A stretch of DNA of 47,272 bases, taken from assembly GCA_021813445.1 (NCBI GenBank), contig JAKAKP010000049.1:1-47272 (forward strand), in the 5' to 3' direction. Made by a program: the position numbers and the translations under genes. Each line of letters opens with the position of its first letter. The first letter of the stretch is position 1. Origin of the DNA: Deltaproteobacteria bacterium (GTDB lineage: Bacteria; Desulfobacterota; Desulfobaccia; Desulfobaccales; 0-14-0-80-60-11). The notes under the pieces were generated by a model. That model made no database searches. It was not told the origin of the DNA and worked only from the letters and a program-made list of their open reading frames with translations. Shown piece after piece: positions 1-47,272 of the stretch.

Positions 1-87
1 ACCTGTCAATTTTTTTAAAAAAATATTTTATATATAATCGCAAAATAATTAATCTCCAAAAACTCAGGCCACACCGGCAGTCAGGAG
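1..87. other. AT-rich left edge, no gene seen
   Basis: The first part is strongly A/T-rich with runs of T and A, unlike the GC-rich genes. It lies downstream of the minus-strand cca gene. No ORF, hairpin or recognisable site could be supported. Confidence 0.5.
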
Positions 88-1587
88 CTAATTCCCCGGC
101 CCCTCCCCCCGGCACAGGCTCCGGGCCAGGTCCAGGGCTGCCTGGCGCGACCGGATGGCGCCCTCCCATTGGGCTTCTTCCACCGCGGTCAGAATCTCCC
201 GGAAGAGGGGGCCGGGCTTGAGCCCCAGAAATTTGATCAGGTCATGGCCGGTAAGCAGCCGGGGCTGCCGTTCCTGGGGTTCGATGCGTTCCTTCAAAAA
301 GTGATAAGCGGTATCGGCCAGGTCTGCCAGCACGGTTTCCGCGTCCGCCGGTTTCTGGGGACCCTGGCCTGCCAGGCTGTCGGCCATGGCCAGGATGAAG
401 AGGCCGGGGAGATCGGCTCGCGCCGCCCGCACCAGCCGGCCCAAGGCCCGGGGGGTCAGCTCCCCCTCCCGGAACGCGGGCAGCAGCAAAAAGGGCCGCA
501 TATGCAAGGAAATAAGGCGGGTTACGGTCCTGGTCTCCGCCTGGGAGAGGCGCAGCCGCAGGGCCGTGGCCGTGAAGATCTCCACCCCCACCCGCTCATG
601 GTAATAGAAGGTGTAGCGGTCCGGGTCGGTGCGGCGGCCCTGCACCCGGGGTTTGCCGATATCGTGGAACAGGGCCGCCAGCTTCAGGAGCACTACCTGG
701 TGTGGGGCCTGGAGATAGGACGGAAGTTCCGCAGCCAGGTCTCTAAAGTATTTATGGGGGGCCGCCAAAACTTCTTCCACCAAGGCCGCGGCTTGCAGAG
801 AATGATGAAAGACGTCCAGGTGGTGAAAGCCATCCTGCTCCACCCCCTGCGTGTCCAACAACTCCGGGAAGATTCGGGTCAAAAGCCCCGACTGCTCCAT
901 CTCTTCCAGGACACTCCCGGCTTTGGGCGCAGCTAAAAGGATGAAGAGTTCCTGGCGCACCCGTTCCCCCGCCACCCGGGAAAACTCCGGGAGATAACGA
1001 GGGATGGCGGCGGCAGTCTCCGGGGTGAGACGGAAGCCGTGGGTGGCGGCAAAGCGGTAGGCCCGCAGGAGCCGCAAGGGGTCTTCCTGGAAATTCCGGG
1101 GCTGCACCACCCGGATCAGGCCCTGGGCCAGATCCTGAAGGCCCCCCCAAGGATCAATGAGGTCCAGGGGTTTTTGTCCCAGCACGGCCTGCAGTTCCAG
1201 GGCCAGGGCGTTGATGGTGAAATCCCGGGCCCGGAGGTCTTCTGCCAGGGTGGGGGCCCGGAATTCCGCCAGGTCCAGAATCTCTTTCTGCCAGACCACC
1301 CGGGCGGTGCGTTCGGCCTCATCCAGGAGCACGAAGGTGCCTCCCAGGGCCGCGGCCAGATCCCGGGCCAGGTTCAGGGTCTGGGCCGATAGGGCCAGGT
1401 CCAGGTCCGGAGCACTCTTCTCCAGGGCTAGCTCCCGGACCGTGCCCCCCACCAGATAGACCCGCACCCCCCGGGCCGCGGCCAGCTCCCCCAGGACCTG
1501 GAGGGAGCGGCGGCCGGACAGGTCACACGCCCCCCGAGGGATATTATCCTTTAAAGTCTGCGGAGTCCCGGACAACTGATTCCTCAT
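88..1587 (-). CDS. cca: CCA tRNA nucleotidyltransferase / poly(A) polymerase family protein with HD domain
   Basis: This is a class II nucleotidyltransferase of the tRNA CCA-adding or poly(A) polymerase family, acting on RNA 3' ends in the cytoplasm. The N-terminal head has the GGTVRE strand-turn followed by DLDLAL (metal-binding Asp pair) and the RARDFTINAL segment typical of the family. A C-terminal HD hydrolase-like domain shows LFHDIGKP. About 499 aa. The frame stays open up to a non-ATG start at 1632, but the ATG at 1587 (MRNQLSG) is preferred because the upstream residues are not family-like. The gene is divergent from radA. CCA-adding and poly(A)-adding enzymes cannot be separated from sequence alone. 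Confidence 0.9.
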   Translation of the reverse strand: MRNQLSGTPQTLKDNIPRGACDLSGRRSLQVLGELAAARGVRVYLVGGTVRELALEKSAPDLDLALSAQTLNLARDLAAALGGTFVLLDEAERTARVVWQKEILDLAEFRAPTLAEDLRARDFTINALALELQAVLGQKPLDLIDPWGGLQDLAQGLIRVVQPRNFQEDPLRLLRAYRFAATHGFRLTPETAAAIPRYLPEFSRVAGERVRQELFILLAAPKAGSVLEEMEQSGLLTRIFPELLDTQGVEQDGFHHLDVFHHSLQAAALVEEVLAAPHKYFRDLAAELPSYLQAPHQVVLLKLAALFHDIGKPRVQGRRTDPDRYTFYYHERVGVEIFTATALRLRLSQAETRTVTRLISLHMRPFLLLPAFREGELTPRALGRLVRAARADLPGLFILAMADSLAGQGPQKPADAETVLADLADTAYHFLKERIEPQERQPRLLTGHDLIKFLGLKPGPLFREILTAVEEAQWEGAIRSRQAALDLARSLCRGEGPGN

Positions 1588-1774
1588 GGAAAAATCATAT
1601 CTTAGATGAACGAAAAAAAACAAATTATTCAATTATCACAGGTTTAGTGCCAATTCCTACCAGATTTTCGGAAATCTTTCCGGCCCCCAAGTTTCCCCTT
1701 GGGCTGGAGTCAAAACTTCGGGTAAAATCGGCAGCAAGCCCATTCCCGAAATCAAAAAAGAAAAACGGTTGCCC

Positions 1775-3145
1775 ATGGCCAGAGGCGCAAAAACGGTCTT
1801 CATCTGCCAGAGTTGCGGTTATCAGGCAGGCAAATGGATGGGGCGCTGCCCGGAATGCGGCGCCTGGAATTCCCTGGCGGAAGAAGTCATTGCCCCTCCC
1901 GGCCCCATTACCGAGGGGCAGTTGCCGCCCCGGCGCAGTGCGCCCCAGCCCCTGGTCCACCTGCACGCCCCCCCGGAGACCCGCCAGGCCACGGGTCTCG
2001 CCGAATTCGACCGCACCCTGGGGGGCAGCGTGGTGGCCGGTTCCGTGGTCCTCCTGGGGGGCGACCCCGGTATCGGCAAATCCACCTTGATCCTCCAGGT
2101 CCTGGACCGTCTCTCCGGGCCAGGCCGCAAGAGCCTCTATATCTCGGGGGAGGAATCCGAGGCCCAGCTCAAGCTCCGGGCCGACCGCCTGGGAGTCAAA
2201 TCCCCGGACCTGCTGGTGGCCACGGAAACCTGCCTGGAAAACATCCTCAAGATTTTAGAAGAGCATAAGCCTGCGTTTCTGGCCCTGGATTCCGTCCCGC
2301 CCCTGTCCCCCGCCACTCTCCCGGCCGCGCCCGGGTCCCTGACCCAGGTGCGGGAGACCGCGTTCCGCCTGGTGCAGCAGGCCAAGCTCACGGGCACCGC
2401 CACCTTCCTCATCGGCCACGTCACCAAGGAAGGGGCCCTGGCCGGTCCCATGGTCCTGGAGCACCTGGTGGACACGGTCCTCTACCTGGAAGGGGACCGC
2501 AGCCACACCTTCCGGCTGCTGCGCACCGTCAAGAACCGCTTCGGCCCCACCCAGGAGCTGGGGGTCTTTGAAATGCAGGAAGCCGGGCTGCTGGAAGTCC
2601 CCAATCCTTCGGCCCTGTTCTTGGCGGAGCGCTCCCGGGAGGTGCCCGGCGCCGTAGTAGTCCCCAGTCTGGAGGGCTCCCGCCCCATCCTGGTGGAGGT
2701 CCAGGCCCTGGTCTCCCCCACCTCCCTGGCCCTGCCCCGGCGCCAGAGCATGGGGGTGGATGCCGGCAGGGTCTCCCTGCTGGTGGCGGTGCTGGAAAAG
2801 CGGGTGGGTTTGGCCCTAAGCGGCCAGGATTTGTTCGTGAACGTGGCCGGGGGCGTGCGCCTGACAGAACCCGCCGTGGACCTGGGGGTGGCCTTAGCCC
2901 TCTCTTCTTCCTTCCTGGACCGGCCCGTGCCCGGGGACATGCTGATCTTCGGGGAAGTGGGCCTCACCGGGGAAGTGCGGGCCGTGAGCCAGCCCGAGCT
3001 GCGTCTCAAGGAAGGCCATAAATTGGGGTTCCGCCGGGCTCTCCTGGCGGCGCGCCAGCAGGAGCGACTGGGCAAGTTCCCCGGCCTGGAACTCCTGGGC
3101 GTGGACACCCTGGCCGCGGCCATCCGCAGCATCTTGCCGAAATGA
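1775..3145 (+). CDS. radA: DNA repair protein RadA/Sms
   Basis: RadA is a RecA-like ATPase and branch-migration factor in recombinational repair. The domains are in the usual order: an N-terminal C4 zinc finger (Cys 11, 14, 25, 28), a RecA core with Walker A GGDPGIGKST (about 95-104), the RadA-specific KNRFG motif (253-257), and a C-terminal Lon-protease-like domain. Length (456 aa) is normal. The ATG at 1775 is chosen over an in-frame TTG two codons earlier. The stretch after the Walker B Asp reads DSVPPL where most homologues have DSIQTL-like residues, a small departure. A G-rich hairpin follows the stop codon. Confidence 0.96.
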   Translation: MARGAKTVFICQSCGYQAGKWMGRCPECGAWNSLAEEVIAPPGPITEGQLPPRRSAPQPLVHLHAPPETRQATGLAEFDRTLGGSVVAGSVVLLGGDPGIGKSTLILQVLDRLSGPGRKSLYISGEESEAQLKLRADRLGVKSPDLLVATETCLENILKILEEHKPAFLALDSVPPLSPATLPAAPGSLTQVRETAFRLVQQAKLTGTATFLIGHVTKEGALAGPMVLEHLVDTVLYLEGDRSHTFRLLRTVKNRFGPTQELGVFEMQEAGLLEVPNPSALFLAERSREVPGAVVVPSLEGSRPILVEVQALVSPTSLALPRRQSMGVDAGRVSLLVAVLEKRVGLALSGQDLFVNVAGGVRLTEPAVDLGVALALSSSFLDRPVPGDMLIFGEVGLTGEVRAVSQPELRLKEGHKLGFRRALLAARQQERLGKFPGLELLGVDTLAAAIRSILPK

Positions 3146-3147
3146 TT

Positions 3148-3192
3148 GTGGGGGGAGGGGACAGGGACCTGAGGTCCCTGACCCTCCCCCCA
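3148..3192. repeat. G-rich hairpin downstream of radA
   Basis: CAGGGACC (3162-3169) pairs with GGTCCCTG (3173-3180) around a TGA loop, and flanking G-rich and C-rich arms extend the stem. It could act as a terminator for radA, but no U-tract follows. A similar hairpin with changed but still paired bases lies at the right edge of the window (47251-47269). Confidence 0.6.
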
Positions 3193-3293
3193 CACCCCCC
3201 TCACCAACCCGCATATATTTTGGGTAGGCAGAAGGTGTAGGGCGGGAAAGCGAAGCGCCTCCCGCCTTTGGCGTTATTTCCCTGCTAACGCCC

Positions 3294-3317
3294 GGCGCAG
3301 GCTGGAAAGCCTGCGCC
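3294..3317. repeat. REP-like hairpin (AGGCT-GGAA-AGCCT family)
   Basis: GGCGCAGGCT and AGCCTGCGCC form a perfect 10-bp stem around GGAA, next to the 3' end of the minus-strand aldC-like gene. Related stems occur at 20023-20050 and 23117-23138, so this is a dispersed family. Confidence 0.7.
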
Positions 3318-3324
3318 ACCGGAA

Positions 3325-4098
3325 TTACTTCTCCACCTTCTTCAACTCCCCGCTCTTATCCTTGTCCAAATCCAAATGATAAAATTCTTTGTCCTGGGGC
3401 AGCACCAAGGTGAGCTTATGGATGGGGTCTACCTGGACGGTGAGATTCTCCACCGTGCAGTCCAGGACATGCCCCCCTTGGGTCCGGTCCTTGGTCAAAA
3501 AGTGGAGGTGATAGCCCGGCACGTTCACCCCTTTGACAAAAGGCGGGCAGCGGAACCCCACCATGGTTCCAACCACGTCCTTAAAGGTGAACACCGCCTG
3601 TTTCTCCACCACCTGGGCCAGGGGCGGGTAAGGCCGCGTTTGGCGGGGCACGGACCGGGCCTTCACCTGTGCGAAGCGGCCCTCGATCTTCAGGGCATAA
3701 AAGATATTCTTGGTGGGCAGAGCTTGATCGATGGCTTTGATTAATTCCGTGAGGCTGGCCGCCTTTTTGATGGGAGCGAAAATCTTGGGCGCAAACCTGG
3801 TCACCGCGGCAAACGGGGTCTTGCCGCCATCCGGCGCCTGCCTGACTTTGCCGTCAAAGGGGACCTGATAGACCCGGCCGTCCAGGACCACCATCTCCCC
3901 GTCCAGGGCGTTGAAGGTGCCCAATCCCAGGTTGCCCTGCTTTTTCAAGGCCCCATTGGTCAACTGCCCGTCATAGACGCCGGCCAGCAGGGAATCGATG
4001 GTGGAGTATTGATAAAGGACTTCGCCGCTGTGGGCCGCGAGGGGGAAGAGAAACAGAATCAGACAAATCAGAGCCACGGAAAATTTTCTAAAGCGCAT
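3325..4098 (-). CDS. Exported alpha-acetolactate decarboxylase family protein
   Basis: The family converts 2-acetolactate to acetoin using zinc. The start of the mature protein reads YQYSTIDSLLAGVYDG, and a central stretch GLGTFNALDGEMVVLDG is typical. The metal-site segment GYHLHFLTKDRTQGGHVLD supplies the expected three histidines. A clear signal peptide (basic MRFRK start, hydrophobic core, LAAHSG) implies export. The ATG at 4098 is used rather than the in-frame GTG at 4158, since it places the signal peptide at the N-terminus. No acetolactate synthase or butanediol genes are nearby, so its role here is unknown. About 257 aa. Confidence 0.85.
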   Translation of the reverse strand: MRFRKFSVALICLILFLFPLAAHSGEVLYQYSTIDSLLAGVYDGQLTNGALKKQGNLGLGTFNALDGEMVVLDGRVYQVPFDGKVRQAPDGGKTPFAAVTRFAPKIFAPIKKAASLTELIKAIDQALPTKNIFYALKIEGRFAQVKARSVPRQTRPYPPLAQVVEKQAVFTFKDVVGTMVGFRCPPFVKGVNVPGYHLHFLTKDRTQGGHVLDCTVENLTVQVDPIHKLTLVLPQDKEFYHLDLDKDKSGELKKVEK

Positions 4099-4146
4099 TG
4101 GTTGTTCTCCGGAATATTTGGAGGATTGGGGCAGGGAGCTTTGTAA

Positions 4147-4194
4147 GGTGCGTCTCACGCACCAAATTGGCGCGTAAGACGCGCCCTACAAAAT
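4147..4194. repeat. REP-like pair (GGTGCGT-CTC-ACGCACC)
   Basis: A perfect 7-bp stem GGTGCGT/ACGCACC with a CTC loop is followed by a second, imperfect GGCGCG/CGCGCC palindrome. The same hairpin recurs at about 34265-34281 between livG and the PaaK-like gene. Confidence 0.6.
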
Positions 4195-4262
4195 TCCATT
4201 CCCCAGCCCCCGCAATGTTTGGGGATTAACGGCCACCAGCCCGTAGACATGCCCCGGAATTC

Positions 4263-5438
4263 TCAAACATAAATCAAAAACTCCCGCCGCACTTCCAGGA
4301 ATTCATCCAGTTCCTTTTGCCATCCGGCTTCCAGGTCCGGGACCGGTGTGCCTTGATCCAGCCCTTCCCGGAGCACGGCGTCCCCCGTGAGCAGATCGAT
4401 GGGCAGCCGCTCCGTCTCGTATTCATAAGGGGGCTGCCGCCAGGCGAAATCCTGGGGGTAAAGCTCCCGGATCACCCCCAGGAGAGCCAGGGTGGTGAAA
4501 TAGGGCTTAAAATTGCGGCGGTCGGTGACATGCAATTGAAAGCCCCGGCACAGCTCCCCGGCCCATTTATGAAAGGTGGGCTCAAAAAAGGCCTCCCGCA
4601 GGACCACTCCGGGCAGAGGCATTTCCGCCAGCCTGGCCTTGATGCGGCCAGGTTCCAGGAACGGGGCCCCGAAAAGCTCAAAAGGCCGGGTGGTGCCCCG
4701 GCCCTCGGATAAATTGGTCCCCTCCAGCAGCACCTGGCCGGGATAGACCACCGCGCCTTCCAGGGTGGGGAGATTGGGGGATGGCAGCACCCAGGGCAGG
4801 CCGGTGGCCTCAAAATAATCCCCCCGGCGCCAGCCCCGGGCCGGGATCACCTCCAGGTCGCAGCCGATCTTTTGGGTAACGTTATAGTAGCGGGCCAATT
4901 CCCCCAAACTCAGGCCATGGCGCATGGGCAGGGGATAAGGGCCCACGAAGGAGGCCCACTGCGGCCGCAGCAGATTGCCTTCCACCTGTTCCCCGCCGAT
5001 GGGGTTGGGCCGGTCCAGCACCGCCACTTTCACCCCGGCCGCAGCCGCGGCCTCCATCACCTTGGCCAGGGTGGTGGCAAAAGTATAGACCCTGGTGCCC
5101 ACGTCCTGGAGGTCCACCAGGACCGCATCCACCATTTCCAGGGCCTCGGGGGGCGGCGTCATGCGGGGTCCGTAAAGGCTGATCACCGGAAGATTCAGGA
5201 GGGGGTCGACAAAATCCGCAGAGGCAATCATATTGTCCTGTTTCTCCCCCAAGAGTCCATGCTGGGGGCTGAACAGGACCCGCAGTTGGCCCGGGAATCT
5301 GCGGGCCATCAATTCCCGGGCGCTTTCCAAATCCGCGGCGACACTGGCGGGATGGCTCAGAAGCCCCAAACGGGCCCCCTTCGCCCACACCGGGGGATCG
5401 TCCGCCAAGACTTCTAAACCGGAAACTACCTGCGCCAT
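4263..5438 (-). CDS. DUF1343 / NamZ-type exo-beta-N-acetylmuramidase family protein
   Basis: Members of this family (YzbB/NamZ) release N-acetylmuramic acid from peptidoglycan fragments. Support comes from the N-terminal GLLSHPASVAADL and FSPQHGLLGEKQDN segments, DLQDVGTRVYTF, and the hallmark LEGTNLSEGRGTTRPFE. The protein of about 391 aa matches the family length. The ATG at 5438 is preferred over an in-frame TTG at 5468. No signal peptide is evident, so it may act on recycled or imported muropeptides. It lies in a minus-strand run with the GNAT gene but is separated from it by a short heptamer array. Confidence 0.88.
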   Translation of the reverse strand: MAQVVSGLEVLADDPPVWAKGARLGLLSHPASVAADLESARELMARRFPGQLRVLFSPQHGLLGEKQDNMIASADFVDPLLNLPVISLYGPRMTPPPEALEMVDAVLVDLQDVGTRVYTFATTLAKVMEAAAAAGVKVAVLDRPNPIGGEQVEGNLLRPQWASFVGPYPLPMRHGLSLGELARYYNVTQKIGCDLEVIPARGWRRGDYFEATGLPWVLPSPNLPTLEGAVVYPGQVLLEGTNLSEGRGTTRPFELFGAPFLEPGRIKARLAEMPLPGVVLREAFFEPTFHKWAGELCRGFQLHVTDRRNFKPYFTTLALLGVIRELYPQDFAWRQPPYEYETERLPIDLLTGDAVLREGLDQGTPVPDLEAGWQKELDEFLEVRREFLIYV

Positions 5439-5498
5439 ATGGAAATATTTTGAGGCTAAGGGTGGCAAACCCTTAGCCTCAACGAGAATTTTTTTTAC

Positions 5499-5519
5499 CG
5501 GAAAACGGAAAACGGTATT
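5499..5519. repeat. Heptamer array, CGGAAAA type
   Basis: Three consecutive 7-base units read CGGAAAA, CGGAAAA, CGGTATT. The array ends on the stop codon of the minus-strand GNAT gene. It is one of several period-7 arrays in this window that sit at coding boundaries. Confidence 0.6.
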
Positions 5520-6087
5520 AAAACTCCGCCTCTTCCCTTTTCATTACCGGCCGCAACATCAGGACCACGTCGTGGGTCACCCCGTCTTTGCGGATGAAGT
5601 AGTCCTCCAGGGTGGCCCTGGTCTCGAAGCCTTTGGCCCGGAAGGCCTTGATCACCTTTTTGTGGTCCGCCAGAACTTCGGCTTTCAGCCATTGCAGGTT
5701 TTCTTGCAGGGCCAAGCCGATGATCTCTTCCAGCATCATGGAGCCCAGCCCTAAATTGCGGAAAGCCCGGGAGACGAAGATGCGTACTTCGCCGATATGC
5801 TTGGAGGAATGTTTGCCACGGTGCAGGGTGGCATCGGCAATGAGCTGGTTGCTTTCCATATCTACGGCCACCAGGGGCAATACCTTGCGGTAATCTATAT
5901 GGTCGATCCAGTAGTTGATCATCTTCTGGTCTTTGACATTTTGTTTCAGAAACCTGGTATCCTCGTCAGGGGCCTCCTGAAACAGCTGAATGAGCCCTTC
6001 CCGATCATGGTCGTTGAGAAAGCGAAACATCACCCGCTTGCCGTTTTTCAGGGTGATGAACTTGCGGTAAGAGACGTAATTAATCAT
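5518..6087 (-). CDS. GNAT family N-acetyltransferase
   Basis: A 189-aa single-domain acetyltransferase. The acetyl-CoA-binding region is visible as VSRAFRNLGLGSMMLEEII (the R/Q-x-x-G-x-G/A type loop), followed by the family-like KAFRAKGFETRATLEDYF C-terminal strand and helix. The substrate cannot be inferred. Homologous domains are fused to acyl-CoA synthetases in protein acetyltransferases, but here the domain stands alone. The gene is divergent from the AT-rich region upstream of the dnaA-like gene. Confidence 0.85.
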   Translation of the reverse strand: MINYVSYRKFITLKNGKRVMFRFLNDHDREGLIQLFQEAPDEDTRFLKQNVKDQKMINYWIDHIDYRKVLPLVAVDMESNQLIADATLHRGKHSSKHIGEVRIFVSRAFRNLGLGSMMLEEIIGLALQENLQWLKAEVLADHKKVIKAFRAKGFETRATLEDYFIRKDGVTHDVVLMLRPVMKREEAEF

Positions 6088-6626
6088 TAACCGGCCTCGG
6101 AAAAGATTTTACAAAGTCATGATAACCAGTTCGGCAGATTTGTCAAGGCGACCGCGGAGTTGATGGCCGGGGCTGCGCCTCCGGGAAACCCTCTTCCGTT
6201 TAGAAAGGGGGCGTTTCCCCAGCAGCGACTTCAAGTATAGTTAACTTAATGAAATATAACGATTATTGATATCGTTCGAAGTTTTTTGAATTAAATTTCA
6301 AGGGATAGCGATTTTTGAGCTGATAAATTTTTGTACCCTATGAAATTCGATGGAAACGCCAGCTTTAAGGAGATTGACGGAAACGGCGGTTGGACTTGCG
6401 GGCGCCAAAGCCCTGTAAATCGCGCTTTCTATCATGTTGAAATAATAATAAAAATTATCTCCTAGAAATATAACCCCCAAGGTTCTTGGCCCCGGCAGGA
6501 GGCATAAATGGGGGAGAAGATGTGGAGGCTAATCTAAATCGGGCGACACCTCCTTTGACCCTTTGCCGGCAAAAAGCTAATATCCCCCTCATTGACAGAC
6601 TGGACCCGCCGCCCGAAAGGAGACCA
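6088..6626. other. AT-rich intergenic region upstream of dnaA-like gene
   Basis: About 540 bases without a convincing gene, clearly richer in A/T than its surroundings. It contains small dyads, for example AACGAT-N7-ATCGTT at 6258-6276 and TTGAA-N6-TTCAA at 6286-6301. The dnaA-like frame is open from 6486, but codons before 6627 look non-coding. No good DnaA box (TTATCCACA-like) could be found by eye, so an origin is not claimed. Promoters for the two divergent genes must lie here. Confidence 0.5.
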
Positions 6627-8006
6627 ATGATAGGTATCTGGCAACAAGTCAAGACGCTGCTCCAAGAAGATATTTCCCCCTCCGGCTTCGAGTTGTGGAT
6701 CGACCCCCTGGAGCCGGTTTCCGGGTTCGATGACGAACTCGTTCTCACCTGCCCCAATCCTTTTGCCTTGAGATGGATTCAGTCGCATTACCTGCAACTG
6801 ATCCAGCAGGCATTAGTCCGGTTGGGAGGGGAGGGGGTGGCAGTGCAGTTGACTGTGCCTGCCCACGGCAAGGCAACTCCGGTGCCTGTCCCCCGGGTCA
6901 GCCAACCGGACCTGCCGCTGGTGGCCGAGAAACGGGGCGGCGCCCGGTTAAACCGGAGATTCACCTTTGACCAGTTCGTGGTGGGGGCTTCCAACCGCCT
7001 GGCCTTCCAGGCCGCCCGGGCCCTGGCCCGGAATGATACCTTCTATAACCATATACTCTTTTTAACTTCCGGGCCCGGCCTGGGAAAAAGCCACCTGTCC
7101 CAGGCGGTGGGCAATTTTTTGTCCTCTTCTTCCCCAACTGGCCGCGTGCGCTACCTCTCCGCGGAGAATTTCGCCAACGAGATGGTGCGGGCCTTGAAAA
7201 GCGGCCGCATGTCCCAATTCAAAGAGCGTTACCGCCAGGATTGCGATGTCCTCCTCCTGGAAGAGGTCCAGTTCCTGAGCGGCAAGGAAAAGATCCAGGC
7301 GGAGGTTTGTAACACGCTGGATGCCTTGATGAGCCACCGAACCCGGCTGGTCTTTACCAGTTGCTATCTGCCGGGGGAGATCAGCCAGCTCTCCCAGGCC
7401 CTCCGCTCCCGGCTCACCGGGGGAATCATCACCCCCATCGGCCCTCCGGATTTTCCCACTCGGGTGGATATCCTAGCCAAGAAAGCCGAAAACCGGGGCA
7501 CTAAGGTGGCCCCCCAGATCCTGGAGTATCTGGCGGAATATGTCACCGAGGACGTACGCCGCCTGGAGAGCGCCATCGATTGCCTGATGGCCCGGGCTAA
7601 TTTGCTGGGTGAGTCTTTTAGCCTGCGGTTGGCTGAGCAAGTGCTCCAGGATCTGCAGGCGGTGAACCCCCGCCTCAGCGTCCCGGAAATCCAGAAGATC
7701 GTGGGGGATTACTACCGGGTGAGCCTGCCGGAGATGTTGGGGCGGTCCCGGCAGAAAAAGCTGGTTCAAGCCCGGCGCCTGGCCCTTTATTTCTGCCGGC
7801 TCTATACGCAAAAGACCATGGTGGAGTTAGGAAAGCTCTTTAAGAGGAGCCACGCGTCCGTAGTGCACGCCTTGCAGACCCTGGAGAGGGACCGGCAGAC
7901 GCAACCCCGGCTGGCTCAGGAGGTGCAACTCTTGGAGGGTAGGCTGGCTCAGGCCCAGGTCAAGGGGGGGTGGAAGAGAGCATCCACTCTTCGCACCGAT
8001 GCTTGA
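6627..8006 (+). CDS. dnaA: Divergent DnaA-type replication initiator (AAA+ ATPase)
   Basis: The domain order is that of DnaA: an N-terminal interaction domain (1-75), a linker, an AAA+ core and a C-terminal helical DNA-binding domain. Walker A is SGPGLGKSH (148-156) and the arginine-finger region is ALRSRL (258-263). Two key places are unusual. Walker B reads LLLEEVQF (209-216), with Glu-Glu where DnaA normally has Asp-Asp. The DNA-binding signature reads KRSHASVVHAL (406-416) instead of a GGRDHTTVLHA-like motif. The ATG at 6627 follows an AAAGGAGA ribosome-binding site. 459 aa. The 3' end overlaps phoU by 47 bases tail to tail. It may be the main initiator or a paralogue. dnaN is not adjacent. 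Confidence 0.85.
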   Translation: MIGIWQQVKTLLQEDISPSGFELWIDPLEPVSGFDDELVLTCPNPFALRWIQSHYLQLIQQALVRLGGEGVAVQLTVPAHGKATPVPVPRVSQPDLPLVAEKRGGARLNRRFTFDQFVVGASNRLAFQAARALARNDTFYNHILFLTSGPGLGKSHLSQAVGNFLSSSSPTGRVRYLSAENFANEMVRALKSGRMSQFKERYRQDCDVLLLEEVQFLSGKEKIQAEVCNTLDALMSHRTRLVFTSCYLPGEISQLSQALRSRLTGGIITPIGPPDFPTRVDILAKKAENRGTKVAPQILEYLAEYVTEDVRRLESAIDCLMARANLLGESFSLRLAEQVLQDLQAVNPRLSVPEIQKIVGDYYRVSLPEMLGRSRQKKLVQARRLALYFCRLYTQKTMVELGKLFKRSHASVVHALQTLERDRQTQPRLAQEVQLLEGRLAQAQVKGGWKRASTLRTDA

Positions 8007-8661
8007 TTACCCGGCCTTCCACGATAAAAACGATGTCTTCGGCAATATTGCTGGCCAGATCGGCAATGCGCTCCAGATTGCGGACAATGATAATGAAGTG
8101 ATGCAGCCGGGTCACCCAGCGTGACTCCTGGATCATGCAAGCCAGTATTTTTTGGGTATATTCGTCATCCAGCAGGTCCACTTCCACATCCCGTTGGCAG
8201 ACCCGGATGGCCAGCCTGGGGTCTTGCTGCACAAAGGCCTCGATACTGGTGCGCACCATCCCCAGGGCAATGTCCACCATGGCCTTGAGGTCAATGGGAA
8301 GTTCCACGGGTTCCCGGCTGTTGAGCTCCAAGGCGCGCTCTGCGATGTTTACCGCCTGATCTCCGATACGCTCCAATTCCGTGGCGATCCGCATAGCCGC
8401 AGTAATCAGGCGGAGGTCCGTGGCCAGGGGCTGGCGTAAGGCCAGAAGTTTCAATCCCTGGTCATCGATGGCTAATTCCATGCGATTGAGGTTGATATCA
8501 TCGGTGATCACTTCCCGGGCCAGATCGGAATTGCGTTCCATGACTGAAACTACGCTTTTGCCCACCGCGAGCTCCGCCCACTCCGCCATGCGCAACAGGT
8601 TCTGCTTCAGATCTTCCAATTCCTGATCGAACTGCCTGGGCAATTTCACGGGAGTTGCCAT
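7960..8661 (-). CDS. phoU: Phosphate signalling protein PhoU
   Basis: PhoU links the Pst phosphate transporter to the PhoR/PhoB kinase system. The 233-aa protein is all helical with two repeated metal-binding triple-helix bundles, marked by ELERIGDQAVNIAE and NLERIADLASNIAEDIVF, each with the E-x-x-x-D pattern. No pst or pho genes lie nearby in this window. The gene is convergent with the dnaA-like gene, and the coding sequences overlap by 47 bases at their 3' ends. Confidence 0.95.
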   Translation of the reverse strand: MATPVKLPRQFDQELEDLKQNLLRMAEWAELAVGKSVVSVMERNSDLAREVITDDINLNRMELAIDDQGLKLLALRQPLATDLRLITAAMRIATELERIGDQAVNIAERALELNSREPVELPIDLKAMVDIALGMVRTSIEAFVQQDPRLAIRVCQRDVEVDLLDDEYTQKILACMIQESRWVTRLHHFIIIVRNLERIADLASNIAEDIVFIVEGRVIKHRCEEWMLSSTPP

Positions 8662-8892
8662 TTCCCGATCCCTCCAGAATATTTCCCTGATAGTTCAAGT
8701 ATATTACAATAATTCGGTTCAGAGAGAAAGAATATTAAAGCCATTTTGCAGAATCTTCAGGGTTTTTTCCAAAATTCCTAAAAATTAATCTTGCCCCTGG
8801 ATTATTTTCCTCTATTGTGGAGAAAAAAGACAATTATGGTCCATTTTTCCTGGCAGAGAGATTAATTGAAAATATTTTTGTCCCAAAAGAGT

Positions 8893-8904
8893 CCATAATT
8901 ATGG
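8893..8904. promoter_or_regulatory. Palindrome CCATAATTATGG before panE
   Basis: A perfect 12-bp palindrome lies 7 bases before the panE start codon in an AT-rich 250-bp spacer. Part of it (AATTATGG) is repeated at 8832-8839. It could be an operator, but no regulator is linked to it, so this is only a sequence observation. Confidence 0.3.
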
Positions 8905-8911
8905 GGAAAAA

Positions 8912-9844
8912 ATGAAAATCGCGGTGATTGGGCCGGGAGCCGTGGGTTGTTTGTTGGGCCTCTCTTTCGCCCAGGCCGGCGAAGACGTCCACCTGGTGGA
9001 CTATCGGCCCGAACGGGTGGCCCTGTTGCGGCAGCAGGGCATCCGCCTGCAAACCCCGGGGGGGGTAAGCCGCCTGCTGCCTGTGCCTTGCTGGCTGCCC
9101 GCGGATGTGGGACCCTGCGGCTTGGTCATCATGGCCGTCAAGGCCCATCAAACCGCGGCCGCGGCCCAGGCCCTGCCGCTGCTGCTGGCTCCACGCGGCC
9201 TGGCCCTCAGCCTGCAAAACGGCCTGGGCAACCTGGAGGAAATGGCCCGGGTAGTGGGTCCGGAACGCCTGTTGGCTGGGATCACCTATTTGGGCGTAAC
9301 CCGGCAGGCAGAGGGGCAAATCCTTTACGCCGGTCAGGGGGAGGTGATTATCGGCGCCTTGCCCGGCTCCACCGTGTCCGCTCCGAAAATCGCCGAGCTG
9401 GTGGCTCTCTTTCTGCGGGCCGGATTCAAATGCCGGCCCAGCGCGGAGATCGAGACCCTGATTTGGGATAAGCTGCTGATCAATGCCGGCATCAATCCCC
9501 TGACTGCCCTGCTGCGGGTGCCCAACGGCGCTTTGCCGGAGCTGCCGGAGGCCTGGTCCCTGGCGGTGGCGGCCGCCACCGAGGTCCGGGCGGTGGCCCG
9601 GGCCCGGGGGCTGGATCTTAACCGGGACCCGGAGGCGCGCCTGCTTCAGGTCTGCCAGGCCACAGCCCGCAACCGTTCTTCCATGCTCCAGGACGTCATG
9701 GCCGGCCGGCCCACGGAAATCGACTCCCTAAACGGCCAGGTCGCAGCCCGGGGCCAGGCCCTGGGCGTGCCCACCCCGGTAAACGCCTTGCTCACCCGAC
9801 TGCTCCGGGCTTTGGACGCCTCAGTCCAGGAGAGAGTGAGTTGA
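8912..9844 (+). CDS. panE: 2-dehydropantoate 2-reductase (ketopantoate reductase)
   Basis: An NADPH-dependent enzyme of pantothenate and coenzyme A synthesis. The N-terminus has the Rossmann loop GPGAVG. The catalytic region shows WDKLLINAGINPLTAL (catalytic Lys and the following Asn), and the C-terminal substrate site reads SSMLQDVMAGRPTEIDSLNG, matching the family closely. Length 310 aa is normal. The ATG at 8912 has GGGGA a few bases upstream. No other pan genes are in the window. Confidence 0.93.
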   Translation: MKIAVIGPGAVGCLLGLSFAQAGEDVHLVDYRPERVALLRQQGIRLQTPGGVSRLLPVPCWLPADVGPCGLVIMAVKAHQTAAAAQALPLLLAPRGLALSLQNGLGNLEEMARVVGPERLLAGITYLGVTRQAEGQILYAGQGEVIIGALPGSTVSAPKIAELVALFLRAGFKCRPSAEIETLIWDKLLINAGINPLTALLRVPNGALPELPEAWSLAVAAATEVRAVARARGLDLNRDPEARLLQVCQATARNRSSMLQDVMAGRPTEIDSLNGQVAARGQALGVPTPVNALLTRLLRALDASVQERVS

Positions 9845-9871
9845 AGATTTGAGGGAGGGCAGAGAATCGTA

Positions 9872-9926
9872 GGGGCGAACCTTGGGTTCGCCCAGAAAGC
9901 ATCGGGGCGAACACAAGGTTCGCCCC
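9872..9926. repeat. Paired REP hairpins (GGGGCGAAC family)
   Basis: Two successive palindromes: GGGCGAAC/GTTCGCCC (9873-9893) and GGGGCGAAC/GTTCGCCCC (9904-9926). They lie between convergent panE and pcm, where they could stop transcription from both sides. Related sequence recurs at 14375-14422 and 36760-36781. Confidence 0.75.
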
Positions 9927-9932
9927 TACATC

Positions 9933-9960
9933 TGATCCCTGCCCCCTAATCCCTGGTCCC
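9933..9960. repeat. Heptamer array, TNNTCCC type
   Basis: Four 7-base units TGATCCC, TGCCCCC, TAATCCC, TGGTCCC. The array runs across the stop codon of the minus-strand pcm gene, so the last codons of that gene are part of it. The reverse-complement units resemble the GGGATCA/GGGGCCA units after mqnC. Confidence 0.6.
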
Positions 9961-10674
9961 TGGCGGCTCCACCAACGGCACAAAACTCACCGGGACATTC
10001 TTTTCCTCCTGCATCTTCCCCTGCACCTTGCGGAATCTGGTTAAAGTCTGCACTCTCCCCTCCGGCCCCAGGGGGATGATGAGGCGGCCTCCTTCCCGGA
10101 GTTGCTGGGGGAGCGCCGGGGGCATCCGGCTGGCCGCGGCCGTGACCAGAATGGCGTCAAACGGGGCTGCCTCCGGCCACCCCAGGTAACCATCCCCGCT
10201 TTTCACCTGCACCTGGGAGTAACCCAGAGTCTTCAGGGTGCCCGCGGCCTTGGCGGCCAGTTCCGGGCGGATATCGATGGTCCAGACTCGATCCGTGAGC
10301 TCGGCCAAGACCGCGGCCTGGTAGCCGGAGCCGGTGCCCACCTCCAGCACCTTATCCCCGGGTTTGATCTGGGCCCACTCGGTCATCAGGGCCACGATAT
10401 AAGGTTGGGAAATGGTCTGTTCGGAGCCGATGGGCAGGGGATGATCCCCGTAGGCCAGGGAAGCCAGGCGCTCCGGCACGAAGCGATGCCGGGGCACCCG
10501 CTCCATGGCTGCCAGCACCCTGGAGTCGCTGATGCCCCGGGCCTTGAGCTGCCAGGTCACCATGGACTCCCGGAGCGGCTGATATGGGTCCGCGTCCTGG
10601 GCCGCAGCCGGGCGAAGCCCCATTACTATCACCAGTAAAGTACACGCGGCCAGCCCCAAGGGTTTAATAATCAT
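9946..10674 (-). CDS. pcm: Protein-L-isoaspartate O-methyltransferase with signal peptide
   Basis: PIMT methylates isoaspartyl residues in aged proteins using S-adenosylmethionine. The family segments are present: RHRFVPE, AYGDHPLPIG, EQTISQPYIVALM, the SAM-binding loop VLEVGTGSGYQAAVLAEL, and a C-terminal LREGGRLIIPLG. What is odd is the N-terminus. MIIKPLGLAACTLLVIVMGL followed by RPAAAQ is a convincing cleavable signal peptide, which would place the enzyme in the periplasm. 242 aa, about 25 longer than a cytoplasmic form. The C-terminal codons lie in a heptamer array. Confidence 0.92.
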   Translation of the reverse strand: MIIKPLGLAACTLLVIVMGLRPAAAQDADPYQPLRESMVTWQLKARGISDSRVLAAMERVPRHRFVPERLASLAYGDHPLPIGSEQTISQPYIVALMTEWAQIKPGDKVLEVGTGSGYQAAVLAELTDRVWTIDIRPELAAKAAGTLKTLGYSQVQVKSGDGYLGWPEAAPFDAILVTAAASRMPPALPQQLREGGRLIIPLGPEGRVQTLTRFRKVQGKMQEEKNVPVSFVPLVEPPGTRD

Positions 10675-10722
10675 AAAAATCTCTGGGTTTTTACCGGAAG
10701 TTGAAACCTAAAAAATCTGTAT

Positions 10723-11754
10723 TTATCCCCCGCCGTTTTTCGCCTGCCGTATCAGGGCCGCAAGCCCCAATTGCTGCTCGTCCTGCAGGATTTTATGGAC
10801 TATGGCTTTTGCCATCAGGAGATGCCCCGGTTCCTTCATATGTCCGGTATCCGCGAAATAGGGCCTGGGATCAGGAAGACGAGAAAAAACGCTTTTCATG
10901 GAGAGCCAGGCCACGCCGTCCCCTGCCAGGGACCGGTCCAGGGCGTCCAGACCGTGGGTTTCGAAGTGATATGACCGGGGCCCGCCGGGCATCAAGCGGC
11001 ATTGGGTGATGATCAGCAAAGGTACGTGATGCTCCCGGGCCAGGGCCACGTTTTCCGCAGTGGTCTCCTGGGCCAGGCGTACCCGGGCCTGGACCTCTTT
11101 CGGGTCTGGATTGGCGGCCAGTTGGGCATCCGGGTCGTTGACCGCGAATTTCAAACGGATCTGCTCCGGCAGCAGCCGCCAGAAGACCTTTTCCATCTTG
11201 GCCTCATAGAGCCGCCGGAAGATAAAGACCTTCATGGGCCAGTTGCGGGGATGCCAGGATTTGAATTCCAGGCTGCGGCGGTATTCCCGCTCGTCTTCGT
11301 ATTTATTGGAGTCGTTTACGTGGAGGATGATGAGGCTGGGCTCGAACTCCAAGGCCTTGCGCAGCACCACCTGGCAGCGCCGCGCCCCATAGCCGGGCAG
11401 AGCCATGTTCACGGATTCCGCGCGGATATGGTGCCGCTCCAGCTCCTCGCCCAGGAGATAAGGATAGGCTCCCTTGAAGCTGGGACCCCGGGGCACGGAG
11501 TCGCCGATGACAAAGACCCGGAAGGTCCCTGGGGGGCGCTGCCGCGGGAAGGTCTGGCGATGGAAGCGGCGGCCTCCGGCCCGGAAGAGATGGACCGTGC
11601 CGTCCGTGCGGACGTCGAAGCCCGCGTCCGGGTTGTAGCCGTATTCGAAGCGTCCGGAAATATCCTTGGCAAAGAAGAGGTGCGCGCCCAGTTCGCCCAG
11701 GCTCAGCAGCAGGACTGCAAATAAAAAAGCGGGGGTGAAGAGTCTTTTCATCAA
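10723..11754 (-). CDS. SGNH/GDSL-type hydrolase, membrane-anchored partner of MBOAT
   Basis: An N-terminal hydrophobic segment (about 7-28) anchors a 343-aa protein with an SGNH fold. Block I is FVIGDSVPRG (Ser nucleophile), an HVNDSN block follows, and the C-terminal block is YFADTGHMKEPGH with the Asp-x-x-His pair. Its start overlaps the stop of the upstream MBOAT gene by 4 bases, so the two are translationally coupled. Such pairs commonly add or remove acyl groups on exported polysaccharides or other envelope targets. The target is not known. Confidence 0.82.
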   Translation of the reverse strand: MMKRLFTPAFLFAVLLLSLGELGAHLFFAKDISGRFEYGYNPDAGFDVRTDGTVHLFRAGGRRFHRQTFPRQRPPGTFRVFVIGDSVPRGPSFKGAYPYLLGEELERHHIRAESVNMALPGYGARRCQVVLRKALEFEPSLIILHVNDSNKYEDEREYRRSLEFKSWHPRNWPMKVFIFRRLYEAKMEKVFWRLLPEQIRLKFAVNDPDAQLAANPDPKEVQARVRLAQETTAENVALAREHHVPLLIITQCRLMPGGPRSYHFETHGLDALDRSLAGDGVAWLSMKSVFSRLPDPRPYFADTGHMKEPGHLLMAKAIVHKILQDEQQLGLAALIRQAKNGGG

Positions 11755-13331
11755 AATTGAAAATAGATAAACTCTGTATCTTGGGCCGTGGAAGAAACGA
11801 TCATCAGTACCATCAGGGCGTAGACCACGCCGCGCACCGGCCAGGCCAGGCGCGATAGGTTGGTTTCATCCCGGTATTTCCAGGTCAAAAGCTGCAAGAA
11901 GATTAAGGGCGCCACGTGGATCAGGAGCCAGAGAGAGGAGGAGGCCCAGGGCAGGGCGAGGGCCGTCTGCCAGTGGCCCAGGGCCGCCAGCCAGGCTCCC
12001 AGCTCGTGCAGGTTGGGGCTCCGGAAAATCGCCCAGCCCGCCAGGGTCAAGATCCACATCAGGGTCACGGCCAGCACTCCCCGCAGGCGGGAGGACGCGT
12101 TCTCATCTCCCAGGGACCGCAGGGCTGGGACTACCCGGTACAGAATCAGCAGCACGCCGTGATAAGCCCCCCAGAGGACAAAAATCCAACTGGCGCCGTG
12201 CCATAGCCCCGCCAGGAGCATGGTTATCGCCAGATTGCGCACCGTCTCCCATTTGCTGCCCCGGTTGCCCCCCAGGGGAATATAAAGATAGTCGCGGAAC
12301 CAGGTGGACAGCGAAATGTGCCACCTGCCCCAGAAATCCGAAGGATTCCGGGCAAAATACGGAAAGCGGAAGTTCACCACCAGGTCGATGCCTAAGAGTT
12401 TGGCAGAGCCCCGGGCAATGTCGGTATAGCCGGAGAAATCGCCGTAAATCTGAAACGCAAAGGCCAGGGCCCCCAAAACCGCCCAATAGCCGTTGAGAGG
12501 GGTTTTGGGATCGAAGACATAGTTGGCTAAAATGGCGCAGTTGTCAGCGACAAAGACCTTTTTAAAAAAACCCACCAGGATCAGGCGCACCCCGTCATGG
12601 AGGTATTCCGGCGCGAAGGCCCGGGGCTGTTCCAGTTGCGGGATTAGATGCCGGCCCCGTTCGATGGGGCCGGCCACCATCTGCGGAAAAAAGGCGTCAA
12701 AGGTGGCGAAGGTCAGGAGGCTGGAGCACGCCGGGGATACCCCCCGGTAGACATCAATGACATAGCCCAGGGACTGAAAGGTATAGAAGGAAATACCCAC
12801 GGGCAGGATGATGTTCAAGAGCACCCGGTTGGTTTGCAGCCCCAGGACCTCCAGCATGGTGCGGGCGGAGTCCACAAAAAAACCGAAGTATTTAAAGAAG
12901 CCCAGAATGCTCAGGCAAAAGACGACGCTGAGGATCAGGAAGCTGCGGCTGCGATTTTCCCCGCCCAGGCGCCAGATGAGTTCGTGCCCGGCAACAAAGG
13001 CCAGCCCCAGGGCCGCGGCCACGGTGATGATGACCAGGTGAATGCCGGCAGCAGGAAGAAAAAGAGAGCAGCCCGACAGCCAGGCCGCGGGCAGCAAGGC
13101 CAGGAGCAGCACCCGGCCGGCCGCCATCCTTTTTCCCTCAATGCTCAGGGCGCAGATATAGTCGATGGCCGTGGTGGTCATCACCAGGGCCAGAAAGCGC
13201 ACGTCCCAGCAACCGTAGAAGATATAGCTGGCCGCCAGGAGCAGCCACAGCCGCCACCTCCCCGGCAAATGCCAGTAGATGATTAAGACCAGGGGCAGAA
13301 ATAAGAGATATTGCCAGGTGATGAAGGACAT
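11751..13331 (-). CDS. MBOAT family O-acyltransferase (AlgI-like)
   Basis: A 526-aa multi-spanning membrane protein of the AlgI/DltB group that moves acyl groups across the membrane for polysaccharide or lipid O-acylation. Diagnostic segments are MVAGPIERGRHLIPQLEQPR, DFWGRWHISLSTWFRDYLY, and GLWHGASWIFVLWGAYHG, which carries the essential histidine. About 10-12 hydrophobic segments are visible. It is the first gene of a two-gene unit with the SGNH hydrolase. No alginate or cellulose synthesis genes are near, so the acceptor is unknown. Confidence 0.92.
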   Translation of the reverse strand: MSFITWQYLLFLPLVLIIYWHLPGRWRLWLLLAASYIFYGCWDVRFLALVMTTTAIDYICALSIEGKRMAAGRVLLLALLPAAWLSGCSLFLPAAGIHLVIITVAAALGLAFVAGHELIWRLGGENRSRSFLILSVVFCLSILGFFKYFGFFVDSARTMLEVLGLQTNRVLLNIILPVGISFYTFQSLGYVIDVYRGVSPACSSLLTFATFDAFFPQMVAGPIERGRHLIPQLEQPRAFAPEYLHDGVRLILVGFFKKVFVADNCAILANYVFDPKTPLNGYWAVLGALAFAFQIYGDFSGYTDIARGSAKLLGIDLVVNFRFPYFARNPSDFWGRWHISLSTWFRDYLYIPLGGNRGSKWETVRNLAITMLLAGLWHGASWIFVLWGAYHGVLLILYRVVPALRSLGDENASSRLRGVLAVTLMWILTLAGWAIFRSPNLHELGAWLAALGHWQTALALPWASSSLWLLIHVAPLIFLQLLTWKYRDETNLSRLAWPVRGVVYALMVLMIVSSTAQDTEFIYFQF

Positions 13332-13646
13332 GCGGTCACAGCCTTGGACCAGATTGTTGGCTCATATTTTAACCCCGAAGAGGGCAGGGCGGCAAGAAAT
13401 TCCCGTTTTACCGAGGTTCCATGCTTATTGATTGCGACTTGGGGCTTCTGCCCACACCAGGCTGTCATCCTGAGTGAAGCGAAGGTATTCAAAGTCCCCC
13501 TTTGGAAAAGGGGGATTTAGGGGGATTTCAGCGCGTTACAAAATCCCCCCTAACCCCCCTTTAAAAAGGGGGGGATAGATGCTGCGGTCGCTTCGCTCCC
13601 GCATAATGATTTTGAAGCGACTTTTCATAAAGGTCTCGACTTGCTA
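13332..13646. other. Gene-free spacer made of repeats
   Basis: About 315 bases with no supported gene. It contains a GTCATCCTGAGTGAAGCGAAG-like segment and a partly complementary GGTCGCTTCGCTCC at 13588-13601. Between them is one copy of the CCCCC-TTT...GGGGG nested palindrome. The last part before the rsmG stop is unremarkable. Confidence 0.6.
13493..13574. repeat. Nested palindrome, CCCCCTTT/AAAGGGGG family (copy 1)
   Basis: A hairpin (CCCCCTTT...AAAAGGGGG) plus GATTTAGGGGGATTT is followed by the inverted arrangement (AAATCCCCCC, then CCCCCCTTT...AAAGGGGGG). The whole is about 80 bp with inverted halves around a short unique centre. Similar copies lie at 19157-19235, 25320-25403 and 40616-40696. 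Confidence 0.8.
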
Positions 13647-14318
13647 TCAAACGCGCCGGGCCGCGGCCAGGAGTCGTTCTTCGCCGGTCAGGGGCAAGAG
13701 GTAGCGGTGGAGTTCCAGGGGCCCCAGCCCCAGGAGACCACAGCGCTTCCGGGCCGCGTCCAATTCCGGCGGCGGCAGGTTGGGCCCCTTGAGGGCCAGG
13801 ACCCGGCCGCCGGGAAGGAGCAGCGGCGCGGCCAGTTCCAGAAAACGGGTGAGATGAAACGCGGCTCGGGAGGTTACCGCGGCAAACCGAGGCCCCCATT
13901 GCCGGGCCAGGGCCGGGGTGAGATGGACCTGGGCCACCTCCACCCCCTGAAGCTGCAAGCGGGACACCAGGTATTGGAGGAAAGCCGCCTTCTTGGCCCG
14001 GGCCTCCACCAGGGTGAGGGCCAAGGCGGGCCGGACCAGTTTTAAGGCCAGGCCGGGGAAACCCGGGCCGGCGCCCAGGTCCGCCAGGGAGGCCGCGTCT
14101 TCCAGATAGGGCAGAACCGCCAGGGAATCCAGGAAGTGTTTGCTGATGATGTCCCGATCCGCTTTGAGCGCGGTGAGATTGATGCGGGCATTCCAAAGCT
14201 GCAATTCTTCCAGGTAAATGCGGAATTGCTCCAGGGTTTGGGGCGGGAGTTCCAGACCCAGAACCGCTGTTCCTTCCTGGAACAAGTCCATGGGTTGGCG
14301 GTTATGAAAAGGGGACAT
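13647..14318 (-). CDS. rsmG: 16S rRNA (guanine527-N7)-methyltransferase RsmG
   Basis: RsmG (GidB) methylates G527 of 16S rRNA using S-adenosylmethionine. The protein has RINLTALKADRDIISKHFLD near residue 50, the SAM loop ADLGAGPGFPGLALK, and LVEARAKKAAFLQ. 223 aa is normal. The frame is open far upstream, across the REP element and into mnmE, but the ATG at 14318 (MSPFHNRQ) gives the family-like start. It is the last gene of the rpmH-to-rsmG block and is separated from mnmE by a strong inverted repeat. Confidence 0.94.
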   Translation of the reverse strand: MSPFHNRQPMDLFQEGTAVLGLELPPQTLEQFRIYLEELQLWNARINLTALKADRDIISKHFLDSLAVLPYLEDAASLADLGAGPGFPGLALKLVRPALALTLVEARAKKAAFLQYLVSRLQLQGVEVAQVHLTPALARQWGPRFAAVTSRAAFHLTRFLELAAPLLLPGGRVLALKGPNLPPPELDAARKRCGLLGLGPLELHRYLLPLTGEERLLAAARRV

Positions 14319-14374
14319 TGCGGAGATGGTCCATTTTATTACCAAACTTATAATAAAAAGAGGAATATTTTGTC

Positions 14375-14422
14375 GCGAACCTTGTGTCCGCCCGGCCAAG
14401 AGTGGGCGGACACAAGGTTCGC
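14375..14422. repeat. 19-bp perfect inverted repeat between mnmE and rsmG
   Basis: GCGAACCTTGTGTCCGCCC (14375-14393) pairs perfectly with GGGCGGACACAAGGTTCGC (14404-14422), with a 10-base spacer. It begins at the mnmE stop and precedes rsmG, so in RNA it would form a very stable hairpin inside the operon. It belongs to the GGGGCGAAC/GGGCGGAC REP family. Confidence 0.85.
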
Positions 14423-14424
14423 CC

Positions 14425-15810
14425 CTACTTTCCCAGACAAAATTCGGAAAAAATGCGGTCCAAAACGTCGTCCCCCACTTCCTGGCCGGTGATCTCCCCC
14501 AGTTCCCGGATGGCCTCCTGGAGTTCCAGGGCCACCAGTTCCCAGGGCGGGGCCGTTTCTGCGCGGTGCAACAATTCTCTGGCATTGGTCAAATAACCCA
14601 GGCACTGCTGCAAATGCTGCTGGTGCCGGGCCTGGGTGATCATCTCCCCCGCGGTGTTCAGGCCGCCCTCTAAGACCAGGTCCATGATCCGTTGCTTGAG
14701 ATGGCCTAGGCCCTCGCCGGTGAGCGCGGAGATTTTGGCGATGGGGAGTGTGGTGGCCTGTTCCAGGTCGGCCGCGGCAATCGCCTGGGGTAGATCAATC
14801 TTATTGATCACCGCCAGCCCCGGTCTCTCCCCCAGCTCCGTCAGGTCCTGCCGCGCCTCCGCAGTCAAAGGCAAGCTGCCGTCCACCAGGTAAAGCACAA
14901 AATTAGCCTGGGCCAAACGCTCCCGGGTACGCTGAATGCCCAACTCCTCCACCCGGTCTTGGGCCGGGCGCAGGCCCGCGGTATCGCTCAAGCGCACCGG
15001 CACCCCCCCCAGGGTAATGGATTCCTCCACCAGGTCCCGGGTGGTGCCGGGAATCTCGGTGACAATGGCCCGGTCCTGGGCCAGCAGACCATTGAGCAGA
15101 CTGGATTTGCCCACATTGGGCTGTCCGGCAATGACCACCAACAGGCCCTCCTGCAGGAGGCGGCCTTCCTGATAAGTGGCGGCCAGGGCCTCCAGGGCTG
15201 CCATGGCCTGGGCCAGGTTCCCGGCCAGGGCAGAGGCGGGGAACTCGCCGGTCTCTTCCGGAAAATCCAGGGACGCTTCCACCCGGGCCAGGAGGTCCAG
15301 GAGGGCCTCCCGCTGCTGCTGCAGGTTCCGCCCCAGGCGGCCTGAAAGATGCTCCGCGGCCACCCGCAGGCCGGCTGCGGTCCGGGCCTGAATCACCTCC
15401 AGCACCGCCTCCGCCTGGGTGAGGTCGATGCGCCCCGAGAGAAAGGCCCGCAGGGTGAACTCCCCGGGCCGGGCCAGACGGGCGCCCCGGGCCAGGGTCA
15501 GCTCCAGGATGCGGCGCAATACGCCCAAGCCGGAATGGCAGTGAATCTCCACCATGTCCTCCCGGGTATAGGTCCGGGGGCCCCGCATGATGGCCAGCAG
15601 CACCTCATCAACGATTTCCTCCGGGGAGGCGCAGATCTGGCCGAGATAGAAATGGTGGGAAAGAAACCGGGACCGGGGGTGCCGGGGGCGGAACAGAGCC
15701 CGGGCAATGTCTTCTGCGGCCGGGCCGCTTAAGCGGACGATACCGATGCCCGCCTCCCCAAGGGGGGTGGAGATGGCCGCGATGGTATCGGCCGCGGTGG
15801 GTAACTTCAT
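14425..15810 (-). CDS. mnmE: tRNA uridine-5-carboxymethylaminomethyl modification GTPase MnmE
   Basis: MnmE, with MnmG, modifies the wobble uridine of tRNAs. The 461-aa protein has the N-terminal formyl-THF-binding domain (start TIAAISTPLGEAGIGIVRLSG), a central helical domain, and an inserted G domain with GQPNVGKSSLLN, DTAGLR and NKID. The C-terminal K-loop cysteine motif ends CLGK (usual CIGK). Its start overlaps jag by 4 bases. mnmG is not in the window. Confidence 0.97.
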   Translation of the reverse strand: MKLPTAADTIAAISTPLGEAGIGIVRLSGPAAEDIARALFRPRHPRSRFLSHHFYLGQICASPEEIVDEVLLAIMRGPRTYTREDMVEIHCHSGLGVLRRILELTLARGARLARPGEFTLRAFLSGRIDLTQAEAVLEVIQARTAAGLRVAAEHLSGRLGRNLQQQREALLDLLARVEASLDFPEETGEFPASALAGNLAQAMAALEALAATYQEGRLLQEGLLVVIAGQPNVGKSSLLNGLLAQDRAIVTEIPGTTRDLVEESITLGGVPVRLSDTAGLRPAQDRVEELGIQRTRERLAQANFVLYLVDGSLPLTAEARQDLTELGERPGLAVINKIDLPQAIAAADLEQATTLPIAKISALTGEGLGHLKQRIMDLVLEGGLNTAGEMITQARHQQHLQQCLGYLTNARELLHRAETAPPWELVALELQEAIRELGEITGQEVGDDVLDRIFSEFCLGK

Positions 15811-16475
15811 GTATAGTTCGAGGTTTCCTCCTGGCCTTCCTTCTTTTTGGCCGGATAGATGATCACCTTCTTATACAGACCCTCCCCCCGGCTCAAAGTC
15901 CTCAACTCCTTATCGCCCTGGAGGGTGAGGTGGACAATACGCCGGTCATGGGGATTCATGGGATTCAAGGTGATGGGTTTGCCGCTGCGCTTGACTTTGT
16001 CCCCGTTTTTGATGGCCAACTGCACCAGGGCTTCGTCATGACGGGCCCGGTAGGATTCCACATCGATGGTGACCCGGACCTTGCGGCGGCCTTTTTGGGC
16101 CAGGATCTTGGTGAGCAGGTATTGCAGGGCTTCCAGGGTTTGGCCCTGCTTGCCGATGAGCAGGCCCGCATCCTCAGTTTCAATGTTCAGGATGATGCGG
16201 TCCTCTTCCTGGCGTCCGGAAACTTTACCGGGCTCATCCATTTTCTGCAGGAGCTGCTCCAGGATCTCCTGGGCCTGGGGCAGCAGGGACGCCTGGGGCT
16301 CTTCCCGGAGAGCCGCCTGAATTTTGGCTTTACGGCCTCCCAGCCCGAAAAGTCCCGGGGACCCCACGGACAAGATCTCTATCTCCAACTGTTCTGGCGG
16401 GACCTGAAAATGAGAGCAGGCGTTGGCGATGGCCTCTTCAGTGCTCTTGCCTTCAAATTCCAGATAATCCATCAA
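15807..16475 (-). CDS. jag: Jag/SpoIIIJ-associated RNA-binding protein (KhpB)
   Basis: A 222-aa RNA-binding protein with three parts in order: a Jag-N domain (EFEGKSTEEAIANAC), a KH domain (LLIGKQGQTLEALQYL), and an R3H domain (ARHDEALVQLA...NPHDRRIVHLTLQ). It is encoded just after yidC, as in many bacteria, and its stop overlaps the mnmE start by 4 bases. A second Met one codon in is an equally good start. The function is post-transcriptional and linked to cell envelope and division. Details in this group are not known. Confidence 0.95.
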   Translation of the reverse strand: MMDYLEFEGKSTEEAIANACSHFQVPPEQLEIEILSVGSPGLFGLGGRKAKIQAALREEPQASLLPQAQEILEQLLQKMDEPGKVSGRQEEDRIILNIETEDAGLLIGKQGQTLEALQYLLTKILAQKGRRKVRVTIDVESYRARHDEALVQLAIKNGDKVKRSGKPITLNPMNPHDRRIVHLTLQGDKELRTLSRGEGLYKKVIIYPAKKKEGQEETSNYT

Positions 16476-16493
16476 TCTTCCCCCAGGATCGAT

Positions 16494-18185
16494 CTAAGTC
16501 AGGTATTTGTTGGTGTAATACTGTTGGATGATGGAGAGAACATTATTAACCAACCAGTAGAGCACCAGGCCGGAGGCAAAATTCAAGAACATGAAGGTGA
16601 AGATGATGGGCAGAAACATCATCATTTTGGCCTGGGTGGGGTCGCCGGGTGAAGGAGTCATCTTTTGCTGCAAAAACATGGTAGCCCCCATAACCAAGGG
16701 GGTGATTAGCAGGGGATCCTTGGTGGAAAGATCCGCGAGCCAGACGATGTTGGTGAAGGGCAGGGTGGAGATGAAGGGGGTGTGGCGCAATTCAATAGAA
16801 TATCCCAAGACATTGTAAAGGGCAATGAAGAACGGCAGCTGTAAGACCATGGGCAGGCAGCCGGCCAGGGGGTTGACTTTGAAGGTGCGATACAGAGCCA
16901 TCAGCTCCTTGTTCATGGTCTCCTTGTCGTCTTTATATTTTTCCCGGAGCTTGGCCACCTTGGGCTGCAGCTTCTGCATCTCCTTCATGGACTTATAGCT
17001 TTTATGGTTGGGATAGAAGAAGACCACCCGGATAACCACGGTGAGGATGATAATCGCCCAACCCCAGTTGTGGACATAGTTATGGAAGAATCTCAGCAGA
17101 TAAAGCAGAGGCACGGCCAGAAACTGGAACCAGCCGAAGTCCACGGCCCTTTCCAGTCCCAGGTTGAGGGCCTTCAAATCCGCCAGGTCCTTGGGCCCGA
17201 AATAAAGGGCAAAGGACAGATTCGCGTCCTGCCCCGGCGCCAGGGTCTCCGGAGTTCTGATCACCACATCCATGGGGCCGGGATGGGGTTCTTTGACCGT
17301 GAGGATGGCCTTGGGCGCAGCCAGGGGCACCATGGTGGTCATGAAATAGCCCTCATCCAGACCGGCCCAGTCCACTTTCCCGGCAAAGGTTTTGAGTTCC
17401 TTGAGGCTGCCGGTCTTGTATTGCTCGATCCGGTTATTGACGGAAGCGTGGAATCCCAAAAAGTTAAAACGGCTGGGCTCTTCGCCGGAATAATCCGACA
17501 CCAGGCCCAGGTCCAGTTGTCCTTCCAGGTTCTGCTTGCTCCGGTTGTCCACCTTCACCGCCAGATCGAAGGCGTAACTGTCGCTCTTAAAAGTAAAGGT
17601 CTTGGTGAGCACCAGACCTTCGGGAGTGACGGCGGTAAATTTGAGGGCTGCGGTTTGTCCCGGCTTCAGATTCAGTCCGGTTTGGCTGGCCTCATACAGG
17701 GTCAGTCCCGGCACCTTGAGGCTCTGGCCTTCCCAGCTCAGGGTCAGGGGGAGTCCATCATCCTTTTTGACCCGCACCAGTTCCTTGGGAGAGGCCGCAG
17801 CTTTCTCCGGGTTCTGGTAGCGTTGCACTTCAAAATGCACCGGCCCCAGGTTGTATTGATCCAGAATCGCAAAGGGCATCGACTCCCGGTATTTTTTCAA
17901 CTGAAAGCTCTTCAGGGCTCCCCCCAGTTCCGAAAACACCGCCCGATACAAGGGGGTCTCCACGATGACGTCTTTGGCCGGGCGGGCCAGCCGGGTGGCA
18001 GGCGGCGGCGCGGGCTGCGCCGCCGGCGCAGGAGCCGGGGCAGGCTTGGGAGCGCCGGGTTGCACTTCCGCCTGTTGCGCCGGGGGCGCAGGGGCATGGG
18101 GCGGCTGCACCTTTTGGCCTAAGAACATGAAGACAAGAAAGACTACAAAGCTTAACGCCAGGGCAATCAAAGCCCGGTTTTCCAT
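16494..18185 (-). CDS. yidC: Membrane protein insertase YidC
   Basis: YidC inserts and folds inner-membrane proteins. The start MENRALIALALSFVVFLVFM is the first membrane helix. A proline/alanine-rich linker and a large periplasmic beta domain follow, then the conserved hydrophobic core. Core segments include NWGWAIIILTVVIRVVFF, the charged hairpin KSMKEMQKLQPKVAKLREKY, and PLAGCLPMVLQLPFFIALYNVL. 563 aa fits the Gram-negative form. The ATG at 18185 is used; upstream in-frame codons overlap yidD. It lies in the rpmH-rnpA-yidD-yidC-jag order. Confidence 0.97.
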   Translation of the reverse strand: MENRALIALALSFVVFLVFMFLGQKVQPPHAPAPPAQQAEVQPGAPKPAPAPAPAAQPAPPPATRLARPAKDVIVETPLYRAVFSELGGALKSFQLKKYRESMPFAILDQYNLGPVHFEVQRYQNPEKAAASPKELVRVKKDDGLPLTLSWEGQSLKVPGLTLYEASQTGLNLKPGQTAALKFTAVTPEGLVLTKTFTFKSDSYAFDLAVKVDNRSKQNLEGQLDLGLVSDYSGEEPSRFNFLGFHASVNNRIEQYKTGSLKELKTFAGKVDWAGLDEGYFMTTMVPLAAPKAILTVKEPHPGPMDVVIRTPETLAPGQDANLSFALYFGPKDLADLKALNLGLERAVDFGWFQFLAVPLLYLLRFFHNYVHNWGWAIIILTVVIRVVFFYPNHKSYKSMKEMQKLQPKVAKLREKYKDDKETMNKELMALYRTFKVNPLAGCLPMVLQLPFFIALYNVLGYSIELRHTPFISTLPFTNIVWLADLSTKDPLLITPLVMGATMFLQQKMTPSPGDPTQAKMMMFLPIIFTFMFLNFASGLVLYWLVNNVLSIIQQYYTNKYLT

Positions 18186-18195
18186 GTTATACTCC

Positions 18196-18405
18196 TCAGG
18201 GCACGGGGTCCCAACCACCGGGATGGAAGGGATGGCAGCGCGCCAGACGCCTCAGGCTCAGCCACAGGCCTCGCCAGAAGCCGTATCTCTCAAAAGCCTC
18301 CGCGGCATAATGGGAACAGGTGGGGGCAAACCGGCAACAGGTCGGAATCAGGGGGGAAAGCAGCAATTGATAGGCCCTGATCAACCAGAGGGCAACTCTA
18401 GTCAA
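18196..18405 (-). CDS. yidD: Membrane protein insertion efficiency factor YidD
   Basis: A small 69-aa protein thought to assist YidC. The whole family signature is present: [30 protein letters not shown], and [18 protein letters not shown]. It overlaps the end of rnpA by 8 bases and precedes yidC by 10 bases, so translation is probably coupled along the operon. Confidence 0.95.
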
Positions 18406-18772
18406 ATTTTTTACCCTTCACGCGGGTGAGCAACACCCGGGACAATTCTTCCTGAACCTGATCATAATCCAGGGTCGAGGCGCCCTTCTTGGCCATAATG
18501 ATAATATCTTCAGGGGGCAACCGGTCCTTATGATGCCGGAAAAATTCCCGGAGCAAGCGCCTGACCCGGTTGCGCTTCACCGCTTTGCCCAAACGTTTCG
18601 TCACCACCAGCCCCAGCCGGGGGCTCCCGGCTGGCGCTGGGGCCAGAGTAATGCCAAAATGCCGGGTATGCAGCCGCCGCCCCTGGGCCAGGGCCCGGAG
18701 GAATTCGGCCCGGCGCAGGAGGCGATCCTCCTTGGCGAAGCGGGCGGTCCCTGGTGTATGGCTGGGCGGGAT
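18398..18772 (-). CDS. rnpA: Ribonuclease P protein component, start codon unclear
   Basis: RnpA is the protein subunit of RNase P, which trims tRNA 5' ends. The RNR signature region [20 protein letters not shown] is clear, and the C-terminus ends in a basic KGKKFD. The only canonical start in frame is a GTG at 18607, which would give 69 aa and remove the conserved first half. The frame remains open upstream and encodes family-like sequence ([30 protein letters not shown]). Between the TGA at 18836-18838 and that region there is no ATG, GTG or TTG, only near-cognates such as ATC (18772) and CTG (18811). The start given here is a guess. A sequencing error is the alternative. Confidence 0.9.
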
Positions 18773-18827
18773 GGGGACGGAGCGCTGGCTGTCCTCAGTG
18801 GGATGGCTCAGAAAAGGCCCCCGGCTC

Positions 18828-18962
18828 TTAAACGGTCAGGCGTTTGCGGCCTCTGGCCCGGCGGCGCTTCAAGACCTGGCGCCCCCCCCGGGTGCTCATC
18901 CGGCTCAAAAAACCGTGGGTGCGCGCCCGGCGCAAATTGCTGGGTTGAAATGTACGTTTCAT
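18828..18962 (-). CDS. rpmH: 50S ribosomal protein L34
   Basis: A 44-aa basic protein that reads [20 protein letters not shown] at its N-terminus and ends in GRKRLTV, matching L34 closely. It is the first gene of the rpmH-rnpA-yidD-yidC-jag-mnmE-rsmG block on the minus strand. The ATG is at 18962. It may share a promoter with the whole block. Confidence 0.96.
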
Positions 18963-19060
18963 GGTTGTTTATCCTTGAGATCCAGATTTTTCCAAACTTT
19001 TTATAAAACATTTATCCCCCCTTTTGTCAAGGGCAGGGCCTAGTTTTGTCCGGAGGGAAT

Positions 19061-19090
19061 AGTTCAAGGTTCAAAGTTCAAAGTTCAAGG
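19061..19090. repeat. Heptamer array, GTTCAAR type (left member)
   Basis: About four 7-base units of GTTCAAG/GTTCAAA. The reverse complement is the TGAACYT unit found at 19273-19314 and 23158-23220, so this is the inverted partner of the array on the other side of the spacer. Confidence 0.75.
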
Positions 19091-19156
19091 AGCCATTTCA
19101 AAACCGGTTTTCCAGGTCATTTTGAGATCAACCAAAGAGTTTTAACTAAAGGAAGG

Positions 19157-19235
19157 ATTCCCCCCTTTTCTAAAGGGGGGCAGGGGGGGATTATGCAAGT
19201 GCCCGATAATCCCCATAAATCCCCGTTCACCCCAA
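19157..19235. repeat. Nested palindrome, CCCCCTTT/AAAGGGGG family (copy 2)
   Basis: It starts with CCCCCCTTTTCTAAAGGGGGG and GGGGGGGATTA, followed by a degenerate right half with ATCCCCATAAATCCCC. It is less complete than the copies at 13493 and 40616. It sits between the two inverted heptamer arrays. Confidence 0.65.
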
Positions 19236-19272
19236 GTTTATGAAAAATTCAAGAGATTCAGTGTCTTAACTA

Positions 19273-19314
19273 TGAACTTTGAACCCTGAACCCTGAACCC
19301 TGAACCTTGAACTG
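19273..19314. repeat. Heptamer array, TGAACCC type (right member)
   Basis: Six units in exact register: TGAACTT, TGAACCC three times, TGAACCT, TGAACTG. It is inverted relative to the array at 19061-19090 and ends 56 bases before tetR. Confidence 0.85.
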
Positions 19315-19330
19315 TTTTAGGAAGAAATCA

Positions 19331-19371
19331 TTGACAGACAGGGTAGTTATTTGATATGACCAACTGGTCAT
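19331..19371 (+). promoter_or_regulatory. tetR promoter with palindromic operator over the start codon
   Basis: TTGACA (19331-19336) is a consensus -35, with an AT-rich TTGATATG-type -10 at about 17 bases. The 16-bp palindrome ATGACC-AACT-GGTCAT (19356-19371) overlaps the -10 region and the tetR ATG. The same palindrome with a different centre lies before mqnE. This is the classic layout for an autoregulating TetR repressor. Confidence 0.7.
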
Positions 19372-20020
19372 GTCGCAGCAGCCGGCCCGCACCACCTTCT
19401 CCCATCTGCCTGCGGATAAGCAGGAAAGGGTCCTCAATGCGGCCCTCAATGAGTTTGCGGACCAGGGCTACCATCAGGCCTCCCTCAACCGCCTGGTGGC
19501 CCGGGCGGGCATCGCCAAGGGCTCTCTCTATCAGTATTTTCCTAATAAAGAAGGCATCTTCCGCCACATCTTCCAACTGGCCCTGGGCCGGGTGCGCCAG
19601 ACCCTGGTGGCGGTCAAAGACAGCACCGAAAATGAGAACCTGTTCATCCGCTTGGAGAAATCCCTCAAGGCCGGGGTGCGCTTCCTCCAGGAACACCCCC
19701 GGATCTACAGCCTTTATCTCAAGATTCAATTTGACCGGCAAGTGCCTTTCCGCCAGGAGTTCCTGGCCGCGGTGCGCCGCCACGCCGGGGAATACTTCGG
19801 CTCCCTGATCAGCCGGGCCCGGGCCCGGGGCGAGCTGCGGCCGGGAATTTCAGAGCCTGCAGCCTTATTTCTCCTGGACGCGGTCTTTGACCGTTTTCTC
19901 CAGGCCGTGGCCGTCCCGTACCTGGACGTCACTTTCAACCTCCACCAGGCCCCGGAAGAGATCGTCCAGCGGCGCATCCGGGAACTCATCGATCTTCTCC
20001 GGGAGGGCTTGGCGGCCTAG
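19370..20020 (+). CDS. TetR family regulator, candidate regulator of the menaquinone cluster
   Basis: A 216-aa regulator with an N-terminal TetR helix-turn-helix: RVLNAALNEFADQGYHQASL, then RLVARAGIAKGSLYQYFPNK. The C-terminal part is a helical ligand-binding domain without recognisable specificity. The gene directly precedes mqnE. The 16-bp dyad ATGACC-N4-GGTCAT at its own start codon and again upstream of mqnE suggests that it represses both. The ligand is unknown; a quinone or pathway intermediate is possible, but so is an acyl-CoA, because FadR-type TetR proteins use similar TGACC/GGTCA dyads. Confidence 0.9.
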   Translation: MSQQPARTTFSHLPADKQERVLNAALNEFADQGYHQASLNRLVARAGIAKGSLYQYFPNKEGIFRHIFQLALGRVRQTLVAVKDSTENENLFIRLEKSLKAGVRFLQEHPRIYSLYLKIQFDRQVPFRQEFLAAVRRHAGEYFGSLISRARARGELRPGISEPAALFLLDAVFDRFLQAVAVPYLDVTFNLHQAPEEIVQRRIRELIDLLREGLAA

Positions 20021-20022
20021 GT

Positions 20023-20053
20023 ACCGCCCAGGCTTTCCAGCCTGGGCGGTTTT
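20023..20053 (+). terminator. Hairpin with short T-run after tetR
   Basis: ACCGCCCAGGCT and AGCCTGGGCGGT form a perfect 12-bp stem around TTCC, beginning 3 bases after the tetR stop and followed by TTT. It probably ends tetR transcription. It also belongs to the AGGCT-x4-AGCCT repeat family. Confidence 0.65.
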
Positions 20054-20067
20054 GCGGAAAAAATCAG

Positions 20068-20110
20068 CCTCACGCAAAGACGCAAAGGCGCAAAGAAAGA
20101 CGCAAAAATA
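20068..20110. repeat. Dispersed 42-bp octamer-type repeat (CGCAAAGA), copy 1
   Basis: CCTCACGCAAAGACGCAAAG followed by GCGCAAAGAAAGACGCAAAA. The core has an 8-base period. A near-identical copy lies at 33221-33263 and an inverted copy at 46416-46456. Confidence 0.8.
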
Positions 20111-20173
20111 GAAAAAATTTGCGGGTGAGTTCACGACTCAAGGATGAATGATCCATTTTTTTTAGATGTTAAC

Positions 20174-20199
20174 ATGACCGCATGGTCATAAAATGGAGC
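20174..20199 (+). promoter_or_regulatory. Candidate TetR operator and -10 upstream of mqnE
   Basis: The palindrome ATGACC-GCAT-GGTCAT (20174-20189) is the second copy of the dyad at the tetR start. It abuts a TAAAAT (20189-20194) that can serve as a -10 box. GGAG at 20196-20199 is the ribosome-binding site for the ATG at 20207. No strong -35 is visible. Confidence 0.7.
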
Positions 20200-20206
20200 G
20201 AAAATA

Positions 20207-21304
20207 ATGACATCTCTCAGATTTGAAGACCAGGCGCTGCTGCCCATTCATGAGAAAGTTCTGGCAGGCCAAAGGCTTGAGGCCGCGGACGGCCTGACCC
20301 TCTTTCAGAGTCCGGACCTCCTGGGGGTGGGTTATCTGGCCAACCTGGTGCGGCAGCGCCTCCATGGCCGCAAGGCTTTCTATATCTATAACCAGCATAT
20401 CAATTACTCCAACATCTGCGTCAATGGCTGCAAATTCTGCGCTTTCGGCAGAAAAGCGGGGGACGCGGGCGCCTATGAGATGTCCCTGGACGAAATCTTC
20501 GCCAAGGTGGAAGCCAGGCTCTCCGAGCCCATCACCGAGATCCATATCGTCGGCGGCTGCCACCCCGATCTGCCCTTTTCCTTCTATCTGGAGATGCTCC
20601 GGGGTATCAAGGCCCGGCGGCCTCAGGTTCATCTCCAGGCCTTCACTGCGGTGGAAATCGCCCACCTGGCGGAACTAAATCGCACTACCGTGGAGGAAAC
20701 CTTGCGGGCCTTGCGGGACGCGGGCCTGGGGTCGCTCCCCGGGGGCGGCGCCGAGGTCTTCAGTCCCCGGGTGCGCCAGGACTTGTGTCCCCAAAAGCTC
20801 TCCCCCGAGGGCTGGCTCTCCGTGGCCCAGACCGCACATCGCCTGGGTATGAACACCAATGCCACCATGCTCTATGGCCATATGGAAGGCCTGGAGGAGC
20901 GGGTGGACCATATGCTGAAGCTCCGGGCCGCGCAGGATGAAACCGGGGGCTTTCTGGCCTTCATTCCCCTGGCCTTCCACCCCCAGAACACGGCCCTGGA
21001 ACATCTCCAGGGACCCAGCGCCATTGATGACTTAAAAACTTTGGCGGTCTCCCGTCTCATGCTGGACAATCTGCCCCATATCAAGGCCTTCTGGATCATG
21101 CTGGGACCCAAGATGGCCCAGCTCTCGCTGTGTTTCGGCGTGGACGACGTGGACGGCACGGTCATGGAGGAGCGCATCACCCACATGGCCGGGGCCCAGA
21201 CCCCCCAGGGCCTGACCCGGACTCAGCTGGAAGGCCTGATCCGGGAAGCGGGCTGTGTGCCGCTGGAGCGGGATACGATCTATCGGGTTGTTAGTAACCA
21301 GTAA
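20207..21304 (+). CDS. mqnE: Aminodeoxyfutalosine synthase (radical SAM)
   Basis: MqnE joins 3-[(1-carboxyvinyl)oxy]benzoate, the MqnA product, to an adenosyl radical to make 6-amino-6-deoxyfutalosine. The radical-SAM cluster ligands are CVNGCKFC (Cys 71, 75, 78). EIHIVGGCHPDLPFSFYLEM and LQAFTAVEI are typical of MqnE rather than MqnC, as is the ending FGVDDVDGTVMEERI. 365 aa is normal. It is the first menaquinone gene and has its own operator-like palindrome. Confidence 0.95.
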   Translation: MTSLRFEDQALLPIHEKVLAGQRLEAADGLTLFQSPDLLGVGYLANLVRQRLHGRKAFYIYNQHINYSNICVNGCKFCAFGRKAGDAGAYEMSLDEIFAKVEARLSEPITEIHIVGGCHPDLPFSFYLEMLRGIKARRPQVHLQAFTAVEIAHLAELNRTTVEETLRALRDAGLGSLPGGGAEVFSPRVRQDLCPQKLSPEGWLSVAQTAHRLGMNTNATMLYGHMEGLEERVDHMLKLRAAQDETGGFLAFIPLAFHPQNTALEHLQGPSAIDDLKTLAVSRLMLDNLPHIKAFWIMLGPKMAQLSLCFGVDDVDGTVMEERITHMAGAQTPQGLTRTQLEGLIREAGCVPLERDTIYRVVSNQ

Positions 21305-21385
21305 AAACAGCTGGTTATTAATCACTGGCAAGCGAACTTAGAGATTCAGGATATTTGCGTTAAATGAACTAAAGGATGAACCGGG

Positions 21386-21772
21386 GTGCCTGTTACCATT
21401 CGTCTATTGGTCATTGCCTTTGTCGCACTTATATTGCCTCAGGCTCTTGGCCTTGTGGGGTTCTTTTGGACAAAGCACCGAGGAACACTTTGCAAACTTT
21501 CGACTCTTTTCATTCCTCCTTTGGTTTTTTTCAGCAGCGCTTATCTCTTTTGGGACCTGTCAGCACAAACCATCCAGGACTCAGGGAACTATGTGTGCGG
21601 CGCTTTTGGAGCAGCCGCGTTTTTCTCCACGATTTATGGAACGCTAATGCACCTGATCGTAGGAGTTATCATATTTTCGATTTTAACTTTTATCTGGAAG
21701 AGAAAGGATCAACGCCTCAAACAGAGCATTGACCAGATATCTAAGTTGGGGATCGCTAATAAAATAAATTAG
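21386..21772 (+). CDS. Small predicted membrane protein between mqnE and mqnC
   Basis: A 128-aa frame with a GTG start and no recognised family. Three or four hydrophobic segments are visible (about 5-27, 40-57, 72-105), and a basic tail (WKRKDQRLK) follows the last one. Base composition is less GC-rich than the neighbouring genes. A competing overlapping frame (21376-21732) has a less orderly sequence. Its place inside the menaquinone cluster hints at a related role, but this could also be a recent insertion or not a gene at all. Confidence 0.5.
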   Translation: MPVTIRLLVIAFVALILPQALGLVGFFWTKHRGTLCKLSTLFIPPLVFFSSAYLFWDLSAQTIQDSGNYVCGAFGAAAFFSTIYGTLMHLIVGVIIFSILTFIWKRKDQRLKQSIDQISKLGIANKIN

Positions 21773-21808
21773 TTGGCACGCAAATTGGCGAGGCATTTTA
21801 AGGAAAGG

Positions 21809-22843
21809 ATGATACTCAAGCAATTTGAGGATAAACGTCTGAATTGGGAAGAAGCCCAGGGCCTCTGGGACCTGGACCTGCTCACTTTAGGGCACTGTGC
21901 CGACCAGGTGCGCCGCCGTCTCCATCCCGGACCCCGGGTCACCTATGTGGTGGACCGCAATATTAATTACACCAATATCTGTACTTCCGGCTGCCGCTTT
22001 TGCGCCTTTTTCCGGGAACCGGGGTCGCCGGAAGGCTACGTTCTGGATGACGCCACCCTGGCCCAGAAGCTTGAGGAGCTTAAAGATTACGGCGGCAGCG
22101 GCGTGCTCCTCCAGGGCGGCCTGAACCCGGACTTGCCCTTGGCCTATTATGAGCACCTGGTGCGGCAGATCAGGGATTGCGGTCTCGGGCTCCACGGCTT
22201 TTCGCCGCCGGAGATCGCCTTTCTGGCCCAGCGCTTTGGCCTCAGCTTAAAGGAAGTCTTGACCCGGCTCATGGAGGCCGGCCTTAGTTCCATCCCCGGC
22301 GGCGGCGCCGAGATCCTGGCGGACCGGGTGCGGGGCCAAATCTCCCCCCGCAAGTGCGACAGCGCCCGGTGGCTGGAGGTCATGGCCGCGGCCCATGAGC
22401 TGGGGCTCAAGACCAGCGCCACCATGATGTTCGGCCATTTGGAGACCCGGGCCGAGCGGTTGGAGCATCTCCTTAAAATCCGGGACCTCCAGGACCGCAC
22501 CCAGGGCTTCATCTCTTTCATTCCCTGGACTTTTCAGCCCGGCGGCACTGCCTTGGGGGGCGAGCACCTGGGCGCGGTGGAGTACCTGCGCACCCTGGCC
22601 GTCTCCCGCCTGGTGCTGGACAACGTGCCCCATCTCCAGGTCTCCTGGGTGACCCAGGGCCCGAAGATCGCCCAGGTGGCCCTGAAATTCGGGGCGGACG
22701 ACTTCGGCTCCACCATGCTGGAGGAAAACGTGGTGGCCGCCACCGGCGTGGGCTTCCGCCTCTCCCGGGAGGAAATCGAGACCCTGGTGCGCCAGGCGGG
22801 CTACGAACCCCGGGTCCGGGACCACCGGTATAAGTTGTTGTGA
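21809..22843 (+). CDS. mqnC: Cyclic dehypoxanthinylfutalosine synthase (radical SAM)
   Basis: MqnC cyclises dehypoxanthine futalosine. The radical-SAM motif is CTSGCRFC (Cys 58, 62, 65). The MqnC-specific segments GVLLQGGLNPDLPLAYYE and KFGADDFGSTMLEENVVAA are present, so it is not a second MqnE. 344 aa from the ATG at 21809, which has AAGGA just upstream. A TTG at 21773 would add 12 residues. The stop codon is the first unit of a heptamer array. Confidence 0.95.
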   Translation: MILKQFEDKRLNWEEAQGLWDLDLLTLGHCADQVRRRLHPGPRVTYVVDRNINYTNICTSGCRFCAFFREPGSPEGYVLDDATLAQKLEELKDYGGSGVLLQGGLNPDLPLAYYEHLVRQIRDCGLGLHGFSPPEIAFLAQRFGLSLKEVLTRLMEAGLSSIPGGGAEILADRVRGQISPRKCDSARWLEVMAAAHELGLKTSATMMFGHLETRAERLEHLLKIRDLQDRTQGFISFIPWTFQPGGTALGGEHLGAVEYLRTLAVSRLVLDNVPHLQVSWVTQGPKIAQVALKFGADDFGSTMLEENVVAATGVGFRLSREEIETLVRQAGYEPRVRDHRYKLL

Positions 22844-22882
22844 GCAGTGAGCAAGGGGCCAGGGGCCAGGGATCAGGGTACA
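22841..22882. repeat. Heptamer array, GGGNNCA type
   Basis: Six 7-base units: TGAGCAG, TGAGCAA, GGGGCCA, GGGGCCA, GGGATCA, GGGTACA. The first unit is the mqnC stop codon. Two GCAATGTA repeats follow. The units resemble the reverse complement of the array at 9933-9960. Confidence 0.7.
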
Positions 22883-22933
22883 GCAATGTAGCAATGTAGG
22901 GTGGGCATTGCCCACCATTTATCAATAGCTACT

Positions 22934-23050
22934 GGTTCCCAAGCTCCTGCTTGGGAACCCTATTGGAGAAAAAGCTCCTGCTTTTTCTCACTCGATATCG
23001 CAGCACTGGTCAGGCGAAGCAGCTGGCGTTCCCAAGCTCTGCTTGGGAAC
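22934..23050. repeat. Two REP hairpins of the GTTCCCAAGC/GCTTGGGAAC family
   Basis: GGTTCCCAAGC-TCCT-GCTTGGGAACC at 22934-22959 and GTTCCCAAGC-TCT-GCTTGGGAAC at 23028-23050, with a broken copy between them. Further copies occur at 35649-35673 and 35685-35701. Confidence 0.8.
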
Positions 23051-23116
23051 CAGTAGAAAAAAAGGCTGAAGCTTGGTAGCAGAGGGGGCGTAGCGGCGGG
23101 CAGCCCCGCCCGCCTC

Positions 23117-23138
23117 GCACAGGCTGGAAAGCCTGTGC
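23117..23138. repeat. REP-like hairpin (AGGCT-GGAA-AGCCT family)
   Basis: GCACAGGCT and AGCCTGTGC form a 9-bp stem around GGAA. Compared with 3294-3317, base pairs in the stem differ on both sides so that pairing is kept. Confidence 0.7.
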
Positions 23139-23157
23139 TACCGCTCTTTTTCAACTT

Positions 23158-23220
23158 TGAACTTTGAACTTTGAACTTTGAACCTTGAACTTTGAACCTT
23201 GAACCTTGAACTTTGAACTG
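23158..23220. repeat. Heptamer array, TGAACYT type, nine units
   Basis: Nine consecutive units in register (TGAACTT or TGAACCT, the last TGAACTG). It ends 9 bases before the ATG of the phosphorylase gene and occupies the place where a ribosome-binding site would be expected. The unit is the same as in 19273-19314. Confidence 0.9.
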
Positions 23221-23229
23221 AAAAAAGCC

Positions 23230-24096
23230 ATGCATCCCAAAATCGCGTTAATAGCCCGGGTGGGCGCGCATAAGACCTTCGAAGCCCTGGGGCTGAAGCC
23301 GGAGAAGACCGAGGTCTTTCCCACGCCCTACGGCGACAGCCGCCCCATCCATTTCTTCCGGCACCAGGGGCTGGAATTCGCGCTCCTTTCCCGCCACGGG
23401 GAGGCGGGTTACGACCTCTCCGCACCTTTTCTTAACCCCCGGGCCAATCTTTATGCCCTAAAATCCTTGGGCATACAAAAAATCCTGGCCTGGGTGGCCC
23501 CCGGGTCTTTGCGGGAGGAAATGGCCCCAGGCGATTTGGTGGTGCCCCACGACATCCTGGACGAAGGCCGGGGCGGGCCCCACACCTTTTTCCCCAATGT
23601 GGGCTGGGGCTTTATCCGCCATAACCCGGTCTTTTGCCCGGAGCTGCGAAGCGCCTTGATCTCCACCCTGCAAGGCGTTCCTTTTAAGGTACATTCTCAG
23701 GGTGTCTACGTGGCCACCATCGGCCCCAGGCTGGAGACCGCCGCGGAGATCAGGAAATTGCGCCTCCTGGGTGGGGATCTGGTGGGCCAGACCCTGGTGC
23801 CCGAAGTCTTCCTGGCCCGGGAGCTGGAATTCTGTTACGCCGCCCTCACCTATGTGGTGAATTACGCGGAGGGTCTCGTGGACCGGCCCTACCAGCCGGG
23901 CGTCTTGTTTGAAGGTCTGGCCACCCCGGAGGAAATGGCCCAAGTCGCCGCGGTGGAGCAAGCATTCCCCAATCTGCTGACAAAAGTTCTCACGGCCCTG
24001 GCGGCTGCGCCCCGGGCCTGCCCCTGCCCCCGCCTGCTGGAGCGTTACCGTCTGCGGGGGGATATTGGCGAGGATTGGCGCACATGGGTGAGATGA
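23230..24096 (+). CDS. MTAP/PNP family nucleoside phosphorylase, probably acting on futalosine
   Basis: A 288-aa member of the MTAP/purine nucleoside phosphorylase family in the MqnB position of the pathway. Family features: SRHG (Arg55-His56), PRAN (70-73), PGSLREEMAPGD, GPRLET (165-170) and TLVPEVFLARELE. Where adenine-specific MTAP has the base-binding TDYD, this protein has VNYA, with Asn211 replacing the Asp. Asn at this place is typical of enzymes for 6-oxopurines. That fits futalosine (a hypoxanthine nucleoside), the product of the neighbouring MqnX. The ATG at 23230 is preferred to a TTG inside the repeat. The stop overlaps the mqnX start (ATGA). Confidence 0.85.
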   Translation: MHPKIALIARVGAHKTFEALGLKPEKTEVFPTPYGDSRPIHFFRHQGLEFALLSRHGEAGYDLSAPFLNPRANLYALKSLGIQKILAWVAPGSLREEMAPGDLVVPHDILDEGRGGPHTFFPNVGWGFIRHNPVFCPELRSALISTLQGVPFKVHSQGVYVATIGPRLETAAEIRKLRLLGGDLVGQTLVPEVFLARELEFCYAALTYVVNYAEGLVDRPYQPGVLFEGLATPEEMAQVAAVEQAFPNLLTKVLTALAAAPRACPCPRLLERYRLRGDIGEDWRTWVR

Positions 24097-25304
24097 CCGC
24101 CCACCTCAGCCGCTGGGTGCTGCCGGTGAGCGCGCCGCCCATCCGGGACGGCGCGGTCCTGGTGGACGAGGGCCAGATCCGGGCGGTGGGGCCTGCCTCT
24201 GAAGTCCTCAAGGGCTTTCAAGGTAGCCTGCGCGATCACGGCACCGGGGCCATTCTCCCGGGCCTGGTCAATTGCCACACGCACCTGGAGTTTTCGGCCC
24301 TGGCCGGAAAGATCATGCCCCAGTTGCGCTGGGAGGACTGGCTGGAAATGAACCTGGCCGCGTCCGCCTCCCTGAGCCCCCGGGATAAAGAAGCGGGCAT
24401 CCTCCGGGGTCTGGCTGATCTGCACCGCTACGGCACCGCGCTGGTGGGCGACATCAGCAACACCGGGGATAGCCTGGCCCATCTCGCCGCTTCCCCTTTG
24501 GAGTACCGGCTTTTTTATGAATGCCTGGGTTTTAACCTCCTGGACCTGGGGCCGCTGGAAGAGGCCTTTCCCTTCTTTGCCACTTCCCAGGCCCGGGACG
24601 ACCTCAATATCTCCGCCGCGGCCCATGCGCCCTATTCCGTCTCGCCCGCACTGTTCCGGGCGGTGAGCCAATGGAATTCATGCCGCCGCCGCCCCCAAGC
24701 AGTGCATCTGGGTGAGTCGGCCGCGGAACTGGATTTCCTGGCCCGGGGGGATGGCTTTTTTAAGGACCTGCTGCAAACCCGGGGGCGCTGGGTCCCTGAT
24801 TTTACGCCGCCGGGGATGACGCCCGCGGCCTACCTGCAATCTCTGGGCTTTTTAGGCCCTGACACCCTGGCGGTGCACGGGACCCGGCTCGATGCCGGTG
24901 ACTGCCGGGTACTGGCCCGCAGCCGCACCTGGGTGATTCTCTGCCCCCGGGCTAACACCTTTACCGGCGGGGGCTCGCCGCCAGTGGCGGAGTTGCTGCA
25001 AGCCGGCGTCTCCCTGGCCCTGGGCACCGACTCCCTGGCTGGCAACTACGACTTGAATCTCTTCGGAGAGATGCTGTGGCTTTACCGTCACTATCCCCAA
25101 TACCCCGGAGACCTCTGGCTCTACCTGGGAACCCTTCAGGGAGCCCAGGCCTTGCACCGGCATCAGGACCTGGGCTCCCTGGAGCCCGGGAAGAAAGCGG
25201 CTTTGGGTTTTATCCCCCTGTCCGGGAGGCAAGACTTCTGGGAGGAGCTTTATCTGAACGGCGCGGCTGGGGAATGGCAGTGGCTTGATGGGTTTTCGCT
25301 TTGA
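24093..25304 (+). CDS. mqnX: Aminodeoxyfutalosine deaminase (amidohydrolase family)
   Basis: An amidohydrolase of the SAH/MTA deaminase group. Metal and catalytic residues are visible: CHTH (His62, His64), HLGES (His205, Glu208), VHGTRL (His261) and GTDSLA (Asp312). In this cluster the likely reaction is 6-amino-6-deoxyfutalosine to futalosine. Its ATG overlaps the upstream stop as ATGA, indicating coupling; an in-frame ATG at 24084 is an alternative. 403 aa. Confidence 0.87.
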   Translation: MTAHLSRWVLPVSAPPIRDGAVLVDEGQIRAVGPASEVLKGFQGSLRDHGTGAILPGLVNCHTHLEFSALAGKIMPQLRWEDWLEMNLAASASLSPRDKEAGILRGLADLHRYGTALVGDISNTGDSLAHLAASPLEYRLFYECLGFNLLDLGPLEEAFPFFATSQARDDLNISAAAHAPYSVSPALFRAVSQWNSCRRRPQAVHLGESAAELDFLARGDGFFKDLLQTRGRWVPDFTPPGMTPAAYLQSLGFLGPDTLAVHGTRLDAGDCRVLARSRTWVILCPRANTFTGGGSPPVAELLQAGVSLALGTDSLAGNYDLNLFGEMLWLYRHYPQYPGDLWLYLGTLQGAQALHRHQDLGSLEPGKKAALGFIPLSGRQDFWEELYLNGAAGEWQWLDGFSL

Positions 25305-25319
25305 AAACTCTCTAAAAAC

Positions 25320-25403
25320 TCCCCCCTTTGCAAAAGGGGGGATGGGGGGGATTTGGTAGGCCTCCCAAAATCCCCTTAAATCCCCCTTTTTCAAAGGGGG
25401 ACT
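25320..25403. repeat. Nested palindrome, CCCCCTTT/AAAGGGGG family (copy 3)
   Basis: CCCCCCTTTGCAAAAGGGGG with GGGGGGGATTTGG on the left, then CCAAAATCCCCTTAAATCCCC and CCCTTTTTCAAAGGGGG on the right. It fills most of the spacer between mqnX and mqnA. Confidence 0.8.
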
Positions 25404-25528
25404 TAAAGACAACTGCCGGAATAAGCTATTCCGGATGAATAATGGTGAAATGATTTTAGGGGGGATGGCCGAAGCTGGTGTGACGGCCGTTTTATATGAC
25501 CATCTCCCAAAATTGATCGAGGTTGGCT

Positions 25529-26353
25529 ATGACCGGGAAAATTCGTTTCGGCAGGATTCAGTACCTCAATGTGCTGCCCATTTATTATGCCCTGGAAAAC
25601 CTCTTTAGCGAGAATGGCTTTGAGTTGGTGTCCGGGACGCCCGCGGAGCTGAACGCACGCATGCGGCAGAACCAGGTGGACGCGGGTTCCATCTCGGCCA
25701 TGGAGTATGGCAGCCGTCCGCAGGATTACCTGCTGTTGCCTAACCTGTCCATCAGTTCCCGGGGGCCGGTCCGGAGTGTATTGCTGTGCAGCCGGGTCCC
25801 GGCCGCCGCCTTGGATGGCCGGCCGGTGCTGCTCAGCGCCCATTCCGCCAGCGGGGCCGCGCTTCTCAAGGTCTTGATGACTGAACTCTACGGCGCCAAG
25901 CCGATTTACCGGCAGGGCCCGGTAAGCGCCGCCGAGGGCACCGAATATGACGGCGTCTTGGCCATCGGCGATGAAGCGCTGCAACTGCAGGCCCAGGGAA
26001 CCTGGCCCCATATTTTGGACCTGGGCGCGGCCTGGCAGGAATTGAGCAGCCTCCCCTTTGTCTTCGGGGTGTGGGCGGTGCGCCGGGATTATGCCGCGGC
26101 CTGGCCGGAGAAGACCGCGGCCATGCACCGGCTCCTGCTTCGCTCCCGGGATTGGGGGCTCGGGGCCCTGCCGGAGTTGAGTCGGTTGGCCGCGGCCAGC
26201 CTTAGACGCCCGGTCTCCCAGCTTTTGTCCTACTTTCAGCAACTGGATTATTCCCTGGGTCCGGAGCATGAAAAGGGGCTGCTTACTTTCTTTACCCATC
26301 TGCATAACCTGGGAGAACTTGCAGAAATACCGGAACTGGCTTATTTTCAATAA
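25529..26353 (+). CDS. mqnA: Chorismate dehydratase MqnA
   Basis: MqnA makes 3-[(1-carboxyvinyl)oxy]benzoate from chorismate, the first futalosine-pathway step. It has a periplasmic-binding-protein-like fold. The start GKIRFGRIQYLNVLPIYYAL, then DAGSISAMEYG and LPFVFGVWAVRRDY, are characteristic. 274 aa. The ATG at 25529 is used; a TTG lies two codons upstream. A lone ATGACC half-site at about 25496 is the only hint of the TetR operator here. It is followed by the UbiD-type gene after 31 bases. Confidence 0.93.
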   Translation: MTGKIRFGRIQYLNVLPIYYALENLFSENGFELVSGTPAELNARMRQNQVDAGSISAMEYGSRPQDYLLLPNLSISSRGPVRSVLLCSRVPAAALDGRPVLLSAHSASGAALLKVLMTELYGAKPIYRQGPVSAAEGTEYDGVLAIGDEALQLQAQGTWPHILDLGAAWQELSSLPFVFGVWAVRRDYAAAWPEKTAAMHRLLLRSRDWGLGALPELSRLAAASLRRPVSQLLSYFQQLDYSLGPEHEKGLLTFFTHLHNLGELAEIPELAYFQ

Positions 26354-26384
26354 CAAGCTGACAGCTATCCTCGAAGAGGTTTCC

Positions 26385-27830
26385 ATGGGATATCAAAATC
26401 TGCAGGAGTTCATCCGCCGCTTGGAACGATCTGGGGAATTGGTGCGCATCAAAGAACCGGTGAGTCCCTATCTGGAGATCACGGAAATTACCGACCGGGT
26501 ATGTAAAGCCGGGGGTCCGGCCCTGCTTTTTGAGAACGTACCGGGCTATGACCTGCCGGTATTGATGAACGCCTTCGGTTCCATGACGCGCATGTGCCTC
26601 TCCCTGGAAGTGGACTCCCTGGATGATATTGCCGCGGAGCTGCTCTCCTTTATGGAGGCCGAAGCCAATACCTTGATGAAGAAGCTGCAGCTCCTCCCCA
26701 AGCTGGCGCGGCTGGGCCGGATGTTCCCCAAAACCGTGTCCAAGGCCCCGTGCCAGGAGGTGGTATTTACCGGCAACCAGGTGGACCTCAGGAGATTGCC
26801 GGTCCTCACCTGCTGGCCCGAGGACGGCGGGCCTTTCATCACTTTGCCCGCGGTTTTCACCCACCACCCGGAGACCGGCAAGCGCAACGTGGGCATGTAC
26901 CGCCTCCAGGTCTATGACACCTGCACCACCGGCATGCACTGGCACCGGCACAAAGGCGGGGCCCAGCACTACCGGGTGGCGGAGGCCAGGGGGGATATCC
27001 TCCCCGCAGCCGTGGCCATCGGCCCCGACCCCGCAGTTACCTATGCGGCCACCGCGCCCTTGCCGGAAGACATCGATGAAATCGTCTTTGCCGGGTTTTT
27101 GCGGGGAGAGCCGGTGGAGATGGTCAACTGCCTCACCCAGCCGGTCATGGTGCCCGCAGAAAGCCAGATCGTCTTGGAAGGATACGTGGCCCCCGGAGAA
27201 CGCCGCCGGGAAGGCCCCTTCGGTGATCATACCGGGTATTATTCCCTGGCCGATGATTATCCGGTGTTCCATGTCACCGCACTGACGCAGCGCCGGGAGG
27301 CCGTGTACCCGGCCACCATCGTCGGGCGGCCCCCCATGGAGGACTGCTTTATCGCCAAGGCCACGGAGCGCATCTTCTTACCCTTGATGAAAAAGACCCT
27401 GCCGGAAATCGTGGACCTCAACCTGCCGGTGGAAGGGGTCTTTCATAACCTGGCCTTTGTGAGCATCGACAAACGCTACCCGGGCCATGCCCGCAAGGTG
27501 ATGCACGCCCTCTGGGGTCTGGGACAGATGATGTTCACCAAGATGATCGTCGTCTTTGACCGGGAGGTGGACGTCCAGGACCTGTCCCAGGTGCTTTGGC
27601 GCCTGGGCAATAATGTGGACCCCAAGCGGGACGTGGTTTTCGCCGAGGGGCCGGTGGACGTGCTGGACCATGCCTCTCCCTTGCCCCATTACGGTTCCAA
27701 GATGGGCATCGACGCCACCCGCAAGTGGCCGGAGGAGGGTTTTACCCGGGAATGGCCCCCGGTCATCGATATGGACCCGGAAGTCAAACGCAAGGTGGAT
27801 GAACTGTGGCCGAAGCTGGGACTGGTATGA
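26385..27830 (+). CDS. UbiD family prenylated-FMN-dependent decarboxylase
   Basis: UbiD enzymes decarboxylate aromatic or unsaturated acids with prenylated FMN. In futalosine clusters the homologue (called MqnL by some) is proposed to remove the carboxylate of the naphthoate. Visible are GMYRLQVYDTCTTGMHWHRH, IGPDPAVTYAATAPLPEDID, and the catalytic-region EGYVAPGERRREGPFGDHTG. The start MGYQNLQEFIRRLE is family-like. 481 aa from the ATG at 26385. The next gene overlaps it as ATGA and encodes the matching cofactor synthase. Confidence 0.92.
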   Translation: MGYQNLQEFIRRLERSGELVRIKEPVSPYLEITEITDRVCKAGGPALLFENVPGYDLPVLMNAFGSMTRMCLSLEVDSLDDIAAELLSFMEAEANTLMKKLQLLPKLARLGRMFPKTVSKAPCQEVVFTGNQVDLRRLPVLTCWPEDGGPFITLPAVFTHHPETGKRNVGMYRLQVYDTCTTGMHWHRHKGGAQHYRVAEARGDILPAAVAIGPDPAVTYAATAPLPEDIDEIVFAGFLRGEPVEMVNCLTQPVMVPAESQIVLEGYVAPGERRREGPFGDHTGYYSLADDYPVFHVTALTQRREAVYPATIVGRPPMEDCFIAKATERIFLPLMKKTLPEIVDLNLPVEGVFHNLAFVSIDKRYPGHARKVMHALWGLGQMMFTKMIVVFDREVDVQDLSQVLWRLGNNVDPKRDVVFAEGPVDVLDHASPLPHYGSKMGIDATRKWPEEGFTREWPPVIDMDPEVKRKVDELWPKLGLV

Positions 27831-28387
27831 ACCGTTACGTGGTGGCCATCACCGGGGCTTCCGGCATGATCTACGCCCGGGAGTTGCTAAATTATTTCGC
27901 CACCCGGCCGGATCTGGAATTGCACGCGGTCATCTCCTCTGCCGGAGAGCAAGTGCTCTCCCTGGAATTGGGGCTGACCCCGCAAGCCCTGGCCCCTCGG
28001 GCCATCTGGCATAAAGTGGACGACTTCACCTCGCCCCTGGCCAGCGGCTCTTTCCGGGCCCGGGCCATGGTGGTCATTCCCTGCACCATGGGCTCTCTGG
28101 GGGCCATTGCCCAGGGGGTGGGCCGCCACTTGATCCACCGGGCCGGGGAGGTCTTTTTGAAGGAAAAGCGGCCCCTGATCCTGGTGGTCCGGGAAACCCC
28201 GCTGAGCCTCATCCATTTGCAAAACCTGGCCCGGGCCGCGACCGCAGGGGCCACCATCTTCCCTGCCTGTCCCGGTTTCTACCACCGCCCCCAGACCCTG
28301 GAGGAACTGGCCCGGCAACTGGTGGGCCGCATCCTGGACCACCTGGGCCTGGAGCATCATTTAAGCCCGCGTTGGGGAGAAAAATGA
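27827..28387 (+). CDS. ubiX: UbiX family flavin prenyltransferase
   Basis: UbiX prenylates FMN to make the UbiD cofactor. The 186-aa protein shows VVAITGASGMIYAREL at the N-terminus, VVIPCTMGSLGAIAQG, and LILVVRETPLSLIHLQNL near the C-terminal half, all canonical. It overlaps the UbiD-type gene by 4 bases, which supports joint function. Some authors use the name MqnM for this role in futalosine clusters. Confidence 0.96.
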   Translation: MNRYVVAITGASGMIYARELLNYFATRPDLELHAVISSAGEQVLSLELGLTPQALAPRAIWHKVDDFTSPLASGSFRARAMVVIPCTMGSLGAIAQGVGRHLIHRAGEVFLKEKRPLILVVRETPLSLIHLQNLARAATAGATIFPACPGFYHRPQTLEELARQLVGRILDHLGLEHHLSPRWGEK

Positions 28388-28518
28388 TTCACCACAGAGA
28401 CACGGAGAACACAGAGCTGCACAGAGAAATGACTAATCATGGTCCCGGCGCCGCCGGGACCATGATTAATGATTTTTTTTTCTGTGATTCTCTGTGCCCT
28501 CTGTGCCTCTGTGGTGAA
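28388..28518. repeat. Nested inverted repeat between ubiX and the UbiA-type gene
   Basis: Outer arms TTCACCACAGAGACACGGAG (28388-28407) and CTCTGTGCCTCTGTGGTGAA (28499-28518) pair with two mismatches. Inside is a perfect 16-bp stem TAATCATGGTCCCGGC / GCCGGGACCATGATTA with a 3-base loop (28434-28468). In RNA the whole spacer would fold into one long structure. Confidence 0.9.
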
Positions 28519-28536
28519 GTCTTTTAAAGGCGTTCC

Positions 28537-29397
28537 ATGCAGCAATTTTTGCGAAATATTGGGGAAATACTGGAGATGATCAAGATCGGCCACAGCGTCC
28601 TGGCGCTGCCCTTTGCCTTCATGGGGGCCATGCTCGCGGCCCGGGGCTGGCCGGACTGGAGAACCTCTTTCTTCATTCTGCTGGCCATGGTGGCGGCCCG
28701 CAGTGCGGCCATGGCCTTCAACCGCCTGGTAGATGCCCCCTTCGATGCCGCCAATCCCCGGACCGCCAGCCGCTCTCTACCTCAAGGGCGGCTGAAAATG
28801 AAGGCGGTGCTGGTGTTTGTAGTGCTGAGCAGCCTGATTTTTATCGGGGCCGCAAGCCAGCTCAATCGGGTTTGCCTGGCCCTCTCTCCCCTGGCCCTGG
28901 CGGTGATTTTGGGTTACTCCCTCACCAAGAGGTTCACTGCCGCCACCCATTTTATTCTGGGCCTGGGCTTGGGTCTGGCCCCTGTGGGGGGGTGGCTGGC
29001 GGTCAGGGGCGACTTGAGCCTGCAGGTTCTGGTGCTGGCGCTGTCCGTGCTTTTCTGGGTAGCGGGTTTTGATATTCTTTACGCCCTCCAGGACGAGGAG
29101 TTTGACCGGCAGACAGGTCTCCATTCCCTGCCGGTCCAGTTTGGCTCCCTTCAGGCCCGGCGCCTGGCCGCCGGGTGCCACCTGGCTGCGGCTGGCGGTT
29201 TTTTGCTCACCGGCTACCTGGCAGGACTGCAAGGTATCTATACCCTGGCGGCACTTTTGGGGGCTATACTCCTGGCCGGCCAGCACTTGGTTCTTTTCAT
29301 GCGTGGCCCCCTCCGTCTGCCCCCGGCTTTTTTTACCCTTAATGGTCTGGTGGGTATTGGTTTGAGCCTGGCTACCTGGCTCAGTCTGATTTCCTAA
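28537..29397 (+). CDS. UbiA family prenyltransferase (menaquinone, MqnP-type)
   Basis: An integral-membrane prenyltransferase, most likely attaching the polyprenyl chain to the naphthoquinone precursor (MqnP role). The first Asp-rich motif is NRLVDAPFDAANPRTASR and the second is YALQDEEFDRQTGLHSLP. Between them are about eight or nine membrane segments. 286 aa is normal. The assignment to menaquinone rather than heme or ubiquinone rests on its place after mqnA-ubiD-ubiX. Confidence 0.92.
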   Translation: MQQFLRNIGEILEMIKIGHSVLALPFAFMGAMLAARGWPDWRTSFFILLAMVAARSAAMAFNRLVDAPFDAANPRTASRSLPQGRLKMKAVLVFVVLSSLIFIGAASQLNRVCLALSPLALAVILGYSLTKRFTAATHFILGLGLGLAPVGGWLAVRGDLSLQVLVLALSVLFWVAGFDILYALQDEEFDRQTGLHSLPVQFGSLQARRLAAGCHLAAAGGFLLTGYLAGLQGIYTLAALLGAILLAGQHLVLFMRGPLRLPPAFFTLNGLVGIGLSLATWLSLIS

Positions 29398-29433
29398 ACT
29401 TTGTTCTTTTTTCTGCCGAAGATAATTTTATCC

Positions 29434-29463
29434 TTGACAAAAAAAAAGCCCGGCGCTTAAAAT
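29434..29463 (+). promoter_or_regulatory. Consensus-like promoter upstream of the outer-membrane protein gene
   Basis: TTGACA at 29434-29439 and TAAAAT at 29458-29463 are separated by 18 bases. Transcription would start about 125 bases before the ATG at 29594, leaving a long 5' leader with a GGGGGGAT-type ribosome-binding site. Confidence 0.65.
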
Positions 29464-29593
29464 GGGGGTGCCTTGAAAAGGGAGAAAGGATTGGTCTTGA
29501 AAAATTTAGAAAGGAGGTATATGGGGGAACTGTAAATAGGGTTAATTCAAGACCGAAATCAAACTCTTCAAATGATTAAGGGGGGATAATCTA

Positions 29594-30427
29594 ATGAAAA
29601 AAACTTGTTTGCTTGCCGTTTTGGCTCTGGCAGCAGTCCTGCTGGTTGTGCCCATGGTGGCCCAGGCAGAGATGTACGTGGAAGGTTACGTCGGCGGAGG
29701 CTTTGCAGGCGACGTTGGAGACAACTCTGCTAGGCCCAAATTTACCGGTGGTGTCTTTAATGGTATTTATACGGTCGGCTCTCTGCCGGGCCATGCCCAG
29801 CCATATGTCCTCGGCGGCGTGAAGGTCGGCACCTGGTTTGTGAAAGAGGGCTTCCTGGGGTACAACTATCCCGACTGGATGAAGTATCTCGGATTTTACC
29901 TGGATTTTTGCTACCATCGCCTGTCCCTTAAAAACCAGAGTTTTGGCGTGGTCAATTACAACGCTAACGGCACTGTTAACTCAGCGGGTAATGACGAATT
30001 CAAGACCGACGGCTCGGCGGCTACCCTGGCTTTTATGTTCGCCGCCCGGTACGGTTTCTTTCAGGACAGCGAGGTGCCCTTTGGACGGTTGCAGCCCTAT
30101 GTAGCCGTGGGCCCCGCCATCTTGTTTTCATCCCAGCAGCCGACTTTAAACTATATGAATAATCTTGCACCTGGTTTCATTGCCACCTCCACTACTTTCG
30201 GCTCCCGGAGTTCTGCGGACATCTGTCTCGCCGTGGATGCGGGCCTGCGTTACATGGCCCTCAAGAACGTCTCCATCGACGCTTCTTTCAAATACCGTTG
30301 GGCCAACCCCAGCTATAACTTCTCGGGCTCCTATGCTAATGGCCTCGCTTCAGGCCCTGTTTCCTTTACTTATAGCCCGACCTACAACCTGTTCAGCTTC
30401 CAGCTGGGTGCGGCGTACCACTTCTAA
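29594..30427 (+). CDS. Predicted outer-membrane beta-barrel protein
   Basis: The start MKKTCLLAVLALAAVLLVVP with MVAQA is a clear signal peptide. The mature part alternates hydrophobic and aromatic strands and ends in SFQLGAAYHF, with the C-terminal Phe expected for barrel insertion. Glycine-rich strand turns resemble the OmpA-like/OmpW-like small-barrel class. 277 aa. No specific function. It has its own promoter and a strong terminator, so it is a single-gene unit between the menaquinone and liv clusters. Confidence 0.85.
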   Translation: MKKTCLLAVLALAAVLLVVPMVAQAEMYVEGYVGGGFAGDVGDNSARPKFTGGVFNGIYTVGSLPGHAQPYVLGGVKVGTWFVKEGFLGYNYPDWMKYLGFYLDFCYHRLSLKNQSFGVVNYNANGTVNSAGNDEFKTDGSAATLAFMFAARYGFFQDSEVPFGRLQPYVAVGPAILFSSQQPTLNYMNNLAPGFIATSTTFGSRSSADICLAVDAGLRYMALKNVSIDASFKYRWANPSYNFSGSYANGLASGPVSFTYSPTYNLFSFQLGAAYHF

Positions 30428-30448
30428 GCTTAACCTGTGCTAATACAA

Positions 30449-30474
30449 AAGGCGGCCTCCGGGCCGCCTTTTTT
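30449..30474 (+). terminator. Rho-independent terminator after the outer-membrane protein gene
   Basis: AAGGCGGCC and GGCCGCCTT form a 9-bp GC-rich stem around TCCG, followed directly by TTTT. It lies 22 bases after the stop codon. Confidence 0.92.
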
Positions 30475-30548
30475 ATTGGCCCGGTTTTCCCTTACTCGCC
30501 AACGCCCTTGTCTCCCGATACCCAATTTGATATCTTGTGGAACGGCTT

Positions 30549-31412
30549 ATGTTCCTCCAGCAATTGCTCAATGGCCTGACCGCAGGTGCCGTGTATGCCC
30601 TGATCGCCCTGGGATACACCATGATCTATGGCATTCTGGGCCTCATCAACTTCGCCCAGGGGGAGATCTACATGTGCGGGGCCTTTGTCGCGGTCCTGCT
30701 CCTGGGCACCGGCCAGGTCAATTTTTATGTGGCCTTTGCCGGGGGCATGGCAGCCGCGGCCCTTTTGGGAGTGGTCTTAGAAAGGGTGGCCTTTCGGCCT
30801 TTGCGGGGGGCGCATCCCCTGGTTCCCTTGATCAGCGCCATCGGTGCTTCCATCTTTCTCCAGAGTCTGGCCCTCTTGCTCTTTGGCCCACTGGACCGGT
30901 CCTTCCCCATTCAGTTTTCTTTCAGCACCATCACCATTGCCGGATTGCCCGTATCCAGCCTCCAGGGGGCGATTCTGGGTGCGGCCCTGGGACTTATGGC
31001 CCTGCTGGTGATTTTTGTACGCTATACCAGATACGGCAAAGCCATCGTCGCCTGCGCTTTGGACCGGGATACGGCCCGGCTGATGGGCATTAATGTGGAC
31101 CGCATGGTGTCCCTCACCTTTTTCATCGGCTCCGCCCTGAGCGGCGCGGCCGGGATCATGATGGCCATTTACTACAATGCCACTTATCCCCGCATGGGCC
31201 TCCTGCCCGGGCTCAAGGCCTTCAGCGCCGCCGTCCTGGGGGGGGTGGGGTCCATCCCCGGGGCTATCTGCGGGGGCTTGCTGCTGGGGGTGGCGGAGAG
31301 CCTGGGCGCGGCTTATATCTCTTCAGGCTACAAGGACGCCTTTGCCTTTGCGATCCTGATCCTGGTATTGCTCATCAGGCCTAAAGGGATTCTGGGGGGC
31401 CGGGGAGACTGA
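30549..31412 (+). CDS. livH: Branched-chain amino acid type ABC transporter permease LivH
   Basis: One of two membrane subunits of a HAAT-family (LIV) importer. Characteristic are LTAGAVYALIALGYTMIYGI, NFAQGEIYMCGAF, and the EAA-like region AFSAAVLGGVGSIPGA. About eight membrane segments. The ATG at 30549 or an in-frame GTG at 30537 could be the start; neither has a strong ribosome-binding site. It is followed by livM after 1 base. No substrate-binding protein gene (livK) is found nearby. Confidence 0.93.
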   Translation: MFLQQLLNGLTAGAVYALIALGYTMIYGILGLINFAQGEIYMCGAFVAVLLLGTGQVNFYVAFAGGMAAAALLGVVLERVAFRPLRGAHPLVPLISAIGASIFLQSLALLLFGPLDRSFPIQFSFSTITIAGLPVSSLQGAILGAALGLMALLVIFVRYTRYGKAIVACALDRDTARLMGINVDRMVSLTFFIGSALSGAAGIMMAIYYNATYPRMGLLPGLKAFSAAVLGGVGSIPGAICGGLLLGVAESLGAAYISSGYKDAFAFAILILVLLIRPKGILGGRGD

Positions 31413-31413
31413 G

Positions 31414-32283
31414 ATGATTGCCTACCTCCTGCATTTGGCCATCCTGGGGGGCATTTATGTGATCCTGGCCATCAGCCTCAACCTGATCGTGGGTTATGCG
31501 GGACAGGTCTCCCTGGGGCATGCCGCTTTTTACGGCATCGGCGCCTATGTTTCCGCGCTTACCTCTTTGCTCTGCCACTTTCCCTTTCCCTTGGCGGCCT
31601 TGAGCGCCATCATCTTCACCGGAGCCTGCGGTTTGCTCCTGGGGCTCCCCACCTTGCGCCTTAAGGAGGACTATCTGGCCATCGTCACCTTGGGCTTCGG
31701 AGTGATTGTGGACCTGGTCTTCCTCAACCTGGATATCACCGGCGGCCCGGACGGCTTGCCGGGCATCCCTGCGCCCAGTTTCCTGGGGGTGAGTTTCCGG
31801 TCCCCCTGGCTCTATCTGGTGCTGACCCTGATGGTGGTGCTGCTGACCCTGGGGCTTACCTACCGCCTGGTCCATTCCTATCACGGCCGGGCTTTGAGGG
31901 CCATCCGGGATCATGAAGTCACGGCCCAGGTGATGGGCATCAATACCCCGGCCTACAAGGTGGCCATCTTTACCCTGGCCGCGGCCCTGGCCGGGCTGGC
32001 CGGTTCTCTCTATGCCCATTACATCACTTTTATTAATCCGGAGTCCTTCGGCCTCCATACTTCCATCCTGGCCCTGTGCATGGTGGTGTTAGGGGGAATG
32101 GGCTCCCTGGCCGGGGCCGTGGTGGGGGCCCTGGCCCTCACCGTCCTGCCGGAGATCCTCAGGGAATTCAGGGCCTACCAGGACCTGGTCTATGGGGGCC
32201 TCTTGGTGGGCCTGCTCATCTGGCGGCCCCAGGGGCTCCTGGGCCGGGGGAAGTTGAGCCTGAAGTTTATCAGCAGGGAGTAA
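31414..32283 (+). CDS. livM: Branched-chain amino acid type ABC transporter permease LivM
   Basis: The second membrane subunit of the LIV-type importer. ISLNLIVGYAGQVSLGHAAF and YHGRALRAIRDHEVTAQVMG are family hallmarks, with MVVLGGMGSLAGAVVGA near the C-terminus. 289 aa, about nine membrane segments. Its ATG follows the livH stop by 1 base. The next gene (livF) is 155 bases away across a pair of inverted heptamer arrays. Confidence 0.95.
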   Translation: MIAYLLHLAILGGIYVILAISLNLIVGYAGQVSLGHAAFYGIGAYVSALTSLLCHFPFPLAALSAIIFTGACGLLLGLPTLRLKEDYLAIVTLGFGVIVDLVFLNLDITGGPDGLPGIPAPSFLGVSFRSPWLYLVLTLMVVLLTLGLTYRLVHSYHGRALRAIRDHEVTAQVMGINTPAYKVAIFTLAAALAGLAGSLYAHYITFINPESFGLHTSILALCMVVLGGMGSLAGAVVGALALTVLPEILREFRAYQDLVYGGLLVGLLIWRPQGLLGRGKLSLKFISRE

Positions 32284-32291
32284 GAAGAGAC

Positions 32292-32319
32292 GGTCTTCGG
32301 TCTTCGGTCAGTGGTCTTC
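32292..32319. repeat. Heptamer array, GGTCTTC type (left member)
   Basis: Units GGTCTTC, GGTCTTC, GGTCAGT, GGTCTTC, starting 8 bases after the livM stop. The inverted partner is at 32402-32429. About 80 unrelated bases lie between. Confidence 0.85.
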
Positions 32320-32401
32320 GGCAAAAGAATAGTTACTCTGGCAACTTTTGGTGGGATTTTCCATGGCTTTTACTAATGCATATTTCACTTTGGAAATAAC
32401 C

Positions 32402-32429
32402 GAAGACCGAAGACCAAAGACCGAAGACC
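32402..32429. repeat. Heptamer array, GAAGACC type (right member)
   Basis: Units GAAGACC, GAAGACC, AAAGACC, GAAGACC, the reverse complement of GGTCTTC. It ends 9 bases before the livF ATG. Confidence 0.85.
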
Positions 32430-32438
32430 GCCCTTAAA

Positions 32439-33164
32439 ATGTTGACCTTAAAAAGCCTTCAAGCCGGCTATGGCCGCTTAACGGTACTCAAGGGCATCTC
32501 CCTGCATGTGCGTCCCGGGGAGGTGGTCACCCTGATCGGCGGCAACGGCGCGGGTAAAAGCACCGCGTTGCGGGCCATCTCCGGCCTGCTGCCACCCTTT
32601 AAGGGCACGGTGGAATTTAACGGCACCGACCTGACCCGGCTGCCGCCGGAACGCATCGTTTCTCTGGGGCTGGCCCTGGTGCCGGAAGGCCGCCGCGTCT
32701 TTGCCAGCCTCAGCGTGGCCGCCAACCTGGAGTTAGGGGCCTTTCACCGCCGGGACCAGAGGCAGGCGCGCCGGGACCTGGCCGCCATCCAGGAGCGCTT
32801 TCCCCTCCTCCGGGAGCGGGCGGCCCAGCCCGCGGGCACGCTGAGCGGCGGCGAGCAGCAGATCCTGGCCATCTGCCGGGCCTTGATGGCCCGGCCCCGG
32901 CTCCTGATGCTGGATGAGCCTTCCATGGGCCTGGCCCCCCTCATGGTCAACCAGGTCTACCAGATCCTCCAGGAGTTGAAAGATGAGGGCACCACCCTGC
33001 TCCTCATCGAGCAGAACGCCCGGGCGGCCCTGAAGCTGGCGGACCGGGGCTACGTGCTGGAGACCGGGCGCATCATCCTGGATGGGGCCGCGGCGGAACT
33101 CCGGGAGGACCCGGAAGTGCAGCGGGCCTACCTGGGCAAAGGCTACCGGGAAGTGTGGGAATGA
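32439..33164 (+). CDS. livF: Branched-chain amino acid type ABC transporter ATPase LivF
   Basis: A 241-aa ATPase subunit of the LIV importer. Walker A is GGNGAGKST (34-42), the ABC signature LSGGEQQ, and Walker B LLMLDEPSMGLAP, followed by IEQNARAALKLADRGYVLETGR, which is typical of LivF rather than LivG. A classical ribosome-binding site is not obvious because the inverted heptamer array ends just before the start. Confidence 0.94.
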   Translation: MLTLKSLQAGYGRLTVLKGISLHVRPGEVVTLIGGNGAGKSTALRAISGLLPPFKGTVEFNGTDLTRLPPERIVSLGLALVPEGRRVFASLSVAANLELGAFHRRDQRQARRDLAAIQERFPLLRERAAQPAGTLSGGEQQILAICRALMARPRLLMLDEPSMGLAPLMVNQVYQILQELKDEGTTLLLIEQNARAALKLADRGYVLETGRIILDGAAAELREDPEVQRAYLGKGYREVWE

Positions 33165-33169
33165 AGCGG

Positions 33170-33197
33170 TCAGCTTACAGCTTCAGCGCTCAGCTTA
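33170..33197. repeat. Heptamer array, CAGCTTA type (left member)
   Basis: Four units (TCAGCTT, ACAGCTT, CAGCGCT, CAGCTTA) starting 6 bases after the livF stop. The inverted partner is the AGCTGNN array at 33372-33399. Confidence 0.7.
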
Positions 33198-33220
33198 AGT
33201 GCCTGTTCCAAAACGAAAGA

Positions 33221-33263
33221 CCTCACGCAAAGACGCAAAGGCGCAAAGTAAGACGCAAAAATA
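33221..33263. repeat. Dispersed 42-bp octamer-type repeat (CGCAAAGA), copy 2
   Basis: CCTCACGCAAAGACGCAAAG then GCGCAAAGTAAGACGCAAAA, nearly identical to 20068-20110. It lies between the two heptamer arrays of this spacer. Confidence 0.85.
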
Positions 33264-33276
33264 TAGAAAAAGACTT

Positions 33277-33332
33277 GGTGGCGCAGGCGTCTCGCCTGCG
33301 CTAAAACGGCCGGGCGGGCGAGACGCCCGCCC
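33277..33332. repeat. Two inverted REP hairpins between livF and livG
   Basis: GCGCAGGCG-TCT-CGCCTGCGC (33281-33301) is followed by GGGCGGGCG-AGA-CGCCCGCCC (33312-33332). The loops are reverse complements, so the pair is a head-to-head BIME. The first stem matches the REPs around the transposase gene at 38692 and 39191 except for paired substitutions. Confidence 0.85.
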
Positions 33333-33371
33333 CTAACGATTCGTTCCATACTTTATGGGCGGGCTAAAAAA

Positions 33372-33399
33372 AGCTGAGAGCTGACAGCTGCAAGCTATC
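33372..33399. repeat. Heptamer array, AGCTGNN type (right member)
   Basis: Units AGCTGAG, AGCTGAC, AGCTGCA, AGCTATC. The array ends on the base before the livG ATG. Confidence 0.75.
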
Positions 33400-34161
33400 A
33401 TGAGTTTATTAGCGGTCAACGAGCTTACCAAGCACTTCGGCGGGGTCAAGGCCCTGGAGGGGGTCACCTTTGCCGTCAGCCAGGGGGAGATCACCGGCCT
33501 CATCGGCCCCAACGGCGCGGGCAAGACCACCTGTTTCAATCTCATCAGCGGCCTGCTGCCGCCCACCCGCGGCGGGGTCAGCCTGGCCGGGGAAGAGCTG
33601 CGCCGCCTGCCCCCCTACCACCGGGCCCGCCGCGGCCTGGCCCGCACCTTTCAAAACATCCAGCTTTTCGGGGGCATGACGGTCCTGGAAAACGTCCTCA
33701 CCGGCTGCCATCTGCGCCAGGAAGTGGGGACCCTGGGGGCTCTCTGGCCCGGCGCGGGGGTGCGCCGGGCCGAAGCCCGGTCCCGGGAACGGGCCCGGGA
33801 GTTGTTGGAATTGGTGGGCTTGGCCGGGAGAGGGGATTTCCCCGCGGAGGCCCTGGCTTACGGGGAGCAGCGGCGCCTGGAGATCGCCCGGGCCCTGGCC
33901 CAGGAACCCCGCCTGCTCCTGCTGGATGAACCCGCGGCTGGCTTGAACTCCAAGGAAACCGAAGACCTCATGGCCCTGCTGGAAGCACTCCAGGGCCGGG
34001 GGCTCACCCTGTTGCTCATCGAACACGACATGACCCTCATCATGGGTCTTTGCCAGCAGGTGGTGGTATTGGACCACGGCAAGGTCATTGCCGCCGGTCC
34101 CCCGGCGGAGATCCGGCGCAACCCCCTGGTGATCGAGGCCTACCTGGGCCGGGAGGAATAA
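33400..34161 (+). CDS. livG: Branched-chain amino acid type ABC transporter ATPase LivG
   Basis: The second ATPase of the importer, 253 aa. Walker A is GPNGAGKTT (36-44), the signature is LAYGEQRRLEIARAL as usual in LivG, and Walker B is LLLLDEPAAGLNSKE, followed by LIEHDMTLIMGLCQQVVVLDHG. The ATG directly follows a heptamer array, leaving no normal Shine-Dalgarno sequence. The gene order H-M-F-G is less common than H-M-G-F. Confidence 0.94.
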   Translation: MSLLAVNELTKHFGGVKALEGVTFAVSQGEITGLIGPNGAGKTTCFNLISGLLPPTRGGVSLAGEELRRLPPYHRARRGLARTFQNIQLFGGMTVLENVLTGCHLRQEVGTLGALWPGAGVRRAEARSRERARELLELVGLAGRGDFPAEALAYGEQRRLEIARALAQEPRLLLLDEPAAGLNSKETEDLMALLEALQGRGLTLLLIEHDMTLIMGLCQQVVVLDHGKVIAAGPPAEIRRNPLVIEAYLGREE

Positions 34162-34166
34162 AGACG

Positions 34167-34201
34167 GTTTTTGGTTTTTCGTTTTTGGTTATTGGTTATT
34201 A
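34167..34201. repeat. Heptamer array, GTTTTTG type (left member)
   Basis: Five units GTTTTTG, GTTTTTC, GTTTTTG, GTTATTG, GTTATTA, starting 5 bases after the livG stop. The inverted partner is at 34290-34324. Confidence 0.8.
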
Positions 34202-34264
34202 AAGGTGGTGGGAAACGAACCGTTCCTGTTTCCAGGGACGCCCAAAACCGGGAGTATTTTGTAG

Positions 34265-34281
34265 GGTGCGTCTCACGCACC
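34265..34281. repeat. REP hairpin GGTGCGT-CTC-ACGCACC
   Basis: The same palindrome as near 4147. It lies between the inverted heptamer arrays of the livG-paaK spacer. Confidence 0.7.
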
Positions 34282-34289
34282 ATTCTTTG

Positions 34290-34324
34290 GTAAGACGAAA
34301 AACGTAAGACGCAAAACGCAAAAC
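34290..34324. repeat. Heptamer array, GCAAAAC type (right member)
   Basis: Five units GTAAGAC, GAAAAAC, GTAAGAC, GCAAAAC, GCAAAAC. It ends 10 bases before the PaaK-like ATG. The bases between (GGGGCTTAAA) resemble those before livF (GCCCTTAAA). Confidence 0.8.
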
Positions 34325-34334
34325 GGGGCTTAAA

Positions 34335-35633
34335 ATGGCGATCTTCGATAGCGACGCGGAACTGCTGGAGCGGGGGGACATGGCGCAGTTGCAGTTGGAG
34401 CGCCTCCAGGCCACTCTTTACCGGGTCTATAAAAACGTCAAATTCTATAAAAAGAAATTCTCGGAAGTAGGTTTTCTGCCGGAGGACTGCCAGTCCCTGG
34501 AAGACCTGGGCCGCCTGCCCTTCACCACCCGCCAGGACCTGGCCGCGAGCTACCCCTATGAAATGTTTGCGGTGCCGCTCCGGGAGGTGGTGCGCATCCA
34601 TTCCTCCACGGGCAGCCCCGCGGCGCCCATCGTCATGGGCTACACCGCCCGGGACCTGCGCCATTGGGCCAAACTCGCGGCCCGGGTCCTCACCGCCGCC
34701 GGGGTGGACCGGGATGACGTGGTCCAGGTGACCCTGAGCTACGGGCTCCTCACCAGCGCCTTCGGGATTCACTACGGCGTGGAACTCCTGGGCGCCTCGG
34801 TGATCCCCAGCGGCCCCGGCGCCACCGCCCGGCAGGTGCAGGTCATGCGGGATTACCGCACCACCGTGCTGGTGTCCACCCCCTCCTACGCCCTGGTCCT
34901 GGCGGACCAGATGGAGGCCATGGGTGTGGACCCCAAGAACCTGCACCTGAAGCTGGCCCTCCTGGCGGGGGAGCCCTGGACCGAGGCCCAGCGCCAGGAG
35001 ATCGAGTCCCGCCTCTACCTCACCGCCCTGGACCACTATGCCCTGTCCGAGGCCATGGGCCCCGGGGTGGCCGGGGAGTGCGGGGAGCGCCGGGGCATGC
35101 ACTTAAGCGAAGACCATTTTCTGCCGGAGATCATCGATCCCCAAAGCGGTGCGCTCCTGCCCCCGGGGGAACTGGGGGAGCTGGTCCTTACCACTATTTC
35201 CAAGGAGGCGGTGCCCCTGGTGCGCTTCCGCACCGGCGACCTCTGCCGCCTGCTCTATGAGCCCTGCCCCTGCGGCCGCACCCTGGTGCGCCTCAGCCGC
35301 ATCCAGGGCCGCAGCGACGCGGTGGTCATCGTCAAAGGCATCAATATCTTCCCGGGCCGGGTGGGGCAGATCCTGGCCGGCGCTGCAGGCGAGGAGCCGG
35401 TCTATCAACTGGTCATCGGCCGGGAGGGCCACCTGGACTACCTGGAGATTAAGATCGAAGTGCGGGAGGGCTTATTTTTCGACAAAATGACCAGGCAGCG
35501 GGAGTTCCTGCAACAGCTCACCCGCAAACTGGCCCAGGGCATCGGCGTCCAGCCCCGGGTCAAGCTGGTGGAGCCCCAGTCCATCAACCGGGAACAGGAG
35601 ACCTCGCCCTTGGTGGTAGATTTACGGAAGTGA
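34335..35633 (+). CDS. Phenylacetate-CoA ligase-like adenylating enzyme (PaaK family)
   Basis: A 432-aa acyl-CoA ligase of the PaaK group. YALSEAMGPGVAGECGERRG, EDHFLPEIIDP, PLVRFRTGDLCRL and RIQGRSDAVVIVKGINIFPG match the family well. The ATP P-loop does not: residues 89-98 read HSSTGSPAAP where the family has HASSGTTGKP, so the usual Thr-Gly-Lys is missing. It follows livHMFG, a frequent pairing in Desulfobacterota in which the transporter may import the acid that the ligase activates. The substrate is unknown. Confidence 0.9.
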   Translation: MAIFDSDAELLERGDMAQLQLERLQATLYRVYKNVKFYKKKFSEVGFLPEDCQSLEDLGRLPFTTRQDLAASYPYEMFAVPLREVVRIHSSTGSPAAPIVMGYTARDLRHWAKLAARVLTAAGVDRDDVVQVTLSYGLLTSAFGIHYGVELLGASVIPSGPGATARQVQVMRDYRTTVLVSTPSYALVLADQMEAMGVDPKNLHLKLALLAGEPWTEAQRQEIESRLYLTALDHYALSEAMGPGVAGECGERRGMHLSEDHFLPEIIDPQSGALLPPGELGELVLTTISKEAVPLVRFRTGDLCRLLYEPCPCGRTLVRLSRIQGRSDAVVIVKGINIFPGRVGQILAGAAGEEPVYQLVIGREGHLDYLEIKIEVREGLFFDKMTRQREFLQQLTRKLAQGIGVQPRVKLVEPQSINREQETSPLVVDLRK

Positions 35634-35648
35634 GTTTTTTTCTCCCCT

Positions 35649-35701
35649 CGTTCCCAAGCTCTGCTTGGGAACGGATATTATTAGTCCAAGCTCTGCTTGG
35701 A
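35649..35701. repeat. REP hairpins of the GTTCCCAAGC/GCTTGGGAAC family
   Basis: CGTTCCCAAGC-TCT-GCTTGGGAACG (35649-35673) and a shorter TCCAAGC-TCT-GCTTGGA (35685-35701). Broken copies continue to about 35780, up to the next gene. The same family is found near 22934 and 23028. Confidence 0.8.
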
Positions 35702-35796
35702 CACCTTATAACTGAAAGCGGTTCCCAGAGCAGGAGCTTTGCCTGAAGAATTTGCTTCCCAAGCCGGAGCCCGGGAACCAGCGGAAAAAATCATCT

Positions 35797-36732
35797 ATGA
35801 GCTCCAGTAAGAAATCCATCCTTCTTATCTGCCTTTTTCTTCTAACCGCCGGCTGCTACCACGTCCCCCCGCCTCCCGCCAATCTGGGCCAGGATTGGGG
35901 CGCGCAGAAGATTTTTGATTACCAGGGGATCAAGATCAACTACTACGAGGCGGGCCGGGGTTCGCCCCTCATCCTCCTCCACGGCTTCGGGGCCAGCGCC
36001 TATACCTGGCGGCGGCTGGGCCCGAAACTGGCCGAGGACCACCGGGTCTTCACCATCGACCTCAAAGGCCATGGTTTTTCCGATAAACCCCGGGACGGCA
36101 AATACGCGGTCAGCGATCAGGCCGACATGGTGGCCGCGTTTATCAAAGACCGCCGCCTGCATCAGGTCGTTCTCATCGGCAATTCCATGGGCGGGGCCAT
36201 AGCCATCGTGACTTATTTCAAGATGCGCCAGGAGACCCCGGCCCCCATCAAGGGCCTGGTCCTCATCGACAGCGCCGGCTACCCCCAGAAGCTCCCCTGG
36301 TTCATCCGTATGGCCCGGCATCCCTGGCTCAGCGCCCTGGGGTCTAAGCTGCTCTCTCCCCATTTTGTCGCCGGCATGGTCTTGCGCAAATGCTATTATA
36401 ATCGGGACAAGATCACCGAGGACATGATCGATACCTATGCCTTTTACGGCAGTCTGCCGGGGGCCAGCGAGGCGGTGCGGCAGACCGCGGTGCAGATCAA
36501 GCCCGCCGACATGGCCGCCATCATCGCCAGGTACAAGACTATTAAGGTGCCTACCCTGATCATTTGGGGGCAGGAGGACAAAGTGGTGCCGCTGGCAGTC
36601 GGCCGGAATTTTAAACGGGACATCCCGGACTCGGAACTGGTCATCATCCCCAGATGCGGCCATATCCCCCAGGAAGAGGAACCCTTGGAGACCCGCCGCC
36701 TCATTGAGGAGTTCCTGAAAAAACACGGTTAA
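35797..36732 (+). CDS. Alpha/beta hydrolase lipoprotein
   Basis: The lipoprotein signal SILLICLFLLTAGC puts the lipid-bearing Cys at residue 20. The rest is an alpha/beta hydrolase: the LILLHGFGAS oxyanion loop, nucleophile elbow IGNSMGGA (Ser130), an acid in WGQEDKVVP, and a catalytic His in CGHIPQEEEP. 311 aa from the ATG at 35797, chosen because it puts the signal at the N-terminus. It is probably an envelope-anchored esterase or related enzyme. The substrate is unknown. Confidence 0.87.
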   Translation: MSSSKKSILLICLFLLTAGCYHVPPPPANLGQDWGAQKIFDYQGIKINYYEAGRGSPLILLHGFGASAYTWRRLGPKLAEDHRVFTIDLKGHGFSDKPRDGKYAVSDQADMVAAFIKDRRLHQVVLIGNSMGGAIAIVTYFKMRQETPAPIKGLVLIDSAGYPQKLPWFIRMARHPWLSALGSKLLSPHFVAGMVLRKCYYNRDKITEDMIDTYAFYGSLPGASEAVRQTAVQIKPADMAAIIARYKTIKVPTLIIWGQEDKVVPLAVGRNFKRDIPDSELVIIPRCGHIPQEEEPLETRRLIEEFLKKHG

Positions 36733-36759
36733 TACCGGCATGGGACAATTTTCCGGTAG

Positions 36760-36781
36760 GGGCGGACCCGGGTGTCCGCCC
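36760..36781. repeat. REP hairpin (GGGCGGAC/GTCCGCCC)
   Basis: GGGCGGAC and GTCCGCCC pair around CCGGGT, 27 bases after the hydrolase stop. It could end its transcript. Same family as 9872-9926 and 14375-14422. Confidence 0.7.
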
Positions 36782-36883
36782 GGTAATGCTCTGCCCCCGC
36801 TATTCTCTTTCCCCAAGCCCTTGAAGTTAAAGTAATAAAAAACTATATTGAATATAGTTAAAATTTTATTAATTAGGACGCAG

Positions 36884-37717
36884 ATGACCGCCTGCCCTTA
36901 TTGCCAGGAGCCTGTTGAGGGAAACGCCCTGTTCTGCCGGTCCTGCGGGGCCAGCCTGAGGATTCCGGAGTATGACCGGGCCTTCTGTCCCCACTGCGGC
37001 GCCCGGGTCAGTTCCAAGCAGGAGTTCTGCCACGAGTGCAACTGGTCCTTGCTAAAGCCCGCACCCGGGGAAACTCCTCCCAGTCCGGCATCTTCCCTCC
37101 CCACGCAGAGCAAGCCCACACCCTGGAAAAATCCCTGGGTCTGGGGCTTCCTGGTCTGTGCCGGCCTGACCATTGCCATACTGCCCTGGCTCTTCATTTC
37201 CGGCACCCCCCCGCCCCCTCAGACCACTCCCGCGGCTCCAAAGGTCGTGCCGGAAAAAGTGGTGCCGGGCGTGCCGGTGCCCGCTCCTTCTCTGTCCGTC
37301 GTGCCGCCGTCCGGGAAAGGGAGCGTGCCCCCGGTCACCGAAACGCCTCTGAGCGCCGCGGTCCTGAGGGATCAATTGGCCGAACTGCTCAGCCAGCTCA
37401 AGGAAGCCCAGCTTAAAAAGGACATTTCCCGTTACAGTCAAAGCTTTTCTCCTGATTTCCCTGATTTTGACAAGAGGCGTCAGAAGACCCTGGCGGTCTG
37501 GGAAGCCTATGATTACTCCCATATGGATTTTGCACTGACGGCCATTCAACCCCTGGATCCGGATCACGCCCAGGCCCAGGTGACTTGGAACTTCAGTATC
37601 CTGCAGAAAAAGACGCAGACCTCCAAGTCCGAGTCCCAGACTTATAGGGTATGGTTTTCAAAAAACGGGGGCCGGTGGCGGATCAGCAAACTGGAGATGG
37701 TGCGCAAATCCGGCTGA
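36884..37717 (+). CDS. Double zinc-ribbon membrane protein with C-terminal NTF2-like domain
   Basis: No named family could be assigned. Two four-cysteine zinc ribbons are clear (Cys 4, 7, 18, 21 and 35, 38, 49, 52). They are followed by one membrane segment (about 85-105), a proline/valine-rich linker, and a C-terminal domain of about 110 residues that looks like an NTF2/SnoaL-type fold (helix with DISRYSQSFSPDF, then strands with QAQVTWNF and YRVWFSKNGGRWRI). The ribbons would be cytoplasmic and the tail domain periplasmic. 277 aa from the ATG at 36884. The SH3 lipoprotein follows after 14 bases. Confidence 0.8.
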   Translation: MTACPYCQEPVEGNALFCRSCGASLRIPEYDRAFCPHCGARVSSKQEFCHECNWSLLKPAPGETPPSPASSLPTQSKPTPWKNPWVWGFLVCAGLTIAILPWLFISGTPPPPQTTPAAPKVVPEKVVPGVPVPAPSLSVVPPSGKGSVPPVTETPLSAAVLRDQLAELLSQLKEAQLKKDISRYSQSFSPDFPDFDKRRQKTLAVWEAYDYSHMDFALTAIQPLDPDHAQAQVTWNFSILQKKTQTSKSESQTYRVWFSKNGGRWRISKLEMVRKSG

Positions 37718-37731
37718 AAAGGAAGAACCGT

Positions 37732-38565
37732 ATGGTCAGCCCCGGGCGTTGGGTCAGCATCCTCTTATGCCTCTGCCTCTCTGTTTCTCTCGGTTCTTGT
37801 GCGCCGCAGCAGAAAGAAACCAAAGCCCCCCCTGCTTTTTACTCCACCCCGGTCATCACCTACCTCAAAGAATGCCCCGGCTTTAATTGCAAGGCATTGG
37901 GAGAGCTGTACCGGGGCGACCAGGTGGAGCAACTGGAGGTCAAGGACGACTGGTGGCGGGTGCAGGCCACCCGCAGCCACGTGCAGGGCTGGCTGCCCCG
38001 GGAGATTCTCAGCCCCGAGCCCGTGCCCCTGGAAAACTACTACGTGGCCGTGGACAGCCTGGAATTGCGGGAGTGCCCCAGCCCCGATTGCCCCTTCCGG
38101 AAGATTCTCTTGAAGGGTGAACGCCTGGAAAAGATTGCGGAAAACGACCAGGGCTGGCTCCGGGTGCTGGTGGAGAAAGACGCCAGCATCGGCTGGGTGC
38201 CCCTGGCCCAACTCAGCGAACACCCGGCGCAGCCGCCGCTCAAGCCCGAGGCCGAAGAGAGATCCTATCTCTACACGGCCGCGGCCGCCACTAACCTCTA
38301 TTCACTGCCCCTCTTCAGCTCCAGGTTGCTCAAGACCCTGCCCCTCAATGAAAAGGTGGAAGTCCTGGTCCATCACGGCAAGGACTGGATCAAGGTGCGC
38401 CATCTGGAGAGCGGGGCCGAAGGCTGGGCCGCAGCCAAGTACCTCAAGGAATCCCCGGTGACCGCGGCACCCCCCAAACCCCGGCGCAAGTACCGCAAAA
38501 AACCCGCCGCCCCCAAACCCGCCCTCCCATCGGAAGCAGCCCCCCTGGAGCCGGAGGCGATGTGA
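37732..38565 (+). CDS. SH3-domain lipoprotein
   Basis: A lipoprotein signal (VSILLCLCLSVSLGSC, Cys23) is followed by three bacterial SH3-like repeats. Each shows the pattern of a short strand, a G/N-D-x-V-x-x-L turn, and a W-x-x-V-x ending (DDWWRVQA..GWLP, QGWLRVLV..GWVP, KDWIKVRH..GWAA). The C-terminus is basic and proline-rich (PRRKYRKKPAAPKP). Such proteins often bind peptidoglycan. It follows the zinc-ribbon gene closely, so they probably form one unit. 277 aa. Confidence 0.85.
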   Translation: MVSPGRWVSILLCLCLSVSLGSCAPQQKETKAPPAFYSTPVITYLKECPGFNCKALGELYRGDQVEQLEVKDDWWRVQATRSHVQGWLPREILSPEPVPLENYYVAVDSLELRECPSPDCPFRKILLKGERLEKIAENDQGWLRVLVEKDASIGWVPLAQLSEHPAQPPLKPEAEERSYLYTAAAATNLYSLPLFSSRLLKTLPLNEKVEVLVHHGKDWIKVRHLESGAEGWAAAKYLKESPVTAAPPKPRRKYRKKPAAPKPALPSEAAPLEPEAM

Positions 38566-38652
38566 GGGAGGGAGATGAGCATTGGTAAGATGAGACTGTA
38601 AATAGACTTTCCATTGCCTCTTCTTTATTCTAAAATGCTTTGAGCTTTGGGC

Positions 38653-39186
38653 ATGGGAGAATCGCAGAAGAAAAAACTTGGCGCCAAATCTGGTGGCACA
38701 GGCGTCTCGCCTGTGCATTCTTTTAAGATTAACGTCAGAAACCTGCCCCACTGGCAAATGCCGGGGAGTGTTTATTTTATCACTTGGCGCAGCAAGGACT
38801 ATCAAACTTTATCCCCGGAAGAACGCACCATCACCTTAGAAGCCATAAAATATTGGGATGGCCGCAAATGGACAGTTTATGCGGCGGTGGTCATGCCGGA
38901 CCATGTCCATCTGTTAGGTCAACCCCTTGCGTTTCCCGAGGGAGGATTTGTAAACTTAGCAAAGATTATCCACAGTGTTAAAAGCTATTCTGCCCATGAA
39001 ATAAAGAAGAAGCGAGCTACAGAGGCCTCCGTCTGGCAGGATGAGAGGTTTGATCGCATTGTCCGGGATGAGGCAGAATTTATAGAGAAATGGCAGTATC
39101 TCAGAAATAATCCGGTTAAACGAGAATTAGTGGAATATCCTGAAGACTATCCCTGGCTGTATGAGAAGGTGATTGAAGAAAGATAA
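38653..39186 (+). CDS. REP-associated tyrosine transposase (RAYT, Y1/HUH)
   Basis: A member of the IS200-related RAYT family that nicks at REP hairpins. The HUH motif is DHVHLL (His84, His86) and a candidate nucleophile is Tyr112 in HSVKSYSAHEI. The N-terminal LPHWQMPGSVYFITWR is the typical RAYT strand. It is flanked by two perfect inverted 25-bp REPs. The left REP lies inside the open frame and would encode GGTGVSPV (14-21) if translation starts at the ATG at 38653. A GTG at 38713, at the REP edge, is the alternative start. Catalytic residues look intact. Confidence 0.9.
   Translation: MGESQKKKLGAKSGGTGVSPVHSFKINVRNLPHWQMPGSVYFITWRSKDYQTLSPEERTITLEAIKYWDGRKWTVYAAVVMPDHVHLLGQPLAFPEGGFVNLAKIIHSVKSYSAHEIKKKRATEASVWQDERFDRIVRDEAEFIEKWQYLRNNPVKRELVEYPEDYPWLYEKVIEER
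38692..38716. repeat. Left REP of the transposase unit
   Basis: GGTG followed by GCACAGGCG-TCT-CGCCTGTGC. It is the exact reverse complement of the right REP at 39191-39215. Confidence 0.95.
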
Positions 39187-39190
39187 TTGA

Positions 39191-39215
39191 GCACAGGCGA
39201 GACGCCTGTGCCACC
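39191..39215. repeat. Right REP of the transposase unit
   Basis: GCACAGGCG-AGA-CGCCTGTGC followed by CACC, 4 bases after the transposase stop. With the left REP it defines a unit of about 525 bp that may move together. Confidence 0.95.
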
Positions 39216-39227
39216 AGCCTTCTTTCA

Positions 39228-39924
39228 ATGGAAGTAAGTCTGATGCAAGATTCTGAAGGTAATTTAACTACAAACCTAAATTTCAAAGAAAAACTAGATA
39301 TAAGGATTCAAACTTGTCTAGATTTAATACCCTTCGGGGTAGGGTCATTTTTATTGAAATTGTATTATGGTGTAAGAACCGAAAGGCGAATAAAAAGAAT
39401 AGAAGTATTTCTTGCTGAGATTGCACAGAGAATCGGCAAATTGGAAGAGCAACAAGTTAAAGAAATAGAAAATAACTTAAAATATCTAGATACTTTTGAA
39501 AAAAGATGGTCTTGTTTTTATCTTTGAAGAGTTGTTTGAAAAAGTAGAGCGAGAGGTTATTAAAAAGAAAATCGAATATTACCAGAAATATTTTATTGGT
39601 ACTCTGAATAATCCAGTAAACGAGAGCAATTTTGGTGAAAGAAGATTTTTCTTAGATATTTTGGGAACCATGTCTCTACTTGAATGTGAATTATTAATAG
39701 AATTGTATAATTATGAGAGAAGTCAAATGGTTCAAGTTGGTGATTTAAGAAAGGAAGGGGTCGTTCAATATGCTATAGTTGGAGCGATAAATAGGTTAAA
39801 ATCAAATGGCTTACTAAGAGCAATACGACCATCAATAATGGGTAAGGCGGAATATGAACTGAGAGAAGAGGTAGAATTAAGCTCTCTTGGGCTGAAATTT
39901 TATGAATTCTGTATGGAATCTTAA
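39228..39924 (+). pseudogene. AT-rich gene split by a frameshift in an A-run
   Basis: Two frames join at 39496-39527. The first (39228-39527) ends abnormally after LKYLDTFEKRW. The second continues, in the +1 frame, with KDGLVFIFEELFEKVEREVI and runs to 39924. Removing one A from the A6 run at 39499-39504 restores one protein of about 231 aa: a coiled N-terminal half (TERRIKRIEVFLAEIAQRI) and a C-terminal part like a winged helix (YAIVGAINRLKSNGLLRAI). No family is recognised. Base composition is far more A/T-rich than the neighbours, which suggests horizontal transfer. A sequencing error or transcriptional slippage is possible. Confidence 0.7.
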
Positions 39925-39941
39925 TTAGGCAAAAAGAATAT

Positions 39942-40547
39942 ATGCGACCTTCCTGGAATGAATACTTCATGCTCATCGCCAAGCTGGTGAGCACCCGCTC
40001 CACTTGCAACAGCCGGCCCACCGGCGCGGTGCTGGTCAAGGACCGGCAGATTCTGGCCACCGGCTATAACGGCTCCATGCCCGGCGCGCCCCACTGCACC
40101 GACCAGACCATGCCGGACGGTTCGCCTTATTGCCACCGCCGGGCCTTGCAGATTGCGGACGTGGACAAGTACAACTACTGCCGGGCCTCCCACGCCGAGG
40201 CCAACGCCATCGCCCAGGCGGCCCGCTACGGCGTGGCCATCAAGGGGGCGACGCTTTATGTCACCCTGGAGCCTTGTTTCGTGTGTATCAAACTCCTGGC
40301 CACCGCCCAGATCACCCGGGTCTATTTCGAGATGGGCTATGAGTCCCGGGACCGGGCCCGGGACGCGTTCTGGCGGGATGCCGTCAAAGACGCGGGCATC
40401 GAGGTCTACGAGCAGTTGACCATCACCCCCGAGAGCCTGGCGAATATCTTGCCGAGCCTGGAAGGGATTACTTCCGCCCGGCGTCTCCGGGCCACCGGGG
40501 CCGCCCAGGCCCCCCGGCCTCTGCCCGGCGCCGTGGAGATGGACTGA
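39942..40547 (+). CDS. Deoxycytidylate (dCMP) deaminase
   Basis: A zinc cytidine-deaminase-fold enzyme that makes dUMP for dTMP synthesis (ComEB/dCMP deaminase group). Zinc ligands and catalytic residues: SHAEANAI (His84, Glu86) and TLEPCFVC (Cys112, Cys115). The start MRPSWNEYFMLIAKLVSTRS with TCNSRPTGAVLV and ATGYNG is typical. 201 aa; about 40 C-terminal residues lie beyond the core. GC content returns to the local level right after the AT-rich pseudogene. Confidence 0.93.
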   Translation: MRPSWNEYFMLIAKLVSTRSTCNSRPTGAVLVKDRQILATGYNGSMPGAPHCTDQTMPDGSPYCHRRALQIADVDKYNYCRASHAEANAIAQAARYGVAIKGATLYVTLEPCFVCIKLLATAQITRVYFEMGYESRDRARDAFWRDAVKDAGIEVYEQLTITPESLANILPSLEGITSARRLRATGAAQAPRPLPGAVEMD

Positions 40548-40615
40548 GCGCTATTGCTTCATTTCCTAAAGTGTATGACAATTATCGCCGTTGCGGGTTG
40601 AAGGACTGCTTTTTA

Positions 40616-40696
40616 AGTCCCCCTTTTCTAAAGGGGGATTTAGGGGGATTATCGGACGCCTATTAATCCCCCTCCCCCTCTTTATAAAAGGGGGGA
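40616..40696. repeat. Nested palindrome, CCCCCTTT/AAAGGGGG family (copy 4)
   Basis: AGTCCCCCTTTTCTAAAGGG with GGATTTAGGGGGATT, then ATTAATCCCCCTCCCCCTC and AAAAGGGGGG. It lies between the dCMP deaminase and ftsK. Confidence 0.8.
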
Positions 40697-40749
40697 AAGA
40701 ATGCCGCGAGTTATAAATCATTGTAATTGACCAGAACAACTGAAGATTC

Positions 40750-43020
40750 ATGGCAAAAAACCTCAAACCCAAAAAGAATAGCGCCTCTCCCAAGAACAAC
40801 GGCGCCGGCCGCAAGGGCAAGGCTGCGTCTGCCACGGTGGCCGCCGCCTCCCCTCCCTGGTCCCGGCGTCTGGCCCAGGAGATGCTGGCGATCTTGCTCC
40901 TGGGGCTGGCCCTCTTTGCTTTGCTGGCCCTGGTGAGTTATTCCCGCCATGATCCCCAGGGCCTGCTGGAGGCCTGGAAAGCCGCGGCGGTGCGCAATTG
41001 GATGGGCAAAGCCGGGGCCCTGCTGGCCGCGCTCTTTCTCAATGGTTTCGGCCTGGCGGCGCTGTGGCTCCCGGCCGTGTTTTTGGGTCTGGCCTGGACT
41101 TCCCACCGCCATGGCCTGGAGACCTTGTCGCCCTGGCAATTCCTGGCGGGCTTCGGCGTCTTTGCGGCCACAGCCGGGCTGCTGACTCTGGCCTGGCCCT
41201 TCATCCCCTGGGAAGGCGGCCACCTCAGCGGCGGCGGCCTGGTGGGGTCCATTTTTTGCCGCAGCCTCCTGGCCAACCTCAACCCCCCGGGTGCGGCCCT
41301 GGCCCTGGGGGTGATCTTGTTGCTCTGCCTGATGGGGGCCACCCGCCTCTCTTTTGTGGGCCTCCTGGCTTTGTTGGGCCGGATGCTGCAGGGCCTGGTG
41401 TCTCTCTTCCGGCGCCGCCGGGAAGAGGCGGCAGCTCCTCCCCCCCGGCCCCGGCGGGTTGCTCCGGAGCGGCCCCTGGTCACCCGGCCTGCCGGCGAGC
41501 CCCCGGAAGTGGTCACTAGGCCTGCCAGCGCGCCCGCGCCTGACCCGGCTGCGGTGGTGGTGCCCAAGCCCCGGCGCGGCGGGGCTGTAAGTGGCTTCAC
41601 CTTGCCGCCTCTGGACCTCCTGGACCAGGTGCCCCCCTGGGATCAACAGGTACACGAGGGCATGATGGTGGCCCAGGCGGAGAAGCTGGAGGACACCCTG
41701 CGCCATTTCGGGGTGGAGGGCAAGGTCGTGTCCATCACCACCGGCCCGGTGGTGAGCCGCTTCGAACTGGAACCCGCGCCGGGGGTGAAAATCAGCAAGG
41801 TCACCGGCCTGGCCGACGACCTGGCCCTGGCCTTAAAAGCCCTGTCCATCCGCATTGTCGCACCCGTGCCGGGCAAGGCGGTCATCGGCATAGAGGTCCC
41901 TAATGCCAAGCGCCAGGTGGTGGGCCTGCGGGAGATCCTGGCGGACGCGGCCTACCGCAAGTCCACTTCCCGACTGACCATCGCTTTGGGCAAAGACATC
42001 ATGGGCCAGCCGGTGGTCAACGACCTGGGGAAAATGCCCCACCTGCTCATCGCCGGGGCCACGGGCAGCGGTAAAAGCGTGGGCCTCAACGCCATGATCC
42101 TGAGTATTTTGTACAAGGCCACCCCCCAGGAGGTGCGCTTTCTCCTCATCGATCCCAAGCGTATTGAGCTTTCCACCTATGAGGGCATTCCCCATCTGCT
42201 GCACCCGGTGGTGGTCAGCCCCAAGGAGGCCACCGTGGCCCTGCATTGGGCGGTGGCGGAGATGGAGCGGCGCTATGCCCTGCTCTCCGACCAAGCGGTG
42301 CGCAACATCGAAGGCTTCAACCAGAAGGTGGTCAAGAACGCCAAAGAAAGGCTGCGGGAGGGAGAGGAGCCCCTCAAGCCGCTGCCGTACATCGTCATTG
42401 TCATCGATGAACTGGCGGACCTGATGCTGGTCTCCTCCCGGGACACGGAAGAATATCTCATCCGCCTGGCCCAGAAGGCCCGGGCCTCGGGCGTCCACCT
42501 CCTGGTGGCCACCCAGCGGCCCTCGGTGGACGTGATCACCGGCCTGATCAAAGCCAATTTTCCCACCCGCGTCTCTTACCAGGTGTCAGCCAAGGCCGAC
42601 TCCCGGGTCGTGCTGGACGCGGTGGGCGCAGAAAGACTCCTGGGTATGGGTGACCTGCTGTTTCTGCCTCCGGGGACTTCCCGGCTGAAGCGCATCCACG
42701 GCGCCTTCGTCTCCGATGAAGAAGTCACCCGGGTGGTGGAGTTTCTGAAAGCCCAACAGTCGCCGGAGTATGAAGGCGGCATCCTGGAGATGCAGGAAAA
42801 GGAAGTGGAAGAAGCGGAGGCGGGGGAAAAGGATGAGAAATGGGACGCGGCCGTGGAACTGGTGGCCGAAACCCGCAACGCCTCCATTTCCATGCTGCAG
42901 CGCCGCCTGCGCATCGGTTATAACCGCGCGGCCCGCATCATCGAGACCATGGAAAGCGAAGGCCTCATCGGCCCCTCCGACGGTCTCAAACCCCGGGAGG
43001 TTTATATCCCCCGGAGATAA
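40750..43020 (+). CDS. ftsK: DNA translocase FtsK
   Basis: FtsK pumps DNA at the division septum during chromosome segregation. The N-terminal part has about four membrane segments (LLLGLALFALLALVSY and following). A proline/arginine-rich linker leads to the motor with Walker A GATGSGKSVGLN (about 435-446), Walker B YIVIVIDELADLM and ATQRPSVDVITGLIKANFPTR. The C-terminal winged-helix gamma domain reads SMLQRRLRIGYNRAARIIE. 756 aa is on the short side but complete. Confidence 0.97.
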   Translation: MAKNLKPKKNSASPKNNGAGRKGKAASATVAAASPPWSRRLAQEMLAILLLGLALFALLALVSYSRHDPQGLLEAWKAAAVRNWMGKAGALLAALFLNGFGLAALWLPAVFLGLAWTSHRHGLETLSPWQFLAGFGVFAATAGLLTLAWPFIPWEGGHLSGGGLVGSIFCRSLLANLNPPGAALALGVILLLCLMGATRLSFVGLLALLGRMLQGLVSLFRRRREEAAAPPPRPRRVAPERPLVTRPAGEPPEVVTRPASAPAPDPAAVVVPKPRRGGAVSGFTLPPLDLLDQVPPWDQQVHEGMMVAQAEKLEDTLRHFGVEGKVVSITTGPVVSRFELEPAPGVKISKVTGLADDLALALKALSIRIVAPVPGKAVIGIEVPNAKRQVVGLREILADAAYRKSTSRLTIALGKDIMGQPVVNDLGKMPHLLIAGATGSGKSVGLNAMILSILYKATPQEVRFLLIDPKRIELSTYEGIPHLLHPVVVSPKEATVALHWAVAEMERRYALLSDQAVRNIEGFNQKVVKNAKERLREGEEPLKPLPYIVIVIDELADLMLVSSRDTEEYLIRLAQKARASGVHLLVATQRPSVDVITGLIKANFPTRVSYQVSAKADSRVVLDAVGAERLLGMGDLLFLPPGTSRLKRIHGAFVSDEEVTRVVEFLKAQQSPEYEGGILEMQEKEVEEAEAGEKDEKWDAAVELVAETRNASISMLQRRLRIGYNRAARIIETMESEGLIGPSDGLKPREVYIPRR

Positions 43021-43023
43021 GAA

Positions 43024-45276
43024 TTACCCTTCGCCCGCGATCATCACCCGGTTGCGGCCCTCTTGCTTGCCCTGGTAGAGAGCGGCGTCCGCGGCCCGGA
43101 TGAGGGCCTCTTCATCCTTACCGTGCTCCGGAAAGATCGCCACTCCCAGAGACACGGTAACCGGTCCCAGGGACTGGCCGTGATATTCCACTTGCAGGTT
43201 TTCCACTCCCTGGCGCAATCTTTCGGCCCGCAGACGAGTGATCTCCACCGACGCCTCCGGCAAGATCAGGATGAATTCTTCCCCCCCAAAGCGACAGGCA
43301 ATATCCTCCTGGCGGATATTGGTCTGCAAGAAATTGCCCACGGCTTGCAGCAGGGTATCCCCTGCTTCATGGCCAAAGGTATCATTAAATCTTTTAAAGT
43401 GATCCAGGTCAACCATAATAACTCCCAGGGGGGCCTGCTTGCGCTGGACCCGCCGGATTTCCCGCTCCAGGGTGTCTTCCATGTAGCGCCGGTTGAACAA
43501 ACCGGTCAAAGGATCATGGGTCGCTTGCTGCATGAGGAAATTTCGCAGTTTCAGGTTGGCCAGGGACAGGGCAATCTGTTTGGCCGCGGTGGAGGCCAGC
43601 CTCTTTTTCGATTCGCTTAAGGGCTCATCCACAGAATTTTCCTGGGACCTCTTGAGTAACAGCAGCAATCCCAGGTTTTCGTTATGGGCGGTGATGGGGA
43701 CGCAGAGAAACCTGGCGGCTGCCGTTCCCTCCAAATGGGCGCAAAGCAAGCCGGACGCAGGGTCCTGGACCAGGTGCTCCTGTCCTTTCCGCAACGCCCA
43801 GCATTCATCCGGGGCGAACACCGTGGCCCCCGGCGGGGATTCCCCCCAGTGGACCACGGCTTCCAGGACATTCTTTTTTTCCTGGTATACGAACAAGGCC
43901 CCCGAGCCATCGGGGAACATCAGGGGGATATACTGGCCTACACCGGCATACGCTTCTTCCAGGGTGTTGCAAGCCTGCAGGAGGTCCCCCATTTCGTTGA
44001 GCAGAGTGATATCCCGGTTGCGGCGACTGAATTCATAGACCCAGACCTTGAGTTTCTCATTGGCTTTAAAGAGTTCTTCTTCCATCTGCCGGCGTTCGGT
44101 GACATCTTCCAGTACCGCAATGACTCCGGTTAATTCATCTGGAGGGCCATTGAAGGGGAACATGGAAAAGCTGAATTCCATGACCATGCCATTGCGATGC
44201 CGGCATTCCCCGCCACCGCGCACCGGCTCTCCATTCAGACCCCTGGAATACAAATCTTGGAACTCCGGCGACTGGTTTTCCGTGAGGATAGGTGGCTGCT
44301 GTCCCATTACTTCAGAGCTCCTCCAGCCGAACATGTTTTCCGCGGCGGGATTCCAAAGGCGCACGCAGCCCTGGGTGTCCAGGGCCATGATGGCCAACGG
44401 TGACGCCTTAATATAGGCTCCCAAGGTTTGCTTGGCCTCCTGGAGGTCTATCTCGGTCCGCCGCTGCTGCGCCAGGCTTTTTCCCAGGTGGCTGGAGCCA
44501 AAGGCGATGCACACCAGCCCCAGCAGCCAGAAAAATCCATGGCTTATCCAGATCATGGACATATGCATCCGGTTTGCGGCCCTGAGGGGCTCCAGCGGCA
44601 CCGCGACGCTGATCCCTCCGGCGATATCACCTACCTTGTAACCCTGCGCGGCATGGCATTGGAGGCAGGCCTTCTCAACCACCAGGGGTCGGATCAGTCG
44701 CAGGTAATCCTGGTCCGGCATCTGCTCAACGGAACTAAATTCTGGGGCTCCTTCTTCCAGTTTTTTAATTGCTCTGGCTTCCCAAAAGTCTGGGCTATCT
44801 TCCGGGCGCAGAGGCTTAAGACTGATAAGACGCCCCTGCACCTGGTGTTGGTGGGCCAACTCATAAAGCTGCCGGATCATATATGGCGGGTTTACCAGGG
44901 TCAGGGTCCGGCCGGAGGGGGTGCGAAGGTCCCGTTCCGGCTTCCGGGGCAGGTAAGGGTTGGGCGGGTTCTTTTCATCAACCTCAACGTAAACGCCTTT
45001 GTGGATGGTGTTCCAATTCTGGAAGAGAGTAATCTGGTCTACCCGGCTCCGGGCCTCAGCCCGGGCAATCCGCAAGGTCGCCTGGTTTTCCTGGTACAGA
45101 GTCCCCATCAGGAAGATGAGTACTACGGCGGTCCAGGCGAATACCAGCAGGCCTGTGTAACGGCGTAGAGAGGTCACCGGAGGCTTGGTTTTTACAGCGT
45201 CTTCCGGATTCTGGGACGGGTTCTTGGGTTCCAAGTTACTCCCTTCTGTGGCTGCGGTAAGGAACTCCACCAACAT
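43024..45276 (-). CDS. Diguanylate cyclase with c-type-heme periplasmic sensor, PAS and GAF domains
   Basis: A 750-aa signalling protein predicted to make cyclic di-GMP. Between two membrane segments (about 40-59 and 240-262) lies a periplasmic DUF3365/Tll0287-like sensor with a CLQCH heme-binding motif (204-208). A PAS domain (about 278-393), a GAF domain (about 420-578) and a GGDEF domain follow. The active site is GGEEF (664-668), preceded by an RQED inhibitory I-site (655-658), so it is probably active and product-inhibited. The ATG at 45276 is used; a TTG at 45297 would add 7 residues. It is convergent with ftsK, 3 bases apart. Confidence 0.92.
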   Translation of the reverse strand: MLVEFLTAATEGSNLEPKNPSQNPEDAVKTKPPVTSLRRYTGLLVFAWTAVVLIFLMGTLYQENQATLRIARAEARSRVDQITLFQNWNTIHKGVYVEVDEKNPPNPYLPRKPERDLRTPSGRTLTLVNPPYMIRQLYELAHQHQVQGRLISLKPLRPEDSPDFWEARAIKKLEEGAPEFSSVEQMPDQDYLRLIRPLVVEKACLQCHAAQGYKVGDIAGGISVAVPLEPLRAANRMHMSMIWISHGFFWLLGLVCIAFGSSHLGKSLAQQRRTEIDLQEAKQTLGAYIKASPLAIMALDTQGCVRLWNPAAENMFGWRSSEVMGQQPPILTENQSPEFQDLYSRGLNGEPVRGGGECRHRNGMVMEFSFSMFPFNGPPDELTGVIAVLEDVTERRQMEEELFKANEKLKVWVYEFSRRNRDITLLNEMGDLLQACNTLEEAYAGVGQYIPLMFPDGSGALFVYQEKKNVLEAVVHWGESPPGATVFAPDECWALRKGQEHLVQDPASGLLCAHLEGTAAARFLCVPITAHNENLGLLLLLKRSQENSVDEPLSESKKRLASTAAKQIALSLANLKLRNFLMQQATHDPLTGLFNRRYMEDTLEREIRRVQRKQAPLGVIMVDLDHFKRFNDTFGHEAGDTLLQAVGNFLQTNIRQEDIACRFGGEEFILILPEASVEITRLRAERLRQGVENLQVEYHGQSLGPVTVSLGVAIFPEHGKDEEALIRAADAALYQGKQEGRNRVMIAGEG

Positions 45277-45377
45277 TATATCGACCGAATGACCCAAAAG
45301 ATTGAGTCAATATTGAGTTAATAATCCCTTTTCCGGCCATTTTGAGGGGGCCCAAACTCCTCGGGCAGATGATCGAA

Positions 45378-45407
45378 TGTAAACACCTATGGTTTTTTTG
45401 GTTGACA
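45378..45407 (+). promoter_or_regulatory. Candidate BirA-type operator and -35 upstream of bioB
   Basis: TGTAAAC (45378-45384) and GTTGACA (45401-45407) form a 7-bp dyad with one mismatch and a 16-base spacer, close to the geometry of known biotin repressor sites. The right half includes TTGACA, which would serve as the bioB -35. No clear -10 is seen. Confidence 0.4.
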
Positions 45408-45439
45408 ATAATTTGTTTTTAGACGAAGCTTAACGCCGT

Positions 45440-46399
45440 ATGTCTTTCACTCAAACAGATTTTGCCGATATCTTTCAGCGGTCCTGGACGGACATGTGGC
45501 CGCTGCTGGCGGAGAACAACCGTATCCGGGAGCGGTATTTCGGCAGGCAGGTCAGTTTCTGCGTCATTACCAACGCCAAGTCCGGGCTATGTTCCGAGGA
45601 CTGCGCCTTCTGTTCCCAGGCGGCGGGTGCCAAGGGGGAAATCCCCCGTTATCCCTTGCCTCCCCAGGAAGAATTGGTGGCGGCCGCGGCCGAGGCCGCC
45701 CGGGCCGGGGCCGCCCGCTTTTCCCTGGTGACCTCCGGCCGGGGCCTCACCTCCCCGAAGGAGCAGGCGGCCCTGCTGCGGACGGTGGCCGCCATTGTCG
45801 AGGCAGTGCCCATTCAAGTCTGCGCGTCCCTGGGTATTGTGGATCGGGGATTCCTGCAAGAGCTGCAGGCCGCGGGGGTGCGGCGTTTCCACCATAACCT
45901 CGAAGCCGCGGCCTCTTTCTTTCCCCAAATCTGCACCACCCACTCCTATGAGGAACGGGTGGCCACCATCGCCGCAGCCCGGGACGCCGGGCTGTCCGTG
46001 TGCGCCGGGGGCATCCTGGGGTTGGGGGAAAGTGTGGCGCAACGCTGGGAACTGGCCCAGGCCTTGAAGGAATTGGCCGTGGACGCCATCCCCCTAAATT
46101 TCCTGCACCCATTGCCGGGCACGCCCTTAGCCGGACGGCCCCTGTTGTCCCCCCTGGAGGCCTTGCAGATCATCGCGGCCTTCCGCCTCCTGTTTCCGGA
46201 CCGGTCCCTCATCATCTGCGGCGGCCGCCAGGTGACGTTGCGCTCCCTGGGTCCCCTGATCTTCGCCGCGGGGGCCAATTGCCTGATGACCGGCGATTAC
46301 CTCACCACCAAAGGCCGTCTCCCCGACGAAGACCGGCAGATGCTGGCCGACCTGGGCCTGGACCTGGTGCGGGAAAGGAAAGTGGTCTGTGATCAGTGA
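45440..46399 (+). CDS. bioB: Biotin synthase
   Basis: A radical-SAM enzyme that inserts sulfur into dethiobiotin. The cluster motif is CSEDCAFC (Cys 51, 55, 58) followed by SQAA. YPLPPQEELVAAA, HHNLEAAASFFP, CAGGILGLGES and PLNFLHPLPGTP are all BioB-like. 319 aa. The last codons and the stop are part of a heptamer array (TGATCAG). bioD follows after 76 bases. Confidence 0.95.
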   Translation: MSFTQTDFADIFQRSWTDMWPLLAENNRIRERYFGRQVSFCVITNAKSGLCSEDCAFCSQAAGAKGEIPRYPLPPQEELVAAAAEAARAGAARFSLVTSGRGLTSPKEQAALLRTVAAIVEAVPIQVCASLGIVDRGFLQELQAAGVRRFHHNLEAAASFFPQICTTHSYEERVATIAAARDAGLSVCAGGILGLGESVAQRWELAQALKELAVDAIPLNFLHPLPGTPLAGRPLLSPLEALQIIAAFRLLFPDRSLIICGGRQVTLRSLGPLIFAAGANCLMTGDYLTTKGRLPDEDRQMLADLGLDLVRERKVVCDQ

Positions 46400-46410
46400 T
46401 CAGTGGCCAG
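46390..46410. repeat. Heptamer array, TGATCAG type
   Basis: Units TGATCAG, TGATCAG, TGGCCAG. The bioB stop codon TGA (46397-46399) is the start of the second unit, so the array overlaps the end of the gene. Confidence 0.65.
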
Positions 46411-46415
46411 TAAAA

Positions 46416-46456
46416 TTTTTGCGTCTAACTTTGCGCCTTGGCGTCTTTGCGTGAGG
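46416..46456. repeat. Dispersed 42-bp octamer-type repeat, copy 3 (inverted)
   Basis: Reverse complement of the repeat at 20068 and 33221, with a few changes (TTTTTGCGTCTAACTTTGCG, then CCTTGGCGTCTTTGCGTGAG). It fills the spacer between bioB and bioD. Confidence 0.85.
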
Positions 46457-46475
46457 CTGCACCCTTTTTTGAGAG

Positions 46476-47219
46476 ATGAAGCTAAAACTCCCTGACATCC
46501 CCACAGTTAAAGGTATCTTCGTTACCGGCACCGACACCGATGTGGGTAAAACCTTGATCGCGGCCGGCATCACCGCGGCCTTGAGGCAGCAGGGTCGCAA
46601 GGCCGGTTATTTCAAACCCGTCCAGAGCGGCTGCCCGGAAGAAGCAGGGCGGCTCACGCCCACGGACGCCCGTCTGGTGAAAGAAATGGCGGACCTGCCG
46701 GAGCCTCTGGAGCTCTTAACCCCCATCACCCTGCGTCTGCCCCTGGCTCCGGGAGTGGCCGCGGCCCGGGAAGGCATTACGGTGGATTTGGCGAAGGTGG
46801 CCGCGGCTTTCCGGGAGTTGGCCGGGCGCTATGATTTCTTAGTGGTGGAAGGTGCAGGCGGCCTCTATGTGCCCCTGGTGGATAACGGCTTTCTGGTCCT
46901 GGACCTAGTCCGCTGGCTTAAACTCCCCCTCCTCGTGGTGGCCCGGGCGGGGCTGGGGACCATCAACCATACCGCTCTCACCGTCCTGGCGGCCCGGCAC
47001 GCGGGCCTGCCGGTAGCCGGGGTGATCCTGAACCGGGGCTCCGCCACTCCCGGCCTGGCCGAGCAGACCAACCCCGAAGTGATCGAGGCCTTAACCGGCG
47101 TCCCCATCCTGGGGAAAGTGCCGGAGATCGACAACTTGGCATCTCCAGAAGGCAAAATGGTTTTTCTGCGGACAATGCAGGAAATCTGCTCCATGGCAGA
47201 TATTTTTCAAAAAATATAA
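46476..47219 (+). CDS. bioD: ATP-dependent dethiobiotin synthetase
   Basis: BioD closes the ureido ring to make dethiobiotin, the substrate of BioB. The P-loop GTDTDVGKT (18-26), KPVQSGC, VEGAGGLYVPL and AGLGTINHTALT are canonical. 247 aa. It follows bioB, so the two last steps of biotin synthesis are encoded together. bioF and bioA are not seen before the window ends. Confidence 0.95.
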   Translation: MKLKLPDIPTVKGIFVTGTDTDVGKTLIAAGITAALRQQGRKAGYFKPVQSGCPEEAGRLTPTDARLVKEMADLPEPLELLTPITLRLPLAPGVAAAREGITVDLAKVAAAFRELAGRYDFLVVEGAGGLYVPLVDNGFLVLDLVRWLKLPLLVVARAGLGTINHTALTVLAARHAGLPVAGVILNRGSATPGLAEQTNPEVIEALTGVPILGKVPEIDNLASPEGKMVFLRTMQEICSMADIFQKI

Positions 47220-47250
47220 GGGGTTGGGGAAGGGGGTTTGGGGGAGGGGG

Positions 47251-47269
47251 CAGGGGCCCTCGGCCCCTG
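47251..47269. repeat. G-rich hairpin at the right edge
   Basis: CAGGGGCC and GGCCCCTG pair around CTC, preceded by a G-rich run after the bioD stop. The layout matches the hairpin after radA (3148-3192), but two stem bases differ as a complementary pair. Confidence 0.55.
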
Positions 47270-47272
47270 GCC

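Follow-up and report, generated by a model that had tools for sequence, protein, structure and literature searches.

TetR-family autorepressors of the TetR, AcrR and NemR type carry an N-terminal helix-turn-helix (HTH) and an all-helical ligand domain, and their dyad operator overlaps their own promoter and a neighbouring target. The NemR operator is TAGACC-N4-GGTCTA. The locus described here has the same layout: a TetR-family gene, for which the name mqnR is proposed, and two dyads whose GACC-N4-GGTC core resembles that of the NemR operator. No dedicated transcriptional regulator of the futalosine (Mqn) route, which supplies menaquinone as the quinone of many anaerobic respirers, was found in the open-access literature. 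The original prediction was likewise aware of no TetR regulator dedicated to this pathway, and none was found among 5.39 million open-access papers; most subscription papers and the RegPrecise database lay outside the search. As a gene name, MqnR gave only unrelated matches in the open-access literature. The RegPrecise 3.0 paper (PMC3840689) and a survey of Proteobacteria regulons (PMC5343134) mention neither menaquinone nor futalosine.

The regulator, its two dyads and the neighbouring genes

The window (the whole stretch of DNA analysed, 47,272 nucleotides) contains the features collected in Table 1. The gene identities first proposed, a TetR regulator with MqnE as its neighbour, were confirmed by family profiles, and the TetR_N helix-turn-helix matched PF00440 with 59.8 bits (cut-off 24, E 2.2e-16). 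AlphaFold predicts a TetR fold with confidence (pLDDT 91.8, ten helices), including the all-helical ligand-binding/dimerisation domain of the family. All top PDB matches to the model were TetR proteins, the nearest solved ones being 3NRG, TM1030, RutR and FadR proteins. None of the named NCBIfam TetR equivalogs (ScbR, MtrR, FadR, RutR, AcrR, BetI and others) reached its cut-off; the best was ScbR, with 54.9 bits against 150. No cysteine was found in the translation, hence no redox-active one, and a NemR-like thiol sensor was therefore excluded for this protein. A palindromic operator at the regulator's own promoter and at a target, as is usual in the family, is present by sequence conservation only (no binding assay).

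Table 1. Positions of the regulator, operators, promoter elements and menaquinone genes in the window, and of transporter clusters in other genomes
Feature	Position	Strand	Evidence or remark
TTGACA, -35 of tetR promoter	19331..19336	+	sequence; ortholog comparison
TGaTATGAC, putative extended -10 of tetR promoter, 18 bp from -35, overlapped by operator 1	19352..19360	+	sequence, alignment with relatives; inference
Operator 1, ATGACC-AACT-GGTCAT	19356..19371	.	tetR promoter and start codon; kept at tetR promoter in 60/79 orthologs
tetR (proposed name mqnR), 216 aa TetR-family regulator	19370..20020	+	PF00440; AlphaFold model
T-tract (T8), ends 10 bp before operator 2	20156..20163	+	putative promoter element
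TAACAT, probable -10 of mqnE promoter, overlaps operator 2	20170..20175	+	base profile of -5 to -2 at 35 sites; inference
Operator 2, ATGACC-GCAT-GGTCAT	20174..20189	.	before mqnE; relatives have same position
mqnE, aminofutalosine synthase	20207..21304	+	TIGR03700 511.9 bits, cut-off 434.55
mqnC, cyclic dehypoxanthinyl futalosine synthase	21773..22843	+	TIGR03699 474 bits, cut-off 428.1
Purine nucleoside / methylthioadenosine phosphorylase-like	23221..24096	+	PF01048 E 5e-30; best NCBIfam MTAP, below cut-off
mqnX-like aminofutalosine deaminase family amidohydrolase	24075..25304	+	PF01979; best NCBIfam aminofutalosine deaminase family, below cut-off
mqnA-type menaquinone biosynthesis protein	25523..26353	+	PF02621 E 3.8e-66
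mqnL, UbiD-type menaquinone decarboxylase	26370..27830	+	TIGR03701 656.5 bits, cut-off 495.9
mqnM, UbiX-type flavin prenyltransferase	27806..28387	+	TIGR00421 188.7 bits, cut-off 108.9
mqnP, UbiA-type prenyltransferase	28537..29397	+	PF01040 E 2.5e-54; TIGR01475 278.9 bits, cut-off 180.8
Transporter clusters (other genomes)	L121 5664-10439; L165 3959-8725; L125 (minus), L170 (minus); L162, L171, L272-L277, L281	as marked	

Operator 1 (ATGACCAACTGGTCAT) runs into tetR, its last two bases being the first two of the ATG (19370-19372). Operator 2 (ATGACCGCATGGTCAT) is separated by 17 bases (20190-20206) from the mqnE ATG at 20207. The arms are the same and the difference is confined to the 4-base centre, all as first described. 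Genome-wide sites were taken from pattern searches. Exact ATGACC-N4-GGTCAT gave 2 matches in the 4,175,610-base genome, and both are the operators of this locus. Sites with one mismatch numbered 23, of which 22 lie within ORFs; there is thus no hint of a wider regulon in the 4.18 Mb genome, and a function of imperfect matches cannot be scored. A dyad common and scattered in the genome, named beforehand as grounds for refutation, was therefore not met with. When the refined pattern RTGACCRNNYGGTCAY was searched with up to one mismatch, the window yielded just operators 1 and 2 (shuffling expectation 0.08). Two sites in one window could by themselves be fortuitous, i.e. chance palindromes in a conserved neighbourhood without regulatory meaning; their uniqueness in the genome speaks against this, as do the comparative data below.

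The futalosine pathway is marked by MqnE, MqnC and MqnL, which all exceed their curated cut-offs (TIGR03700, TIGR03699 and TIGR03701). The nucleoside-cleaving step is likely that of the phosphorylase-like protein (23221-24096). This MTAP-like protein takes the place of futalosine hydrolase, similar genes occur in L123 and L134, and its reaction may be the phosphorolytic cleavage of futalosine or aminofutalosine. MqnD was not found in the window genome (97% complete), where a search with PF02621, a family that we take to cover MqnA and MqnD, returned the mqnA-like protein alone (25523-26353). The final step to dihydroxynaphthoate is consequently without an assigned gene in this genome. Between mqnE and mqnC (21386-21772) lies a hydrophobic ORF of 128 aa without a Pfam or NCBIfam match. 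Short tandem-like intergenic repeats (GTTCAAA..., CCTGAAC...) were seen upstream of tetR at 19068-19090 and 19270-19310; similar runs occur near 22960-23235 and upstream of tetR in L014.

Conservation of regulator and dyad in cis and in trans

Orthology was assigned by profile score and a quick tree; many of the genomes are MAGs, and f8, f16 and the like are working family labels. In the order of the window genome, a tetR ortholog was found in 26 of 29 genomes (window genome included). Nearly all of these have the dyad at the tetR start, and often before mqnE too; the arms stay constant and the centre differs. Fixed arms around a varying 4-base centre are the pattern of a protein-binding dyad and not of simple relatedness. 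Across the phylum, a strong ortholog (E 1e-48 or better) was present in 77 of 395 sampled Desulfobacterota genomes, and weaker paralogs were also detected. The persistence of the tetR-mqnE adjacency and of the dyad in relatives, on which the original prediction could have failed, was observed through the order and in many other families of the phylum. Among the matches listed, those outside the phylum were at HTH level only, and the closest named genomes were MAGs labelled Desulfobacca, Desulfobaccales, Syntrophales and Syntrophobacterales.

The orthologs are tied to menaquinone genes. Of 79 ortholog loci, 75 lie at most 1.6 kb from one, three others run into a contig edge, and a single one is unlinked. 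No such link was seen for any of eight paralogs, and the menaquinone-linked TetR clade is separate from the paralogs in the tree (support 0.90). Perfect RTGACC-N4-GGTCAY was found at the tetR promoter of 60 of the 79 orthologs, compared with 2 of 2150 control windows of equal size from the same loci. Position 7 is a purine and position 10 a pyrimidine at all 60 of these sites; at mqn sites (n=42) the figures are 40 and 42. The operator is therefore better written RTGACC-R-NN-Y-GGTCAY. The control count and the fixed arms with divergent centres, together with the dyad's shift to mqnE promoters that are not linked to tetR (see below), already contradict chance, which can be dismissed with near certainty.

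Presence of the ortholog tracks that of mqnE/mqnC (scored at E below 1e-100), which were found in 69 of 77 genomes with the ortholog versus 151 of 318 without it (Fisher p 2e-12). Of the eight ortholog genomes without mqnE/mqnC, four have tetR-ABC-menG-menA and three tetR-mqnL-mqnP; in the eighth, a MAG, tetR lies at the edge of a contig. The ortholog is absent from about two in three of the genomes that carry mqnE/mqnC (151/220), so this regulator is one solution among several. Four arrangements were recognised: (i) tetR-mqnE-mqnC-mqnX-mqnA, the most common; (ii) tetR-mqnL-mqnP followed by an ABC transporter; (iii) tetR-mqnB-mqnD, with mqnB a futalosine hydrolase over the TIGR03664 cut-off; and (iv) tetR-ABC transporter-menG-menA. 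The dyad is at the tetR promoter only in most families outside the order and, within it, at six loci (L025, L028, L031, L032, L034 and L036); the mqn genes there would be controlled through the tetR-led transcript. At one locus (L161 4998-6434) the TetR ortholog is fused in frame to MqnB in a single reading frame of 479 aa (TIGR03664 over cut-off, residues 230-468). It may be a genuine fusion, or a stop codon may have been lost in this one assembly.

In arrangement (iii), tetR stands apart from mqnE and its own promoter is without a dyad, which provided an independent test. The refined pattern matched 20 sites genome-wide across nine genomes of family f16, and 17 of them are upstream of mqnE, most of them paired at a distance of 43-57 bp. 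Four genomes outside f16 (G312, G184, G348 and G208) have their sole match upstream of mqnE (4/4). A dyad upstream of an unlinked mqnE ties the site to the pathway and not merely to the neighbourhood of tetR. Overall, no perfect dyad stands at the promoter of tetR itself in 19 of the 79 orthologs. In 10 of these genomes one lies upstream of mqnE, 4 of the same 19 have near-matches or an mqnE site, and in G047, G084, G328, G331 and G399 no perfect site at a menaquinone gene was found. A concentration of dyads at menaquinone genes, put forward at the outset as a test, was thus obtained also where tetR is not beside mqnE. The f16 pairs stand about 110-180 bp upstream of mqnE (L224-L231) and suggest two dimers or a loop. 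In one genome (G014), a third dyad, GTGACCACTCGGTCAT, is located near the mqnC 5' end (L241 2770-2785), besides those of tetR and mqnE.

The dyad might instead be the site of another palindrome-binding regulator, with tetR merely carried in the menaquinone operon. Several TetR proteins use dyads with GACC/GGTC arms, and there is no direct binding evidence for this one. Set against this, the presence of the dyad follows that of the TetR subfamily across families, it is kept at tetR's own promoter even in clusters that share tetR alone, and the paralogs are without it. We consider a different regulator very improbable, and the TetR protein itself very probably binds the 16-base palindrome.

Promoter elements and mode of control

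In 49 of 59 orthologs, a TTGACA element (at least 5 of 6 bases) precedes the tetR dyad, compared with 8.8% in shuffles. The -10 is so near the ATG that a leaderless or near-leaderless tetR mRNA is predicted in this genus. No TTGACA is evident at mqn sites. There, a run of T5 or longer ends 9-10 bp before the dyad at 23 of 35 sites, compared with 3.5% in shuffles and 10 of 59 tetR sites. This tract is usually followed by G and was seen at mqn target sites across several families, e.g. upstream of mqnE in L225-L232. It resembles TTTTTTTG, the -16 element of Campylobacter promoters (PMC3824568). A weak TAAnAT-like -10 that reaches into the left edge of the dyad is conserved at mqn sites. The TAAAAT box reported beside operator 2 does lie just after the dyad; relatives do not conserve it, and it was rejected as the mqnE -10 and is probably not the promoter. 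A strict sigma-70 consensus scan of the region reported no promoter (the tetR -10 has C as its last base), so the promoter calls depend on cross-species alignment.

The dyad overlaps the -10 region, and repression is inferred for this reason. In the proposed mechanism, an MqnR homodimer would bind the 16-bp operator at two places, one covering the -10 and start of tetR itself and the other the -10 of the mqnE promoter, the presumed driver of the mqnE-led cluster. Bound MqnR would keep RNA polymerase off both promoters and block initiation. A signal molecule from late in the pathway would either release MqnR or strengthen its binding.

According to a second explanation, the TetR protein is an activator of the mqn genes or a repressor of its own gene alone, and the second dyad is mainly a roadblock to tetR-derived transcription. 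It would fit the T-tract 9-10 bp before the dyad and the lack of an evident TTGACA at mqn sites: tetR and mqnE are co-directional, and a stalled polymerase could release at the tract. Yet the same spacing between T-tract and dyad is present in f16 genomes, in which mqnE does not follow tetR. A roadblock at the tract, though possible, is therefore less likely. The likeness of the tract to a known promoter element also makes it simpler to assume that mqnE has a promoter of its own which is blocked at the -10. Activation or self-repression alone was accordingly judged unlikely, though less so than a different regulator at the dyad.

The original reading, that the TetR protein and the shared operator control tetR and the mqnE cluster, is thus supported by the uniqueness of the dyads, their conservation and the trans test. 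These properties, and the link of the operators to menaquinone genes, both beside tetR and away from it, are established at the level of sequence; binding of the dyads by MqnR and repression as its effect are inferred, with no binding or expression data. On this basis we are highly confident that MqnR serves as a self-limiting repressor dedicated to menaquinone biosynthesis and acts through operators at the tetR and mqnE promoters. The effector is inferred to be a naphthoate or quinone from late in the pathway. Neither mqnE nor mqnC is present in genomes with arrangements (ii) and (iv), which would make no futalosine by the known route, so a late product common to all four arrangements is more likely; in particular, the same regulator and operator occur in menA-menG-plus-transporter genomes without futalosine-forming enzymes. 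Futalosine was judged an unlikely effector, since genomes that have neither mqnE nor mqnC still keep the regulator.

Transporter clusters and comparison with known regulators

An ABC transporter (SBP-ATPase-permease) is clustered with late menaquinone genes (mqnL-mqnP or menG-menA), mostly in genomes without mqnE/mqnC and menD. The substrate-binding proteins of arrangements (ii) and (iv) form one family, in which identity to the L165 protein ranges from 31 to 95%. In 23 of 395 genomes there is a strong member (E below 1e-88). Only 2 of these 23 have mqnE/mqnC, versus 218 of the 372 others (p 3e-6). In one of the two (G235), the transporter sits behind a full tetR-mqnE-led cluster, so it is not confined to scavengers. 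No menD over cut-off was found in any of the 23 transporter genomes, and no menB over cut-off in those of them that were tested. Where flanks could be read, the transporter is beside late menaquinone genes: mqnL-mqnP in f8 and f13, menG and/or menA in f40, f54 and f56, and mqnP-mqnM-menG-mqnL in G181. The contig of G108 stops too soon to read the flank. Among the transporter families, TetR and the dyad occur only in f8, f40 and f56.

The transporter is predicted to import 1,4-dihydroxy-6-naphthoate or 1,4-dihydroxy-2-naphthoate; both substrate and direction are inferred. That the transporter genomes belong to menaquinone auxotrophs is an inference from missing genes, and some of these genomes are MAGs. 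The literature leaves open whether soluble menaquinone precursors are carried between microbes by transporters, and by which ones (PMC4746308). MqnR and its operator bear on this question, as they point to transporter clusters in genomes without early pathway genes. A single TetR sensor of the naphthoate/naphthoquinone pool might set menaquinone supply in Desulfobacterota, repressing futalosine synthesis in producers and, in scavengers, dihydroxynaphthoate uptake by the dedicated SBP-ATPase-permease importer together with the late genes (mqnL-mqnP or menG-menA). This is proposed tentatively, as quite possible but somewhat short of probable.

MqnR belongs to the known TetR family, and its regulon is believed to be undescribed. 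It differs from autorepressors of the TetR, AcrR and NemR type in its targets, which are genes of menaquinone synthesis or precursor uptake, and in having no NCBIfam equivalog over cut-off. The best PDB match by profile (E 1.5e-38) and also by fold (29% identity, TM 0.73 to the model) is 3NRG (Caur_2714) of Chloroflexus aurantiacus, a solved and uncharacterised protein from another phylum. FadR-type fatty acid regulators (Bacillus, Sulfolobus) and TM1030 are the next-best fold matches. The FadR-type proteins differ in that they control fatty acid metabolism, and the window protein, with 48.3 of 200 bits, is far under the FadR equivalog cut-off. Regulator, operator and regulon together give a clear binding prediction, and the logic is that of RegPrecise-type regulons from comparative genomics: a conserved regulator, its motif and its target pathway.
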